From Adineta ricciae (lineage: Eukaryota > Rotifera > Eurotatoria > Adinetida > Adinetidae), in contig CAJNOJ010000028.1 in assembly GCA_905250025.1 (NCBI GenBank), forward strand, positions 248,001 through 312,000: 64,000 bases of DNA. The letters are read 5' to 3'. The notes under the pieces are model-generated. The model saw only the letters and a list, made by a program, of their open reading frames with translations. It ran no database searches and had not been told where the DNA came from. Both the position numbers and the translations under genes were made by a program. Shown piece by piece: positions 1-64,000 of this stretch (position 1 is the first letter of the stretch; every line of letters begins with the position of its first letter).

Positions 1-3000
1 TTCAACTCGGAAGAGTTTAAACGTTCTTTACTCCAGTCGTGTATTGACATTAATTTGAAAGATATCTTCATTGTTTCACTTCGAAATGGACATACTTTGA
101 ATTCATCGAGAAATTTATTGAATACGTAATAGAATTGTCGATGACGACTGAGAACTTGTTCATCGACTTGAAAACCAACGGAGTAAAATCGTTCGAGATC
201 TGTATCACGTTTTTCAGTTTTTGTATCAGTCTGTACAAATAAATGACATTCCTCTTCGCAATCGGTTGAGAAATGGGCTAAGCGAGATTTCATGTAGCCA
301 AGCCAATGCTCCAATTCGTTTATTGTTTGACCGGATAGTGTCAATTGAATTATAGATTGGATTGTTTTATGAGGAAATTGATTGGGAAGACGAAGAATAT
401 CTTCATAATTAGCTGTTTTTTCCAGTATTTCATATGCTTGCTGAAAACCTTGAATGATCAGATCACGAGTCGAAGTAGTCGTAGAACGTGCACTGTTGTT
501 AAATGGTGGAGTTGGGCATAAGATACGCATTGACCCACGACTAACTTCTGATGTTTCGTCGAGATAACGAAGTTTCATCGGTAAATGAATCGAGTCGTGT
601 GGCCAATTGAAATGTGCATAAAACGAAAAGAATAGTTTGATTAAGTCAAATAACTGTTCAATGGAAAAACAGATTTGATTTTTGGGCAGATGTTGATGAC
701 AGATGTATGCACATAAGATTGCCCATGAGTAACCACCCAGATAACCATAGACCTGACCGTAGAGACCGGTATTTTGAGCCCAAGTGCGAATGAATGTTAA
801 TAGATACTGAAAGATGGGTGGATAACGAACATATACCACAAGACGTTCGATATCGTGAACCTGAATCCAAGAAGTGGATAGGATGAGCTAGTTTCTGGTG
901 AATTTCACTTACTCCATGTATTGGTTCGTGAAAATTTGATAGTAAATTTGTTTCTTTCAGTATGGAAGCTTCTTTGATTTCTATGAATATTTCTACTTTC
1001 GTTTGATCAGTGAATAAAATCGAGAGAATCGGATAGACGGCTTGAATTCTTCGACTATAGATGATTTCATTATTGAAAAAGTGAGATATTTGCTTTTCGA
1101 GTAGATCTGAGACATGATTTGTTAGTGCAGATGAATCGTATCTCAATCGAAGAAATGTTTGGTCAAGAACTGTTGGATTATCGAGAGATCCGTTCTCAGC
1201 GACAACAAAGACAATGTCGAGATCGTCGCCATGCAAACCCTAGAAAAGCGGATGGGTAAAGCACTTGTTTTGACAAGAAAGAACTTACCAAACGAAAACT
1301 TCCGTACGAAAAACAGAGACATCTGTAACAATGTAACGTATTCTCATTTAGAATTTCCTCGAAACAAAGCGACAATCGGTTAGATTTCTTGCATTTACGC
1401 TCATAAGATTGTTCATTCTTGTAAAGATTCATTTTTGTAAAGAATTCTTTCATACTACTATCGACTCCATACAGTTGATTACGACTTATAGGTTCAAGCA
1501 CTGGACCTAATGGTAATTGATGAGTTACACTGAATGGCGATGTATCATTTACGTCTGTTCGCTGTAAAACAGAAATATACTGTACAGGGAATCGAATTGA
1601 ATTGGAGAAATCTAACAACATGAATTAAAATTCCACTTGTGGTTATTCTTTCGACTTACTTAATGTTGATTTAGCTTGGTTTAATCTTTTACTGGTATCA
1701 AACTGTGCAATGATGATATGTGGATTAAATTGCTGCTCATTCAATAATAAACATTGTGGAAAGAGTTGCTGAATCTGTGCATGTAATGCTTTCAAGGATT
1801 TTGCTGATTGTAAATTCATTTTTAACATTATCGTACGATCGTCTGCTGATGAGTCGACTTCATCAACGATTATTTCAAACGATTGATATTGACCAAGCAA
1901 TAATCTCAACGGAAGAAGAATACTTTCTTCGTCATTTTCATTATTGACTAACTCAAAGAATGGCCAGAAGAGTTTGACATGTAACGGCGATTGTTTCATC
2001 ATTGGATCATACTGTTCACGAAAAGTTTCAATCATTGAGTCCATCTTCATCGGAAGTGCAATGGCGAGCATAGATCGATGACTAACTGGTCGTGTTCGAA
2101 AGTGAATTTTTAATTTTAATCCGAAATGATCCGATTGATTGAGACGTTTGTTACTTTGCGAATCAACGGAAATCGTTTCGAGACCGATCATATTCATATG
2201 TTCAATGGAATAGGAAAGATTATGTAATGTATGAAGTAGATATCGATCGAGACGATGACTTTCTGACGATTTGGATGTTATTTTCGCACAAGAATTACGC
2301 AATGGATCAAATGTATAACCCGGATTCTAAACAAAGAAGAAACAATTTCAATGGTGGTTGTTTTTTTCATCTAAACTTACTTCTTCAATGTCGTAAATGT
2401 CTCTCCATAGATCATGTATTTGATATTGATATTTCTGGAGGAGATACTGTTCTTGCCAATGATGATCACCAAAATTGAAATCTCCAATCAACATATAATT
2501 TTGTGTATCCATCGTTTGAAATAAATATTTTAACGCTTGGCATCGTTTATCTACAGCATTGTGCGAACAATCACTGTGTAAATGAAGATTAACCAGATCG
2601 ATTGTGACTTGCGAGTTTAGTCCAAATCGCGCGATAATGTATTCCTTGGTATATCTTCTTCTTGATGCATTTTCGAATAATTGAACGGGACAGACTGTGA
2701 ATGCTCGTGCTCGAAAATTTTTCGTCAGAATGATTTGTCCAAACGTTTGTTCATGTCTACGGTTGACAATACTTTCCATAATTATAATATAGTAATTGTT
2801 TTCTTGCACCCATAGTTCACGCATAAGCAGAGTGAGAAAATCCAAAGTAATTTCTTGTAAACATATAATATCCGGTAAGAATGATTTCAATGTTTTCAAA
2901 ATTTCAGGATATCGAAGGTATGTATAAATCGAGTCGGAATGATAATAATCGAAAAGAATATTCCATGTTATAATTTGACATCGCTCGGGAATGCACATAT

Positions 3001-3981
3001 TATTTGAAGATGGTTCCCTCGTATTATCTGACGCTAAATTCACATGTGGACATAAGTTCCATCGATGATTCGATTGATCGAACTCATACATTCCTTCCAC
3101 TAGATTCATTGGTTGCTCTCCAATATCTATAAAAGAAATTCAGTTTCCGACTTAATTGTACTCTCTAAATCACAGTATTCAATAGGTTAAAACAACTCGT
3201 TCCCGTCTTCGAAGTGCAAACTCCTTTCTCTTCGTTCAACGTACATACCAGTAGGCGTTTCAACATTAATTTTATTCCCAGTTAAAATATCCACCTTCTT
3301 CACGCGATCCCAAACGACCTCGCCATCGATTTTATAATAACGAATTCGATGCATAGGAATACCACACTGATCAATAAACATGTTTCATTTAAATTCGGAT
3401 AGAAATACAAGCGTGTACATTACTTTATCGTCATGGACTTTTTTGAAGTCATTAAATGCGATTTCTTGTATACCGGTGAAACGATCTTCATAGCCGATGG
3501 TAACTTTCGAATGATCAATGGTTGGATCGTATGTTAGGCGATTGAAAATCAAATCCGCTCCTCGAAACTTTTCCGCAGGTGTTGATGCATCTGTTCTCGA
3601 TGTTGTCAATGATGACGATGAACGAGATTTAGAGTCTTCATTTAAGATTTTAGAAAGATAATCTTGAACAGATTCAACAATCGAACAGAGAGAAGTATTA
3701 CGATCAGATTGTTGAACGAGTCCGTCGAAGTAATCTCGAATTTGAGTCCATTGAGCATTTGTCAACGAATCTTTATTTGTCATTTTTGATATTCGCAGAT
3801 CATGCAGCGCATCGATTGATAAAGACTCTGATGATGGATCGGTAAAACATGTGATATGGATACTATGATCAAGTTTTAAACAAATCTGATCAAAATCTCC
3901 AGCTGATCGAATTTGAAAGTTGTCATTGGACTGAAGCATCGAACGCAGGAAGGCGAAATCGTCTGTATTGCTTTTTGACAT
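1..3981 (-). CDS. MJ1316-EEP-2H-poly(A) polymerase fusion protein, 3' end outside window
   Basis: Predicted RNA end-processing or repair protein. Exons joined in frame: 3424-3981, 3249-3366, 2381-3126, 1660-2326, 1289-1611, 913-1239, then 860 leftwards; introns of 57, 122, 54, 48, 49 and 52 bp all have GT/AG ends and matching phases. Domains in order: an N-terminal extension (about 120 residues, possibly RWD-like, plus a Ser-rich linker); MJ1316 domain (GYEDRFTG, then across an intron IPMHRIRYYK and VVWDR); EEP domain (TWNIL, DIICLQE, GDFNF, and HRLDRYL at its end); 2H phosphodiesterase-like domain (HVKLFWPF and PHIIIAQF); nucleotidyltransferase with GSFRLGLHGDDLDIVFV and the PAP central signature GYLGGYSWA plus ILCPTPPFN. 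MJ1316 is thought to recognise 2',3'-cyclic RNA ends. The putative third NTase carboxylate appears to be Glu (KVEIFIEI). The left-most splice (near 95) and the C-terminus are not resolved. Domain calls are by motif; the one-gene model is inference from phase continuity. Confidence 0.8.
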
Positions 3982-4804
3982 GACGTATATGGATAGTTTT
4001 TACCAGGTAATGTGGTAATATTTGATATCCATACGAATGACTAAAATATTCGTTTTTCATTGGAAAAGAAATGAATTGTGATATGCTATATTGATAAGAA
4101 AAATAGTGCGTTTTAGAGACAAGATTTTAATCTCAGAAGGAAAGGACCAATACCAATCTCTGTTAAAACTTTTTAAAAACGGTGGTCCAAATGAGTATTG
4201 CAAGGAGAAATGGAACCTCTTGTAATTGAAAAAGCATAATAATTGTTTTTATTTGTTATTACAATAAAATATGTGCTGACAACGTATTCTTTCTAATATT
4301 GAAATATTTTTACCCACGATAGACGTCGCTCGAAGTTGGACGCTTCTTGCATAATCTCGGCACACGACATTTCGTGAGAAATGAAAAGCTTTTAATGATT
4401 TTTCTCAATAGGATACAGCGTTCTTTGTGCACCTGAGTACACGAAGTTTAAGTATATCATACTGATCCCAAGTAAATCCTGTACTCTATCTCTCCTTATA
4501 TCCTTGAGCTACTTATGAAAATCTTTGTTTTTGATAGCATGATACGCGGTTCACACGAATGACCTTATTTCAGAACATCGATATTTCATATTAAAACACA
4601 TTTATTTTTTGCCAAGCTACAAATAAATATACAATTAACATCTATTTCAATAGACAAAAATAAAATTTTTTGCCTCTCGTATGAAAAATATGTAAATAAC
4701 GTCTATGTTGCTCTCTATGAATATATATTTATAAGCGACTGATGTATTGCTATGAAAGACGCTATTTACAGCTACATTTAACAAAAAAAGGTAAATGATT
4801 GATT
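3982..4804. other. Intergenic between fusion gene start and carbonic anhydrase stop
   Basis: It holds the upstream region of the minus-strand fusion gene and the 3' untranslated region of the minus-strand carbonic anhydrase gene. It is AT-rich and I see no coding exon or repeat. Confidence 0.5.
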
Positions 4805-6669
4805 TTAACTAAATGAACGATAGACCACACGGCCATTGAGAGGCATCACCGGACGAAAATTTTGCATTATATACCCACTCGTTGTGTTGTCACCTCTGCA
4901 CGAAGATTTTAATTGACGTAATTGTTCAAACTGGAATTATATAAATACATGGTGCACATTCGAATGTGTGTTGAGACTTACTTGACGCCGCGAAACGCCC
5001 ATTTTTTCACGAAACACGATCCAACGAACACTCTCCGAACACATCGGTGTTGTCAATGAACCGTTGTAGGTAAAGTAACTTTGCATATCGTCTGAAATGG
5101 AAATTTTCTTCATACAATTCTTTCTGTAAATACAGAGGAATGATTTTACTTGGAAGAAAACTACTCAGAGACACTTTTTCATAATCCAAATCAATTTTTT
5201 CACCATTGTAAGAAATATTTGAAAACAAATCGACTAGTTTACCAAATTCTTGGTTATCAGACGACACAACCTATACACAATATTATTAACATTGCATATC
5301 TACTCATCCTGTATCTGTTTTTACTTTCAATAATATACCAAACACCATCAAACCATCGAATTGCTCCGAAAGTGCAGCATCTTGCGGCGTACGATATTTA
5401 CTAGTATTCCATGTGACAATATGCAACTAAAAAATTTATTGTGATCATGAATTGCGAAAAGTTCATGTTACAAACACGTTTATACTCACTTCACCGGGTA
5501 AACGAATACCATCGATAACGTGTTCAGCACCTTCGAGATCATTGGAGCCCCAATGCGCATGAAATTGCAGAAATTGGTATTGATCAGACACCGGACCACC
5601 AGTAATCACTATTGAAAGAAAACCATATCGGCATCAAATCTCTATCTGACATAAAACGACAGTAAAACTCAGATCTATACTCACCACTGTGTCCACTACC
5701 AGTCACTTGAAATGAACTACCAGTATTTTCCAGTGTTTGACAACAATTTTCACCAGCAGTGAATACAAATGGTCGTTGTGTGAGCGTTGGATCGAATTCA
5801 CACTGGTCCGTATAAATGCGAATCGGAGATTGGAATTTTTTACACGCTATTTCAGGAAATAATCGACTCCACATATGCGGACCTTTGAAAACCGATAGAC
5901 TTAGATGAAAATCAGCTTTCATTTTGATTCTTCGTCGTGGTTTAATTACGCATGTGATATTAACTGACAAAGAGGTTATTCCGGAAAAGAACATGGTAAT
6001 CAGAAAACTCCATTTTAATGAGTTCTCTTATAAACTGACTTCTCGATAAAATGATGACCTTAGCATTTTTATCAACTTCGCAAATTTGCTATCAATTAAT
6101 TGTTTGACGGGAATGATTATTTCAGAACAAAATTAGTCGAATAATTGGCTAGAAAAAGTAGAGATCGTTTGATTTGTTTTCCTTGTTTAATTTAGTTTTT
6201 CTCTTAATAACTTCATCTACGTTAACCTTGGTTTTAGTAGAAGAAAACTTAATTGAAAAATGATGAAGGAAGTTCCTTGCATCTTACCGCGGGATACAGA
6301 ATAATCCCAACGTACGGGTTGCGTTGTTTTCACCTTTTCTTCCTTATCAGACTTCTTTCCTTCTTCACCATATTGATACGTTATTTTCGGAGGACGGACA
6401 GGTGTGGAAAGATTATTCTCTTTCTTTAGATACGTATCTGCTGTCTGAACAGATCGACGAATTTGGATTTCGATATCGCCTATTTCGATCAAAATCGATG
6501 TCAAAAGAAGTGACTGAGTCTGATCCTACAAAATATTGTAAACATCAATGCAAATTCGGCGAAAGCTTCCTTTATTCACCGTCGACGCTTGACCCAAATT
6601 GATGGCAACTCGATCGGTTCCACTTCCCACCACAACTGATTGCACATCTTCGTTCATCGTCGATGTCAT
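4805..6669 (-). CDS. Alpha carbonic anhydrase
   Basis: Catalyses reversible CO2 hydration with a zinc ion. Exons read: start ATG at 6667-6669; then an exon ending WDYSVSR; a roughly 405-bp intron; [13 protein letters not shown] and [37 protein letters not shown]; and [16 protein letters not shown], ending with the family's usual tail [11 protein letters not shown]. Two zinc histidines are in FHAHWG, the third in the GE/LHIVTWN junction, and the Thr pair in LTTP. The H64-like histidine is in VTGSGHS. All junctions are in phase. The N-terminus has no hydrophobic signal peptide, so the product is probably cytosolic. An AG acceptor (CTGTAG) lies six bases upstream of the start, so an upstream leader exon or trans-spliced leader is possible. 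Family assignment is certain; the isoform is not. Confidence 0.92.
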
Positions 6670-9600
6670 ATCTTCTACAGTTTAAAAATAAAACCAATTG
6701 ATAGCCTGAGGTTCTCGATAATCTTTGTTTTTTTTTATTAAATAGGAAATTATTTATAGTGTCTAGGAAAAAAATGAGAGACAGACAGAGAGAGAGAAGA
6801 AAGATGTTGTCGTCATCGGTATTTTTCGCTTATTGTTAGTGAGATCTTTCTCGTATGATCATTATGATGTGCGTGCATACCTTCACATTGTCTGGAATGA
6901 TCGAAGTAGAGGAAAAAGAGAAAGAGCGACAAAAAAAAAAGAACAAAACGATAGAAAACATGATAACATGCAGGCTTCTCATTCTTTCAATGCACATCAC
7001 TATTGATCAAATCATTATTTTGGTTGAAATGATGAAAAAAGTCGATTAGCACTGAATAGTAGTCTTCTCTTGCTTATGTAAATATAAACAAAATGTCAGA
7101 CGGCATCTTGACGTAAGATTTACTTTCTTATGTTGTTAAAGAATGAAAATCGAGCGTTTTACCGACCGTTCGTTTGATATTTTTAGTAAAATTAGTAGAT
7201 CAAAAACAAGTTTTTCACTCAACATATGTGTTAGACATGTGAAGAGCCGATGGAAGATCTGTTTCCTATCCAAAACTTGATAAATAATTGAATAAAAGAA
7301 TATTCGATAGAGATTAGAAATAAATAATAAATCGGTTATCGATTCAATTACTCAATATCATCGAATCTCCACCTCGAAACATGAAGAAGAGATGGCAAGA
7401 AAATCTTAAACAAAATACCACAATAGCTCACAACCAATTCAAGATCATGACAATTTCATATCTAATCAGCCCACGTAATGTCATCATTCTTTTGATAAAG
7501 TATCACTAGAATAAATGTACTCCAAATGTTGACAATTATGGTTCTTCTCGCTGATAGATGAGTACTATTTTGATCTAACCAACAAATTTGAAGGAACAAA
7601 CTAATTTTAGATCTCGAATTGGATGAATTCACTTATGGGAATTAACTTAGTGCATTATGCTTTATTACAAGGTGCTCTTATGTAGACATTTCGAATAATC
7701 GAAGGTCTAGTGACGTTATTTCGCGGTAGAAATACTCGACGAGTGCTTGATTATCTTATTCCATGATGTATGGTTCATATGCGCAGATCAAGGAAGAAGA
7801 AAGTCATTTTGCTGCTTCGATCCAGCGGAAAATTTCAGGAAATGGTGACATTCGACCGTTAAAAGGAAATTTATTGAAGTCTATCGACGACAAAAGTGTA
7901 GTGATTTATGAAATATAACTCGTCATCACTATTTGAGATGCTTAACATTTTCAGTAAAAACAAAAACAGATCAATAAGATGTAAATAAAGAAATGTATAA
8001 AATTACCCACAGATATCGATTATCTCTCCCAATTATTAAGCATACGTCGAACTACTGATCTCTTTCAGGGCAAACAATGCCAAGATCCTTTGGCGAAATC
8101 TCTCATCGGATATTTTCACATATTCAACTGAAAAATGATTCCTACTTATAGAATTCAAAAGAGTTAAACATGAGTAATCCGACTTAGCAGTTTACTTACT
8201 GCTGCACGATTACTCTTCGAAATCATATGGATTATAGCTATTTAACTGTTGAAAACAACAAGTATTAGATTTCCTTTTGAAATCGCATGAAGAGGACATA
8301 TATGCAAAGCTGATTTACTTAATAATGAATTTCCTATCAACGACTTGATTATTACAATAAACTTTCCATTCTTTTTTTACTACTATCCAAGCGAACTGTA
8401 GTGTAATTATTCTGCGTCTCTCACATTCAACATTTGAAAATTAATCACCAAAGGCGAGAATAACCTTATGTACTAACTAGCGTGTACGGATTTGCATGAA
8501 AACGCATTATGAAGAAACTGAATACCACGCAAGCGAATAATATTTCATGTATTGTTCTTTTCGATCTATTAATAAATCTAGTAGAGAAGCGTTTTTGCTA
8601 CGAACTAACAGTACAAGCGAAGCGACCGAGGTCAGAGGGTTTATACTATGATTTCTTCGATACATTTAGTATTTTGAGAGACATGATCCACTTCCTACTT
8701 TACGAACTAGCTCAGATTATACGTTAAAAGATGTTAATAAATCATTATAAAACAAAAAGGCTGATTACAAAGTAAAAGTCTACATATCCGGTTTGGAAAC
8801 ATCAGTACTCAAGCGATATATTAATACTCTCATTAGTAAAATACTGAATGTAATTAACTACATTATTTCAGGACAAAATTTCATTTATTACAACAGTACT
8901 GATGACTTAATTATTTTTCTTCGTTTAAAAGTTGTTTTTTTCAAAAAGAAATGAATTACTAACCAGATGAGTCGAGTGTGAGCGTTAAGACATTCGGCAT
9001 AAGATTGCGGTCGTTGGATGTTGTTGTCGCTGCCGATGAGAATCGCTTTAAGAGAGCTCGATAGACTGATCGACCTATTAAATACGATCGTTATTATCTT
9101 TGTTGCTTTCACAATTACGATCGGTTCGACATCTCGTTTCAGCAAATTGCGTGTGATTTAATCTGTAAACAAAGACACATCTCGGTGAGCATTGTGTTTC
9201 GTCTACCTGATGATAATCAGTTTAGAAGATCTGTTTTAATCCCCGAAAGAGTTGTTGTTTCAATAGTATTTCCTCATTTTTATTAGATTTTTCCTTTTTT
9301 CTCGCTCTATTTCCATTCTATTCGGCATCGAATTAGATTTTTTCACATTGATTCGCTTGTCAACATTATTTGAATCGACGTAGGATGAAGAAAAAAAGAC
9401 GACGTCTATAACTGCAACGATGCTAATGCAGTTAAAGAAAGCGAAACTATCGGTCGAGTTAGTCTCTCTTCGTTTTGCCCTTAATCTCAACGAAACAACT
9501 ATATGTCTGACTTCACTCAGTGCACACGCGAACTGAAAGAACAAGTGAAGGAGTACATCGCTAATAGAATCGAGATCGTATGGAATCTAATAACGATCAT

Positions 9601-10818
9601 CAGACTCTTAAATCAAGACAATCTATTGCGCACCCGTAGACCTCTTTGTTCCTTAACCCACTCCTGTTCGATTTTCTTCATTGCTTTTTTCGGCAGTCAA
9701 TCAACACAATAGTATGCCCTCAAAATCTTCGATTTTTTTTCATGAAGTATTCCTGTTTTTAGTCTGTAAATATTGCTTGAATTATTCAATCCTTTCACTT
9801 CACTCAAATTCATAATGAATATGACAATAATTGTGGATATGATTTTCTTATAATCAAAGAAAAACTTGAGGAGATTTCCTTGATTGTTCCTCAGAGAATC
9901 TGAAAACCGCTTTTCGATATTGCCAAATCCTCGAAGAACAGAAAAGCAGACCAGACATCCTATTGATCAATCACATTGACAAAACATGCTTTCTAAACAT
10001 ATGAGTTCCAGCGACGTGTTGATGATCTTCCTGTGCGTGTCATTATGATAATATTGACACACATATGCCTTATCTTTATCTATAGATATACATTGAATCG
10101 TCCTCGTATATCTAGACTAACAAGCCGCCCATAGTTTTCTTGTGGAATCGACAAATAAAAAACAAAATAAATAAATCGCTCATCGGTCAACATAAAACAA
10201 GCACAACATCTTTTTAATAAGATACCAACAATAGAAAAACAATTGATTGCAATCAAGCCAAATCAACAGAACAGCTTTGATGATGATTAGGATGTTTATT
10301 CAAATTTGATTATCTGCAATATAATATTAATGAATTCAAAACACAAAGGAAATCGTTTACAAACAGAACAAACTCCAAGAGGAAGCTTGTCTGTTCACAG
10401 TTTGCTAACTCGTTTTCGAATGTGTGGAAAGTTCTCTACTTGAATTAAGCAGAATACTCAGGTCGACCAATCCCACACTCGGATCCGATTGGATGCAGGT
10501 AACCATAAGTCCATCATAGAATAGAACTAAAAAAAACACTCATCAAATTTGCATCATCCGACGTGAGATTCACCAGCGGAATCCAATTCAAATCCGTCAC
10601 ACCAGGAGTCCCGTCGGATTAGACTTATTCCCTCTTTTGAAAGGAGGTAAATGCGTCGAGCTAGTGTCACGGAAAAAATGAGTTGATGTTTGTTTGCTCA
10701 TTCATTCATTTTTCTTCACAGATTATCCGACAATAATTGATAATAGTAAAGTATGATCAAGAGGTGATCGAAATCGAGGAATACAAATCTGAAGTCAGTT
10801 CCAACTAATTATTAATTG
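6670..10818. other. Long gene-poor stretch
   Basis: About 4 kb of AT-rich DNA (around 30% GC by eye). A purine-rich tract lies near 6760-6960. Short reading frames at 8509-8727, 8888-9145, 9260-9544 and 9503-9712 have no recognisable motifs or splice-supported extension. I see no gene that can be defended. Confidence 0.5.
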
Positions 10819-11140
10819 TTCTCTTTCTCGTCGAGAAGAGTCTTAGAAACATAAATTGTTTGCTTGCATGTCCGCAGGGTAAAAAAACATCGAAAATCGA
10901 TTTTTCGGAAAAGATATTTTGAGAGGCACTACATTGCGGAGACTTCAAATCTGATGTTCGCTCTTCGAATTTTGTTATAAACTTTTTTTTAAACAAGGGA
11001 CCACTTTTTTACGAAAAAATATCTTTTCTAAAAATTGAGCGAAGGGTTTTTTGGGTCGAGGAACTCGATTCTGATGTTAGTTTTTGAGAATTGCAAAAAA
11101 AAATTTTGAAATAAAGGGTACCCATTCTCGGAAAAAACAT
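10819..11140. repeat. Dispersed non-coding repeat, copy 1
   Basis: Shares a long stretch with 25200-25665: both start TTCTCTTTCTCG, then share GAAGAGTCTTAGAAACATAA and a TGTCCGCAGGGTAAAAA block, and both continue with degenerate roughly 90-bp subrepeats containing the word 'gggtcga..a.ctcgaatctga'. No coding frame is shared. Probably part of a non-autonomous mobile element. Confidence 0.7.
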
Positions 11141-11220
11141 GTATAATCATATGATATCGGATATAGTCAAGTGTATAAATATTCTCGTCAATCTCTGGTG
11201 ACCTGATAGTTAATTATTAT

Positions 11221-11944
11221 CGGTGTGAAGCTAGCACCATCGAGCTAGCACCATCAAACTAAGCATTTTCTGAAAACGAATTCCGGTCAATAAAACCGAG
11301 TGTATTCGACGCAGAATTTAATTCTGAGTCCAATGGTGACATTTTTATTCACCGGAAAACGTTCGGAGAAAATTTTTCTTTGATCTTTCTTTATCCCTGA
11401 TACATGTATATGCATCATTTTTCGGCCGTCGGCACGCAATATCTCTCTCCAGAACGAATTCCGGTTCATGGGAAAGAGTCTATTCGACGCAGAATTTGAT
11501 TCTGCATCGACTGGTGCCACTTTTATTTACCGGAAAACGTTCGGAAAAACGTTTTTCGAATAAAAAAAAAATATTTGTATATATATATGCGAAAAAATAA
11601 GAATCAAGGTAAGCTCCATACCGAACGTTTTCCGGTAAATAAAAGTGGCACCAGTCGATGCAGAATCAAATTCTGCGTCGAATAGACTCTTTTCCATGAA
11701 CCGGAATTCGTTCTGGACAGAGATATTGTGTGCCGACGGCCGAAAAATGATGCATATACATGTGTCGAGGATAAAGAAAGATCAAAGAAAATTTTTCTCC
11801 GAACGTTTTCCGGTGAATGAAAATGTCACCATTGGACTCAGAATTAAATTCTGCATCGAATACACTCGGTTTTATCGACCGGAATTCGTTTTCAGAAAAT
11901 CCTTAGTTTGATGGTGCTAGCTCGATGGTGCTAGCTTCACACCG
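11221..11944. mobile_element. Foldback (long inverted repeat) element
   Basis: Two inverted arms of exactly 324 bp (11221-11544 and 11621-11944) flank a 76-bp AT-rich spacer. The outer ends read CGGTGTGAAGCTAGCACCAT and its complement, and the 12-mer GCTAGCACCATC occurs twice at each end. Each arm is itself built from two roughly 95-bp related blocks, each starting AACGAATTCCGGT and ending ACCGGAAAACGTTCGGA, separated by about 100 bp. Each arm carries a 77-88 codon open frame running outward (11287-11520 minus, 11645-11911 plus) with no recognised domain. No transposase is present, so it would be non-autonomous. A transcript through it would form a long hairpin. Confidence 0.9.
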
Positions 11945-12216
11945 ATGCCAAAATCATAAAAGATGTCCTGTTTTCAATTTTTTAATTTACCATTGTAACT
12001 GTGAAAACAGAATTCACTACGCATACGTATTCTAATGCCATCTATCTGTGCACGCCAACAATTCATACCAGTTGAAATGATTACACGTCATTTGTTTTCG
12101 TCAAAAACATATATCTACATTATCATCATGAATTGCTACTCATAACGAACAAAACCAAATATTTTTCCTCGCTTCCAGTCTCTACGATACGGTCTGCTGC
12201 ACGATTGAAATACAAC

Positions 12217-15200
12217 ATGCACACATTTTCCACATTACCTGTCGAACTAGTTTATCGAATTATGGATCATCAAAATGGCCGGACGCTATTTTGTTCAATG
12301 CAAAATATCTGTCGACGGCTCAATCAGATCTTGAGTACTTACCAGCGATATCAAGTAAGTTTACTTGGTATTTTAACATTCTCGTCGACTGTGCTATACA
12401 TAAGCTTAATGGTATTTTATATCGTAGATTCCCTCATAGGACAACCCAAACTAATTTCATAATTCCCAAACAGTTTGCTAGGATGAGACAATCACATTCA
12501 GAAGTCATATGAAATCAACCATTCCTTCGCTCTCTCCCTTTTGTTCTATGTACATTGAGGATGCATTCGGCAGATCCGCGACCATGAACGAGCAAAGCGC
12601 TTACTTATGCGTTACCGTTTCTACGTTGCACTAGTCCACCCAAAAATTGTATAAATTACAATTTTTGAGGGAACTCATCTACTCATGCAAACAACATTGT
12701 ACAGTTGCATCACCTATGCCAATATTCATTCTCAACACGGGTACATTAGGTTCAGCTCCTACATTTCAGAACAGTAGGACTTGAATTTCACTGCAGCGCA
12801 TCTTGACAAGAGAAATTTCATTACCACCAATACATATTGAACCTTATATCCTACTCTTTCCGATTCCATCTTATCATGGTAATCTCCTGTCGAGATTCTC
12901 GACACAGCACTTCTTTCCGGAACAACAACTAGCATCATCATCCACTCGAAGAATTCACATCTACACCCAACACCTCCTTAAAAATCTACCCCACAAATAA
13001 CTAATTCAAATCACATACATACCATCAGAAGTGCCATCAAAGATTTTCTTTACTACTTCGCTTTTCATTATATATTACCTCAATCCAGACATTCACCGCG
13101 CTTCACCTCGAAGGGAACGAAATCGGTGCTGAAGGAGCACAACATATTGCTAATGCGCTCCGAACGAATACGGTAATATTGATCTCATTCCATAGAAGAT
13201 GAAGCACTCAGTCTATCTCACACCTACAGACACTCACCACACTTAACCTCAGTTGGAACCAAATCGGTGCTGAAGGAGCACAACACCTTGCTAATGCGCT
13301 GCAAACGAATACGGTAATATTGATCTCATTTCATAGAAGATGAAGCACTCAGTCTATCTCACACCTACAGACACTCACCACACTTCACCTCCGTGACAGC
13401 CAAATCGGTGGTGAAGGAGCACAACACATTGCTAATGCGCTCCGAACGAATACGGTAATACTGATTTCATTTCATAGAAGATGAAGCACTCAGTCTATCT
13501 CACACCTACAGACACTCACCACACTTAACCTCAGTTGCGACGGAATCGGTGCTGACGGAGCACAACACATTGCTAATGCGCTGCGAACGAATACGGTAAT
13601 ACTGATCTCATTTCATAGAAGATGAAGCACTCAGTCTATCTCACACCTACAGACACTCACCACACTTGACCTCAGTTGGAACGGAATCGGTGCTGAAGGA
13701 GCACAACATATTGCGGATGCGTTGCGAACGAACGCAGTAATATTGATCTCATTTCATACAAGATGAAGCACTCAGTCTATCTCACACCTACAGACACTCA
13801 CCACACTTGACGTCAGTGAGAACGGAATCCGTGCTGAAGGAGCACAACGTATTGCGGATGCGTTGCGAACGAACGCCGTAATATTGATCTTATTTCATGG
13901 AAGATGAAGCACTCAGTCTATCTCACACCTACAGACACTCACCACACTTTACCTCAGTTCGAACGAAACTGGTGCTGAAGGAGCGCAACACACTGCTACT
14001 GCGCTCCGAACGAATACGGTAATATTGATCTCATTTCATAGAAGATGAAGTACTCACTCTATCACATACATACAGACACTCACCACACTTCACTTCAGTG
14101 GGAACCGAATCGGTGCTGGAGGAGCACAACACATTGCGGATGCGTTGCGAACGAATACGGTAATATTGATCTCATTTCATAGAAGATGAAGCACTCAGTC
14201 TATCTCACACCTACAGACACTCACTACACTAGACCTCAGTAGGAACGAAATCGGTGCTGAAGCAGCACAACACATTGCTAGTGCGTTGCGAACGAATAAG
14301 GTAATATTGATCTCATTTCATAGAAGATGAAGCACTCAGTCTATCTCACACCTACAGACACTCACTACACTTAACCTCAGTGGGAACGAAATCGGTGCCG
14401 GAGTAGCACAACACATTGCCGATGCGTTGCGGACGAATACGGTAATATTGATCTTATTTTGAAGAAGATGCAGTACCCAGTCTATCTCACACCTACAGAC
14501 ACTCACTACACTTAACCTCAGTGGGAACGAAATCGGTGCCGGAGTAGCACAACACATTGCGGATGCGTTGCGAACGAATACGGTAATACTCATCTCATTT
14601 CATAGAAGATGAAGCACTGAGTCTATCTCACACCTACAGACACTCAGCAAACTTGACTTCAGTGGAAACCGAATCGGTGATGAAGGAGCACAACACATTG
14701 CGGATGCGTTGCGAACGAATACGGTAATATTGATCTCATTTGATTAGAGATGAAGCACTCAGTCTATATCACACCTACAGACACTCACCACACTTCACCT
14801 CAGTAGGAACGAAATCGGTGCCGGAGGAGCACAACACATTGCTAATGCGCTGCGAACGAATACGGTAATATTGATCTCATTTGATTAGAGATGAAGCACT
14901 CAGTCTATATCACACCTACAGACACTCACCACACTTGACCTCAGTGGGAACCGAATCGGTGATGAAGGAGCACAACACATTGCGGATGCGTTGCGAACGA
15001 ATACGGTAATATTGATTTCATTTCATAGAAGATGGAGCACTCAGTCTATCTCACACCTACAGACACTCACCACACTTAACCTCTGGAGCAACGAAATCGG
15101 TGCCGAAGGAGCACAACACATTGCGGATGCGTTGCGAACGAATAAGGTAATATTGATCTCATTTAATAGAAGATGAAGCACTCAGTCTATCTCACACCTA

Positions 15201-15362
15201 CAGACACTCACCACACTAGACCTCAGTAAGAGCGAAATCGGTGATGAAATAGGTCAACACATTGCAGATGTATTGGAAAGGAATATAGTAAGATTGATGC
15301 TGTGGGCGAAGAAGTTTGTAATTTCTGTTTTGTCTGATTCTTAGAGCGCCAAGATGGTATAG
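12217..15362 (+). CDS. F-box/LRR (ribonuclease-inhibitor type) protein, 16 LRR exons
   Basis: The first coding exon (12217-12354, 46 codons) is an F-box: FSTLPVELVYRIM followed by a conserved Leu/Arg pattern. It ends in phase 0 before gtaagt. Sixteen LRR exons start every 141 bp from 13089 to 15204; each has 28 codons of the form TLTTLxLxxNxIGAEGAQHIADALRTNT, in phase 0, with no stop or frameshift. Each is followed by a 57-bp intron starting gtaata and ending acctacag. A short last exon (15345-15362) adds SAKMV and the stop. F-box proteins usually recruit targets to SCF ubiquitin ligases through Skp1, with LRRs binding the target. The roughly 730-bp first intron contains what looks like decayed coding sequence. 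An AG acceptor lies just upstream (about 12178) and the true start could be further 5'. Confidence 0.7.
13089..15287 (+). repeat. 16 x 141-bp exon-intron tandem array
   Basis: The unit is an 84-bp exon and a 57-bp intron; starts are at 13089 + 141n for n = 0 to 15 (checked at 13089, 13230 and 15204). The introns are nearly identical to each other, while the exons differ mostly at the residues around LxLxxN that face the LRR concave surface. Confidence 0.93.
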
Positions 15363-17924
15363 ATCTGGCCTTAAATTCAATCGGAGAACAAGTGACTGTG
15401 AATCTGATGGCTGTTTGTGTTGATCAGATCTTTTTCGATTGAGAACTTAGTAGATATCATTTGTTGTGTGGTCATCGTGACATTGATGAGTAATAAAGGT
15501 ATAGAAAGCGAATGTTGTTGTAAGAAGTGAATGTTGCCTGAATGGTAATGCTTTTCTTCCGTGAGAAATTCATGTGCATCGGTGAAAATGTATGGTTTAG
15601 CTACGAAGGTATAACGGAGCAGTGATTGGTACAAGAGACGCCATAGTGCGGTGCGTCTATGAGTGATCCTCTCGGTTTAGATTTTGTTTCTGAGAGGGTA
15701 TGATGGACAAGAAAACATTACTGTAGACAGTTCGACTATATTGGAGATGTAGAAGAATGGGATCGATGATAGTAGAGCACGTATGCAGTTCAGATGTTAT
15801 TTCTACTAATGGCGAAGTGGTCAGGCGTGGTACACTGATTGGCAGCGATTCTACATTATAAGAAAGCTGTTGCATGTTTTATTCCAAAGCCTAAATGTAT
15901 TGATTGTTTGATGAGGAGATTTTATTTCTTTTTGTGGTTCATTTTTGGAGAGAGTAGTATTCTTCCGTTATGTATGAGTTCTACGGTGCGTATGAAAGAA
16001 ACACTGTTATAAGCTGACTAGAATGACGTAGTGAAGAGAGAATAATTAAAAAACAGCACACTCAATCGTTGTGTTAGATTAATCATCTCCCACCATCAGC
16101 GTAGTCTGAAAACAAGTTATTTTGTCGAATATGATCAGCACTATTCACTCTTGGTACTTATCCATGTTAAAATATCAGGGAAGTGTTTTTGCAGTACTTT
16201 ATCGTCGAAAGAGCTTTGCAATAGATTTTCGAGCTCGTTTGTATATCATTCTGATAACAGGGCTGTGTGTTTATGGTTTTCTTAAATCGAACATCTCGAC
16301 ACTGTTTGAAACGCTCAGAAGTTTGAAGTCGTATGAAATTTAATGATACGGGCCTATTATACCCTTGCTCTGAGATCTATCTTTTGAATGATGACAAAGC
16401 TGAAACCGCTCAGCTGTGCATAATTCAACATCATAGTCTGTGCGCTAAGATATGACATATATATTCGTAGTGTTCTTTAACATTACACTGTAAGAGAACG
16501 TACATTTCATAGGGTTGAGATACATGTCTTTGAGTTCTCTGCACGTATCGGTGATTGGAAACTCGCACGAAATGATGATCATTGAACAGAATTGGATTTT
16601 GGCTATCTGGAGCCGCCGCAGACTGAATTTATACATGTAGTATTACTACGTTTAGAGGTGTATCTGAAATGGTATGTATATAGCCCGCCTGTTTGTAAAG
16701 AGTTAATAGTACTTGGTCAAAATACACTCATATAAATCGAGTGGACTGAAAGTATGCAAAGGATCATCATCTAAATACAGATATTCTTGCTTTTAATCGC
16801 GGTATTTGCGCACATTTAGTCTCTGTTTGTTTACAAATGAGTACCAACAACGAATACAACCGTGTAGTAATAGTCTGTATGTGTTGTAGATAAACAATAG
16901 AATTTGCAACAACCAGCAATGTTATCGACAGGATTTGTATATACGAATATATAAAGCAGTCGAAGATGAGTGTGCCCGTAGTCAAAGAAGGAAAATATAT
17001 GTATTTTGTTTTCAGTAAATAAAATCGTGCCGTGCAATATTGAAACTTTTTAGCTGAGTATACAGTCACTTTTATTACCAATAAAAATAGAGAGAAGAAA
17101 TTGTCATTGTTAAAATCAGGCAAACATGCTTGGATTAATTAATGTTCTTTACTTCTCAGTAATTGCAGGAACCTATCCTAACACATGAAATATATCCTCC
17201 CACATTTGTTCTGATTAGAGAGCTCACGCTCAAAAGTATATGTTTGATAGCACATCAAAAGGATAAAGAGACAGCGATTCTAAAATAATTATTCACTGTT
17301 TTCTCGATAAAAAGTATTACGTTTTAGCAAAAAGTTACAGTTATATAAACTACAGTTTCAATATTCGTGGATAAAGATAAACCTGCATATGTAAAGTTGG
17401 TTAAGCTGCCATAAACAAACATTCCATCAGATAAAAATGAAACCTTAAATCTATGCGAAGAGAAGTTACTGCCAGGAAAATTCATCGACTCAAATCAACA
17501 TCAAAAAATTTAATTTTAGCCAATTTCTTCCAAAGTGAGACTCGAAATTCAAGGAGCTCGAGAGAAAAACAATGCGCGGTATAGACGCGTGTTGATTTGG
17601 CGTACGTTAACTGAGAGTTTCTTCAGCAACAGTCGAAAGTAGCGTTTACTCCCTTACATCTCAATTTGTTTGTTCCATCTCACTCAAAGTCACGCTCTTG
17701 GCCTCGAGACGAACTATTGTTGTAAATATTTCCAATTAGCACATAACTGACGCTATATAGTGGCATGTAGCTTGACCACATCGATTTGCGACATCTACTT
17801 TCTTCGGTTTCTCATAACAACAGAGGTAAATGCTAAGTGACACGTTGCTTCAGCTCTATTCAGCATTTCATTCTCTATCTGTCATCTTCACGTGCTTTAC
17901 TTTCCAAAGAAAACAAAGTCAACC
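15363..17924. other. Downstream part of duplication A and gap to DNAAF11
   Basis: 15363-17225 matches the region after the LRR gene in copy B and shows no frame conserved between the copies, so it is probably untranslated or intergenic. 17225-17924 is the upstream region of the DNAAF11 fragment. A decayed copy of the exon seen at 24350-24609 lies near 17150-17225 on the minus strand. Confidence 0.5.
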
Positions 17925-18463
17925 ATGGTGTTCAGTAAGTCATCGTTCATTTCACATCAATCTCAAACATCTGTCTTACCCCGATTTTCGTAGTTACCGA
18001 AAGTCTTATACGAAAACGAGCGGAACACAACGAGGGCGAGTTATCGACACTTGAAGAAGTGTCACTTCATCAACAAGATATTGAACGGTAAAACATATGA
18101 CTATTTTACTTTGCAAACAATGTACATACCCTACTGCCTCTTTTCAGAATCGAACATTTAGACAAATGGTGCCGAGAATTACGTATTCTCTATTTACAGA
18201 GCAATCTCATTTCCAAAATCGGTACGATTCATGAGACCAAATGCATCTCATCGTTTGTATTCGTTTTCGACTTTGCATAGAAAATGTCGGTCGATTGAAA
18301 AAGCTCGAGTATCTCAACTTGGCTCTAAACAACATAGAATACATCGAAAATCTCTCAGGTAACTAATCATACCCAGACAGAATCGCTCAGTCATAAACAC
18401 TATTTCTAGGATGCGAATCGTTGAATAAACTAGATTTAACATTGAACTTCATCGGAATATTGT
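17925..18463 (+). pseudogene. DNAAF11: DNAAF11 (LRRC6/tilB) 5' part, truncated at an ambiguous base
   Basis: Encodes the start of the dynein axonemal assembly factor with N-terminal LRRs. Exons 17925-17934 and 17994-18087 and three more join in frame to give [60 protein letters not shown], and CESLNKLDLTLNFIG. These match the animal LRRC6 family along the first roughly 110 residues. The reading ends at 18463, immediately before the N at 18464, after which the sequence is half a foldback element. No later LRRC6 exon (LRR cap, coiled coil, CS-like domain) is visible in the window. Either the gene was broken by insertion or the assembly joins two places wrongly; marked pseudogene only provisionally. 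Confidence 0.85.
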
Positions 18464-18464
18464 N
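18464..18464. other. Ambiguous base (N) at DNAAF11/foldback junction
   Basis: The only N in the window. It lies exactly where coding sequence changes to repeat, which points to a scaffold join or an unresolved hairpin. Confidence 0.95.
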
Positions 18465-18694
18465 AGGCAGAGATATTGCATGCTGACGGCCGAAAAATGA
18501 TGCACATACATGTGTCGAGGATAAAGAAAGATCAAAGAAAAATTTTCTCCGAACGTTTTCCGGTGAATAAAAATGTCACCATTGGACTCAGAATTAAATT
18601 CTGCGTCGAATACACTCGGTTTTATCGACCGGAATTCGTTTTCAGAAAATGCTTAGTTTGATGGTGCTAGCTCGATGGTGCTAGCTTCACACCG
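18465..18694. mobile_element. Half of a foldback element
   Basis: Matches the outer two thirds of the right arm of the element at 11221-11944, including the terminal ...GATGGTGCTAGCTTCACACCG. It begins mid-arm directly after the N at 18464. The other arm and the spacer are absent. Assemblers often collapse long hairpins, so the missing half may be an assembly loss. Confidence 0.85.
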
Positions 18695-20004
18695 ATTTAA
18701 TTATTGATCGTCACAAACGAACTCTGAAGTAACGTAGCTGTTGTTCATATACACAATAATGCATTAAAACTATGACATCTGAAATCAATATTTCTACGAC
18801 AAAGAGCTGAGCGCATCTAACGACGAGCGTTACTCGTTGTTATCAGCGGAATCAAATCGTGGATAATAATTCTAGTAAGAGAGAATATGAATACGCATCA
18901 ATTAAGCAATAAAATAGATTTTCAGACAAATTATATGAGCAATATGTATTTCAGCAAAAGAAAACCGATGCTGAAGAACTAAAACAATGTAGTTCCATTC
19001 GTTTCATAATTTATTGCAGAAAGCACAGAGTAAAATCCTATGGAACGATATAACATATACCACACATCACATAAAATACTATCCTCCACAGCCAAATAAT
19101 AAATCGGGTAATATTTTGGCTCTTCGTTGTAAATGCTCGCATATGTATGACATGGTTATTGTGTTGTAAGAAACTAATCGGCAGTTATCTGTTAACAGAA
19201 CTACGGATGTTTTAAAGTAAGATATTACAGCGTTCTTGTAGATTTGATGATTGTCCTTAAAGCCATCTGTTTGGGCATATCGAAAAGCGGTTTAGCTTTT
19301 CCAATAAGCTAAACGCCTTGTTTTCGACGAGAATCGATAACGTCTATTTTTTTCGAAGGTTTTCCACGTTTTCTTATTTACTAAAATGCCATGGGGTAAT
19401 TAATTCATCAAAATGAATTCACAACAAATTGTTAGAGCACCTCGGTGAGGGAATTGGCATTCTATTTATGTAAAAGATGCTGAGTCTTCTAACTCACTCT
19501 TCAACACAAAAAAAAACAGATATATATATTAGGAGTGGTAATTTAACCTAACTTTAAGTGTTCAAGTTAACGTCACCCCTGCGGTAAACCGTTGCTCAAG
19601 TTTATATTTTGTGGCTTCAAAAAGAAATAAAAGATCACGTGACTGGTTTTTCAGGTTGACAAACAATCATTTTTTCTTGTTTCTTATATCTATCATCGAA
19701 TAAGACTTGAGAAGAATGAAACGAACACACTGAAAGATGCTGCATGAAGCTCTCAGCAAACTATATCGCAAAACTTTTTACAGTCATGTGTTTTTTTTAC
19801 CGAAAAACATCAAATGGTGCAAATCGATCAGTGAAAACTGACTGGTTAGCATTTAGCGTTCTTGAAAACAAAATTTACATAATCAAAATAAACCTCTAAT
19901 GTAAGCTGTAGAGTTTTTTATCTTCCGCTATACTTTTTAGCTAAAAAAAATTAATTTAGAGGTGTCAATTTCTTTTGAAGAAAATCGAATCGGCTTGCAA
20001 AGGA
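18695..20004. other. Intergenic with a short dispersed repeat
   Basis: No gene seen. 18747-18842 resembles 26077-26172 (shared ATATACACAATAAT and TTTCTACGACAAAGAGCTGA then GAGCGTTACT[C/T]GTT), a second dispersed repeat family. Confidence 0.55.
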
Positions 20005-20278
20005 GTCAAAGGCATAAAAGATTTCCTACTTTTAATTCTTAAAACTTCTATTTTAAATGTCAAAACAGAATTCAATGAACATGCGTATTCTAACACCATC
20101 TTTCTGCGCACGTCAACAATTCGTATAACTCTTGAAATGATTACACGTCATTTGTTTTCGTCAAAAGCATATATAACTATATCACTACCATGAGTTACTA
20201 CTGATAACGAACAAACTCAAACATTTTTCATCGCTTGCAGTCTCTACGGTACGGTCTGCTACACGATTGAAATACAAC

Positions 20279-22101
20279 ATGCACACATTTTCCACATTAC
20301 CCGTCGAACTTGTTTATCGAATTATGGATCATCAAAATGAGAAGACGCTATTTTGCTCAATGCAAAATATTTCACGGCGGCTCAACAAGATCCTGAACAC
20401 CTATGAGCGATATCGAGTAAGTTTACTTTGCACCTTAACACTCTTGTCGGATGTGCTACACATAAGCCTAATGATATTCGACGCCGTAAATTTCCTGATA
20501 GGAAGAGGTAGAGTAATCTCATAATCCATAAACAATTTGATCGAATAAGACAATCACAGTGCGAATTCATATAAAATCAAGCATTCCTCCACTATCTCGC
20601 CTTTCTGCTATGTCTGTTGAACTATTGGATCCAGAAGTGCATCAACTATCACTTTTGATGACATTTCCTGAATGCCGCAAACTGACATTCACAATTTCTG
20701 GACCTACGCCTATATTCGTTCTCACTATCATCCATACCTAATACAACTCCCACTTATCACAAGAGTAGGATGCCAATTTCATTGGAGGCCGCCCTCAAAA
20801 GAGATATCTCGCTACACTCAACAACTATTAATAGTTATATCTTACTGTTTCCAATCGATCAGCTCATGGTAATCTCCTGTCCATATCGCCAACACAGCAC
20901 ATCTTCTCTTAACGCAGTCTTTCCTGCCCTAAAACTACCATCATCATCCACACCAAAAAACTAACATCTAGACCCAACCGCTCCCTAAAAATCATCCCCA
21001 AGCATGACTATTTCATTTCACACATATACATTCAGCAGAGTCATCAAAGGTTCTCTTTGCTACTTGTCCATTTCATAATATACTGCTTTCATATAGACAC
21101 TCACCACACTATATCTCTTTAATAACGGAATGGATGCTGAAGGAGCAAAACACATTGCGAATGCGTTGCGAACGAACACGGTAATATTGATCTCATTTCA
21201 CGGAAGGTGAACTACTCAGTCTCTCTCACACCTACAGACACTCACCACACTAGACCTCGTCCGTAACGAAATCGGCGATGAAGGAGCACAACACATTGCC
21301 AATGCGTTGCGAACGAACAAGGTAATATTGATATCATTTCACGGAAGGTGAAGTACTCAGTCTCTCTCACACCTACAGACACTCACTACTCTAGATCTCT
21401 TCTACAATAGAATAGGTGCTGAAGGAACAGGTCACATTGCGGATGCGTTGCGAACGAACACGGTAGTATTGATTTCATTTCACGAAAGGTGAAGCACTCA
21501 GTCTCTCTCACACCTACAGACACTCACCACACTAAACCTCCAAAATAACGAAATCGGTGATGAAGGGGCACAACACGTCGCGGATGCGTTGCGAACGAAC
21601 ACGGTAATATTGATCTCATTTCACGGAAGGTGAACTACTCAGTCTCTCTCACACCTACAGACACTCACCACACTAGACCTCGAGCAGAACGGAATCGGTC
21701 ATGAAGGAGCACAACACATTGCGGATGCGTTGCGAACGAACACAGTAATATTGATCTAATTTCACGGAAGGTGAACTACTCAGTCTCTCTCACACCTACA
21801 GACACTCACCACACTAAACCTCCAAAATAACGAAATCGGTGATGAAGGAGCAAAACACATTGCGAAGGCGTTACGAACGAACACGGTAATACTGATCTCA
21901 TTTCACGGAAAGTGAAGTACTCAGTCTCTCTCACACCTACAGACACTCACCACGCTAAACCTCTTCAACAACGAAATCGACGATGAAGAAGCACAACATA
22001 TTGCGGACGCGTTGCGTAGGAATGCAGTAAGACTGATGCTTTGCTGGAGGAAATTTGGAATATCTGATTTGTCTAATTCTTAGAGCGTTAATATGGTGTA
22101 G
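20279..22101 (+). CDS. F-box/LRR (ribonuclease-inhibitor type) protein, 7 LRR exons
   Basis: Paralogue of the gene at 12217-15362. The F-box exon (20279-20416, 46 codons, FSTLPVELVYRIM) ends in phase 0 before gtaagt. Seven 28-codon LRR exons start every 141 bp from 21097 to 21943, all open and in phase 0 (for example TLTTLNLQNNEIGDEGAQHV). The last exon 22084-22101 adds SVNMV and a stop. The introns have their own consensus, CACGGAAGGTGAA[C/G]TACTCAGTCTCTCTC, different from copy A. The stretch between F-box and LRR exons is decayed coding-like sequence. Function inferred as a substrate receptor of an SCF-type ubiquitin ligase; no target can be named. Confidence 0.68.
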
Positions 22102-22613
22102 ATCTTGCGTTGAATGAAATGGAAGAACAAGTGATAGTGGATCTGGTGACTCTTTTCGTCGAAAGGATGCTTTTTGATTGAGAACTTAGTCGATACTATT
22201 TGGTGTGTGATTTTGGTGGCATTGAGAGGTAGTGGCTGAATAAAAAATGAATTGTGTTGCGAGAGGAGCATGTGACCTTAATGAGAATGCTTTTTGTTGT
22301 GGGAAAATATATGTGCATTAGTGGAAGTGAATGCTTTAGTTGCCAAGTTTTAACAGAGCAGTGTTTGATGGAAGAGATACCATGGTATGGTATGATGCGT
22401 TTATGAGAGGTTCTCTTGGATTGGATTTTTTTTCTGAAAGTGTGCGATTGAAAAAACAACAGTGCTGCGGACTGCTCGACTATATTGGAGATATGGCAGA
22501 ATTGTATTGACAGAAGTACAGCACGTATGCATTTTACATGTCAGTTCTCGTAAAGGCAAAGTCATCAGACCAAGGTACATTGAATTGGAGCGATGTTTCA
22601 TTATTGTCGAGTA

Positions 22614-22996
22614 GAATCCTGGATCGGGATTTTTTCGGGATTTAGTATTTTAAAGAAAGAAACGTCAATCTTCAACTTATGTTATTTTAAATAGGTGCAA
22701 TGAATAGAGTAAAAACTTCTGTATCGGATCATTGTGTTTTTCTTGTCACATCATGGATCCATCCCGTGAGAAAAGTCAGCGGGATGAAAAAATCCCGATT
22801 TTTCGGGTTTTTCTAATCCCGATGATATTCCTTCTACGATAGAGTTCGAGTGGGATTCAAAAATACAATGATCCGATACAGAATCGTCTCCTCTATTTAT
22901 TGCATACCTTTAAAATAACCCAAGAAACAAGCTTAAAACGTTTTTTCAAAAATATTCAGTCCCGAAAAATCCCGAAAAAATCCCGATATAGGACTC
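22614..22996. mobile_element. Hairpin MITE with TA target duplication
   Basis: 30-bp terminal inverted repeats (GAATCCTGGATCGGGATTTT... and GAGTCCTATATCGGGATTTT... in reverse) differ at three positions and are flanked by TA on both sides (22612-22613, 22997-22998). Inside, further inverted pairs occur (22717-22735 against 22865-22883, perfect over 19 bp), so the whole element folds into one long hairpin. It has no coding capacity. The TA duplication fits the Tc1/mariner class. The matching site in copy A (about 15850-15870) is empty. Confidence 0.85.
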
Positions 22997-24349
22997 TATT
23001 ATCTAGCTGTTTTATGTTGGATTTCAAAGCCTAAATGTATTCAGAGCTTGATAATGAAGTGTTATGTTTGTTTATACTTTGTTCTTGGATAGGATACTAT
23101 GTATCCGTTATCTATAAATTCTATGGTGAATTGGAAAGCAGCAATGCATTATAAAGTGACTAAAATGGCACAGCGAAGAGAGAATGATCAAAAAGCAGCG
23201 CACCAAATCGCGCTGTTACGCTAATCATTTCCTACGATCAGCGCAATCTGAGGAGAAGTTATTTTGTCGATTATGATCAGCTCCATTCGGTCTCAGTGTT
23301 GATCCGTAGGAAAGTATCAGGGAAGTATTTGTTGCAACATTTTATGGCGGAAAAGCGCTGGAATATACTCTCGAACTTGTTTGTGTATTATTCTGATAAC
23401 AGGGTTTTTCGTTTATGGTTTGCTTACATCTAAAATCTCTACACGACTTGAAACGATAGCATATTTGAGGCCGTAAGAAAAGCGGAGGATAACCAGTTTT
23501 ACAAATTTTCTCAGTCAGATTCGGACTGGTACATTTAATATCTAATGATAGGCACCTATTGTACCCTTGCTCTAAGATCTATCTTTCGAATGATGACAAA
23601 ACTGAAACCAGTTAGCTGTGCGTCATTCAACATCATAGCCTGTGCGCTGAGATATTATATATTCGTAGCGTTCCTTAACATTACACTGTAAGAGAACGTA
23701 CATTTCGTTTGACTTGGGTACCTGTCTTTGAGTTCTCTGCACGTATCGGTGATTGAAACCTCGCACGAAATGATGATCATTGAAGAGAAGTGGATTTTGG
23801 CTATCTGAAGTCACTCCAAACTGACCTTGTGTCTGTAGTGTTGCTAGGTTTTGAGATGTATCTGAAATGGTATGTATATATACCGCCTTTTTGCAAGGGA
23901 TTAACAGTACTTAGTCAAAGTACACTCATATAAATCGAGTGGACTGAAAGTATGCAAAGTGTCATCATCTAAGTGCAAATAATTTTACCTTTAATCAAGA
24001 TATTTGTGCACATTTAGTCTCCGTTCGTATATCAATACGGCATCCTCAACGAATACAACCGTTTAGTAATAGTCTGTACGTGACGTAGATAAAAAGTAGA
24101 ATTTGCAACAACTAGCACTGGCATCCAAGAAGTCCGATATAATGCTATCGACAGAATTTGTATATACGGATATATAAAACAGTCAAAGATGAGCGTACCC
24201 GTAGTCAAAGAAAGAAGATATGTGCATTTTGTTTTCAGTAAATAAAATCACGCCGTGCAACATTGAAACTTTTTAGCTGAGTATACAGTCACTTTTTATT
24301 GTCATTGTTAAAATGAGGTAAACATGCTTTAATTAATTAATGTTCTTTA

Positions 24350-24609
24350 CTTTTCAGTAGCTGCAGAAGCTTCTCCTAACACACGAAAAAACACCCTCCC
24401 ACGTTTGTTCCGAATAGAGCGCTCACGCTCAAAAGCGTCATCTTCTAACGGTAAATCTTGTTGAATTTTCAGTTTGGATCTAATATTTCCAACAAAAGCG
24501 AAGGCCAAGTTCGGGATAACGAATGCGTGCACAATGAAACTGATTTCAATATACATATGTAATTTATAAGTAATGTCCGCCCATTGAACTCTCTGATCTG
24601 ATACTAAAA
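24350..24609 (-). CDS. Last exon of an unrecognised membrane protein (fragment)
   Basis: An open exon begins after an acceptor (...ccattttag) near 24610 and ends with a TAA at about 24350. It contains a hydrophobic stretch (EISFIVHAFVIPNLAFAF) followed by a charged tail with LPLEDDAFERERSIRNKRG. Copy A of the duplication has only a decayed version at about 17150-17225. I could not find convincing upstream exons at 24610-25070, so this may be a gene remnant. The family is not recognised. Confidence 0.35.
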
Positions 24610-25072
24610 TGGTAGAACTATATCTTTCAGCATACTTGAAACATTATAGAGCCTTGTTCTACTTCATAAACCAAACCACTTGTCTCTTTGTAAAAAGCTG
24701 CTGTTGTCTAGCCAACTATAATGATCTATCCACAATATCCGCCGTTTTTCTATTCCTATTCGAATTCAATGAATATGTTTAGCTTTATACCATGTTTAAC
24801 ACCAATGACATCCTACTGTACGTCACATGGTGTTTTTCTTTTCAGCATAGAAGAGTAAGGAGTTTACGCATACTTATAATGGATCGGAAAGATTCCATTT
24901 CAAGTAGACTATATATCGAATAAGATTTTAAAAAAGGTGCACCAGAAGACATTGACGTCGAGTTTGAGGTTCTCAATCTTAATTACGCTTTAGTGGATGG
25001 TTGCTCAGAGCGAGTACACTCAATCGGATTCGATGGGAATTCGGTAGGATCTGAAAGCCGGATTACTCGTCG

Positions 25073-25112
25073 CAGTGGCGCAACCAGGGGAGGGGCAAAT
25101 GAGCAATTGCCC
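25073..25112. mobile_element. hAT-like terminal sequence
   Basis: Reads CAGTGGCGCAACCAGGGG followed by GGGGCAAATGAGCAATTGCCC. This resembles the terminal inverted repeat of many animal hAT elements (CAGTGGCGTAACCAGGGG type). The matching opposite end was not found, so it may be the remaining end of a deleted element. Confidence 0.5.
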
Positions 25113-25199
25113 ACTCAAATTTTACTTCTTAAAATTGATATATTGATTTATGAGTTAGATAGCAGCTATATATTTTTCGCCTTGATTTTGATATCCGAT

Positions 25200-25665
25200 T
25201 TTCTCTTTCTCGTAGAGAAGAGTCTTAGAAACATAAATTGTTTGCGTGTATGTCCGCAGGGTAAAAAGTACATCGAACATCGATTTTTCCGAAAAGACAT
25301 TTCCAGAGGTATTTCGATGCGGAGGCTTCGAATCTGATGTTAGTTTTTTGAAATTTTTCATTAAAAAAATATTTTTTCAAACAAAGGGCCGTTTTTTACC
25401 AAAAGCGCTTTTTTATAAAATTTGACTAAGGAGTTTTTTGGGTCGATGAGCTCGAATCTCACGTTATTTTTTTTTCAAATGTTTACATAGATCAATTTTT
25501 TTACACAAAGGGCGACTTTTTTGTAAGAAACAGTTTTTTTATAAAATTTTACCGAACAGATTTTGGGATCGAAGAGGACAAATTTGGTTCTACTTTTTTC
25601 AGAATTAAAAAAAATCTTTCAAACGAAGGATACCGATTTTCAGAAAAACATTTATAGCTTGTTTA
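25200..25665. repeat. Dispersed non-coding repeat, copy 2
   Basis: Similar to 10819-11140, with an extra degenerate subrepeat ('gggtcgatgagctcgaatctcacg', 'gggatcgaagaggacaaatttgg'). It lies just after the hAT-like end at 25073, which suggests it is interior sequence of the same element. Confidence 0.65.
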
Positions 25666-27805
25666 CAAGTTCGACCCTCTCTTGCTCAAGACGCTGAACT
25701 GAACCGTCTAGATGAACTTGAGGAAAAGACAAAATGAGAATGTACCTCTTCCGCTTTTTGAACGTGTATAAATCGATACACTGTTAAGAGTTTAGTGTTA
25801 TTAGAAGCATATAAAATGTATTATCATTTTTCAAATTATCTTAAAATAATTATTCGTATATGTTCATTTTTTACCTCTGTGTTTACATTTATCTTAATTA
25901 TTGTAGTAACCGTTTCTTTTCTCTCATTGTAGCAGATATTTCCTATCGTGTTTTCTTATTTTCTTTTTTCATGTAATAACTCGTAGTCTACTTAATTGTA
26001 TTGATACTTATTTAGAATATCTGGTTCTCAATTTGATATTTGGTATAAATATCTAATCTACACTAAAAATAAATTAATATACACAATAATAGCTTTAAAG
26101 TGTAATATCTGAAAGCAGGATTTCTACGACAAAGAGCTGAGCGAGTCGCTAGGCGAGCGTTACTTGTTAATTAACTAAGCGTCAATTATTAATATCCACA
26201 GCATCAGTTGACCAAAAGGTTGATCGAAGGGTAATGGAGGTACAAAAATTCAATTCCAGGATCAGTTTTCTCTTATTCACCGTGCTTCAGTTTCTGCCTT
26301 TCTCTTTTCAAAAGAGATTGTTTCTGTAACGATAATGATATCGTTCATTTCTTTCTGTTCTTTATCCTCTCACCTCTATATTATACTATCTCCGGGTCAT
26401 ATCTCTTTTTCCTCTTCTCTATATAAGCGCGTGTCTTATTGTGAAAAAGATACATTCTGGTCATGTAGAGTAGTCAATAAACATCTATACCGTGAGAAGC
26501 GGTCAACTACTCAACCAGTTTGTCATTACAGTTTCCTGTATCTTTTCTAATATCTGTTGTGAAAGATAGCGAGGTGAAACCTATTCCTGAATGTAATGCG
26601 TACGAAGATAGTACTTTAGGAGCTTAGACAAAAATATATAGTATATCGTACATGACAATTAATGCAATTCAAGAAGTTGAAAGAAAAGGTATATCCTTAG
26701 TATGCTTTTTGCCTTGAACGCTTTGATACACATCAGGTCTTTCGAAGGGATTTTAGCGGAAATATGTCGCCAAAAGGTATGTTTGTTAGCACAATTTCAT
26801 CTTATTAACCATATAGACGTCAACGATACAAATAGTATATTCATAATATATGAGATGCTATGGTGTGTGTTATTTTTATGGTAAATTATAAAGTAATACT
26901 TTTCTATCTAATTTCTTTTGGTAATCAAATGAATGGAAGATCATTACTTCGGAAGCCACAATAAAAGCAAACGTAGTTATTCACTTTGAGAGATGAGATT
27001 TAAGTCGCAGCTAATGTCAATGATTTTTTGGAGGAATATAATTGATGTCTTTTCAAGCTTCGCGAATAAGCCATGCGCATTATCAGCTCTTTAAGGTGGA
27101 AACGATAAAATACGTAATGTAAATCACACAGTTATGAAGAATTTTGTTAACTTGGTTTACAGATCAAAAAGAGGGAAGCCGACGAACGACTAGGGGTTAG
27201 GTTGAGAAGATTTTACGAAGCGAAATGAACATGAATAAAAGATTGGGACAAATTACAAGAATGGCTGAACCATTTGAATGAAATAAATTTTCTTTCTTTC
27301 TTTTGAATAATATAGGACATCTAGTGATATCCTATCCGTAGAGGGTCAGCGATTACTACGCTGCGTCACTTGTGAGTAACGTTGTTTTCTATTCGTGTTC
27401 GTGGCGCTTTTCACCCTTTGGCTACGATGACCTTATGCATGAATATCACCCTTTTTCAGATAATATCTTCGATAGAATACCATTCTGACTATATTGAAAG
27501 GATATTTGTGCTGACTGGCGATTTCACATGTTAGAGATCTTGAAGATTATCATAGTTTTATGAGAAAGATTTTTTCAGTTTACTTAATACCAAAGAACAA
27601 AAGCACATTTTATTCAAAGCATCATCTCATCTTGATTAGAAAATAATATGAGTCTTTGAATAAATATTGAAGATTTTTGTTAGCATCTTTCGGACGATGA
27701 TGTTACATCATTAAAGCTGCAGTCACGGAAATCGGAATGGCAGTTTTCACCCGGTGCAACTCTCATGGAATCTCCTTCACAATTTGCATGTTCAAATAAA
27801 ACGAA
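25666..27805. other. Gene-poor stretch with one repeat
   Basis: AT-rich with no defensible gene. 26077-26172 belongs to the repeat also seen at 18747-18842. Short frames at 26335-26550 and 26702-26884 have no motif and no splice support. Confidence 0.5.
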
Positions 27806-28073
27806 TCAATCATTGTGTGTATTCACTGATGAAGCTCGATCATTTGCCCAGCGGTTCAGATTATGACACGAATGATTCCAAACATATTTATCTAGATATG
27901 CATAAAGTTTGAAAGTAAAAATATTAAAGCTGCCAAAATAGATACTTACCGACAAGGACTTGTCCTTTATGACGTGGATGTTGATGAAGTTTAATGTGTG
28001 CAGATGAGGACCGACCAATAAATAGTGCCATCATAACCATAAGAGTAGACAAAACAAAATGAGCAGAACGCAT
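27806..28073 (-). CDS. Small secreted protein of unknown function
   Basis: Two exons, 27950-28073 and 27806-27891, with a 58-bp GT/AG intron, join in phase 1 to give 69 residues. The start MRSAHFVLSTLMVMMALFIG is a clear signal peptide with a likely cleavage after SSSA. The mature part has basic residues (HPRHKGQ), two Trp and one Cys. It has no recognisable family or paired-basic pattern of a neuropeptide precursor. Confidence 0.55.
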
Positions 28074-28925
28074 TCTTCCAATTGAGTGATTTGGGAGTAT
28101 ATGTGATATAAGTAGTATAATACTAATGAATTATATTTTTTAAATATGACTATGGTCTGTTGTCTACATATATATATGTCTCAAAACTCAGTGTTAGATA
28201 GGACAATCCCATCTACTGAAAATTTTTTAATTTTCCGCTTAACCTTATGGGTGGCAGTCTTTTTCTTTCCCATCGCTAGTGATCAAGTTATCTTCCCATA
28301 TTTCTTTCCTTCTAGCGTGACCTTCATGGGAGAAAACGTTATCTATGATAACATTCTTTCCGCTTTTATTTCTCACATATGACGTGATGAGACCGTTTAC
28401 ACTTTTCCCCTTTTCGAAAAAAAATCATTTCTTTTATATCTTGGAGTAGTATTCTGCGAGAACAATTCTTGTCCTGCGTTTCCTTTCACGTTTTCCAAGG
28501 GAATGGAAATAAGGATTTTTATTAATCGGTCACTGACATGTACTGGTCAAGTATGACGTTTATGTTTAGTTTTTCATGCTTTATACTATATGATAATTTT
28601 AAAAATGTCAAGTGTTCATATGAATAAATCTATCGTTAACTCAACGGTATAGAAAGGGACATGGATGAACGTGTTCGTACTGTTTACGTCCATATCCACA
28701 CCCATATCCTGGCCTTCAGCATTTGACGATGTCCTCTCAGTGGAGAGTCAGCTGTATTCTCTATACGAACACGGTGAATGCGAACTAATAAGATAGTTTT
28801 AGGTACATAAAGATTTTCCAATCTTAACAACTGAATATTTCTTTGCAGAAACATGAAATCTATTCAATAAAAACTGTACAATATTACAAATACATTTTAG
28901 TTTATCGAAATGAAATAATTATGTT
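28074..28925. other. Intergenic
   Basis: Holds the upstream region of the small secreted protein and the 3' flank of the ART-like/TPR gene. A minus-strand glycine- and cysteine-containing frame near 28640-28720 lacks a start and was not called. Confidence 0.45.
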
Positions 28926-31012
28926 TCATGTTGATTGTCCGGGCTCGACCACTACGAAAGACAGTTCACGAGGCAACACCGAGGCGTTCTGAATCAGTTG
29001 ATCGATCTTGATATTGTTAATATGTGTCGGTGGTAATATTTCTCGATAAACTTCGGCTGTTTTTTCGTAATATGACAATGCTTTTTGCCGATCATCTTTC
29101 AAGGCGAATATAATACCAATATTTCCCATAACTTTCGCGAGCTCTGAGCTCTTCGTTGGATAATGTTTCTGTAAAATATCTAACGCTGCATTGTAGTGTT
29201 GCAGAGCCGCTTCATATTCTTCGAGTTGTCGATATATACTTGCGATATTACAGTGGGTTTTGCTCAGATCGAGATGGTCATGAGACAAGTATTTCTCCAA
29301 AATGACTAATATCATTTGAAAGCATTCCAATGCTTTTTCATAATCGTGTTCTTCTTTATAGATAATGCCAAGATTATTCTTACATTCAGCGATGTTGAAA
29401 TAGTTTTCATCAATGGATTGTTTCCAGATCGAAATGGCGTTTTTATAAGATTCAATAGCTAGCTTCGACTCCTGTTTAGCATGATGCAGATGACCGATGC
29501 TATTGTAAATCTGTGCGAAGAACATATCATCGGGCTCCAGCGTTTGAATGGATATTTGAAGTGCTTTTGATAGCAGTTCATAACTAGCTTCATAATTTTT
29601 CTTTATGAATGCTATATTGCCAAGGTTCAAACAACAATACCCGATGCGTTCATCGTCGTCAGAGAATTCGGTAATCAAACGTCGATAGTATTTCTCTGCT
29701 TCATCCGATTTATTCAATTCTTGCAAGATATAACCGAGTGAAAGAAGATTGATATCGCCATCTTCATTCTTGTAATTATTGTAAACAGATTTAAGGTACT
29801 TATTTGTTTTATCCGATAATGTCATTTCGATAATCCAGGTATTGTTTTCATCTTGACGAATGCTGTTCAGTTGAAATATAGATCCCAGCATAAATAACAC
29901 TTCATTCGAGTCTTGATGAGCGTCATCTTGTTTGTCAATAACAGCGAATGGTTTAGATTTATTCAGGTGAGGATTGGCAGTGATTTCAAATAGTATCGAA
30001 TGAATGCTGTTCGTTGTTACCGAAACCTTTTCGAAGGAAAGTGCCGATTGTCGATCCATATTTGCAACGAGGAAATTGTTTATCGATATAAACTGTCCGA
30101 CCGAGTTTTTCAAAAGTTCCAATTGAGTATCACTTATTTGTTGATGTCTATAAACTTTGATTGAATATACATGTTGACTTTGCGTCAATTCTTGGTGAAT
30201 ATCTTGTAGAAAAAATCGAAAGAGAAACATCAAATCGAGATTTTCCCTTCGCAAAGCTTTGTTGAATATCTGCGAGATGAATGTGTCCTGGATTAACCAC
30301 GAAATCGCATTCTCTGATGAATAACTTTCGTCAAATTTACGAAGGAGATCTAATTCAACTTTGTTGCCCTTGTATTGTTGTCGACACAGCGATAACAAAT
30401 CAGCAGCGTCATTTGATGCTGGATCCGTTTCAAGCAAAACGTCGATTAGAATTTGTGAGTATAGAAATCTTTTATTTCCATTGCTTGGTTGATTAATATG
30501 AAAAATATCAAACAAAAGTTCGTCCTTGCTAAGCATGTATCTTCTCTGATCAACTTTTATTTGATTTGTTAGTTCATTGTAATCAACACAGATGGATTTA
30601 ATCTAAAAAACAACATATCATTAACGGCATTCGATTTTTACGGATATCGATCTACCTTGTTAAATTGGTTTATCCAAGATTGATCGATATTTTTGCTAGG
30701 AGAATAGATATATATGGAAAATAGTTGTGGTAGATCATGGATGTTTGAAATGAACATTTGTCCAATTTGATCGTTGATAACCAAGACGATGTTTTCATCT
30801 TGAGGCATTTGTTTGATATATCGTTCACATTCAGTTTCGTTGATGAATACTTTTAAATAATTTATCGTTGCGCGAAGTCGTCGTTGAATCGAATTGCTCT
30901 TTTGAGATTTCTTGTCGACATTATCGAGCCAGATAAGACTAAACACTTCGAGATTCTCGTTCTCAATGAACGTTGCACGTAGCGATTTGTTCGCACTATA
31001 GCACGACCCCAT
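28926..31012 (-). CDS. ADP-ribosyltransferase-like/TPR protein
   Basis: Two exons (30656-31012 and 28926-30602) with a 53-bp intron give 677 residues. The first roughly 140 residues (VFSLIWLDNV ... DLPQLFSIYIYS) are a conserved N-terminal region of this bdelloid family. Next is a region matching an arginine-specific ART fold: VYRHQ (R of the R-S-E triad), a block ending DRQSALSF, FEITANP, PFAVI and NEVLFMLGSIF. The usual Ser-Thr-Ser segment is FLVANMD here, and the usual E-x-E is S-N-E. The C-terminal half is about six kinesin-light-chain-like TPRs (for example NNLGIIYKEEHDYEKALECF, NIASIYRQLEEYEAALQHY). So it may have lost transferase activity and act as a scaffold. Fold call is confident, function is not. 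Confidence 0.8.
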
Positions 31013-31883
31013 CGTTCGATCGTATTGTCATTGAAAGGAAATTTTTATGAAGCATATAAACACATCTCCATGCTCATTCATTGGAACGAGTGTAGAAGCG
31101 AAAACAAAATGAGTAGTATAGCCGTTTGAATCAAGCCATCAAACTGGTTTGTTCTCTTTCTATTCTCTATGATAAAGAACGATAACAAGTATTCGATTTC
31201 TTGACAACACTCGTTGGTAGGTGTAAGTACGTATTTAATCGATGGTATGTACCAATACGATTATGAAGTTCTAAAGGTTGTTTTCATACGTAAGCAAAAG
31301 GATGAGTAACATTAATGACGTAGAAAACATTTGAAAACAAAGTTATTCAAGGGTTTTGTCAAACTTTCGACGTCATTTGTTTCGTTCGACGCTTATGAAT
31401 GATAATTCGACAGTATTCTTTGCTCTGTTATATGATACTAGAGTTGGCAATCAGATAATCTCGCCTTTCATGCCTTGTGTACAGCAAATACTTGAAGAAT
31501 TCGCTTAGAGAAAGTGAGACATGACTGGGAAAGGAATGTAAATTTTGACATATGACTTCCATTTACACCAGCACGCTTTGCATAGATATCATCTATGAAT
31601 GTGTTCTATGAATATCATCGAAAATTTAATTGATCGTAATTGTAAATTAAGAGGTGATCATAGAGTATCAAATCAATACTTTCTATCAAACGAACAAACC
31701 TTTAGGTAACTATTCGTTTCGCTAATGTTTATTGAAACATATTATTCTCACATGACAAGAACTATGCTGGACGACTTACAACGATTGTCCTTCAAAAAAT
31801 TTGCATTGATATGTGTTACTTGAGGGTTTTGCGTGTTACTGATTCACATCTACGATACCTAATATAATGATTCTTGAATATCT
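31013..31883. other. Intergenic
   Basis: Upstream region of the ART-like/TPR gene and 3' flank of the next minus-strand gene. No coding exon, repeat or RNA gene seen. Confidence 0.45.
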
Positions 31884-32946
31884 TTATGAATCGAAATCAA
31901 ACTGTTCGATTGAAATACCAATCGAGTTTGGATGTTGTTTGACATGCACTGGTTGCATCGTTGGTAGGGAGACATTTCGATAACGTGTCATATACGGTGT
32001 TGGTGAGTGTACGTATTCCTCCACTTCAGTTGTCAGTATTCGTGCATCGCATGATTGACGAGATTCTCCATATTTGAAAAGACTTGATATTGAACGGGAA
32101 TTGTAGAAGATACTGGTTGGTTCTGGAGCAGAAAAGAATTCGATGTTTGAATCGAGTTTCAGAAAAAATATACTTTTTCGTTGTAAACTATTTGATGCCG
32201 CTGACCTTTCGAGAATAGGTTGTCGATTGATATTAAACAGATTTGTAAAAGTATAGTCGTGTTGCTTCGACTCGGAGTGAGTGTTGTTTTGAGGATGTAC
32301 TTGAGTCTTAAGTGTTCGTGCTCGTTCTAAATGTTAGTTTTTCCGATTGGAAAGATGAAGTATCATTCAATCACATTATAACGCACCTGGGCTCTGCCTT
32401 ACATTTCGTTCGGTAGGATGATGACGAAATGGTGAAAGAAACTCGATTGATTTCACTCGAAAACGATCAACTAAAACAATGAACTTGTTCAACTGGAATC
32501 ATTATCATGTATTAGTTACACGACACTGGAATACGGGATTGTCGATCTTTCGACGTCGATGAAGATGGCGATGGCAACATCGTGCTGTTTACATCTGATT
32601 ACGTACCCGTTTCTCACCGGATCGAATGAAATAAATAGGAATACATTATTTTTATATTTAAGACTGAAAGTAAATCTTCTAGTTGATTACACGGTCGAAA
32701 TTCATCATCACGTACATCCGTGATGATAGGCATGAAAGAGAATCGGTAAATGAACCGTGTTTCTGCAAGTAAATGTGAAAGCTTTTCGAAGAATAATTCA
32801 AGAAACATCCGTCTATTTACAGTCAGGACCGGTAGAAGAATTCTTTTCACTGAATGAAAGGAATGGTAGATAAAACAGACGTCAGTGTATATTTCAAGCA
32901 CTAAAAGATTTATTGGAAAAAGATAAGATATTCTGGAATCATACAT
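31884..32946 (-). CDS. Unrecognised protein with very short introns
   Basis: A chain of open exons joins in frame: about 32614-32946, 32527 to about 32586, 32387-32492 and 31884-32326. The last intron is 60 bp; the two before it would be only 33-34 bp, unusually short. The middle and end read as real protein: KFIVLVDRFRVKSIEFLSPF, then a Ser/Asn-rich linker, KSIFFLKLDSNIEFFSAPEP, ILTTEVEEYVHSPTPYM, and the C-terminus IEQFDFDS. No domain recognised. The ATG at 32946 is only about 60 bp after the CNDP2 stop on the same strand, so the two may be transcribed together. The start and the two tiny introns are the weak points. Confidence 0.42.
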
Positions 32947-33007
32947 GAAATAAAAATAGTTTTTTTTTCTCTGCTTTCACGATTTTGAAATATGGAACGA
33001 GGTTGAC

Positions 33008-34885
33008 TTAGACTCGGGCAACTTCTTGAAAGTAAACACCCATGACTTTCATTCCGTTCATATAGTTACTAACATCGAATTTCTCATTTTGTGAATGAGC
33101 ACCATCATCACTAGCGCCAATGGGTAATAAAAGAACATTCTTTCCCGTTTGCTCTTGGAATGTCACTAGAAAGTAAGTTTTCGTTCAGATTGGATATTTC
33201 TAAGTGGTGTGAACTTACAAGTGATTGGAATGGAACCACCTTCACGTGTGAGATCAGGTTCAATACCGTGAACAACAACTGTTGCTCGACGTGCTGCAAC
33301 ATATTGAGGATGATTTGGATCGGCGAGCCAATAATCACCACCGTGTTCCAATTTAACGGATACTTTATTTGGAGAGTTTCGTTTCTCCATCACATTTTTT
33401 ACATGCTTTTCAACCAGTTTTTCTATTGTGGCAATTTTCATGTTAGGAACAATGCGAATAGAAAATTTTCCAATAACATGACGAGGTATGACTGTTTTAC
33501 AGCCGACGCCATCGAATGCACCTAGAAAAACGAAGAATTCGTATTGATCTGATGCCCTAATCGATCTACCTTGAATTCCATGTAAAGTCAATGATGGGTA
33601 TCGCCATCGGTGCATCAAAATTTGTTCTTTATCTTGTTGAATTGTTTTATCAACACCAGCTTCCGCAGAATAAGCTTTCTATGAATTCGATGAACGCGAT
33701 ATTCAAGTCAGTTTCATTCAGATATTCAACTTACGACATCAAAAGTAATACGTTTGTAAATTTCTGCTTCTTCTGGTAGTAGTTGTGCAACTTCATCATA
33801 GATACCATCAATTAAAATGCGGCCTTGATCATCGACTAATGTACTCATTACGGCAATTAGATCAGTCATTGCTTCGTGGCTAAATAAGAGATGAATCATA
33901 GATTCAATGCTATTGCAAGAAGAAAAAAACTCAAATATAGATATATGTGCACGGCAGTCTCAGTTATAATATAATTTCCTTCTGGATACAATGTTGATTA
34001 GTTACTTTTCAGTAAAATTGTTGTAATCATGACATACGCTTGACAACATCATTCTCACTACTTACATTGTACCACCAAAACAACCGGAGTGTAAATCTTT
34101 CGTTGACGATTCGACATCAATGAAGAAATAGCAAATACCCCTACATAAAACAGCAGAAATCCAGAAAATCAAATTAATGATTTAAATTTACCGAAGACCA
34201 TATTGTAAACATGGTTTTTCTTTTCCTAACCAATAACTATCGGAGATGACAACATAATCAACACCCGATAAAAAGGTATTTTTCAGAGACTTAAGCAAGT
34301 CTTCCAGACCTTCACTACCATATTCTTCCATGCTTTCGAGAACAAATTTAACATTGACCGGGAATGGTTCATTCAGTTTTTGATATGCTTCAATCACATT
34401 GAGCCAACTGATGACTGGACCTTTATCATCGGTAGAACCACGACCATACAATTTGCCATTTTTCTCCGTCAAGACAAATGGTTCGGTGTCCCAACCATCG
34501 GAAACTTGTGCCGGTTGGACATCCAAATGTCCATAGATGACAACTGTCTTCTTCAATTTATCGTTTCCGTAAGTACCCAGAATGACATCCGGTAATTTGA
34601 GTTTCGTTCCATCTGCAAGCTTTTGTTCTCCAACATCAGCTAATTCAACTGCAATACCCAATGATTCCATGAAACTTTTCGTCCATTGAACCATACGAAA
34701 AACTTCGGGCCGATGATCAGGCCAGGCGGATACTGATGGTATCGCAACTGCATCACTCAATCGTTGGATATAGTCCTTTTGATGATCATCAAGATATCTA
34801 ATGAATTGAAACAATGTTGACTCTACACTTGTAAGGATAAGATGCCTTACTTAAATAAACGTTTATTGAAATCTTCGCTGGACAT
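33008..34885 (-). CDS. CNDP2: Cytosolic non-specific dipeptidase (M20 family)
   Basis: Di-zinc or di-manganese dipeptidase that cleaves Cys-Gly and other dipeptides in glutathione turnover. Starts [18 protein letters not shown] across a first intron. Metal and catalytic motifs are in order: YGHLDVQPA (His and Asp), [10 protein letters not shown] (bridging Asp), MEEYGSEG (catalytic Glu pair), [13 protein letters not shown] in the exon near 34050-34075, [45 protein letters not shown], and [10 protein letters not shown] near 33080 with the last metal His. The C-terminus is [12 protein letters not shown]. Length and order match the animal family along its whole length. Several introns; all seen are GT/AG. 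Confidence 0.93.
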
Positions 34886-35602
34886 CGTTTTGTGTTAGCT
34901 GATTAAACGAAGCCTTTTTATCTAGAAACACGAAAGAATAAATCAAGTCAATAATAAGAACTTTTATATCTTTGTTATATTTGTATATGACAATGCTCGT
35001 TTGGCCAAAGTTTCGAATAGATAAAACATAAGTGCAATGTCAATATTAAATAAAGACCACACACTTATCATATAGAGTATCGTTAAAAGAAAGCGAATAA
35101 CTCAAGACAGGTCGGATGAAATCTGACAAGTTTCTCTATTCATTTGTCCTCAACTCAGCTTGCATTTCACTCTTGATCGATCATAAACTAATCGGACAGT
35201 CATAGTCAAACTCACAGTATCTATACAAAAGTCATCACAAGTATATATATATATATTGTGTCCATGTCCTTCTGTTCATAGAATGCCAGTTCAGTTCCAC
35301 AAGAACTATACTAATGCGAATAGAAGGAGGCAAAACAAAAAACCCAGTCATATACAGAAAAAAGGCACAAGGGAGAAACGGTAGTGTTCAGAATGTGTAT
35401 ATATGTATGTATATACACACTTTAACGAAACGCAAAGAGAAGAAAACAGAAACGGAAGTGTTTTTTTATGAAGAAAAACGAAAACGATACTAAACCAAAA
35501 ACAAAAATGAGAAGAAGAAAACGAAGACTATAATGAAAATATGTTTGAATGTGCAATATGTGAGAAATTTATGGCATGAACTTGTTTACAATAAAATGTG
35601 GA
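34886..35602. other. Intergenic with simple repeats
   Basis: Upstream region of CNDP2 and 3' flank of the basic protein. Contains a TA run at about 35243-35256 and a GTATATATATGTATGTATATAC stretch near 35395-35415. No gene seen. Confidence 0.5.
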
Positions 35603-36449
35603 TTATGTCTGTACACAACGTCGTTGTCGATTACCGAGAACAATATTGTCAAGATCAAGACCGGATCCGAGAAAAAGCTTTGTAGTTTTAACTGGCGACG
35701 AAGTTTTTCTCGATTTCGTGGTTTTTTTACTGACCGATTTGATTTCTTCTTGTTTTATCGGTCGAATTTTATTCGTTTTTACAGGTTTGCTTTTTATAGG
35801 AGTTACTGACGGTTGAAGTGGCTTCGTTCGACGTAGCTTCACACGCTCTTCAATCGATAACGATGGTGGTACATCTGAGAAGGTATCTTGTGATACATTC
35901 AATGTTTTCTCGACATTTCGTTTAATCACTTTCTTCTTTTTTGTAACACCACCGTTTGTTAGTTTAATGCTTGTCTAAATTCCGAGGTTTATTGATATGA
36001 TTCTTGTCATTACATACTCCTTACTTTCACTGAAGATTTATCATCATGTTTTTTGCCATTAGTCATTGCTGTTCGTGTCGAAGATCGAGGCGCTGACTTT
36101 TTCCTGTTCAATCGTACATCACTGGATGATTTATTACTGTTTGCTGTTGAGGTTGACGTACGAGCTAGTTTCGTTGAAACTAACGACGCGTTTTCTTTAT
36201 CACTGGAACTACGATCCATAGAAACAGCACGATTTGCAGTCGACGTTGCTTTACCTAGAAGAAAATTTCCACAAGAAGAAAATAAAGATCCAACAAGAGA
36301 TTCTACAACATACTCGTTCGAATCGACGACCGGCGACGTTTTCCGTTCTTATCTTCACGTTGATTCAATGGTAGTTCGTCATTATCGTCTGCCTCAGGTC
36401 GTAAGGAATAAGAATGATCCGAAAGGAAGGTGTAATTCTTAATCATCAT
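35603..36449 (-). CDS. Basic disordered protein with a KEN box
   Basis: Three exons join in frame. Exon 1 (start at 36449) gives MMIKNYTFLSDHSYSL and KNGKRRRSSIRTS; exon 2 starts SKATSTANRAVSMDRS and ends SSVK; exon 3 starts TSIKLTNGG and ends GLDLDNIVLGNRQRR plus a few residues. Very rich in Ser, Lys, Arg and Thr with almost no hydrophobic core. SSDKENASL holds a KEN motif, the degron read by APC/C in mitosis, and RRRSSI fits an Aurora or PKA site. This suggests a cell-cycle or chromosome protein, but no family is recognised. The KEN could be chance in such a sequence. Confidence 0.6.
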
Positions 36450-37338
36450 TAGACAATGTATACACCGAGGAAATTCATGAATAGATTATCTATAATACAA
36501 AAAAAATCAACGAATTTTTTCGAAGAGTGCTCATTTCATTCAACAGATTATTTTTCAAAAAGAAGCAAAGAAATAATACTGAAATAAATAAACAAGAATC
36601 ATTTAACATCATATTACACACATCTACTTCGTTTTTACTTTACTATTAGTATCGTTCACAATTGGTTAGTTGATTTGTTCATTCAGCTTGATACTAGGGT
36701 GAACAAACTCAAAACTGGTGTACCGTTTTATATCAACAGAAAAGCTCGTTTTCTACTTTTTTTCGAGCATTCTAACTAATTCTTTGAGAATGATATTGAC
36801 TTTCCGTGCATATGAGCGACATCTGTCTGCCTGTCTGACAAAGGTGTATATAGTATTACCGCAATACTGATTCAAAACAACACTATTCAACTTGAATATA
36901 CTTGTTGTCATTTGATTCTATAGATGAGAATATCTGTCTTCGTTATATATTGGATTCAACACCATCAGTGAATTTGTTACTAACAACTTTTTTTATTAAT
37001 TACTTTTCGTTATCAAAATATCAAATATTTTTTATATTATCAAGTATGACATGGGCGATAAATTAGCAAGGACAGCGATTATATCAATTATTGAATTTAC
37101 CTCTAATTATCATCATATTCAATCATCAAGCATGATGTTTTCTATTCATGGACATACGCTAGACAAAATAGAACAGATTTCGACATTGAAATCATGTGTA
37201 TTAGCACAATATGCGTCTTCTTCTTTTCTTCAAACAATTACAAGGAAAAATGATCAATTATTGATTGCATCTAATTATCTATTAGAGAACTAAATCGAAA
37301 AGAAACATAACTAAGCATTTAATATGCACCATTAGCAT
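36450..37338. other. Intergenic
   Basis: Upstream of the KEN-box protein and 3' flank of the secreted protein. An 80-codon plus-strand frame at 37051-37293 has no motif and is not called. Confidence 0.45.
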
Positions 37339-37828
37339 TCACAGATCTCTTTTGTCTGCTAATTGTTCATCTTCGAATCGTGCTTTCGGCTTCTGACGCA
37401 GCGCGTTACGATGTTCCGATCGCGTTAACTCGATATGTTCTTCGATTTCTTCTTCAGTATTACCTATAAGTACCAATGATTCGAAACTACATTTATACAC
37501 AGAGATTTGTTTACCTGCGCGACATTCTTCATCGCATTCTTCTTTACGACTGGACGGACATTTCATCCGTTGAATGCATTTATCGTATGACAAAAAATTG
37601 TTTGCATTTGATGACGAGTATACTAGATGATATGAATCATTTGTTTCTGTCATTGAATGATTAGATAAACCTACCGTGTGGTATATCTTTGTTAGACCGT
37701 TTTATGTGGGTTTGGCCGAGTTTGTCTAATTGTTTCAGGGGTTTGCCTAACGATTGAGTTTGTACATGTTGAAATAAGTAGAAAACAAAAATGATCAATA
37801 TCAATGAATGTCGCTCTACGACGTCAAC
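37339..37828 (-). CDS. Small secreted four-cysteine protein, start exon not found
   Basis: Three exons join in phase: from an acceptor at 37828 (tttctatttag), through a roughly 52-bp intron ending catctag, then a roughly 50-bp intron ending cttatag, to the stop at 37339. The first exon has a hydrophobic core (SLILIIFVFYLFQ) followed by QTQSLGKPL, as in a signal peptide. Next come a KR site (HIKRSNKD), a Cys block with spacing C-x5-C-x7-C-x3-C (CIQRMKC ... CDEEC), and an acidic then basic C-terminal helix-like region ending EQLADKRDL. No ATG lies in the first exon, so a start exon upstream is missing. It could be a peptide precursor or a small inhibitor. Confidence 0.5.
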
Positions 37829-38477
37829 CTAAATAGAAAAACAGATGGATGTGATAATTAGAAAGCAAGTTTGTAGTTTTCAATTGAATAAGCCTTTTCT
37901 TTGTTCATATTTGCGTTACATCTCTCCGATAATTTACGTTTTTTGTCTTTTATTGTGTATGAAGATAAGTTCAGTGAATAATCGTGTAGACATCTGAACG
38001 CTTTAAAGCGGAACGCCAAACAGATTAACGACGTGCGCAATATATCACATATGTACAAGCGCGCATCTAGTGACACGCGCTGTATCTACTTTTTTTTTCT
38101 TAGCGTCCCTCGTTCCCTTTCTCCTCTTCTCGCTCTACCTCTCTTTTCCTCGTTCGAATGTTGTTGAACAACATCGGCGAGACGCAGTGAGTTAGAAACG
38201 AATGATAATAGTAAAAATAATACATCGTGTTCTCTTTTTTCTTCTTTCTTCCTCTCTCAATTTCTCTATCTCTCTTCTATTCTTCATCATTTACATGCAA
38301 AATATCCCGCAAAGGGATGTATCGTACATTTACCGTGAAAACAAGCGTTACGGACGAATATTATTAAAATTAGACGTACAAGGATGTTTGGAAGAGCAAG
38401 GATTGAGTAAAGAAAGGTCGACCTGCAGAATCAAAAACGCTTCTTTCTTGTGGCTATAAGTTTTTTCCAGAAATCAA
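37829..38477. other. Divergent upstream region
   Basis: Lies between the secreted four-Cys gene (-) and the DnaJ gene (+). A pyrimidine-rich stretch spans about 38090-38290. gtttttttccag just before the DnaJ ATG looks like a 3' splice site, so a 5' leader exon or trans-spliced leader is possible. Confidence 0.5.
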
Positions 38478-39991
38478 ATGGGCAGCAAAGATTATTATAT
38501 CATCTTAGGTGTCCATCAATTGGCAAGTGATGATGAAATCAAACGTGCGTATAAACAAAAAGCACTCAAGCATCATCCAGACAAAAATCGTGGTGATGTG
38601 GACGCCGAAAGAAAATTCATGGATATCAGTGAAGCATATGAAATCTTATCTGATCCATATAAACGTTCTCTATATGACCGATTTGGTTCCGAAGAATTAC
38701 GAAACTATTTAGGAACAGATCCTCGTACACATTTTCGTTCGACCGGTAATACTCAATCAGAATATGGTGCTGATCCTAATAACAACGAATATGCTTATGA
38801 CTCGTACAATAATTATTTCGTACGTTATAAAGATCCTACGACTTTCTATGATCTCTATGTTACCTTAGAAGAGGTGAATAAGGGGGCAACGAGAAAAATG
38901 AAAATCACACGCAAACGATTCAATGCTGAACTTAATACAACCGTACGCGATGAAAAATTACTGGAAATTCAAATCAAACCAGGCTGGAAAGAGGGTATAG
39001 GAGAAAGAAAAAAAAAAGAAGAGCCTTCAGATGAATATGATTCTGTTATTTTCTAGGTACGAAAATTACATTTGAAGGTGAAGGCGATGAAGGTGATGAA
39101 AATACTATTGCAGGTGATATTGTATTTATTATTCGTGATAAACCCCATCCAATATTTGAACGTTCGAATTCCGATTTGATTTATCGAGTTAAACTCAATA
39201 TAAAACAAGCTCTTCTCGGAACATTGATTGTGATTCCATTTCTCGATACGAATAAAGCACCATATCAGTTACGTTCCCATCAAGAGATTATCACACCACA
39301 AACGGAGAAACGTTTTCTCAATGAAGGCTTACCCTATCCGAAAGATCCATCGAGACGTGGAGACCTAATTGTTAAGTTTGATATTCTTTTCCCGAAAGTA
39401 CTTAGTAATGAACAGCGTACTCTTATCGATTGTTGTTTTTCAAATTCGATTGACTCCTATCTTCCACATAATTCGGTGCTTCATACGACCATTATCGAGC
39501 AAACGCAACAGCAACAGCAGCAATCACAAGCTCCACCAACTCCCTCTCAACCATCCGCGCCTCCACCACCACAAATGCAGCAACAACAACAGTCAAATGC
39601 ACAATCGCACCACCATCTACATCCTGGCCAACAGCAGCAGCAGCAACAACAACAACAACAACAACAACAACAGTCGACAACGATACAACAGCCACAAGTG
39701 TCTCCTTCACAACCACGAACAGGTCCTAGTTATCCTCCAACATCACCTCTAAAACATTCAGCTGTTCCGCCCAACAATTCTACTTCAACTGGTTCGAACA
39801 GTTCGAGTAATCAGTATCAAAAAGTCTTCAATCGTTATGTGAATCGTAATGGGCATCAGAAGTCGCCCAGTTCGCCAATAAAGAACCCAAATAAAATCAA
39901 AATCTCACCCGTACGTGCGTCAGTGCCGGTTCCTCCACCAGCACCACCTTCTTCACCTGCCACGGTATACGCCAATGAAACTGTCTTTTAA
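38478..39991 (+). CDS. DnaJ/Hsp40 type II co-chaperone with poly-Q tail
   Basis: Stimulates Hsp70 ATPase. Two exons: from 38478 to about 38995 and from about 39056 to 39991, with an intron GAGG|gtatag...ttctag in phase (giving [18 protein letters not shown]). N-terminal J domain residues 1-70 with HPD at 33-35. Then a short linker, no zinc-finger region, and the two beta-sandwich C-terminal domains of DNAJB proteins ([52 protein letters not shown]). After the normal family end there is a long extra tail: Gln/Pro-rich, with a run of (CAG/CAA) codons at about 39630-39671, then a Ser/Pro/Asn-rich part. The tail is unusual for DNAJB1/4/5. Stop TAA at 39989-39991; AATAAA-like at about 40106. Confidence 0.9.
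39631..39672 (+). repeat. CAG/CAA microsatellite coding for Gln
   Basis: About 14 consecutive Gln codons, mostly CAG then CAA, inside the DnaJ tail. Confidence 0.9.
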
Positions 39992-40700
39992 ATTTTCCTA
40001 TTTTCGCCCCTCATAGTGTTTCTCTTTCTTTTCGAGCAGAAAATCTTGAGTTCTACTTGTTTTTCTACCATGTCTTTTCTATTTGTAATGATCAAAGTAG
40101 CGAAATTCTTTTCAATAAAAATCAAACTTTGTCTTTTTAATTCTTTCACCTGTGAGGTACGATCGACGAGCGGAAGCTTCTCGTTTATAAGCTTGTTTCC
40201 ATAATTAAATCACTCGAGAAAAAAATTGGCATATAACTTACCATGGCGCGTCTGTTAATTCGCTGAGACATAACAACAAAATAATGGATTGATTCTACAT
40301 ATCCCGTCGCGTTTCCGTCCTTCTCATAGAACGACTGATAGTTTATATGAGAAGGCATAGATCTCTGTCGAGATATATTTAGACTTCTAATAATCAATCA
40401 TGACACCACCGAACGAGGCGTTCTGCACAAGATTACACAAATAATTAGTTCAAGATGATACGAACATGAGATAAAAATAAATCGTAGATAGAAATTAAGA
40501 ACTTTTATTGTCATCGAATCTCTCGTTTTTGTGGCGTACCTACTTGTCTTCAAGAAAGAAAACTGTGTCAATTAGTAACGACATCTATCAGAAGTTGAAA
40601 GGCGTAAGAAATGGTCTAATGGCTGAATGAATTGCAGTATTAAGCAGGAAAATAGGAAAAATTTTCTTTGCTTATTAACTCATTCTTTTTGTGTTCTTAG
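39992..40700. other. Intergenic or THOC2 leader
   Basis: 3' flank of the DnaJ gene, then the THOC2 leader. A strong pyrimidine tract and acceptor end at 40700 (tgtgttcttag), so at least one THOC2 5' exon lies here; an exon near 40551-40608 ending before gtaaga is possible but its phase does not match. Confidence 0.4.
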
Positions 40701-43700
40701 TCGGTTGATCGAATCATGGTCGAACTGGGAACTAATCGATCAATCGATATTTCCAATACCGTCAATACATCAATCAGCAATTGGGCGTCTGATGGACGAG
40801 CTGAATTGTACAGAAAACCCTTTCTTTTGTGTTTTATCCTTTTATTTACTTGTTTGTTCCATCTTTTTTAGTACTCAACTGTACAAACAATTACTTGATG
40901 ATAGTAAAAACCCATTTGAAGCTGAATTAGGTAAATGAACATTAAACAATCGAATTGCCTCTTTGTAATATCGAAAACAACATATTTTGTCTTTTAGCAT
41001 TGAAACAATTGCTTGTTTCTTTGTGCAAATCATGTTTACAAGGCAGTCAATCAGTCGAAACGATCATTCGAATCCTCACTGAACTTCAAGTATAGTTTCT
41101 TCACATTTCTTGATGGGCGATTTTGACGGGATGATTATCTTTAGGAAATTGTCAGTACTCCATCGATGATCGGTGATCATCTCGCGGATATTCTGGCCAC
41201 ACTTGGTTCGTTTTACTTCTAGAAATCATTGCGGAAAATTTCTATTTGATAAATATTTAGACGTCGAGTTATTTCCGAATGATGAAACAACATCAAAAGA
41301 AACGTACAAGCAAAGATTTTTCCAACTGATCAACAATTCAGAGGTATGAAAGGACAAGTCGAACTGACTATCCTCGATGACTTTTCTCGAATCGGTTTCA
41401 CTTTACACCCGTTGATGTTCTGTTTTCTTTAGCATATTATCTCCACCACATTATTAATGGAACGTCTGGAAATCGAAACGTTAGAATATCTGGATTTAAT
41501 TGTTAGCCGCGAACAATTCAATCAGAAATACGTTCGCATTAAAACTCGGCTTTAGTAAATGACTACGACAACGAAGATTTCACGCGTTATGTTTCTACTC
41601 ATTTTTAGTTATAAGCAACAGAAATTCAATTTATTCCGTGAAGAAAGTGAAGGCTTTGCTAAGGCAATTACGGAATTAAATCAAAATTTTACCGTAACAA
41701 AATTAACAGCCGAACTATTATATGATCGTTTAATGGCTTTAATTGGATATTTTGATATCGATCCGAATCGCATGCTTGACTTAGTTATTGAATCATTTGA
41801 GTGCCATGTGGAACATTCGAAAATCTATGTCAGTCTGTTATATTTACTTCATTTCGATAAAATTACACTGTGCCAATTGATTGGCTTCAAGTTTCAGCAA
41901 TATCAAGTAGATAAATCATTGTATAGACATAAAAGGTCTTTATTCTTTTCGTTTAGTTACACGATGAGACACCTGATTCACTTTATCTATTAGCAGCACA
42001 ACTTGTTGCAAATGATTTGATCGAACTTGACGATTTGTTACCACATGTAAACAACAAAAGACATTTTCTCTCGCATATCTTCATTCATATCTTCTCATTT
42101 TAGTTCTATCCACTCCTGACCGATTTTGCTGATAGTTACACTAAAGAAGTTGAAACTGCTCGCACGTCCAAGAGAGGATTAGCATCATTAATGAACGATG
42201 CAAACAACAGATCCAAAGATTCCAGTACATTGGTAAATCTGTGCTTTCTTTTATTCAAAACAATCCACTGATGATTGCGTTTTAGAAAACAAACAATCAA
42301 CTGGTACACTTCATTCAAGCATTGGTATCTATCGGTGATTTGGAGCACACGTTGTATTTATTTGATAATTTGCCACGATGGTCATGCACATCTTATCGGG
42401 AAATTAATGGGCTTTTAACAAAAATTATTGCCTATATCATCGATCCATTTTATAAAAAGTAAAGAAGGCCATGTGAATTTCGTTTCAAAGCAATGTTCGT
42501 CTTTTTCTTTGAAGTAATTCGGAACTCCATGCGTGTTTTCTCCAATATGAGTTGAAACATCCATTGAATCAAGCGATTTGTCCACGAGATTTGCAATCGA
42601 TCACAACATGGAATGAATTTCGAACAAAGATCTGTCCTCTCCTGTTACACCTCGGTGCTTATTGTCAAGATCGTCTTCTTTTTGTGAAATTAACACGTTT
42701 GTGCACAAATGTGATCAAGAAAGCTGTTGATAGCTCCGATGAACTCAAAGAAGATGTTCTCCTCCTCATTGACGAAGTTCTCTTGCCCAGTCTTTCACTG
42801 TTAGATGTCAATGGCTGTTTAGCCATTGAATTATGGTTGTTGATCAAATTATTTCCGTATGATATTCGTTATGGACTTTACGAACGATGGCACGAAGAAA
42901 CTTACCGAAAAACACCACAGCTGATTCATATGAAACACGAAGTTGCGGACAAAAGTCGAGCTATTCTCAAGTAGGATGCTCGAATCGAATCCTGATCATG
43001 AAAAAAACCTTTTTTTCTTTCTCTTAGACGTATTACGAAAGACAATGTGAAAACATACAGTCGTCAAATTGCAAAAATGACACATAACAATCCCATCATC
43101 ATTCTCGCCGTCGTAAGTTGTTTTCCTAATCTACTTTACCTAGTTTCACCTTTAAATCTGAATTTTAGATCATCGATCAAATCCAACGATTTGATAATTT
43201 TATCACTGTAATCAATGACGCGCTGAAATATCTTTCACCCTTAGCATTCGATGTTGTTTGCTACACGATTTTACATGCACTAACAACACCCGTGTCAGCA
43301 GCAGCGGCAGCAGCTTGTATTGACGGTAAAATGAGTCGTGAAAATGCGGCTCCCGCCCAATGGTTTCAAAACATATGTGTTCTCTCGGCAAATGTTTTTA
43401 AAAAATATCCCATTGACTTCACATCGATACTTTATTACGTGTACGATCAATTGCGACTAGAGAAGACATGTGATTTATACTTATTACGCGAGATTATAAC
43501 GAAAATGAGCGGAATTGAAGTATCGTCGACACTTACACGTGAACAATTGGAAGCAGCTTCCGGTGGGGAATTACTACGAAGTGAAGCGGGACAGTTTACT
43601 GCAGCGAGAAATGTTAAGAAATCGTCGATACGTTTGAAAGAAGCTCTTTTGGATAATCATTTGTATTTGCCATTATCGATTATTATCGCTCAACAACGTA

Positions 43701-46700
43701 ATTGCATTGTGTTCAAGTTCGGTGCACAAAGAATTGAACATTTGAAGTTGATCGGTAGCCTTTATGATCAAGTTCGTTGTTGAAGAATGAAAGGCGACTG
43801 TTTTATTGGGTTCTTTACATTGATTTCTAGTGTCAAGATACAATGGTTCAATTTTTTACATTTTTGTCAAATGTTTTAACAACCGAAAACTTTCATCATC
43901 AATTTCCATCCATCGATGACCTTGTTCTGGGATTTCATTTACAAGTCGATGCAGCTTTTCAAATTTCAAGACCTTTGTTCAATGTTAACATTCAAGTAAA
44001 ATCAGACTTGATTTGATTTGCGCTTAGAAGTACCGTGAACTCTTTTTTCAGGCCAAATTCGATGAACTACGAGCAGTAGCGACGAAATCACCAGATGAAA
44101 ACGCCTTGGTAATTAATCCTGATCAAATTAAGTACGGAAAATTTCATTTCATTTATATTTAGGCACAAATCTACATCGATGCAGTTACGGAGGTGATGTC
44201 ACCAGTTCTTGCTTTTGTCAAAACTCTTCATGCACAACGAACATGGGATGAAATGACGTATGTGAAAGTTTACTATTGCATACTCACTTGTTTAGTTCGG
44301 AATTTTCAGACCACAGTTTTATTTGACATTTTGGTCGTTATCTCTATCGGATTTACAAGTTCCTGAACCAACATATATACGATGTATCCAAGCCCTTGAA
44401 CTGGAAAAGACAAAGATCGATGAAAGAGAATTGGTTTGTTTCGAAATTGAAGCGAAATGTGATTGTGATATTTACCGTTATACGTTCTCTTTCTTTATTG
44501 TAGACTACGGGAAAGAAACGAAAGGAGAAGGAGAAGAATCAAATCATCATTAATAAACTCCATGAAGAATTAGCTGTCCAAAAGAAACATAAAGAACGAG
44601 TACGCGCTCGACTGGAAAAAGAACGTGATAATTGGTTTAGGATCAGTACGTAATCTTTGCTTCACAAGTCCATCATCTCCTCAATCACCTTGATCATTTA
44701 GGCAGCAAAACAAAAGTCGAAACTGTTACTGAATTTCTGCAATTGTGTATTTTTCCTCGATGTTTATTGAGTGAAATCGATGCAGTTTACTGTGCATATT
44801 TCATTCGTACGATCCACGATTTAGCTACGCCTAATTTCAGCACAATTATTTGTTACGATCGACTATTTTCGGATATCTCCTATTCACTGGCATCATGCTC
44901 AGAAAATGAAGCCATTCGCTATGGCAGATTTCTTCAATCATTATTAGACACTGTAATGAGTTGGCATGGCAATCGACAAGTATTCGAGCAGGTAATTATC
45001 GATTATTTAGACCAAAATTTCTACGATCTACTTCAATACTGTTCATTCTTTGCTTAGGATTGCGCGAAACATCCAGGTTTTCTTACTGTTTTTCGTAATG
45101 CTGGTAGCGCAACGGCGAAAACAGGCAGCGCAGTGCAAGTACCTGAACAGCTTGACTACGATAACTATCGTCATGTATGTCACAAGTGGCATTACAAATT
45201 GACGAAAAGCTTTATTTCTTGTCTGGAATCCAACGATTATGTTCAAATACGCAATGCACTACAAGTTCTCACTGTTCTCCTGCCTATATATCCAAAAATA
45301 GCGGCATTCTACACGGCAGTGGAACGACGCATTAAAACGATATGTGCAGCAGAGAAAGATCGCCGTCATGACTTGTTTGCTCTAGCCAAATCTTACAGTG
45401 GTCGTTTAGCGCGTAAACACGGTGATATGATTGAAGCCAGTCAGTTTCATACAGTTCCAGAACGATCAGCATCATCGTCGACGAGTAGTAGTATTAATAA
45501 TAGTAATCCTGGTACGAAAATGAATTCTCTCCTTCCACCGTCCGACGGTGATGCAGCTAATGTTAATGATCATCCTATTTTATCAGATTCTCAATCATCC
45601 CAATCATCAACAACTCGTTCGACCAAGAAAGATTTAGCTAACACTAGCAGTACAACGAGTAAATATCCACACATTCGGCGAACTGTTTCTCATTTACAAA
45701 CTTAATTTGTCTTTCTCCAGCGCGACCAGCAAGTGATCGAGCAGGAAATACAGCTGGATCGAGTAACATATCGACAACAGCACCGAAATCATCATCGCCA
45801 ACACCGTCATCACAAACAGCAACACCAATTCCGGCTACTTCAACGACAAATCGATCAGCAGTTGTAACGAGTACTGGTATGATGCAATATTGCCATCGGT
45901 GCTCCATCCAATATGGTTCTAATTCTCTGTATGTCTACGTGTAGAACCATCTACTAGCCGAATTAAATCGGATTCGGTGGTTAACAGCAGCGGTAGTGCT
46001 ACGAATACAGCATCGAGCACATCATCGAAAACCAATCGAACAGCACATGGTCCATCACTGCCTCCTTCGACGCCAATTTCAAAATCTCAAGTATCATCGA
46101 CAACACAAATCAAAAGCGAGCTCAATGAATCATCAACTGGCGGCGGACGAATGATCAAATTGTCGAGTAATGGAAATGATCGTCGCGAATCACCTCCTAC
46201 GTCAACAACACGCATAAGTCCACCGACCAGTAAAAAAGAGTCATCATCGAATGACAAGTAAATACCAATTAAAACTAAAACAATCATCTTGATATTATAC
46301 GTCTCTATTTTATAGACGCAATCCTTCATCATCTGCGAATGAACAACAGTTGTCATCAACTAAAACGTCTGCTTCACCAAGCTCACGCACTACTTCGTCG
46401 CGCACTGTGACAACATCCTCGCGCAATAATGTTTCATCTGCCAGTGGCAATGACGATTTAATTATAAAGTAAGATAAATATTTTTTTTCTATTATGAACT
46501 CATGTTCTATCCCGTATTTTTTTCCTGTAGATCGGAACAAACGGCGACGAATGGAGCGAATAGTTCGTCATCGAAGAATGCACGTGCAGAATCAATTCAT
46601 GACAATGGTGGAATTGATCATTTTTTCTCATTTACTTTTACTTACTAGCGTTTTTATTTTTTTTCTCTTTTAGCACCAGTAGGAAAACGATCACGTGGAA

Positions 46701-47385
46701 CTTCTTCCAAGGTAAGATTTCGGAAATAGACAGTCAAGACTTGCTTGATAAATATGTAACTGCTTTCTGATGAAATTCCTGTCGATTTTAGGGTGATCAT
46801 AGTGCAACGTCATTCCATACAGATGGATCACGCAACGGTAGTTCGCGCAGTGCACAGCGTGAACATAAACACGTATGTAATTTCGATGAAATTCCTATTT
46901 ATCTTATTCTATCATCTTTAGGAATCGAGCAAACGCGCACGATCGTCAACACCTGACAAACAATCATCGAATGGTAGTAGTAGTTCAAGTCGTCGATTGA
47001 ATCAAACTGCTGAATCTGCTCTATCAACAACACCTGTTCACCAAGATACGGACAACTATAGTGGATCTGGTATAGTCGATGTCTCCCCATCTAGTTCATC
47101 AACAAAACGAATTAAAACAAATGACATCGTTTCCAACGGACGATCATCACGAAAAGTATGGAGAAAGACTCAAACCGCATGATCATGCCATGAAACTTGT
47201 TTCTTATGCTTAGGAGACACGCGAAGATCGACATACGAGTTCGTCATCTTCACATCGCATACCTTCATCATCTTCGTCTCGCAGTGAACGTCGAGAAAAA
47301 CAGTAAGTATACCGTGTCTATTTATAGTTAACGAGAAAAACGGATTTCTTATAATTCTAGTCACTCCAGTAAAGAAACAAAATAA
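40701..47385 (+). CDS. THOC2: THO complex subunit 2
   Basis: Scaffold subunit of the THO/TREX complex, which couples transcription to mRNA packaging and export. Many small exons follow the animal THOC2 order: [18 protein letters not shown] (near 41610), DPNRMLD, FKFQQYQ (near 41890), [19 protein letters not shown] (near 42780), [14 protein letters not shown] (near 43030), [19 protein letters not shown] (near 43400), [24 protein letters not shown] (near 43670), [13 protein letters not shown] (near 44325), [15 protein letters not shown] (near 44745), [20 protein letters not shown] (near 45190), [15 protein letters not shown] (near 45380). After about 45450 it becomes a long Ser/Thr/Lys-rich disordered tail in several exons, ending HHSSKETK with the stop at 47383-47385. 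The N-terminal exons (before about 40880) are not settled: the first intron near 40810-40870 could not be phased. Confidence 0.93.
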
Positions 47386-47945
47386 TGAACAACACTTATG
47401 TCTTTTTTTTTCTACTTCGGTCTACTTTTGTTTCTCTTCTCTTCAATTTACTTTTGGCTTTTGTCCAGGAAAAAACACTACAAAAAAAAACTAAATAAAT
47501 TTTTTGTGTATTTGTCTGTGTGACGAACAATTGGTATAAATACCTGGCAACTGAAATCAAGAAAACACTCTCCTCACTAATTTTCGTTTTTCTTCTCTCG
47601 ATTTTGTATATTCTATATAACTTTGTGTACGTATGTCTGTGCATGTTTATTGATGATACAGAAGGCAGTTGTTATTTTTCTCCTTTTGATTGCAATTAGC
47701 TTGCTTTGTGATCTTGCCATGATGCTAATTGACTGGCCAAAACACAATAAAGCAGAAATGCTTCTCATAATGAGCATCGGAAGCAAAAGAGAAGAAATCG
47801 TCTGTTCGCAGCGAACTAAAGTTATCTAGTTATTTCTAAGTAATAGAATGAGTTGATAGGTTTACAAGAGACAAAAGCGAACGAAACGATTACAAATATC
47901 ATAAAATGGTGGAAAGAAACGCAATGGAATGTGATGTATGTCTGG
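47386..47945. other. Converging 3' ends
   Basis: Between the THOC2 stop and the stop of the minus-strand acidic protein. Pyrimidine-rich with several A runs; no gene seen. Confidence 0.5.
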
Positions 47946-48416
47946 TCAAACGTCGACAGTCGCACTTAGCTCTTTGGTTTCGACGGGAGGAGTATCATTG
48001 AGTTCATGTATTTTCATTTTCTTGGTTTGTTCATTCGAACTTGAAGCTTGATCGTCTTCATCTTCATCTTCTAATTCACGTTTTTTGTTAGTGACACTCT
48101 CGGAACTGCTAACAACAGTTTCATTATCTTCTTGTTTTTCACTCCCATTCACTTCTTTGCCAGGCACATCAACTTGACCCGGCGAGACACTTTGAGATAC
48201 ATTAACTTCAATTTCAGTGCTGTCATCTTGTTCTCCGGCTGGTTTCGGCGTTGTCGACGGTACTACTTCGTCGTCGTCATCATCATCTTCTTCTTCCGCT
48301 TCATTATTTGCGGCTTTCGTCTTCTTCAAGATATCATCCGTTTCTTGATCAATGGTATTTTTTGCTTCTTCACAAAGTTGTTCTTGATGTTCGACAGCAA
48401 CGTTACCGTTTTCCAT
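47946..48416 (-). CDS. Acidic disordered nuclear protein, copy 1
   Basis: A single coding exon of 156 residues. Very rich in Glu and Asp (EAEEEDDDDDDEVV), Ser and Lys, with no hydrophobic core. Basic patches TNKKRELEDEDEDD and TKKMKIHELND look like nuclear signals. A 5'-UTR intron lies at about 48430-48478 (donor gtaagt, acceptor cgtctag). Composition resembles prothymosin-type acidic proteins, but no homology is claimed. It shares pattern and position with the plus-strand gene at 49037: an acidic body, then KKR[E/D], then TxxxKKxKI. Confidence 0.7.
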   Translation of the reverse strand: MENGNVAVEHQEQLCEEAKNTIDQETDDILKKTKAANNEAEEEDDDDDDEVVPSTTPKPAGEQDDSTEIEVNVSQSVSPGQVDVPGKEVNGSEKQEDNETVVSSSESVTNKKRELEDEDEDDQASSSNEQTKKMKIHELNDTPPVETKELSATVDV

Positions 48417-49036
48417 GTCTTGTAAATTCTAGACGATTCTCAAACAACAGCTCGGTGAAATCATTTCTAACTTACTCGAAATATAATTGAATATTTTGTT
48501 TGGTTTGAACTGACCGATAGACTGATTGAATGAACAGAGAAAGCGACACAACATACTTCACATATATGTTATATGTAACGCATGAACAACCAATTAGACA
48601 AGGTGATGTGACAGAACATTATCTAGCCATGAAACATCATATCTTACTGTAGTGCATATTTCTATCGGAAGATAATTATTAGCGAGACGAAAGATGGCGA
48701 TGTTCTTCAGTGGTAGAATTCTATGGCATATACTCAAAATTAAGATGATATGTCGAGATGCCATTACATTAATACTTAATAAAATTTTATCCTGAAGATT
48801 ATTAATTCTACAAGACATAAGAAGGCGCCTGGAATCTATAGAAATAATTTGTATGAGAAAAAAAAATAATAGAAAGTTTATTGATTGGTACAATCATTCA
48901 ACCAATGACAAAACAATGGAAATTTACATATATAAATAGGGACCTGCACATTCTCTTTCTTCCTTGTCACACGAAGAATATCTATAGATAGATCTGTCAG
49001 AACGAGAGAAAAACAGCAGCAGAATAAGAAGAAGTC
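48417..49036. promoter_or_regulatory. Shared divergent promoter region
   Basis: About 620 bp between two head-to-head acidic genes. Toward the plus gene there is CCAAT at 48902-48906 and a consensus TATA box TATAAATA at 48931-48938, about 100 bp before the ATG at 49037. Toward the minus gene there is an inverted CCAAT near 48590 and an AT-rich TATA-like stretch near 48560-48580. Confidence 0.6.
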
Positions 49037-49486
49037 ATGTCAACTGATGAACAAATACCTGTTATTGCTGAAGTAGAAAATGCCAAGAAATCGGATGGTT
49101 CAAGCACAGCTAATGAGCATCATATAGACAAAGTCAATGATGACGAGCAAGTTCCACAAGTGGACGAAAAATCAACAACAAACAAGGAAGAAGACGAAGA
49201 AGATAAGAAATCGGAAGCGACAGCTAGTGAGAGCGAAGATAACAACATCAATGGAAAAGAAAATAACAATAATAATAATAAACGCGATATTGAACAAGTC
49301 GACCAAGTCGAAGATGAGAAGAAAAATGGTCAAGCCGAAGAAGATGAAGAAGCGGTTGTTTCAACTACAACATCTAATAAGAAAGTCAAAATTATTGATC
49401 CATTAACAACAGAAAATGGTGGTGACACGGATGAATCGTCATCGGCAAGTGCCAAAGTACCAAACGAAGAGCTTACCGTTGTTTAG
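49037..49486 (+). CDS. Acidic disordered nuclear protein, copy 2
   Basis: One exon, 149 residues. Acidic and polar throughout (NKEEDEEDKKSEAT, AEEDEEAVVSTTT) with an Asn run (NGKENNNNNNKRDIEQ). Basic patches NNKRDIE and SNKKVKIID match the layout of the minus-strand copy. No domain. AATAAA at 49677-49682 is a likely poly(A) signal. The adjacent gene is NASP, a histone chaperone, so a chromatin-related role is possible but is only suggested by composition and neighbours. Confidence 0.72.
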   Translation: MSTDEQIPVIAEVENAKKSDGSSTANEHHIDKVNDDEQVPQVDEKSTTNKEEDEEDKKSEATASESEDNNINGKENNNNNNKRDIEQVDQVEDEKKNGQAEEDEEAVVSTTTSNKKVKIIDPLTTENGGDTDESSSASAKVPNEELTVV

Positions 49487-49676
49487 TCTAATGTTATGTT
49501 TTGGAAATTTCATATCAATATGAATTAGTCCATTTCGATGTTTGTTTGTTTGCTTGTTTGTTTGTATGTATCGCGTATCTCAGCCTTTAGTACTTATACA
49601 AATGTGAATAACAAAGAAAAAAAACCGTCAATTGCTTTGATGTTGTAAACATTCAATATGGAATTCTTTTCGATGT

Positions 49677-49682
49677 AATAAA
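49677..49682 (+). terminator. Poly(A) signal of acidic protein copy 2
   Basis: AATAAA about 190 bp after the stop. Confidence 0.6.
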
Positions 49683-49734
49683 TATTGTTTTTGTTCTAGA
49701 TTAGCCTATTTTGTTTTTCTTTCTGTTAATCGGA

Positions 49735-50982
49735 ATGGCATGTGCATCTTCGAATCGCTTTGACATTCAGTGAGTTAAAAATATTCATGGATAGTTCTCT
49801 CGTTCTATGAATCGAGTACGATTGCAATCATTGAAGTCTTCTCATCTAGAGATGAAGAAGCTAACTCGGCATTTCTGGTTGGTAAACGTGACGTTCTCTT
49901 GAATAATTATCAGTCCGCATGTGATCATTTATCAAAAGCGTGTGAGCGAATGTAAGGAAATCTGATTTAACTTGTTCTAAAATGAGAAAAATAGAGGCTC
50001 TCATAACTATTTAGCGTTCAATTGCGTGGAAATGACACGACACCTGAACTCGCGGAACCATATTTTTACTACGGTCAAGCTCTGCTCTATCTGGGTCTCG
50101 GTGAGCAGCAAGTCTTCGGAAGTGATATTGTGAAAGGTGAGTGAATGCAACCAAGGAGAATTGATTTTAATTCGAATATGGCGATTCGTGTTTTGCCCGT
50201 TAGATGAAGATAATGATGAAAATGAAGGGGAAAGTGAAGAAGACGAAGATGTTGATAATGTTGATGGTGAAGAAAAACTTGGTGAAGGGGTGGAAAGAAA
50301 AGGAGATGGTGAAGGTGAAAAAGCAGATGATTTAATTCCTGATGATGAACAAGTGAATGATCTGGAACGTGCTTTTGAAATACTTGAATGTGCCCATATG
50401 ATCTACTCAAAAATGTTAGAAACAGAACCAAACGATGCTCACATTATAACGCGTTTAGGTGATTTGCACGTTATGCTCGCCGATATTTGTAATGAAAACG
50501 GTGATCACGAAAATGCACTCTCGAATGTTCTCAAAGCAATTGATTTACAAGAAACAATTAGCGAGCAACAACGCTATCGATTACTTGCTGAAAGTTATTA
50601 TAAACTAGGTTTAATCTATGAATTAATTAATAAGTTTTCCGAAGCTGTCGAGGCGTTCGATAAGGCAATTAGTACACTTCGTCAAGCTATTGAACAGGCA
50701 ACTGGAGAAGATAAAGAAAGTGAACGTGAAGAACTGAAATCTCTTTTACCAGCCATTGAACTTAAACGTAACGATGCTCAAGCATCCATGGCCGATAAAC
50801 ATCTGATATCCCAGGCACGAAGTATCGTTTCTGGTACGAATGGAAATAATCATACAACGGATAATAGTACGAAAGATGCACCGGTGAAGGACATAACATT
50901 AAGTATTCGACATAAACGGCCGGCGACTGAATCGGAAAAGACCGACGAAGAGAACAAAAAAACGAAAACGGAAGAAAAGTAG
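49735..50982 (+). CDS. NASP: NASP-like histone chaperone (SHNi-TPR)
   Basis: Binds linker and H3-H4 histones. Exons: 49735-49768 (MACASSNRFDIQ), then DEEANSAFLVGKRDVLLNNY, then VQLRGNDTTPELAEPYFYYGQALLYLG, then the long exon from 50204. All join in phase (2, 2, 1). It has the interrupted-TPR layout of the family: TPR1, TPR2, an acidic insert (DNDENEGESEEDEDVDN), then DLERAFEILECAHMIYSKM and two further TPRs (LGDLHVMLADICNENGDHENAL; YYKLGLIYELINKFSEAVEAF). The C-terminus is basic and ends in KRPATESEKTDEENKK, a nuclear signal. AATAAA at 51070-51075. Confidence 0.9.
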
Positions 50983-51069
50983 ATTGTTCTTTCCACTACG
51001 TTCTCAATGTGCTGTCTATATTGTAAAGACTAGTATTCAAGAAAACAAAGTTTATCTTCCTTCGATCTT

Positions 51070-51075
51070 AATAAA
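51070..51075 (+). terminator. Poly(A) signal of NASP
   Basis: AATAAA about 90 bp after the NASP stop. Confidence 0.6.
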
Positions 51076-51223
51076 CATAATGTTCATAGAACTTTCTAAA
51101 ATTTCTTCAAAATTAATCATCGAAGAGTAAAAGTTTCGAAATACACCACGAATTCATTTTTTCTGTCAACGATCATCGAACAACGAATCAGAGTATATGT
51201 GTTATTTTAGATTTGTAATATCC

Positions 51224-53425
51224 ATGGCGAAAAGTATGATAAATATCTTATGTCCTAGTGGACATCGACGAAAAGCACAGATGGCGCCGAATAGCAATTT
51301 ACTTCAAGTAAGAAGATTTGCTACAAAATTTAGAAAAGAAAGTTGTCTTGTGTGATTATTTCAGGTACTTGAAGATATGTGTAGCGAAGAAAATTTAGAT
51401 TCATCTGAATGGGAATTGATGTAAGGCCTATTGATTGTTCTAAAAAGAATCTAACACCGGATGTGCTATAGATATCAACGTCATAAGTGTGATTTGACAA
51501 TGCCATGGCGTTTACAAAGCATTCCAGCGAATGCCACGTTAGAAATGAGAAAACTCGAAGATCGTCGATCGACAGACGATGTCAATGTTCAGTTACAATT
51601 ACCCGATAATTCCAGATATTCTGGCTGGTTTGAACCTACTGTTACTCTGCAGGAGATGCTGGATTGGTATCGCATACAACCAGAAAGGTGAGCATTGGCG
51701 AAACAGTGATTTTCCATGTATAATTTCATTTATCCTGAAGTATGGTGGCAGCTATCGATATTTCGATGAGTGATATTTACAATTCGTGTCCAGTTTGTAC
51801 ATACATGAGTGAAGAGGTAAAGCTAACGACTAAATAACGTTTTTTGTTGGGTATTCTCATTTTCTTAATGTGTCTATAGGTCATCGGAGAGTATGCTTTG
51901 ACGAACACTACATTGCGTGATCTTGGATTGACTGGTGGAACAGCTGTTATTCGGTAACTGACGAATATATACAAGACACGTTCTGTTCATTATAAATGTC
52001 TCGTTTCTTTTCTTACAGATATAACTTGCGACCAGTCAGTGACAGTGACTTACAGAAAATCAATCGTCGAATTGACGATAAGATTGTTCGCCGACGTCAA
52101 CAGCAGTATGAACAAGAACAGAAAAGCAAGCAACAACAACAACAAACAAGCAAAACTGCGTCGGCTCGTCCATCCGCTTCGACTTCCTCAACGACATCTG
52201 CAAAAGCTCCACCATTACCACCATCAAGCAATGAAGAATATTCCATCTTTCGCGATCCACCTACTCGCGCGTCAGAATCTTCTACTACCACGCGGGTAAG
52301 TCTCAGAACTCAAGCATAATTTCTATTTTTTTTCTCTTCTACGCTAGCCACAACAGGGCCAATCGAGAACCTTAGCTGAAGAACTCGGCATTGACATATC
52401 ATTAGATCCCGAACCCAATAAAGTTCGAGAAAAATCTCAATCCGACTTTCGGGATTTCAAAGTAATTTGAATAAATTATCCGAAAGTAATTTCATCATTC
52501 CAGCTCAGTTTCCTGCGGCGACAAAAGGTAAAAACTTGAATCAAAATGAAGGCGATGACGAATATCGACACGCCCAGAATGTTCGAGTAAGTCTATCGGT
52601 ATGAACTTATCAAAATAAATTTTAAACTCTAATAGCCATGTGATCGGCGTCCAATAGCATATGATACCGCAAAAGCGCGATCAACGCGTGATAAGAAAGA
52701 TCCAAGAACTGGTGAAGCACTACCTGAAAGTTTCTACGATGTAACAGCTGAGGATCTACGATCAATGCTAAGTAGTCTACATCAACAAAGGTACATATTC
52801 TCTTTCTTACTTTCCAATTCAATTTCTTATTTTGCTTAGTACCGAAGACGCACCATTAGAAACTCGTGCTATGCGTGAACGAACACAATCAGACAAGTAC
52901 ATGGTCTATGATCAGATTGCTATCCGACTTGTAGTTAATCCACGCTGCATTCTTCAAGGATTATTTCGTCCCGAAGAGCCGCTTTCTCGTCTAATCGATT
53001 TCGCTCAAACCCATCTTATCTGTCCACAAATTGGCCAAGAAGGTTTTTATTTCTATACAACACCACCTCGTGTTGTACTATCTGACTTGCACAAACCGTT
53101 TTCAGCGTATGACTTAGCTCCTGCTGCTTTCGTACATCTTGGTCATCGAACAATTTCGCCACTTCCTGTTCAATTAGTATCAAACATGTCCATACGATCA
53201 ATCGACGAAGCAAATCAGCTCGCTGCTCAATATGTCTTCAGTCGTGCCAGACCGATGGATGAACGCGAACGTGAGCGTAGTACTTTATATACTGAGAGGC
53301 CTAGCACAGCAGACATCGCTACGAATGCTACTACCCGTCCGAAACCAAGAAATCCAACTGCTAGTAATATTGATGATAAACAACTTCGTGATAAATTACG
53401 TAAATTTTTTCCAGGAAAAAAATAA
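51224..53425 (+). CDS. ASPSCR1: TUG/ASPSCR1 (UBX-domain tether)
   Basis: In mammals TUG tethers GLUT4 vesicles and binds p97/VCP. Exon 1 (51224-51307) reads MAKSMINILCPSGHRRKAQ, exon 2 starts VLEDMCSEENLDSSEWEL, exon 3 YQRHKCDLTMPWRLQSIP; together these form the ubiquitin-like N-terminal domain of the family. A second ubiquitin-like part has EYALTNTTLRDLGLTGGTAVIR near 51890-51955. Then a Gln/Ser-rich linker with SKQQQQQ, and a UBX domain at the end (IRLVVNPRCILQGLFRPEEP, GFYFYTTPPRVVL, APAAFVHLG). Exon phases checked at the first three junctions agree. The stop is at 53423-53425. Confidence 0.9.
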
Positions 53426-54305
53426 GCATTTTTACTGAAGTTTTTCCTTATTGCTTTTGTAATGAAGTAATTTCTTTTTATAATTAAAAAATAATCGCGA
53501 TATGACTCTACAGAGAATTCTGTATACATAAAACACCTTCTAACTAATCTGATATTCTCATCGGTAAGTACTCGGGTGTATGAATAAATAGAGTGTTCTT
53601 TTCGATGGTATATTAAAAATAGAATACCGGCTTGTACTCTAGTTACTTTTGAGGAATGATGAAATATGAGATCAGCATCATAAGATAAGGGCTGAATAGA
53701 TTGCGGCAACAAAGAAATAATACTATCAATATATCGAATACGATAACGTTAATTGGTTTTCAAATGTATTTTACTACTCAAGGCCGAACAGAGGGTACTC
53801 ATTGAGAACATTTTTATTGTTGTCTACTTTAACGGATACATAAACAGAAGAAGATCTTCAGCGTAACAATCAAGGACAATTTTGTCTGGCTCATTAAGAT
53901 CCTTGAAGACTGATACATGCCACACTTAGTTTATTATTCTTCCCCGAAGTAGTGAAATGTCCTTGATAGTAGTTGTCATTTTCACTGAAAGGCATAAAAC
54001 GATTGTCTGGTACATGTTTATACATGTCAAAAGTTCGGGAAATGTCAGTTGTGTTCCAAAGCACTTGCCATTTATCTCCGCTATAGATTTAATTACTGAT
54101 GCAATCTAATGTGGGTGTGTACTATGCTGAATGGGTTTGTACAATCGTGTTTTAGAAAAGGAAAGTCATTGCAATTCATAATTATGATAAATTTTTATTC
54201 TAAATTTTATTTAACAAACATATAACACAAAAGCGTAAACGAGCAGGAAAAAATAGATTGAAAAAAAACGAGATAATTATGTACAAATGTTCGCATCTAC
54301 TGGAA
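53426..54305. other. Intergenic
   Basis: 3' flanks of ASPSCR1 (+) and the antistasin-like gene (-). A long minus-strand frame at 53227-53712 overlaps the ASPSCR1 end and shows no family, so it is taken as a shadow. Confidence 0.5.
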
Positions 54306-54569
54306 TCAATAGACGATATGCGATTTTATAAATGGCCATCGTGCAATGCCATTTTTATTTCGTCCAGTGCAAAGATTGGATGGTCGACAATGACAACTTG
54401 GACATGGTCTGTCTTCAAAAATATATCCGCAAGGACAGTAGTTGTGGCATGGTGGGCACCGTCCAAAACCTTGTCGTGGAATTATATATGCCTCGGTGCT
54501 ACTTGGCATCAGCCAGAGACAAAGACAGATTGTTAAAGTAATAATTGTAAATAGAACAGAGAAACGCAT
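54306..54569 (-). CDS. Secreted antistasin-like protein
   Basis: One exon, 87 residues. MRFSVLFTIITLTICLCLWL is a signal peptide, with likely cleavage after SSTEA. The mature part has one compact Cys-rich block, RCPPCHNYCPCGYIFED then PCPSCHCR and LC. The C-x-C-G-[YF]-x3-D-x2-C-x2-C-x-C pattern is that of an antistasin domain. Antistasins are serine protease inhibitors in leeches and other invertebrates. A single domain is shorter than most members. Target unknown. Confidence 0.72.
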   Translation of the reverse strand: MRFSVLFTIITLTICLCLWLMPSSTEAYIIPRQGFGRCPPCHNYCPCGYIFEDRPCPSCHCRPSNLCTGRNKNGIARWPFIKSHIVY

Positions 54570-55616
54570 TGTGCATTCACAATAGTAATGTGTTGGATTA
54601 TGTGTAACGTGTTTCGGTATGTATCGGTATGTTACTGCCGTATATATACGTGTGTGTGGAGAGTAGTCTCATCTCTCGAAATAGATCTATAACTTACTTT
54701 TCTCTCTCTCTCTTTCTGTCTCTTTATTGTAGATTTGTACACAAAGTACATTTCTACTTTTCTTTAGTCACCAATCAAATTACTGTGATATGAGATAACT
54801 TATTTTGCGCAATACAGATTAAGATTAAGCTTGGCATATCTGTTTTCTTCTACTTCCAATTAGATATTCAAGTGCATAAAGAAGATGTCAGTAAAACTGC
54901 TATCTTTAATGAATATGCTTGGAACTCAGAAACAGGAATGTCTAAAAAATAAAATAAATATTTTGTCAAAAGCAAATCTTCTCATTCATTCGTTCAGCAA
55001 AGGAGAAGTTTGTTTATGAACACGACATATCTCATTGATTGGTGCATTGTTCATATACAGTGACTTCTATGTGAACATTTCGTTCGTTGTTCGTGTTCAA
55101 ATCAAGAGTGAAGAGAGATATTCCTTGTCCTTCCATCTTTACTTGTAACATCCAATCAAATAACTGCCCACAAACATTTGATTCATTCAGAACTGTAAAT
55201 GAAAACTTTCCTACATTTGGTACGCAATTACTGGGTTACACCCATTTCTGAATACAATTTTTATGTTCGTAGAGTACATTAACTTTTGCACTCGATAAAT
55301 GATTCACTAGCAATTCTTCTACCAAATATTCTGCTTTTTCTTATCTGACAGACCAAGACCTTGAATGACGTCTTGTTATTTAGGACGAAAATAAACTAAT
55401 AAAACCAAATAGCAGATTCTGAATAATGAAGTGTTGAAAGATTGACTCAAAGTACATTTTATCTAAATGACGGTTCACTAACTTTTCGATTTTGATCTCT
55501 TTCAGATAATTTCATCTCTTAACTATTTACTCGAGCATGTGTAAGTAATACCTGTGTACACATAAAACCATTGGTTCTTCTCGTAGGAATGATTTGGACC
55601 TCTTTAGTATATATCA
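54570..55616. other. Intergenic
   Basis: Divergent upstream region between the antistasin-like gene (-) and POLL (+). It holds the TATA box above and a CT microsatellite near 54699-54725. No gene seen in 54800-55600. Confidence 0.5.
54641..54648 (-). promoter_or_regulatory. TATA box of the antistasin-like gene
   Basis: TATATATA 72 bp upstream of the ATG at 54569, in GC-richer flanking sequence. Confidence 0.5.
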
Positions 55617-57717
55617 ATGTATTTAGAAATGATCGATGCCGAATGTCGAGTATATCTCTTGCCAAATGCAATTGGCAAAGGACGTTTAGCGATCTTTCGT
55701 GATGCATGTTCCAAATTTTCGCTTCAATGTACAGAATCTTTCCATATTGATAATATTGATTATGTGATTGCCGAAGATACTCTTGATACACAGATTATTC
55801 TTGAAAAAATTCTCCATCTTGACTCGTCCAATTTACATGTTCCTCCAATAGTTAGTACACGATGGCTTAGTGAATCCCTACGTGCTCAATATCTCTTACC
55901 ACGTGAACCGTACACTCGATCTCTACGAGCTGAGAGTTCAATCGCACCGCAATTAGATCATCATTTAAACGATGAAAAGTTACCTCGAACAAGACATACT
56001 AATGAACAGTCTATTATTCCAAGAATACGATCCGATTCAGACAGTGATTATGATGAGGGTAAAGACGCGAACAAAGCCGATGAAGATTTAGTTGTAAGTA
56101 CTATTTATGCACGCATTTACACTATTGTTTGTTGTTTTTGTTTAGAAATTAGCTTCAAAAGACATCACATTTACGGTAAGATTCAACAAATCTTCATCGT
56201 TTCGTATGAGTATTTGTTTATCTGAATATTTAGAAGAATAATTGGATGTGTTGCGAATCATCTGCACTGCCTGTTGAATCAGATGTTAATCCAAATCAAG
56301 CTGTCATTGATAAACTTCAAGTAAGAGTTAACATCGAAGTTTTCACCCTCATCCTGTTCGTCATAGGAAATGGCAAATTTATATCGAAATTCAAATGATA
56401 AATGGCGTGCATTTGGTTATCAAAAAGCGATAAGTACATTGAAAAAATGTCATAGACCAGTGACAACCTATGAGGTACACATTTACCTTTCACATAAGTG
56501 ATAGTTTCACGAACAAAGAACGCTTTTCTCTTCATAGGAGATTCGACGATTACCAGGAATTGGCTCACGTTTAGCTGAAAAGATTGTGGAAATCATGGAG
56601 ACTGGTAGTATGACAAAATTGGAAGAATATCAAACTGATGCTGACATTGCTGTCATGGATCTCTTTGGTCAAATCTGGGGGATTGGGCCAGCTCAAGCGA
56701 AGCGATGGGTGGATGTAGTAAGTTTGTTTGACTTTTCACGTATATTTAGAATTCATTATTTGTCAAGGGTTATCGAACATTGGATGATCTTCGAACAAAA
56801 GCGAAATTGACTCACAATCAAATGATTGGATTGAAATATTATTCGGAATTTCTCGAACGAATTCCCCGGGATGAAGTAACACAAATCGAGCATGTCGTAT
56901 GTATTGAAAGGAACAAAATAAAACACAATAAATGAACTTTTCGTTCGAATCGACTTTTAGGTTAGAGAAGCTGCCGAAACTATTCGTCCTGGTCTTCTCA
57001 TCATCACTTGCGGATCCTATCGCCGTGGCAAAGCAACGTGTGGTGATTGTGATATATTGATAACCCATCGAGATGGTGTCTCACACGAACATCTACTTTA
57101 TCCATTAGTTGATAAATTAAAAGCTAGTAGTAAGCAATGAAGCATTGAAAAAGAAATAATCTCTAAAGAAAATTTTGCTGAATAGATTTTCTTATTGATG
57201 ATCTTGTCTATACAGATAAACATGAAGATGAACCTGGGTATGTCGAATGTTATCTTTGGAAATTAATTGCAAAATGAATATTTTTATTTAGAGCGCATTT
57301 TCGATATTTTGGTGTATGTCGATTGCCTGGAGATAATCATTTAGTAAGACTTGTCTGGAATGAAAAGTTAAGAAAATAGCGAGAGAGAATTTTTAGCCAC
57401 GTCGAATCGATATTATCGTTGTACCATACGCTGAACATGCTTGTGCTCTTCTTTATTTCACTGGTTCGATGTTGTTCAATCGTTCGATGCGTCAATTAGC
57501 TGATGAGAATCAGATGTATCTCTCTCAACATCGTCTACATGTTGGAGTTATTCGAATGGTATAACTTCAAAGTTCGACATTGATACATTAATGATCTGTT
57601 TTCTTCTAGGGGAAAAACAAAGTGAACGGAGGTCGACTCGTGCCAACACCAACTGAAGAATCCATTTTTCAATATCTAAAATTACCCTATCGACCGCCAT
57701 CCGAACGAGATTATTGA
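55617..57717 (+). CDS. POLL: DNA polymerase lambda (family X)
   Basis: Gap-filling polymerase in base excision repair and non-homologous end joining. Exon 1 has a BRCT domain ([20 protein letters not shown] to [10 protein letters not shown]) followed by a Ser/acidic linker ([13 protein letters not shown]). Two small exons ([10 protein letters not shown] and [10 protein letters not shown]) lead to the 8-kDa domain: [39 protein letters not shown]. The catalytic part has [20 protein letters not shown] (two Asp), [20 protein letters not shown] (third Asp), FNRSMRQLA, and ends [11 protein letters not shown]. The order and the motifs match POLL rather than POLB, POLM or TdT. The ATG at 55617 may not be the first: an acceptor (gtatttag) lies just before a second ATG at 55629. 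Confidence 0.94.
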
Positions 57718-57966
57718 ATACTTTGATCTTTGTCGTTTTCTTTTCAAGTATATTTTGTGAATACATCAGATAGGATAAAGATTAACTCTCCTTGGGAATT
57801 AGAATATGAATAAACAGCTGCTATTATCAGATTCCTTGTTACACAGTGAGTGATCGTCGGTCGCCCACAGTGAAAATCGATATGTGATGAGATTATCGAT
57901 GCTTGAATCAATATTTTACTGGAAAAATTATCAGTGATGCACAGCACACATTCTATTATCATCGAT

Positions 57967-59772
57967 TTATGAGTTAACTGGTTTGAGTATGTCAGGTAAA
58001 CCACCGATTGAATCCAACGGCAATGTACTTGCTACAGGTGAATCAAGAACGCCCAATTCTTGTTGTGTAAACCATTTCGGTAAGATCATGACTCGAAATG
58101 GAATTAATAGTAGAACTAATACAGGAAATCCAATTGCTGCAATAGTTTGTGAAATGATAAACAGCAAAGCGAAACCGACCAACATGGTTGTAGTATAGAG
58201 AAAAATCTTTTTACGAGAAAGTTGAATTAATGGATCGTCTATTTCAATATGGTTTGGATCTCGAATAAGATGTAATATCTGATGTGTAATGGCGCTGACC
58301 TCAACTGAACCCCAACCGATGCCGATAAAAACGCCAGCTAGAACAGCACGAGATATCATTGAGTAACAAGTTAGAAACGGCCCAATCATCGTGAGAAGAC
58401 AAAGCAGACTTTGACATGTGTTTGTTATACGTTGTTCTTTAATTTTGACTAAGACATACTGTTGTACAGTTCGACGAGATTTATGAATATTGACAATCGC
58501 TGTCGGCACTTGATTTTCAACGGGCCCATCCACTTTCCAGCGACCAAGTGCATCCGTATGCATAGCACATTGTGGCACCAACGCATTGGGGTATGGTAAA
58601 CCGAAGAAACCAGCGATAATTGTTGTCCATCCCAAGAGGAAGAAATCCCAATGAAATCCAGCTGGTTTTCTTAGCGGGTAATGTTTCGCCTGTGCTGTTA
58701 AACTCGAAACATTATGATCGAAATAAAATAGAGCAGTAACAAGCAAAGCAAATGGTATAGCGATGAAAACATAACCAACATCTATTTCTCCTGGATTAAC
58801 GAACCATGAACGGGTGGTCTTTGTTGGTTGATATGCAGGTGTAACTGCTAATCGTTCAATATTTGTCGAACGTAAATGACCAGGAATAAATGCAAAACCC
58901 GACCAAAACACCACGCACAGTATCATTGCATAATCAACGAAAAAATCACGAACTTCACGATTAAAATAACCTGATTGACCGATATGTGTTAATATCCAAT
59001 AGGAGAAGAAGAAACCGAAAGCAACTAGTATTGACATAAATCCTTTTGTTGGTGATTCATCGAAATCATCGATGATAAATTCAATTCCTTTTTGTATATA
59101 AACAATGCCGACATAGAATCCAAATATTTCAGCTGTAAAATTCGTCATATAACGGACGTAGGTGACCAAATTGAAGATTGCTATCAACCAATGGAAAATA
59201 GCTGCCCATATAGCAACCCAACACATGAATGGCAAATAAGGTACATGAGTATTTCGACTGATTATATCATAAGTTGTATAGTTAAACAAGCTGATCAAAC
59301 CAGTAAATCCAACGATTGATATCGGTTGCACAGCTAAGAGACCAAAAACTATACCTAAAATAGAAGATGTTGTACTAATGATGTAACTACAATCTATACC
59401 AAACAGACCTCCCAGAGCGGATGCTAATAATGCTTCATTAACACCATAGTACTGATCACTACGTAGATATAGATCAAGAGCATAAGCGAGAGCTGGAATT
59501 GTGTTGAGAAAGAAAATACGAATCGTTGCCGCGAATATTCGATACGATAACGCTAGTTTCCAATCGGACGTATAGTAAGGTAAACGTATTTTAACGTCAC
59601 GAATCATTCCAGCAAAAGGATAGCATATCGAGGTATAATGTGACGAGTAGCCAGTTTTCGGGATAACTTGATTTTCATCTTCTATTGTTTGATTTTCTAT
59701 GGAAATATCAACAATATCATCGCTTGATGATATCACTGAGAGATGTGTACTTTTGTCGTTCATATCGTTCAT
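57967..59772 (-). CDS. Bor1-like borate/anion transporter (SLC4-type fold)
   Basis: Multipass membrane transporter with 11 or more hydrophobic segments. Begins MNDMNDKSTHL, with a roughly 50-residue polar N-terminus, then YPFAGMIRDVKIRLPYYTSDW, which is how fungal Bor1 proteins start. Other family marks are FFLNTIPALAYALDL, YGVNEALLASALGG, LFNYTTYDI, IFGFYVGIVYIQKGIEF, AIPFALLVTALFYFDHNVSS, KPAGFHWDFFLLG, ITHQILHLIRD, FIISQTIAAIGFPVLVLLLIP. There is no large cytoplasmic domain as in animal SLC4 proteins. One 45-nt intron (gtatag...ttttag, near 59341-59385) has no stop and is a multiple of three; removing it gives LGGLFGIVFGLLAVQP, the family form. The closer match to fungal than animal sequences is my recollection and suggests horizontal transfer. 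Confidence 0.85.
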   Translation of the reverse strand: MNDMNDKSTHLSVISSSDDIVDISIENQTIEDENQVIPKTGYSSHYTSICYPFAGMIRDVKIRLPYYTSDWKLALSYRIFAATIRIFFLNTIPALAYALDLYLRSDQYYGVNEALLASALGGLFGIDCSYIISTTSSILGIVFGLLAVQPISIVGFTGLISLFNYTTYDIISRNTHVPYLPFMCWVAIWAAIFHWLIAIFNLVTYVRYMTNFTAEIFGFYVGIVYIQKGIEFIIDDFDESPTKGFMSILVAFGFFFSYWILTHIGQSGYFNREVRDFFVDYAMILCVVFWSGFAFIPGHLRSTNIERLAVTPAYQPTKTTRSWFVNPGEIDVGYVFIAIPFALLVTALFYFDHNVSSLTAQAKHYPLRKPAGFHWDFFLLGWTTIIAGFFGLPYPNALVPQCAMHTDALGRWKVDGPVENQVPTAIVNIHKSRRTVQQYVLVKIKEQRITNTCQSLLCLLTMIGPFLTCYSMISRAVLAGVFIGIGWGSVEVSAITHQILHLIRDPNHIEIDDPLIQLSRKKIFLYTTTMLVGFALLFIISQTIAAIGFPVLVLLLIPFRVMILPKWFTQQELGVLDSPVASTLPLDSIGGLPDILKPVNS

Positions 59773-60928
59773 AATTTATCACGTCTATAAACGTAAAATC
59801 GTTTGTGATCACTACAGTTTTCTAAACAAAAAACGTACTCGATGAACAAGTCAAAATTTCTCATACAGTGCAGTGCATTCGTATCGAGTCTTTTTACGTT
59901 CTTTATCATTTAAATATTATTCATTTCTTCACACTCCTATGATATATGTGATTCTTTCAATACCCTAAGGATTCTCATCTCACTCGACAAGTGTCTATAA
60001 TCATCCATTATAATTATATACGATCACATCAATGATAAAATTTTCTTTACGAAGACAAAAAACATACAACTGCTTTCAAATGACAACAACATGGACACAA
60101 TTATAAACATTAGCTTGCTATTACATCTATTCAGTGAGCGAGTCTACTAAGTATACAAAACTGAAACGAATTGACTCGAAATAAATAGGCACGAAAATGT
60201 AAATACCATTGGCAGACATTTATTCAAAGATATGTGCCCTTTACTGGACGAATATTCCACGATAATAGCATTTCAATCTAAATTTAGCTGGTTTTATGCA
60301 CGGAGTAATCCGAGTAAGAACTTGTAAAAGTTCTTTTTCTGTTTTTCGACTATCAATCATTCTCTTGTCTTGATAAACATATTCAACTGTTTTGTTTAAT
60401 TAGAAAACCCTCGATTCTTCTATCAAATACGAATCATAATATTTGATTTCACATGCACATATTTTCATTTTCAATGTCAACAAAGATTTAATCAATCACT
60501 GTCCTTTAAACAAGGACGAGTATTTATTTAAAAAAATAGAAAGATTTTTCGAGATAATATTCAAGGATACGAGAAACTTTCATTTCATATTCTAATCGTG
60601 GTCATCATCTTTCAAATCGACGACAACATAGGCGACCAGTCAGGAATGCACTTAACTTCATCGACGGCGCACTCACAGTAATCAAATAAGCACTCAACCA
60701 TGACAGTACTCATGTTAATTTAAACCGCATCCCTTGTATTTCTACGTACGATCAATGAAGGAACGACAAATGTTGTTTTTTTTGTCTACATAACTATACA
60801 CAATTGTTTTTTATTATTATAAAGAACAAATATTTGATTCATTTTTTTTTCTAAAAAAGAATTATTATTTTATCTTCAGTCATTAAGTATAAGACAGTAG
60901 TAACAACACCAAAAAAAAAGAAAAAAAT
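59773..60928. other. Intergenic
   Basis: Upstream of the Bor1-like gene and 3' flank of OSGIN. AT-rich; no gene or repeat seen. Confidence 0.5.
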
Positions 60929-62805
60929 CTATGCAACAATCCTAACTCGAGGAGTAACGGGATATGATAGAATGGTACTATTCTTAGTTTTCTTCTTATT
61001 ATTGTTATTCGATGATGCTTGTCGATGTTTTTTAAACAAACTTGCAGCACATGCAAGAGCACCACCTTGCAAAAAACGAACAAGTTTATCTCCAGCTAAC
61101 GGGCCTAATGCATAAACATTTTCAAAATCGAGACATTCGTATGTATAAGGATTGATATGAAGACCATTATTTTTTTTCACGGTCAACGATGAAAGGAAAG
61201 GAAGAGTCACATCAGAACCAGTTAAGCGAGCCACAACAGATATATCATAATCCGTTGTTACTTGTGTACGAAGATTACGAATATAAGTTGTACCATCTTC
61301 GGTTATAGAAACAATTTCACTTTGTGGACAACATTGATACGACCATGATGATGTCTAAATAGATACGTAGAATAGACGAGTTTCTCTCTTTCTGTTTCTA
61401 ACATACTTTAGATGTTGTTGAAGTTGCCGATTGTCTAATTAATTCTCGGACACGTTCATATTCAGGATACACATTGGCAGGTAATTGATTTAGTACAAGT
61501 TCATGGTCATCAATCGCTCGACGAAAAACATGTAAAACAGGTATGGAATATTCTTGACATAGAAGTAGCACATCAACAGCTGTTAAACCACATCCAACAA
61601 CTAGCACAGGTTTACTATTCTGTGTTAATCTCTTTTTTGTTAGTATCAAGTCTTCCATTTCATGTAAAGTCGTGTAGGTAAATGATTTACTCGCTTGTTC
61701 ACCGATAATTCCTAACGGTCTTGTCATAGTCTGCGGCATACCAGTTGCTAAGACAACATATTTCGCATGGATTATAAAAGGCTCTTTGCTTTGCTCATTA
61801 TAACCACGTACTTCCCATAAAGGTTCAGGTGCGTGAATTTCATCGTTCACATCATCGTAAAACGGTTCATCGACTGATACACGTTTGATGGATGTGACTT
61901 CCGAACCATTTCGAAAGTTATTGGCTAAACGATTTCGTTTGACATAATGTATGTAATAGGATCGAACTTCATCATAAGTCGCACGTTTTGATACATCATC
62001 CTTTGATTCGGTTGATTGATTATGGTTCGGCATTAGTCGACATCGGCATGCACGACGTTGTTGTCGAAATGTTGATATTGGATAATTTGGTAATTCCATC
62101 CAGTCGGCCATACTAATCGTTTGTAATTGTTTTGATGTTAATTGATTCCAAACACCACCAATTCCGCCACGTCCAAGACAAACATGATCAATGCCTAACG
62201 ATGGATCGTGACGCCATTTGATTTTTGATTGTAAATGTGCACCAAGATCGGCATCTGGATGGATTAAATTATCAATTAATAACGACACAGGATTTCTCGA
62301 ACGCCCTTCAAGTCCATCGGATAAAAATTCCAAATCCTATAAATAATACCAGAATAACAATAGCTATTTTTAACTGTGCGAAGTATAAGCAAATAAAAGC
62401 TGCTACGATCGAATACAGAACGCACTTTGATCAGATTTTTATTGTCAAAAACAATTTCTCATGAGAATTAAGAAACAGATGATATCGCGCGAAGTTTTGG
62501 TACGCATGCTTTCAGTTTCAAGGCGACCTTCGTATCAAACTAACCTGTTCCAGCAGTGAAGTATCTTTTACATATTGCTCCAATTTCACATTTAAATAAT
62601 CATTCGACACTGGACATCCATTCCAATATGGAATATGACCAGACAGAATGTAAGAAAGAACAATAGCGGATGGTCCGTTGCCTAGAATAATTAGATTAGC
62701 AGCGTGAATGTCAATGATTAGAATAGCATTTGACTTACCGATGACAACCACTTCTTTACGTTCACAAAGATCTGGACAGTATTGATCAGTAGTGTGTGTG
62801 GTCAT
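60929..62805 (-). CDS. Oxidative stress-induced growth inhibitor (OSGIN) flavoprotein
   Basis: FAD/NAD(P)-binding protein related to flavin monooxygenases; in vertebrates OSGIN1/2 respond to oxidative stress. Four exons: MTTHTTDQYCPDLCERKEVVVIG, joined by a 57-bp intron to NGPSAIVLSYILSGHIPYW (a broken Rossmann GxGPSA motif); then DLEFLSDGLEGRSRNPVSLL, LGRGGIGGVWNQL, KYVVLATGMPQ, and a second Rossmann motif VLVVGCGLTAVDVL; last exon near 60929-61355 with YDISVVARLTG and NVYALGPLAGDKLVRFLQGGALACA, ending RIVA. The order and length match OSGIN. Which of OSGIN1 or OSGIN2 it equals cannot be told. Stop at 60929-60931. Confidence 0.88.
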
Positions 62806-64000
62806 TGGATAGTGAAATTCTTCTTTCTCTGGTTGTTACTCTTGTGTTATAGTTTCTAGAGAATGTCTGTTTTCTACAAGAGCGAGGCAATAAATATGTT
62901 GATTCTGCTTTGTAAACGAGAGAAGAAAAAAAAGATAGACGAAAGAATATGCTTCGTCATTCTCCGATTATATATTCTTATATTTCTCTCTCTTTTTCTC
63001 TTTCTTTCTTTCTCTTTCTCGCTGTTTTGTTCCGGAATTTGGGAGAAAAGCATTTTTCTTTTCTCTCGACAAACAGGAAAGAACGCAAGGAAAAAAAATG
63101 GAGAACAGAAGGTCGTAATCTCTTGTTTTTGCCCTTCGTATAGCATAAAAAACAACCGAGAATCTATAGATGAACTTAACGTTCAGCTGTTTCTATTCCG
63201 TACCGAAACACCACTGGGGAATTCATGCTGAGCTCATTTATTAAAATATTTCAAGGAAAAATCGATTAATAAACGCATACATCTAGTCGGATATTGTACG
63301 TTTGACTAGGTAATCATCGGAAGAACACATATCGATAAGATATATTTCTTTTTCTCGTTCTATTACTTCTATGATGACAGTGCAAATCATTGACTGGCTG
63401 ACTAACAATCTCTCCAGTCTATTTTGCTATGAAAAAAATGACGATGATGGAGAAATGTGAAAAAGAGAACAAGCAGTAGTCTCGTACATAACAATTGAAA
63501 CTATTGAAGTAATGTGCTATGTTGACCTAGGTATTAGCAATTGAAGAAAAGAAACAGTCATTGTCAATAAATCATTCTCTTTTGCCGATGAATATGCCTT
63601 CTCAGTCATCATACAATTGTTTTTCTCGATTATGACTAGCTCTAACCCTGTTGCTCTTTCGTTCTTTGTTGTCTTTGTAGTAAACCTTATCTTATTCGAA
63701 GAATGCTGTTTTCGAAGACAAAATTAGCTCGAACAAAATCAACTGCGTAATTTATCTATCTCTCCTACCAGCTAGGAGTCTGGTCCTATCCAATAAAAAC
63801 GATTAATATCTTTGTGCGCAAATCCATCGATGACGTTCTTGTTTTATCTCGTTCGGACTATCGTAAATCAGCTTGTTATGTACAGTGTAATCAATTCATG
63901 TTTTTTATTATCTCTGATGGAAAAAAGGACAATGTCTGGCCTAGTCATAAAAATTAATTATTGACAAATTAGTCGTTTTGTAAAAACAAGCTATAAAATA
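62806..64000. other. Upstream of OSGIN and right window edge
   Basis: Contains a pyrimidine-rich stretch (about 62980-63030, TTTCTCTCTC type). Three overlapping frames here (62863-63231 and its shadows) are low complexity. No gene seen to the window end. Confidence 0.5.

Follow-up and report, generated by a model that had tools for sequence, protein, structure and literature searches.

A minus-strand gene at the left end of the window (the whole analysed stretch of 64,000 nucleotides from Adineta ricciae, C28:248001-312000) is predicted to encode a fused protein of 1201 residues that chains four known RNA-end domains. Seven exons and six GT-AG introns give one intact spliced frame in this gene model, in which an N-terminal domain is followed by MJ1316, an EEP nuclease/phosphatase, a 2H phosphoesterase and a canonical poly(A) polymerase (PAP). 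Paralogues in the same genome show the same fixed order and a low dN/dS. Recognition, phosphate removal and tailing appear to be joined in one protein. We put the chance that the gene encodes a single enzyme healing and tailing RNA 3' ends at about even.

Structure of the fused gene

The gene is made up of the following features (window positions, negative numbers lying to its left).

3981-3424, minus strand: exon 1 (aa 1-186), N-terminal domain (aa 1-135) and first half of MJ1316
3423-3367, minus strand: intron 1, splitting the MJ1316 domain
3366-3249, minus strand: exon 2 (aa 187-225), second half of MJ1316 (HRIR, WDR)
3304..3555, minus strand: MJ1316 domain PF04457 (Pfam E 4e-17), split by intron 1
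3248-3127, minus strand: intron 2, 122 bases, GTATGT...TAG
3126-2381, minus strand: exon 3 (aa 226-474), spacer and N-terminal part of EEP (WN, QE, NLHLHS, GDFN; PF03372, E 3e-7)
2326-1660, minus strand: exon 4 (aa 475-696), C-terminal EEP motifs (RxDR, SDH, by eye), then 2H domain PF13563 (E 1e-15)
1659-1612, minus strand: intron 4, 48 bases
1611-1289, minus strand: exon 5 (aa 697-804), conserved linker and start of the nucleotidyltransferase (YGSFRL)
1288-1240, minus strand: intron 5, 49 bases
1239-913, minus strand: exon 6 (aa 805-913), nucleotidyltransferase with DxD (GDDLDI) and candidate third carboxylate (KVEIF)
860 to -6, minus strand: exon 7, PAP central domain (about 411-812) and a part resembling the PAP C-terminal region

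From 5' to 3' the introns measure 57, 122, 54, 48, 49 and 52 bases. The initial annotation had proposed that exons joined by GT/AG introns place four RNA-end domains in one protein, and all the joins that it named were found on the minus strand, including the 122-bp intron connecting 3249-3366 to 2381-3126. Its gene span of 913..3981 proved too short: the exons in this span are confirmed, but the gene runs on past 913. Across the 52-base intron, exon 6 leads to a seventh exon, which holds most of the polymerase. The stop codon reaches C28:247994, 7 bases beyond the left window edge, and is followed 110 and 136 bases downstream by two AATAAA sequences beginning at -116 and -142. At the other end, the position of the start is limited by a stop codon that lies in frame 18 bases before the ATG. 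A first gene model of 1182 aa contained a 105-base intron 4. It was dropped in favour of the 48-base intron because the peptide removed by the longer one (FPVQ..LQR..ND) is conserved in the paralogues.

Other genes detected in the window by Pfam were the following.

34188-34850: M20 peptidase
43169-43783: THOC2
57967-59775: bicarbonate transporter

In addition, a long frame at 28926-30602 contains many TPR repeats, and its otherwise unassigned N-terminal half has the look of an ADP-ribosyltransferase by eye.

Three further loci share the architecture

A search of the genome (130 Mb, 1033 contigs) gave seven MJ1316 matches, four of which belong to the fused family (the window gene and loci on contigs C602, C16 and C200) and three to LENG9-like genes (C27, C138 and C50). 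The C602, C16 and C200 loci fit the same architecture and introns as the window gene, with models of 1246 residues for C16 and 1245 residues for C200. Exon 2 has 118 bases in all four copies, and the six GT-AG introns take equivalent places in the three paralogue models, which were fitted to the window protein and therefore lean towards it. In the named domains and in the linker, the window protein is 37-64% identical to the paralogues; the values are 40-45% for the N-terminal part and 32-44% for the C-terminal part.

The paralogues bear on the question whether two or more adjacent genes have been wrongly joined into one model, which we regard as extremely improbable. Intron 2, at 122 bases, does exceed the other introns. 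Against this, introns sit inside MJ1316, inside EEP (judged by motifs) and inside the nucleotidyltransferase motif, and the same intron places fit in the paralogues. The best-scoring equivalents of intron 2 have 186 bases in C16 and C200 and only 71 bases in C602, which leaves little room for a gene end between MJ1316 and EEP. The join between EEP and 2H is free of any splicing assumption, since the C-terminal EEP motifs and both 2H motifs lie in one uninterrupted exon (2326-1660).

C16 and C200, probably homologous copies, share 93.5% identity along about 9.9 kb. For neither the window gene nor its flanks did the genome yield a close second copy; for the gene, the next best locus has 55% identity among the longer matches. 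C602 contains a repeat of 1061 bases (95.5%), whose copies meet at an N, as well as repeats of 0.9 and 0.5 kb (92%).

C602, 24201-26319, 27168-28073 and 29537-30463: near-identical repeats (95.5%, 92%), lying within the fused gene and behind it

The second repeat copies begin at or close to single N bases (25258 and 29533). This looks like two haplotypes merged in the assembly, and the C602 gene model would therefore be a composite.

Domains and active sites

The main Pfam scan was run on the first model of 1182 aa with curated cut-offs. MJ1316 reached 63.1 bits (cut-off 26.3), EEP 30.8 bits (cut-off 24.5), 2H 58.2 bits (cut-off 27) and PAP_central, PF04928, 59 bits (cut-off 27.1; E 6e-16). 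The last E-value fell to 1.5e-16 once the C-terminal part had been corrected. The same four Pfam domains exceeded their cut-offs in the C16 paralogue, PF13563 with 88.3 bits. No family was found up to E 1 in a PHROGs scan of residues 1-696 of 1201 or in an NCBIfam scan of the whole protein. A structure of the EEP-2H part obtained with single-sequence AlphaFold2 was discarded (mean pLDDT 38).

Residue roles in the EEP, 2H and PAP active sites were taken from their families. The catalytic motifs of EEP proteins are WN, QE, NxH, GDxN and SDH, and in all four copies WN, QE, NLHLHS, GDFN, RxDR and SDH are kept. When the EEP profile was compared with solved structures up to E 1, the sole match was ANGEL2 (6rvz), at a non-significant E of 0.26 over 34 positions; the domain perhaps belongs to the CCR4/ANGEL group.

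2H phosphoesterases carry two Hx(S/T) motifs. In the window copy the corresponding motifs read HVK (H590) and HII (H677), so that the histidines are kept and Thr or Ser is absent, while C602, C16 and C200 have HxN and HMT. Membership in the 2H fold stands for the window copy, but its predicted catalysis is in doubt. The idea that 2H evolves unusually fast in this copy was not supported (Fisher P 0.72).

The altered 2H motifs could also mark the window gene as a decaying paralogue, with an intact frame and a weakened enzyme, the function then being left to the copies at C602 and C16/C200. Residues unique to one copy number 216 in the window protein, 113 in C602 and 125 in C16/C200, as such decay might produce. 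This excess could instead reflect an outgroup position, and it is spread over most parts of the protein rather than concentrated in 2H, as the same Fisher test indicates. With the 1201-residue open frame, the EEP motifs and the DxD of the polymerase all kept, decay appears distinctly unlikely.

For the polymerase, the best solved match was PAP gamma (4lt6, E 3e-19). Up to E 1 the profile matched nine solved sequences, all of them poly(A) polymerases and none an OAS. The initial annotation had predicted both MJ1316 and a nucleotidyltransferase. MJ1316 scores over its Pfam cut-off and the polymerase matches PAPs, but no Pfam nucleotidyltransferase model was matched up to E 5. The nucleotidyltransferase motif alone is weak (i-E 28 against 4lt6, 0.055 against 2q66), although one Pla1 stretch spans it. 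Canonical poly(A) polymerases use three catalytic carboxylates, the DxD and a third Asp. The DxD is kept in all four copies. The conserved Glu of KVEIF is aligned with the Asp of IDL in 4lt6 yet lies one column off in 2q66, and a Glu in place of the third catalytic Asp is therefore at most likely.

PDE12 and AKAP7 act on 2'-5' bonds. A protein combining EEP and 2H as these enzymes do, with a nucleotidyltransferase for another substrate, might turn over 2'-5' oligoadenylate or 2'-5' linkages, and PF13563, into which the 2H domain falls, is indeed named the 2'-5' RNA ligase superfamily. We consider this function very unlikely for the fused protein, given that the solved matches of the polymerase profile are PAPs without an OAS among them and that MJ1316, as described in the excerpted text of PMC6514570, points to RNA ends.

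The N-terminal 135 residues received no assignment from their sequence and are perhaps RWD-like, on a weak structural hint. Sequence profile comparison gave no support for RWD homology of this domain, and Foldseek returned 319 matches at E <= 10 and zero at E <= 0.001.

Age, synteny and selection

In C28 as well as in C16/C200, the fused gene is flanked by an EF-hand-like gene, with a Pfam match under the cut-off, and a carbonic-anhydrase gene in the same order and orientation. Because a common gene stands on each side, the C28 and C16/C200 loci are old duplicates (ohnologues). The shared flanks also imply that the fusion is older than the duplication and that the gene is a long resident of the genome rather than a recent arrival. 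In C28, the frames that separate the EF-hand-like gene from the fused gene found no match in the examined C16/C200 stretches. Among the frames downstream of the fused gene, before the EF-hand-like gene, are short ones with a cold-shock-domain look by eye (L008 3026-4295).

C16 and C200 differ with an overall dN/dS of 0.17 (Nei-Gojobori), and the ratio is well below 1 in every part: N-terminal 0.14, MJ1316 0.04, EEP 0.22, 2H 0.15, linker 0.26, NTase 0.11, PAP central 0.08 and C-terminal part 0.31. Each value per part is a point estimate that rests on 6-26 synonymous and 1-21 nonsynonymous differences. dS between C16 and C200 is 0.146; over the whole protein it rises, near saturation, to 1.17 between the window copy and C602 and to 1.69 between the window copy and C16. 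For Adineta ricciae, a GC content of 35.6%, a mean homologue Ks of 0.135 and introns mostly of 30-100 bases are given in the excerpted text of PMC5916493. Correspondingly, the window has a GC content of about 36% (32 bins, 0.336-0.425), the genome contains pairs about 94% identical plus old duplicates, and the introns of the fused gene are short. A glutamate-receptor frame matched glutamate receptor chains in the 60 matches listed of 384, which points to an animal without narrowing it to a species.

Origin and genomic context

The initial annotation had suggested that the gene may have been acquired horizontally, with similar mosaics in some fungi. Scans of viral contigs with four queries and of prokaryote contigs with one query confirmed no relatives. 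As each contig scan rests on two short peptide patterns, distant relatives may be missed. PF13563 has nine matches in the A. ricciae genome, five of them in the fused gene family at its four loci. ATP-type RNA ligase domains are present as well, PF09511 with nine matches (six over the cut-off) and PF09414 with six (all over the cut-off); beside the 2H family they make up a broad RNA-repair repertoire. Other polymerase-like loci lie on C210, C173 and C128 and are 28% identical in the PAP part.

In the excerpted text of PMC11258130, genes with PF13563 are reported as horizontally acquired in Adineta, their PF13563 domains grouping with non-animal lineages. Of about 15 genes under the RNA-ligase term, 50-70% respond to a fungal pathogen with strong induction; the term shows no enrichment in desiccation. 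The top matches of the induced RNA-ligase genes are bacterial or phage RNA ligases, which fits poorly with a four-domain protein, and the fused gene is not named among the induced ones in that text. The acquired genes that A. vaga expresses highly in response to radiation include EEP genes and two RNA ligases, as excerpted from PMC10809525.

Proposed function

The domains suggest a series of steps at broken RNA ends. MJ1316 would dock the protein on RNAs that have been broken by ribonucleases or chemical damage and end in a 2',3'-cyclic phosphate. The 2H domain may first open the cyclic phosphate; in the window copy it is perhaps impaired or serves binding only. The EEP domain would then strip the blocking phosphate to leave a 3'-OH, and the canonical-type poly(A) polymerase domain would extend the healed end with a tail, by which the RNA would be either stabilised and rescued or tagged for decay. 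A likely setting would be a bdelloid-like animal whose RNA is damaged by desiccation, radiation or the RNA-cutting toxins of parasites. From the domain set we infer that sensing, healing and tailing of broken RNA by the fused protein form a coherent scheme. MJ1316 is described as recognising 2',3'-cyclic RNA ends and as being fused in diverse ways with RNA-repair domains across the eukaryotes (PMC6514570, in the part available). Furthermore, the EEP protein ANGEL2 removes 3' phosphates that block polyadenylation of mitochondrial RNAs (PMC9525292, likewise in part) and would by analogy be a precedent for the division of labour between EEP and subsequent tailing.

The same domain set fits a surveillance enzyme equally well. 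In that case the tail on a broken RNA would recruit exonucleases, and EEP and 2H would remove phosphates or tails to make its end degradable, with no purpose of repair. CCR4-family EEP proteins do include deadenylases (excerpted text of PMC9525292), but MJ1316 fusions are described with RNA-repair domains (excerpted text of PMC6514570), and a pure surveillance role seems unlikely to us.

The reading of the fused protein as a healing and tailing enzyme can be carried further. It may be a self-contained RNA rescue machine of bdelloid-like animals, which heals the cyclic-phosphate end of ribonuclease-broken RNA and adds poly(A) instead of religating, and which was acquired before an ancient genome duplication and kept as part of an RNA-directed defence against parasites and stress. 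This extension is tentative, and we rate its chances as clearly below even. A healing and tailing enzyme as such would couple recognition of damaged ends in a single polypeptide to removal of the phosphate and to tailing. This would be a repair or tagging route distinct from ligation, in animals known for desiccation survival and acquired genes. Moreover, natural paralogues differing in their 2H motifs make the roles of MJ1316, 2H and EEP separable in a defined protein.

Comparison with known systems

MJ1316-based RNA-repair fusions in eukaryotes are an already known kind (Burroughs and Aravind 2016, via the excerpted text of PMC6514570), and the chaining of MJ1316 to RNA-end enzymes is common to them and the fused gene. 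The exact four-domain order in an animal was not recognised in a literature search by titles and abstracts, the scope of which excluded the main review (gkw722). Similar mosaic proteins probably occur in some fungi.

Within the genome, the closest comparison is provided by the LENG9-like genes.

L009 (C27:229500-239400), about 3886-5563: LENG9-like gene with RWD, MJ1316 and AKAP7-type 2H (Pfam)
L011 (C138), about 4324-6109: LENG9-like gene with RWD and MJ1316 (Pfam)
L014 (C50): LENG9-like gene, assigned from 94% identity to C138

By eye, adjacent LENG9-like frames appear to form one gene. In the C138 copy the HRI stretch of MJ1316 reads SRI. Like the fused gene, the LENG9-like genes have MJ1316 near 2H and an N-terminal domain in the equivalent place, and MJ1316 of the fused gene is 40% identical to that of C27 and 30% to that of C138. 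In contrast, the LENG9-like loci gave no EEP or PAP match in the examined stretches, and their 2H domain is of the AKAP7_NLS type (PF10469; 89.1 bits in the C27 frame), for which the fused protein has no match up to E 1. Homology between the RWD of the LENG9-like genes and the N-terminal domain of the fused protein is without support from profile comparison. A CCCH zinc finger had no Pfam match in the fused protein, nor in the C27 frame, which contains a CCCH-like stretch by eye.

Mitochondrial ANGEL2 and poly(A) polymerase are separate proteins, whereas the fused gene provides one chain; to our knowledge, ANGEL2 has neither an MJ1316 nor a 2H domain. Alike is the predicted principle, in which an EEP phosphatase readies 3' ends for polyadenylation (excerpted text of PMC9525292). 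With canonical poly(A) polymerases (PAP gamma 4lt6, yeast PAP) the fused protein shares the DxD, the central domain and the C-terminal region in profile alignment. It differs from them by a loop before the DxD that is two residues shorter than in 2q66, probably by a Glu where the third Asp is expected in canonical PAP, and by the addition of three other RNA-end domains.
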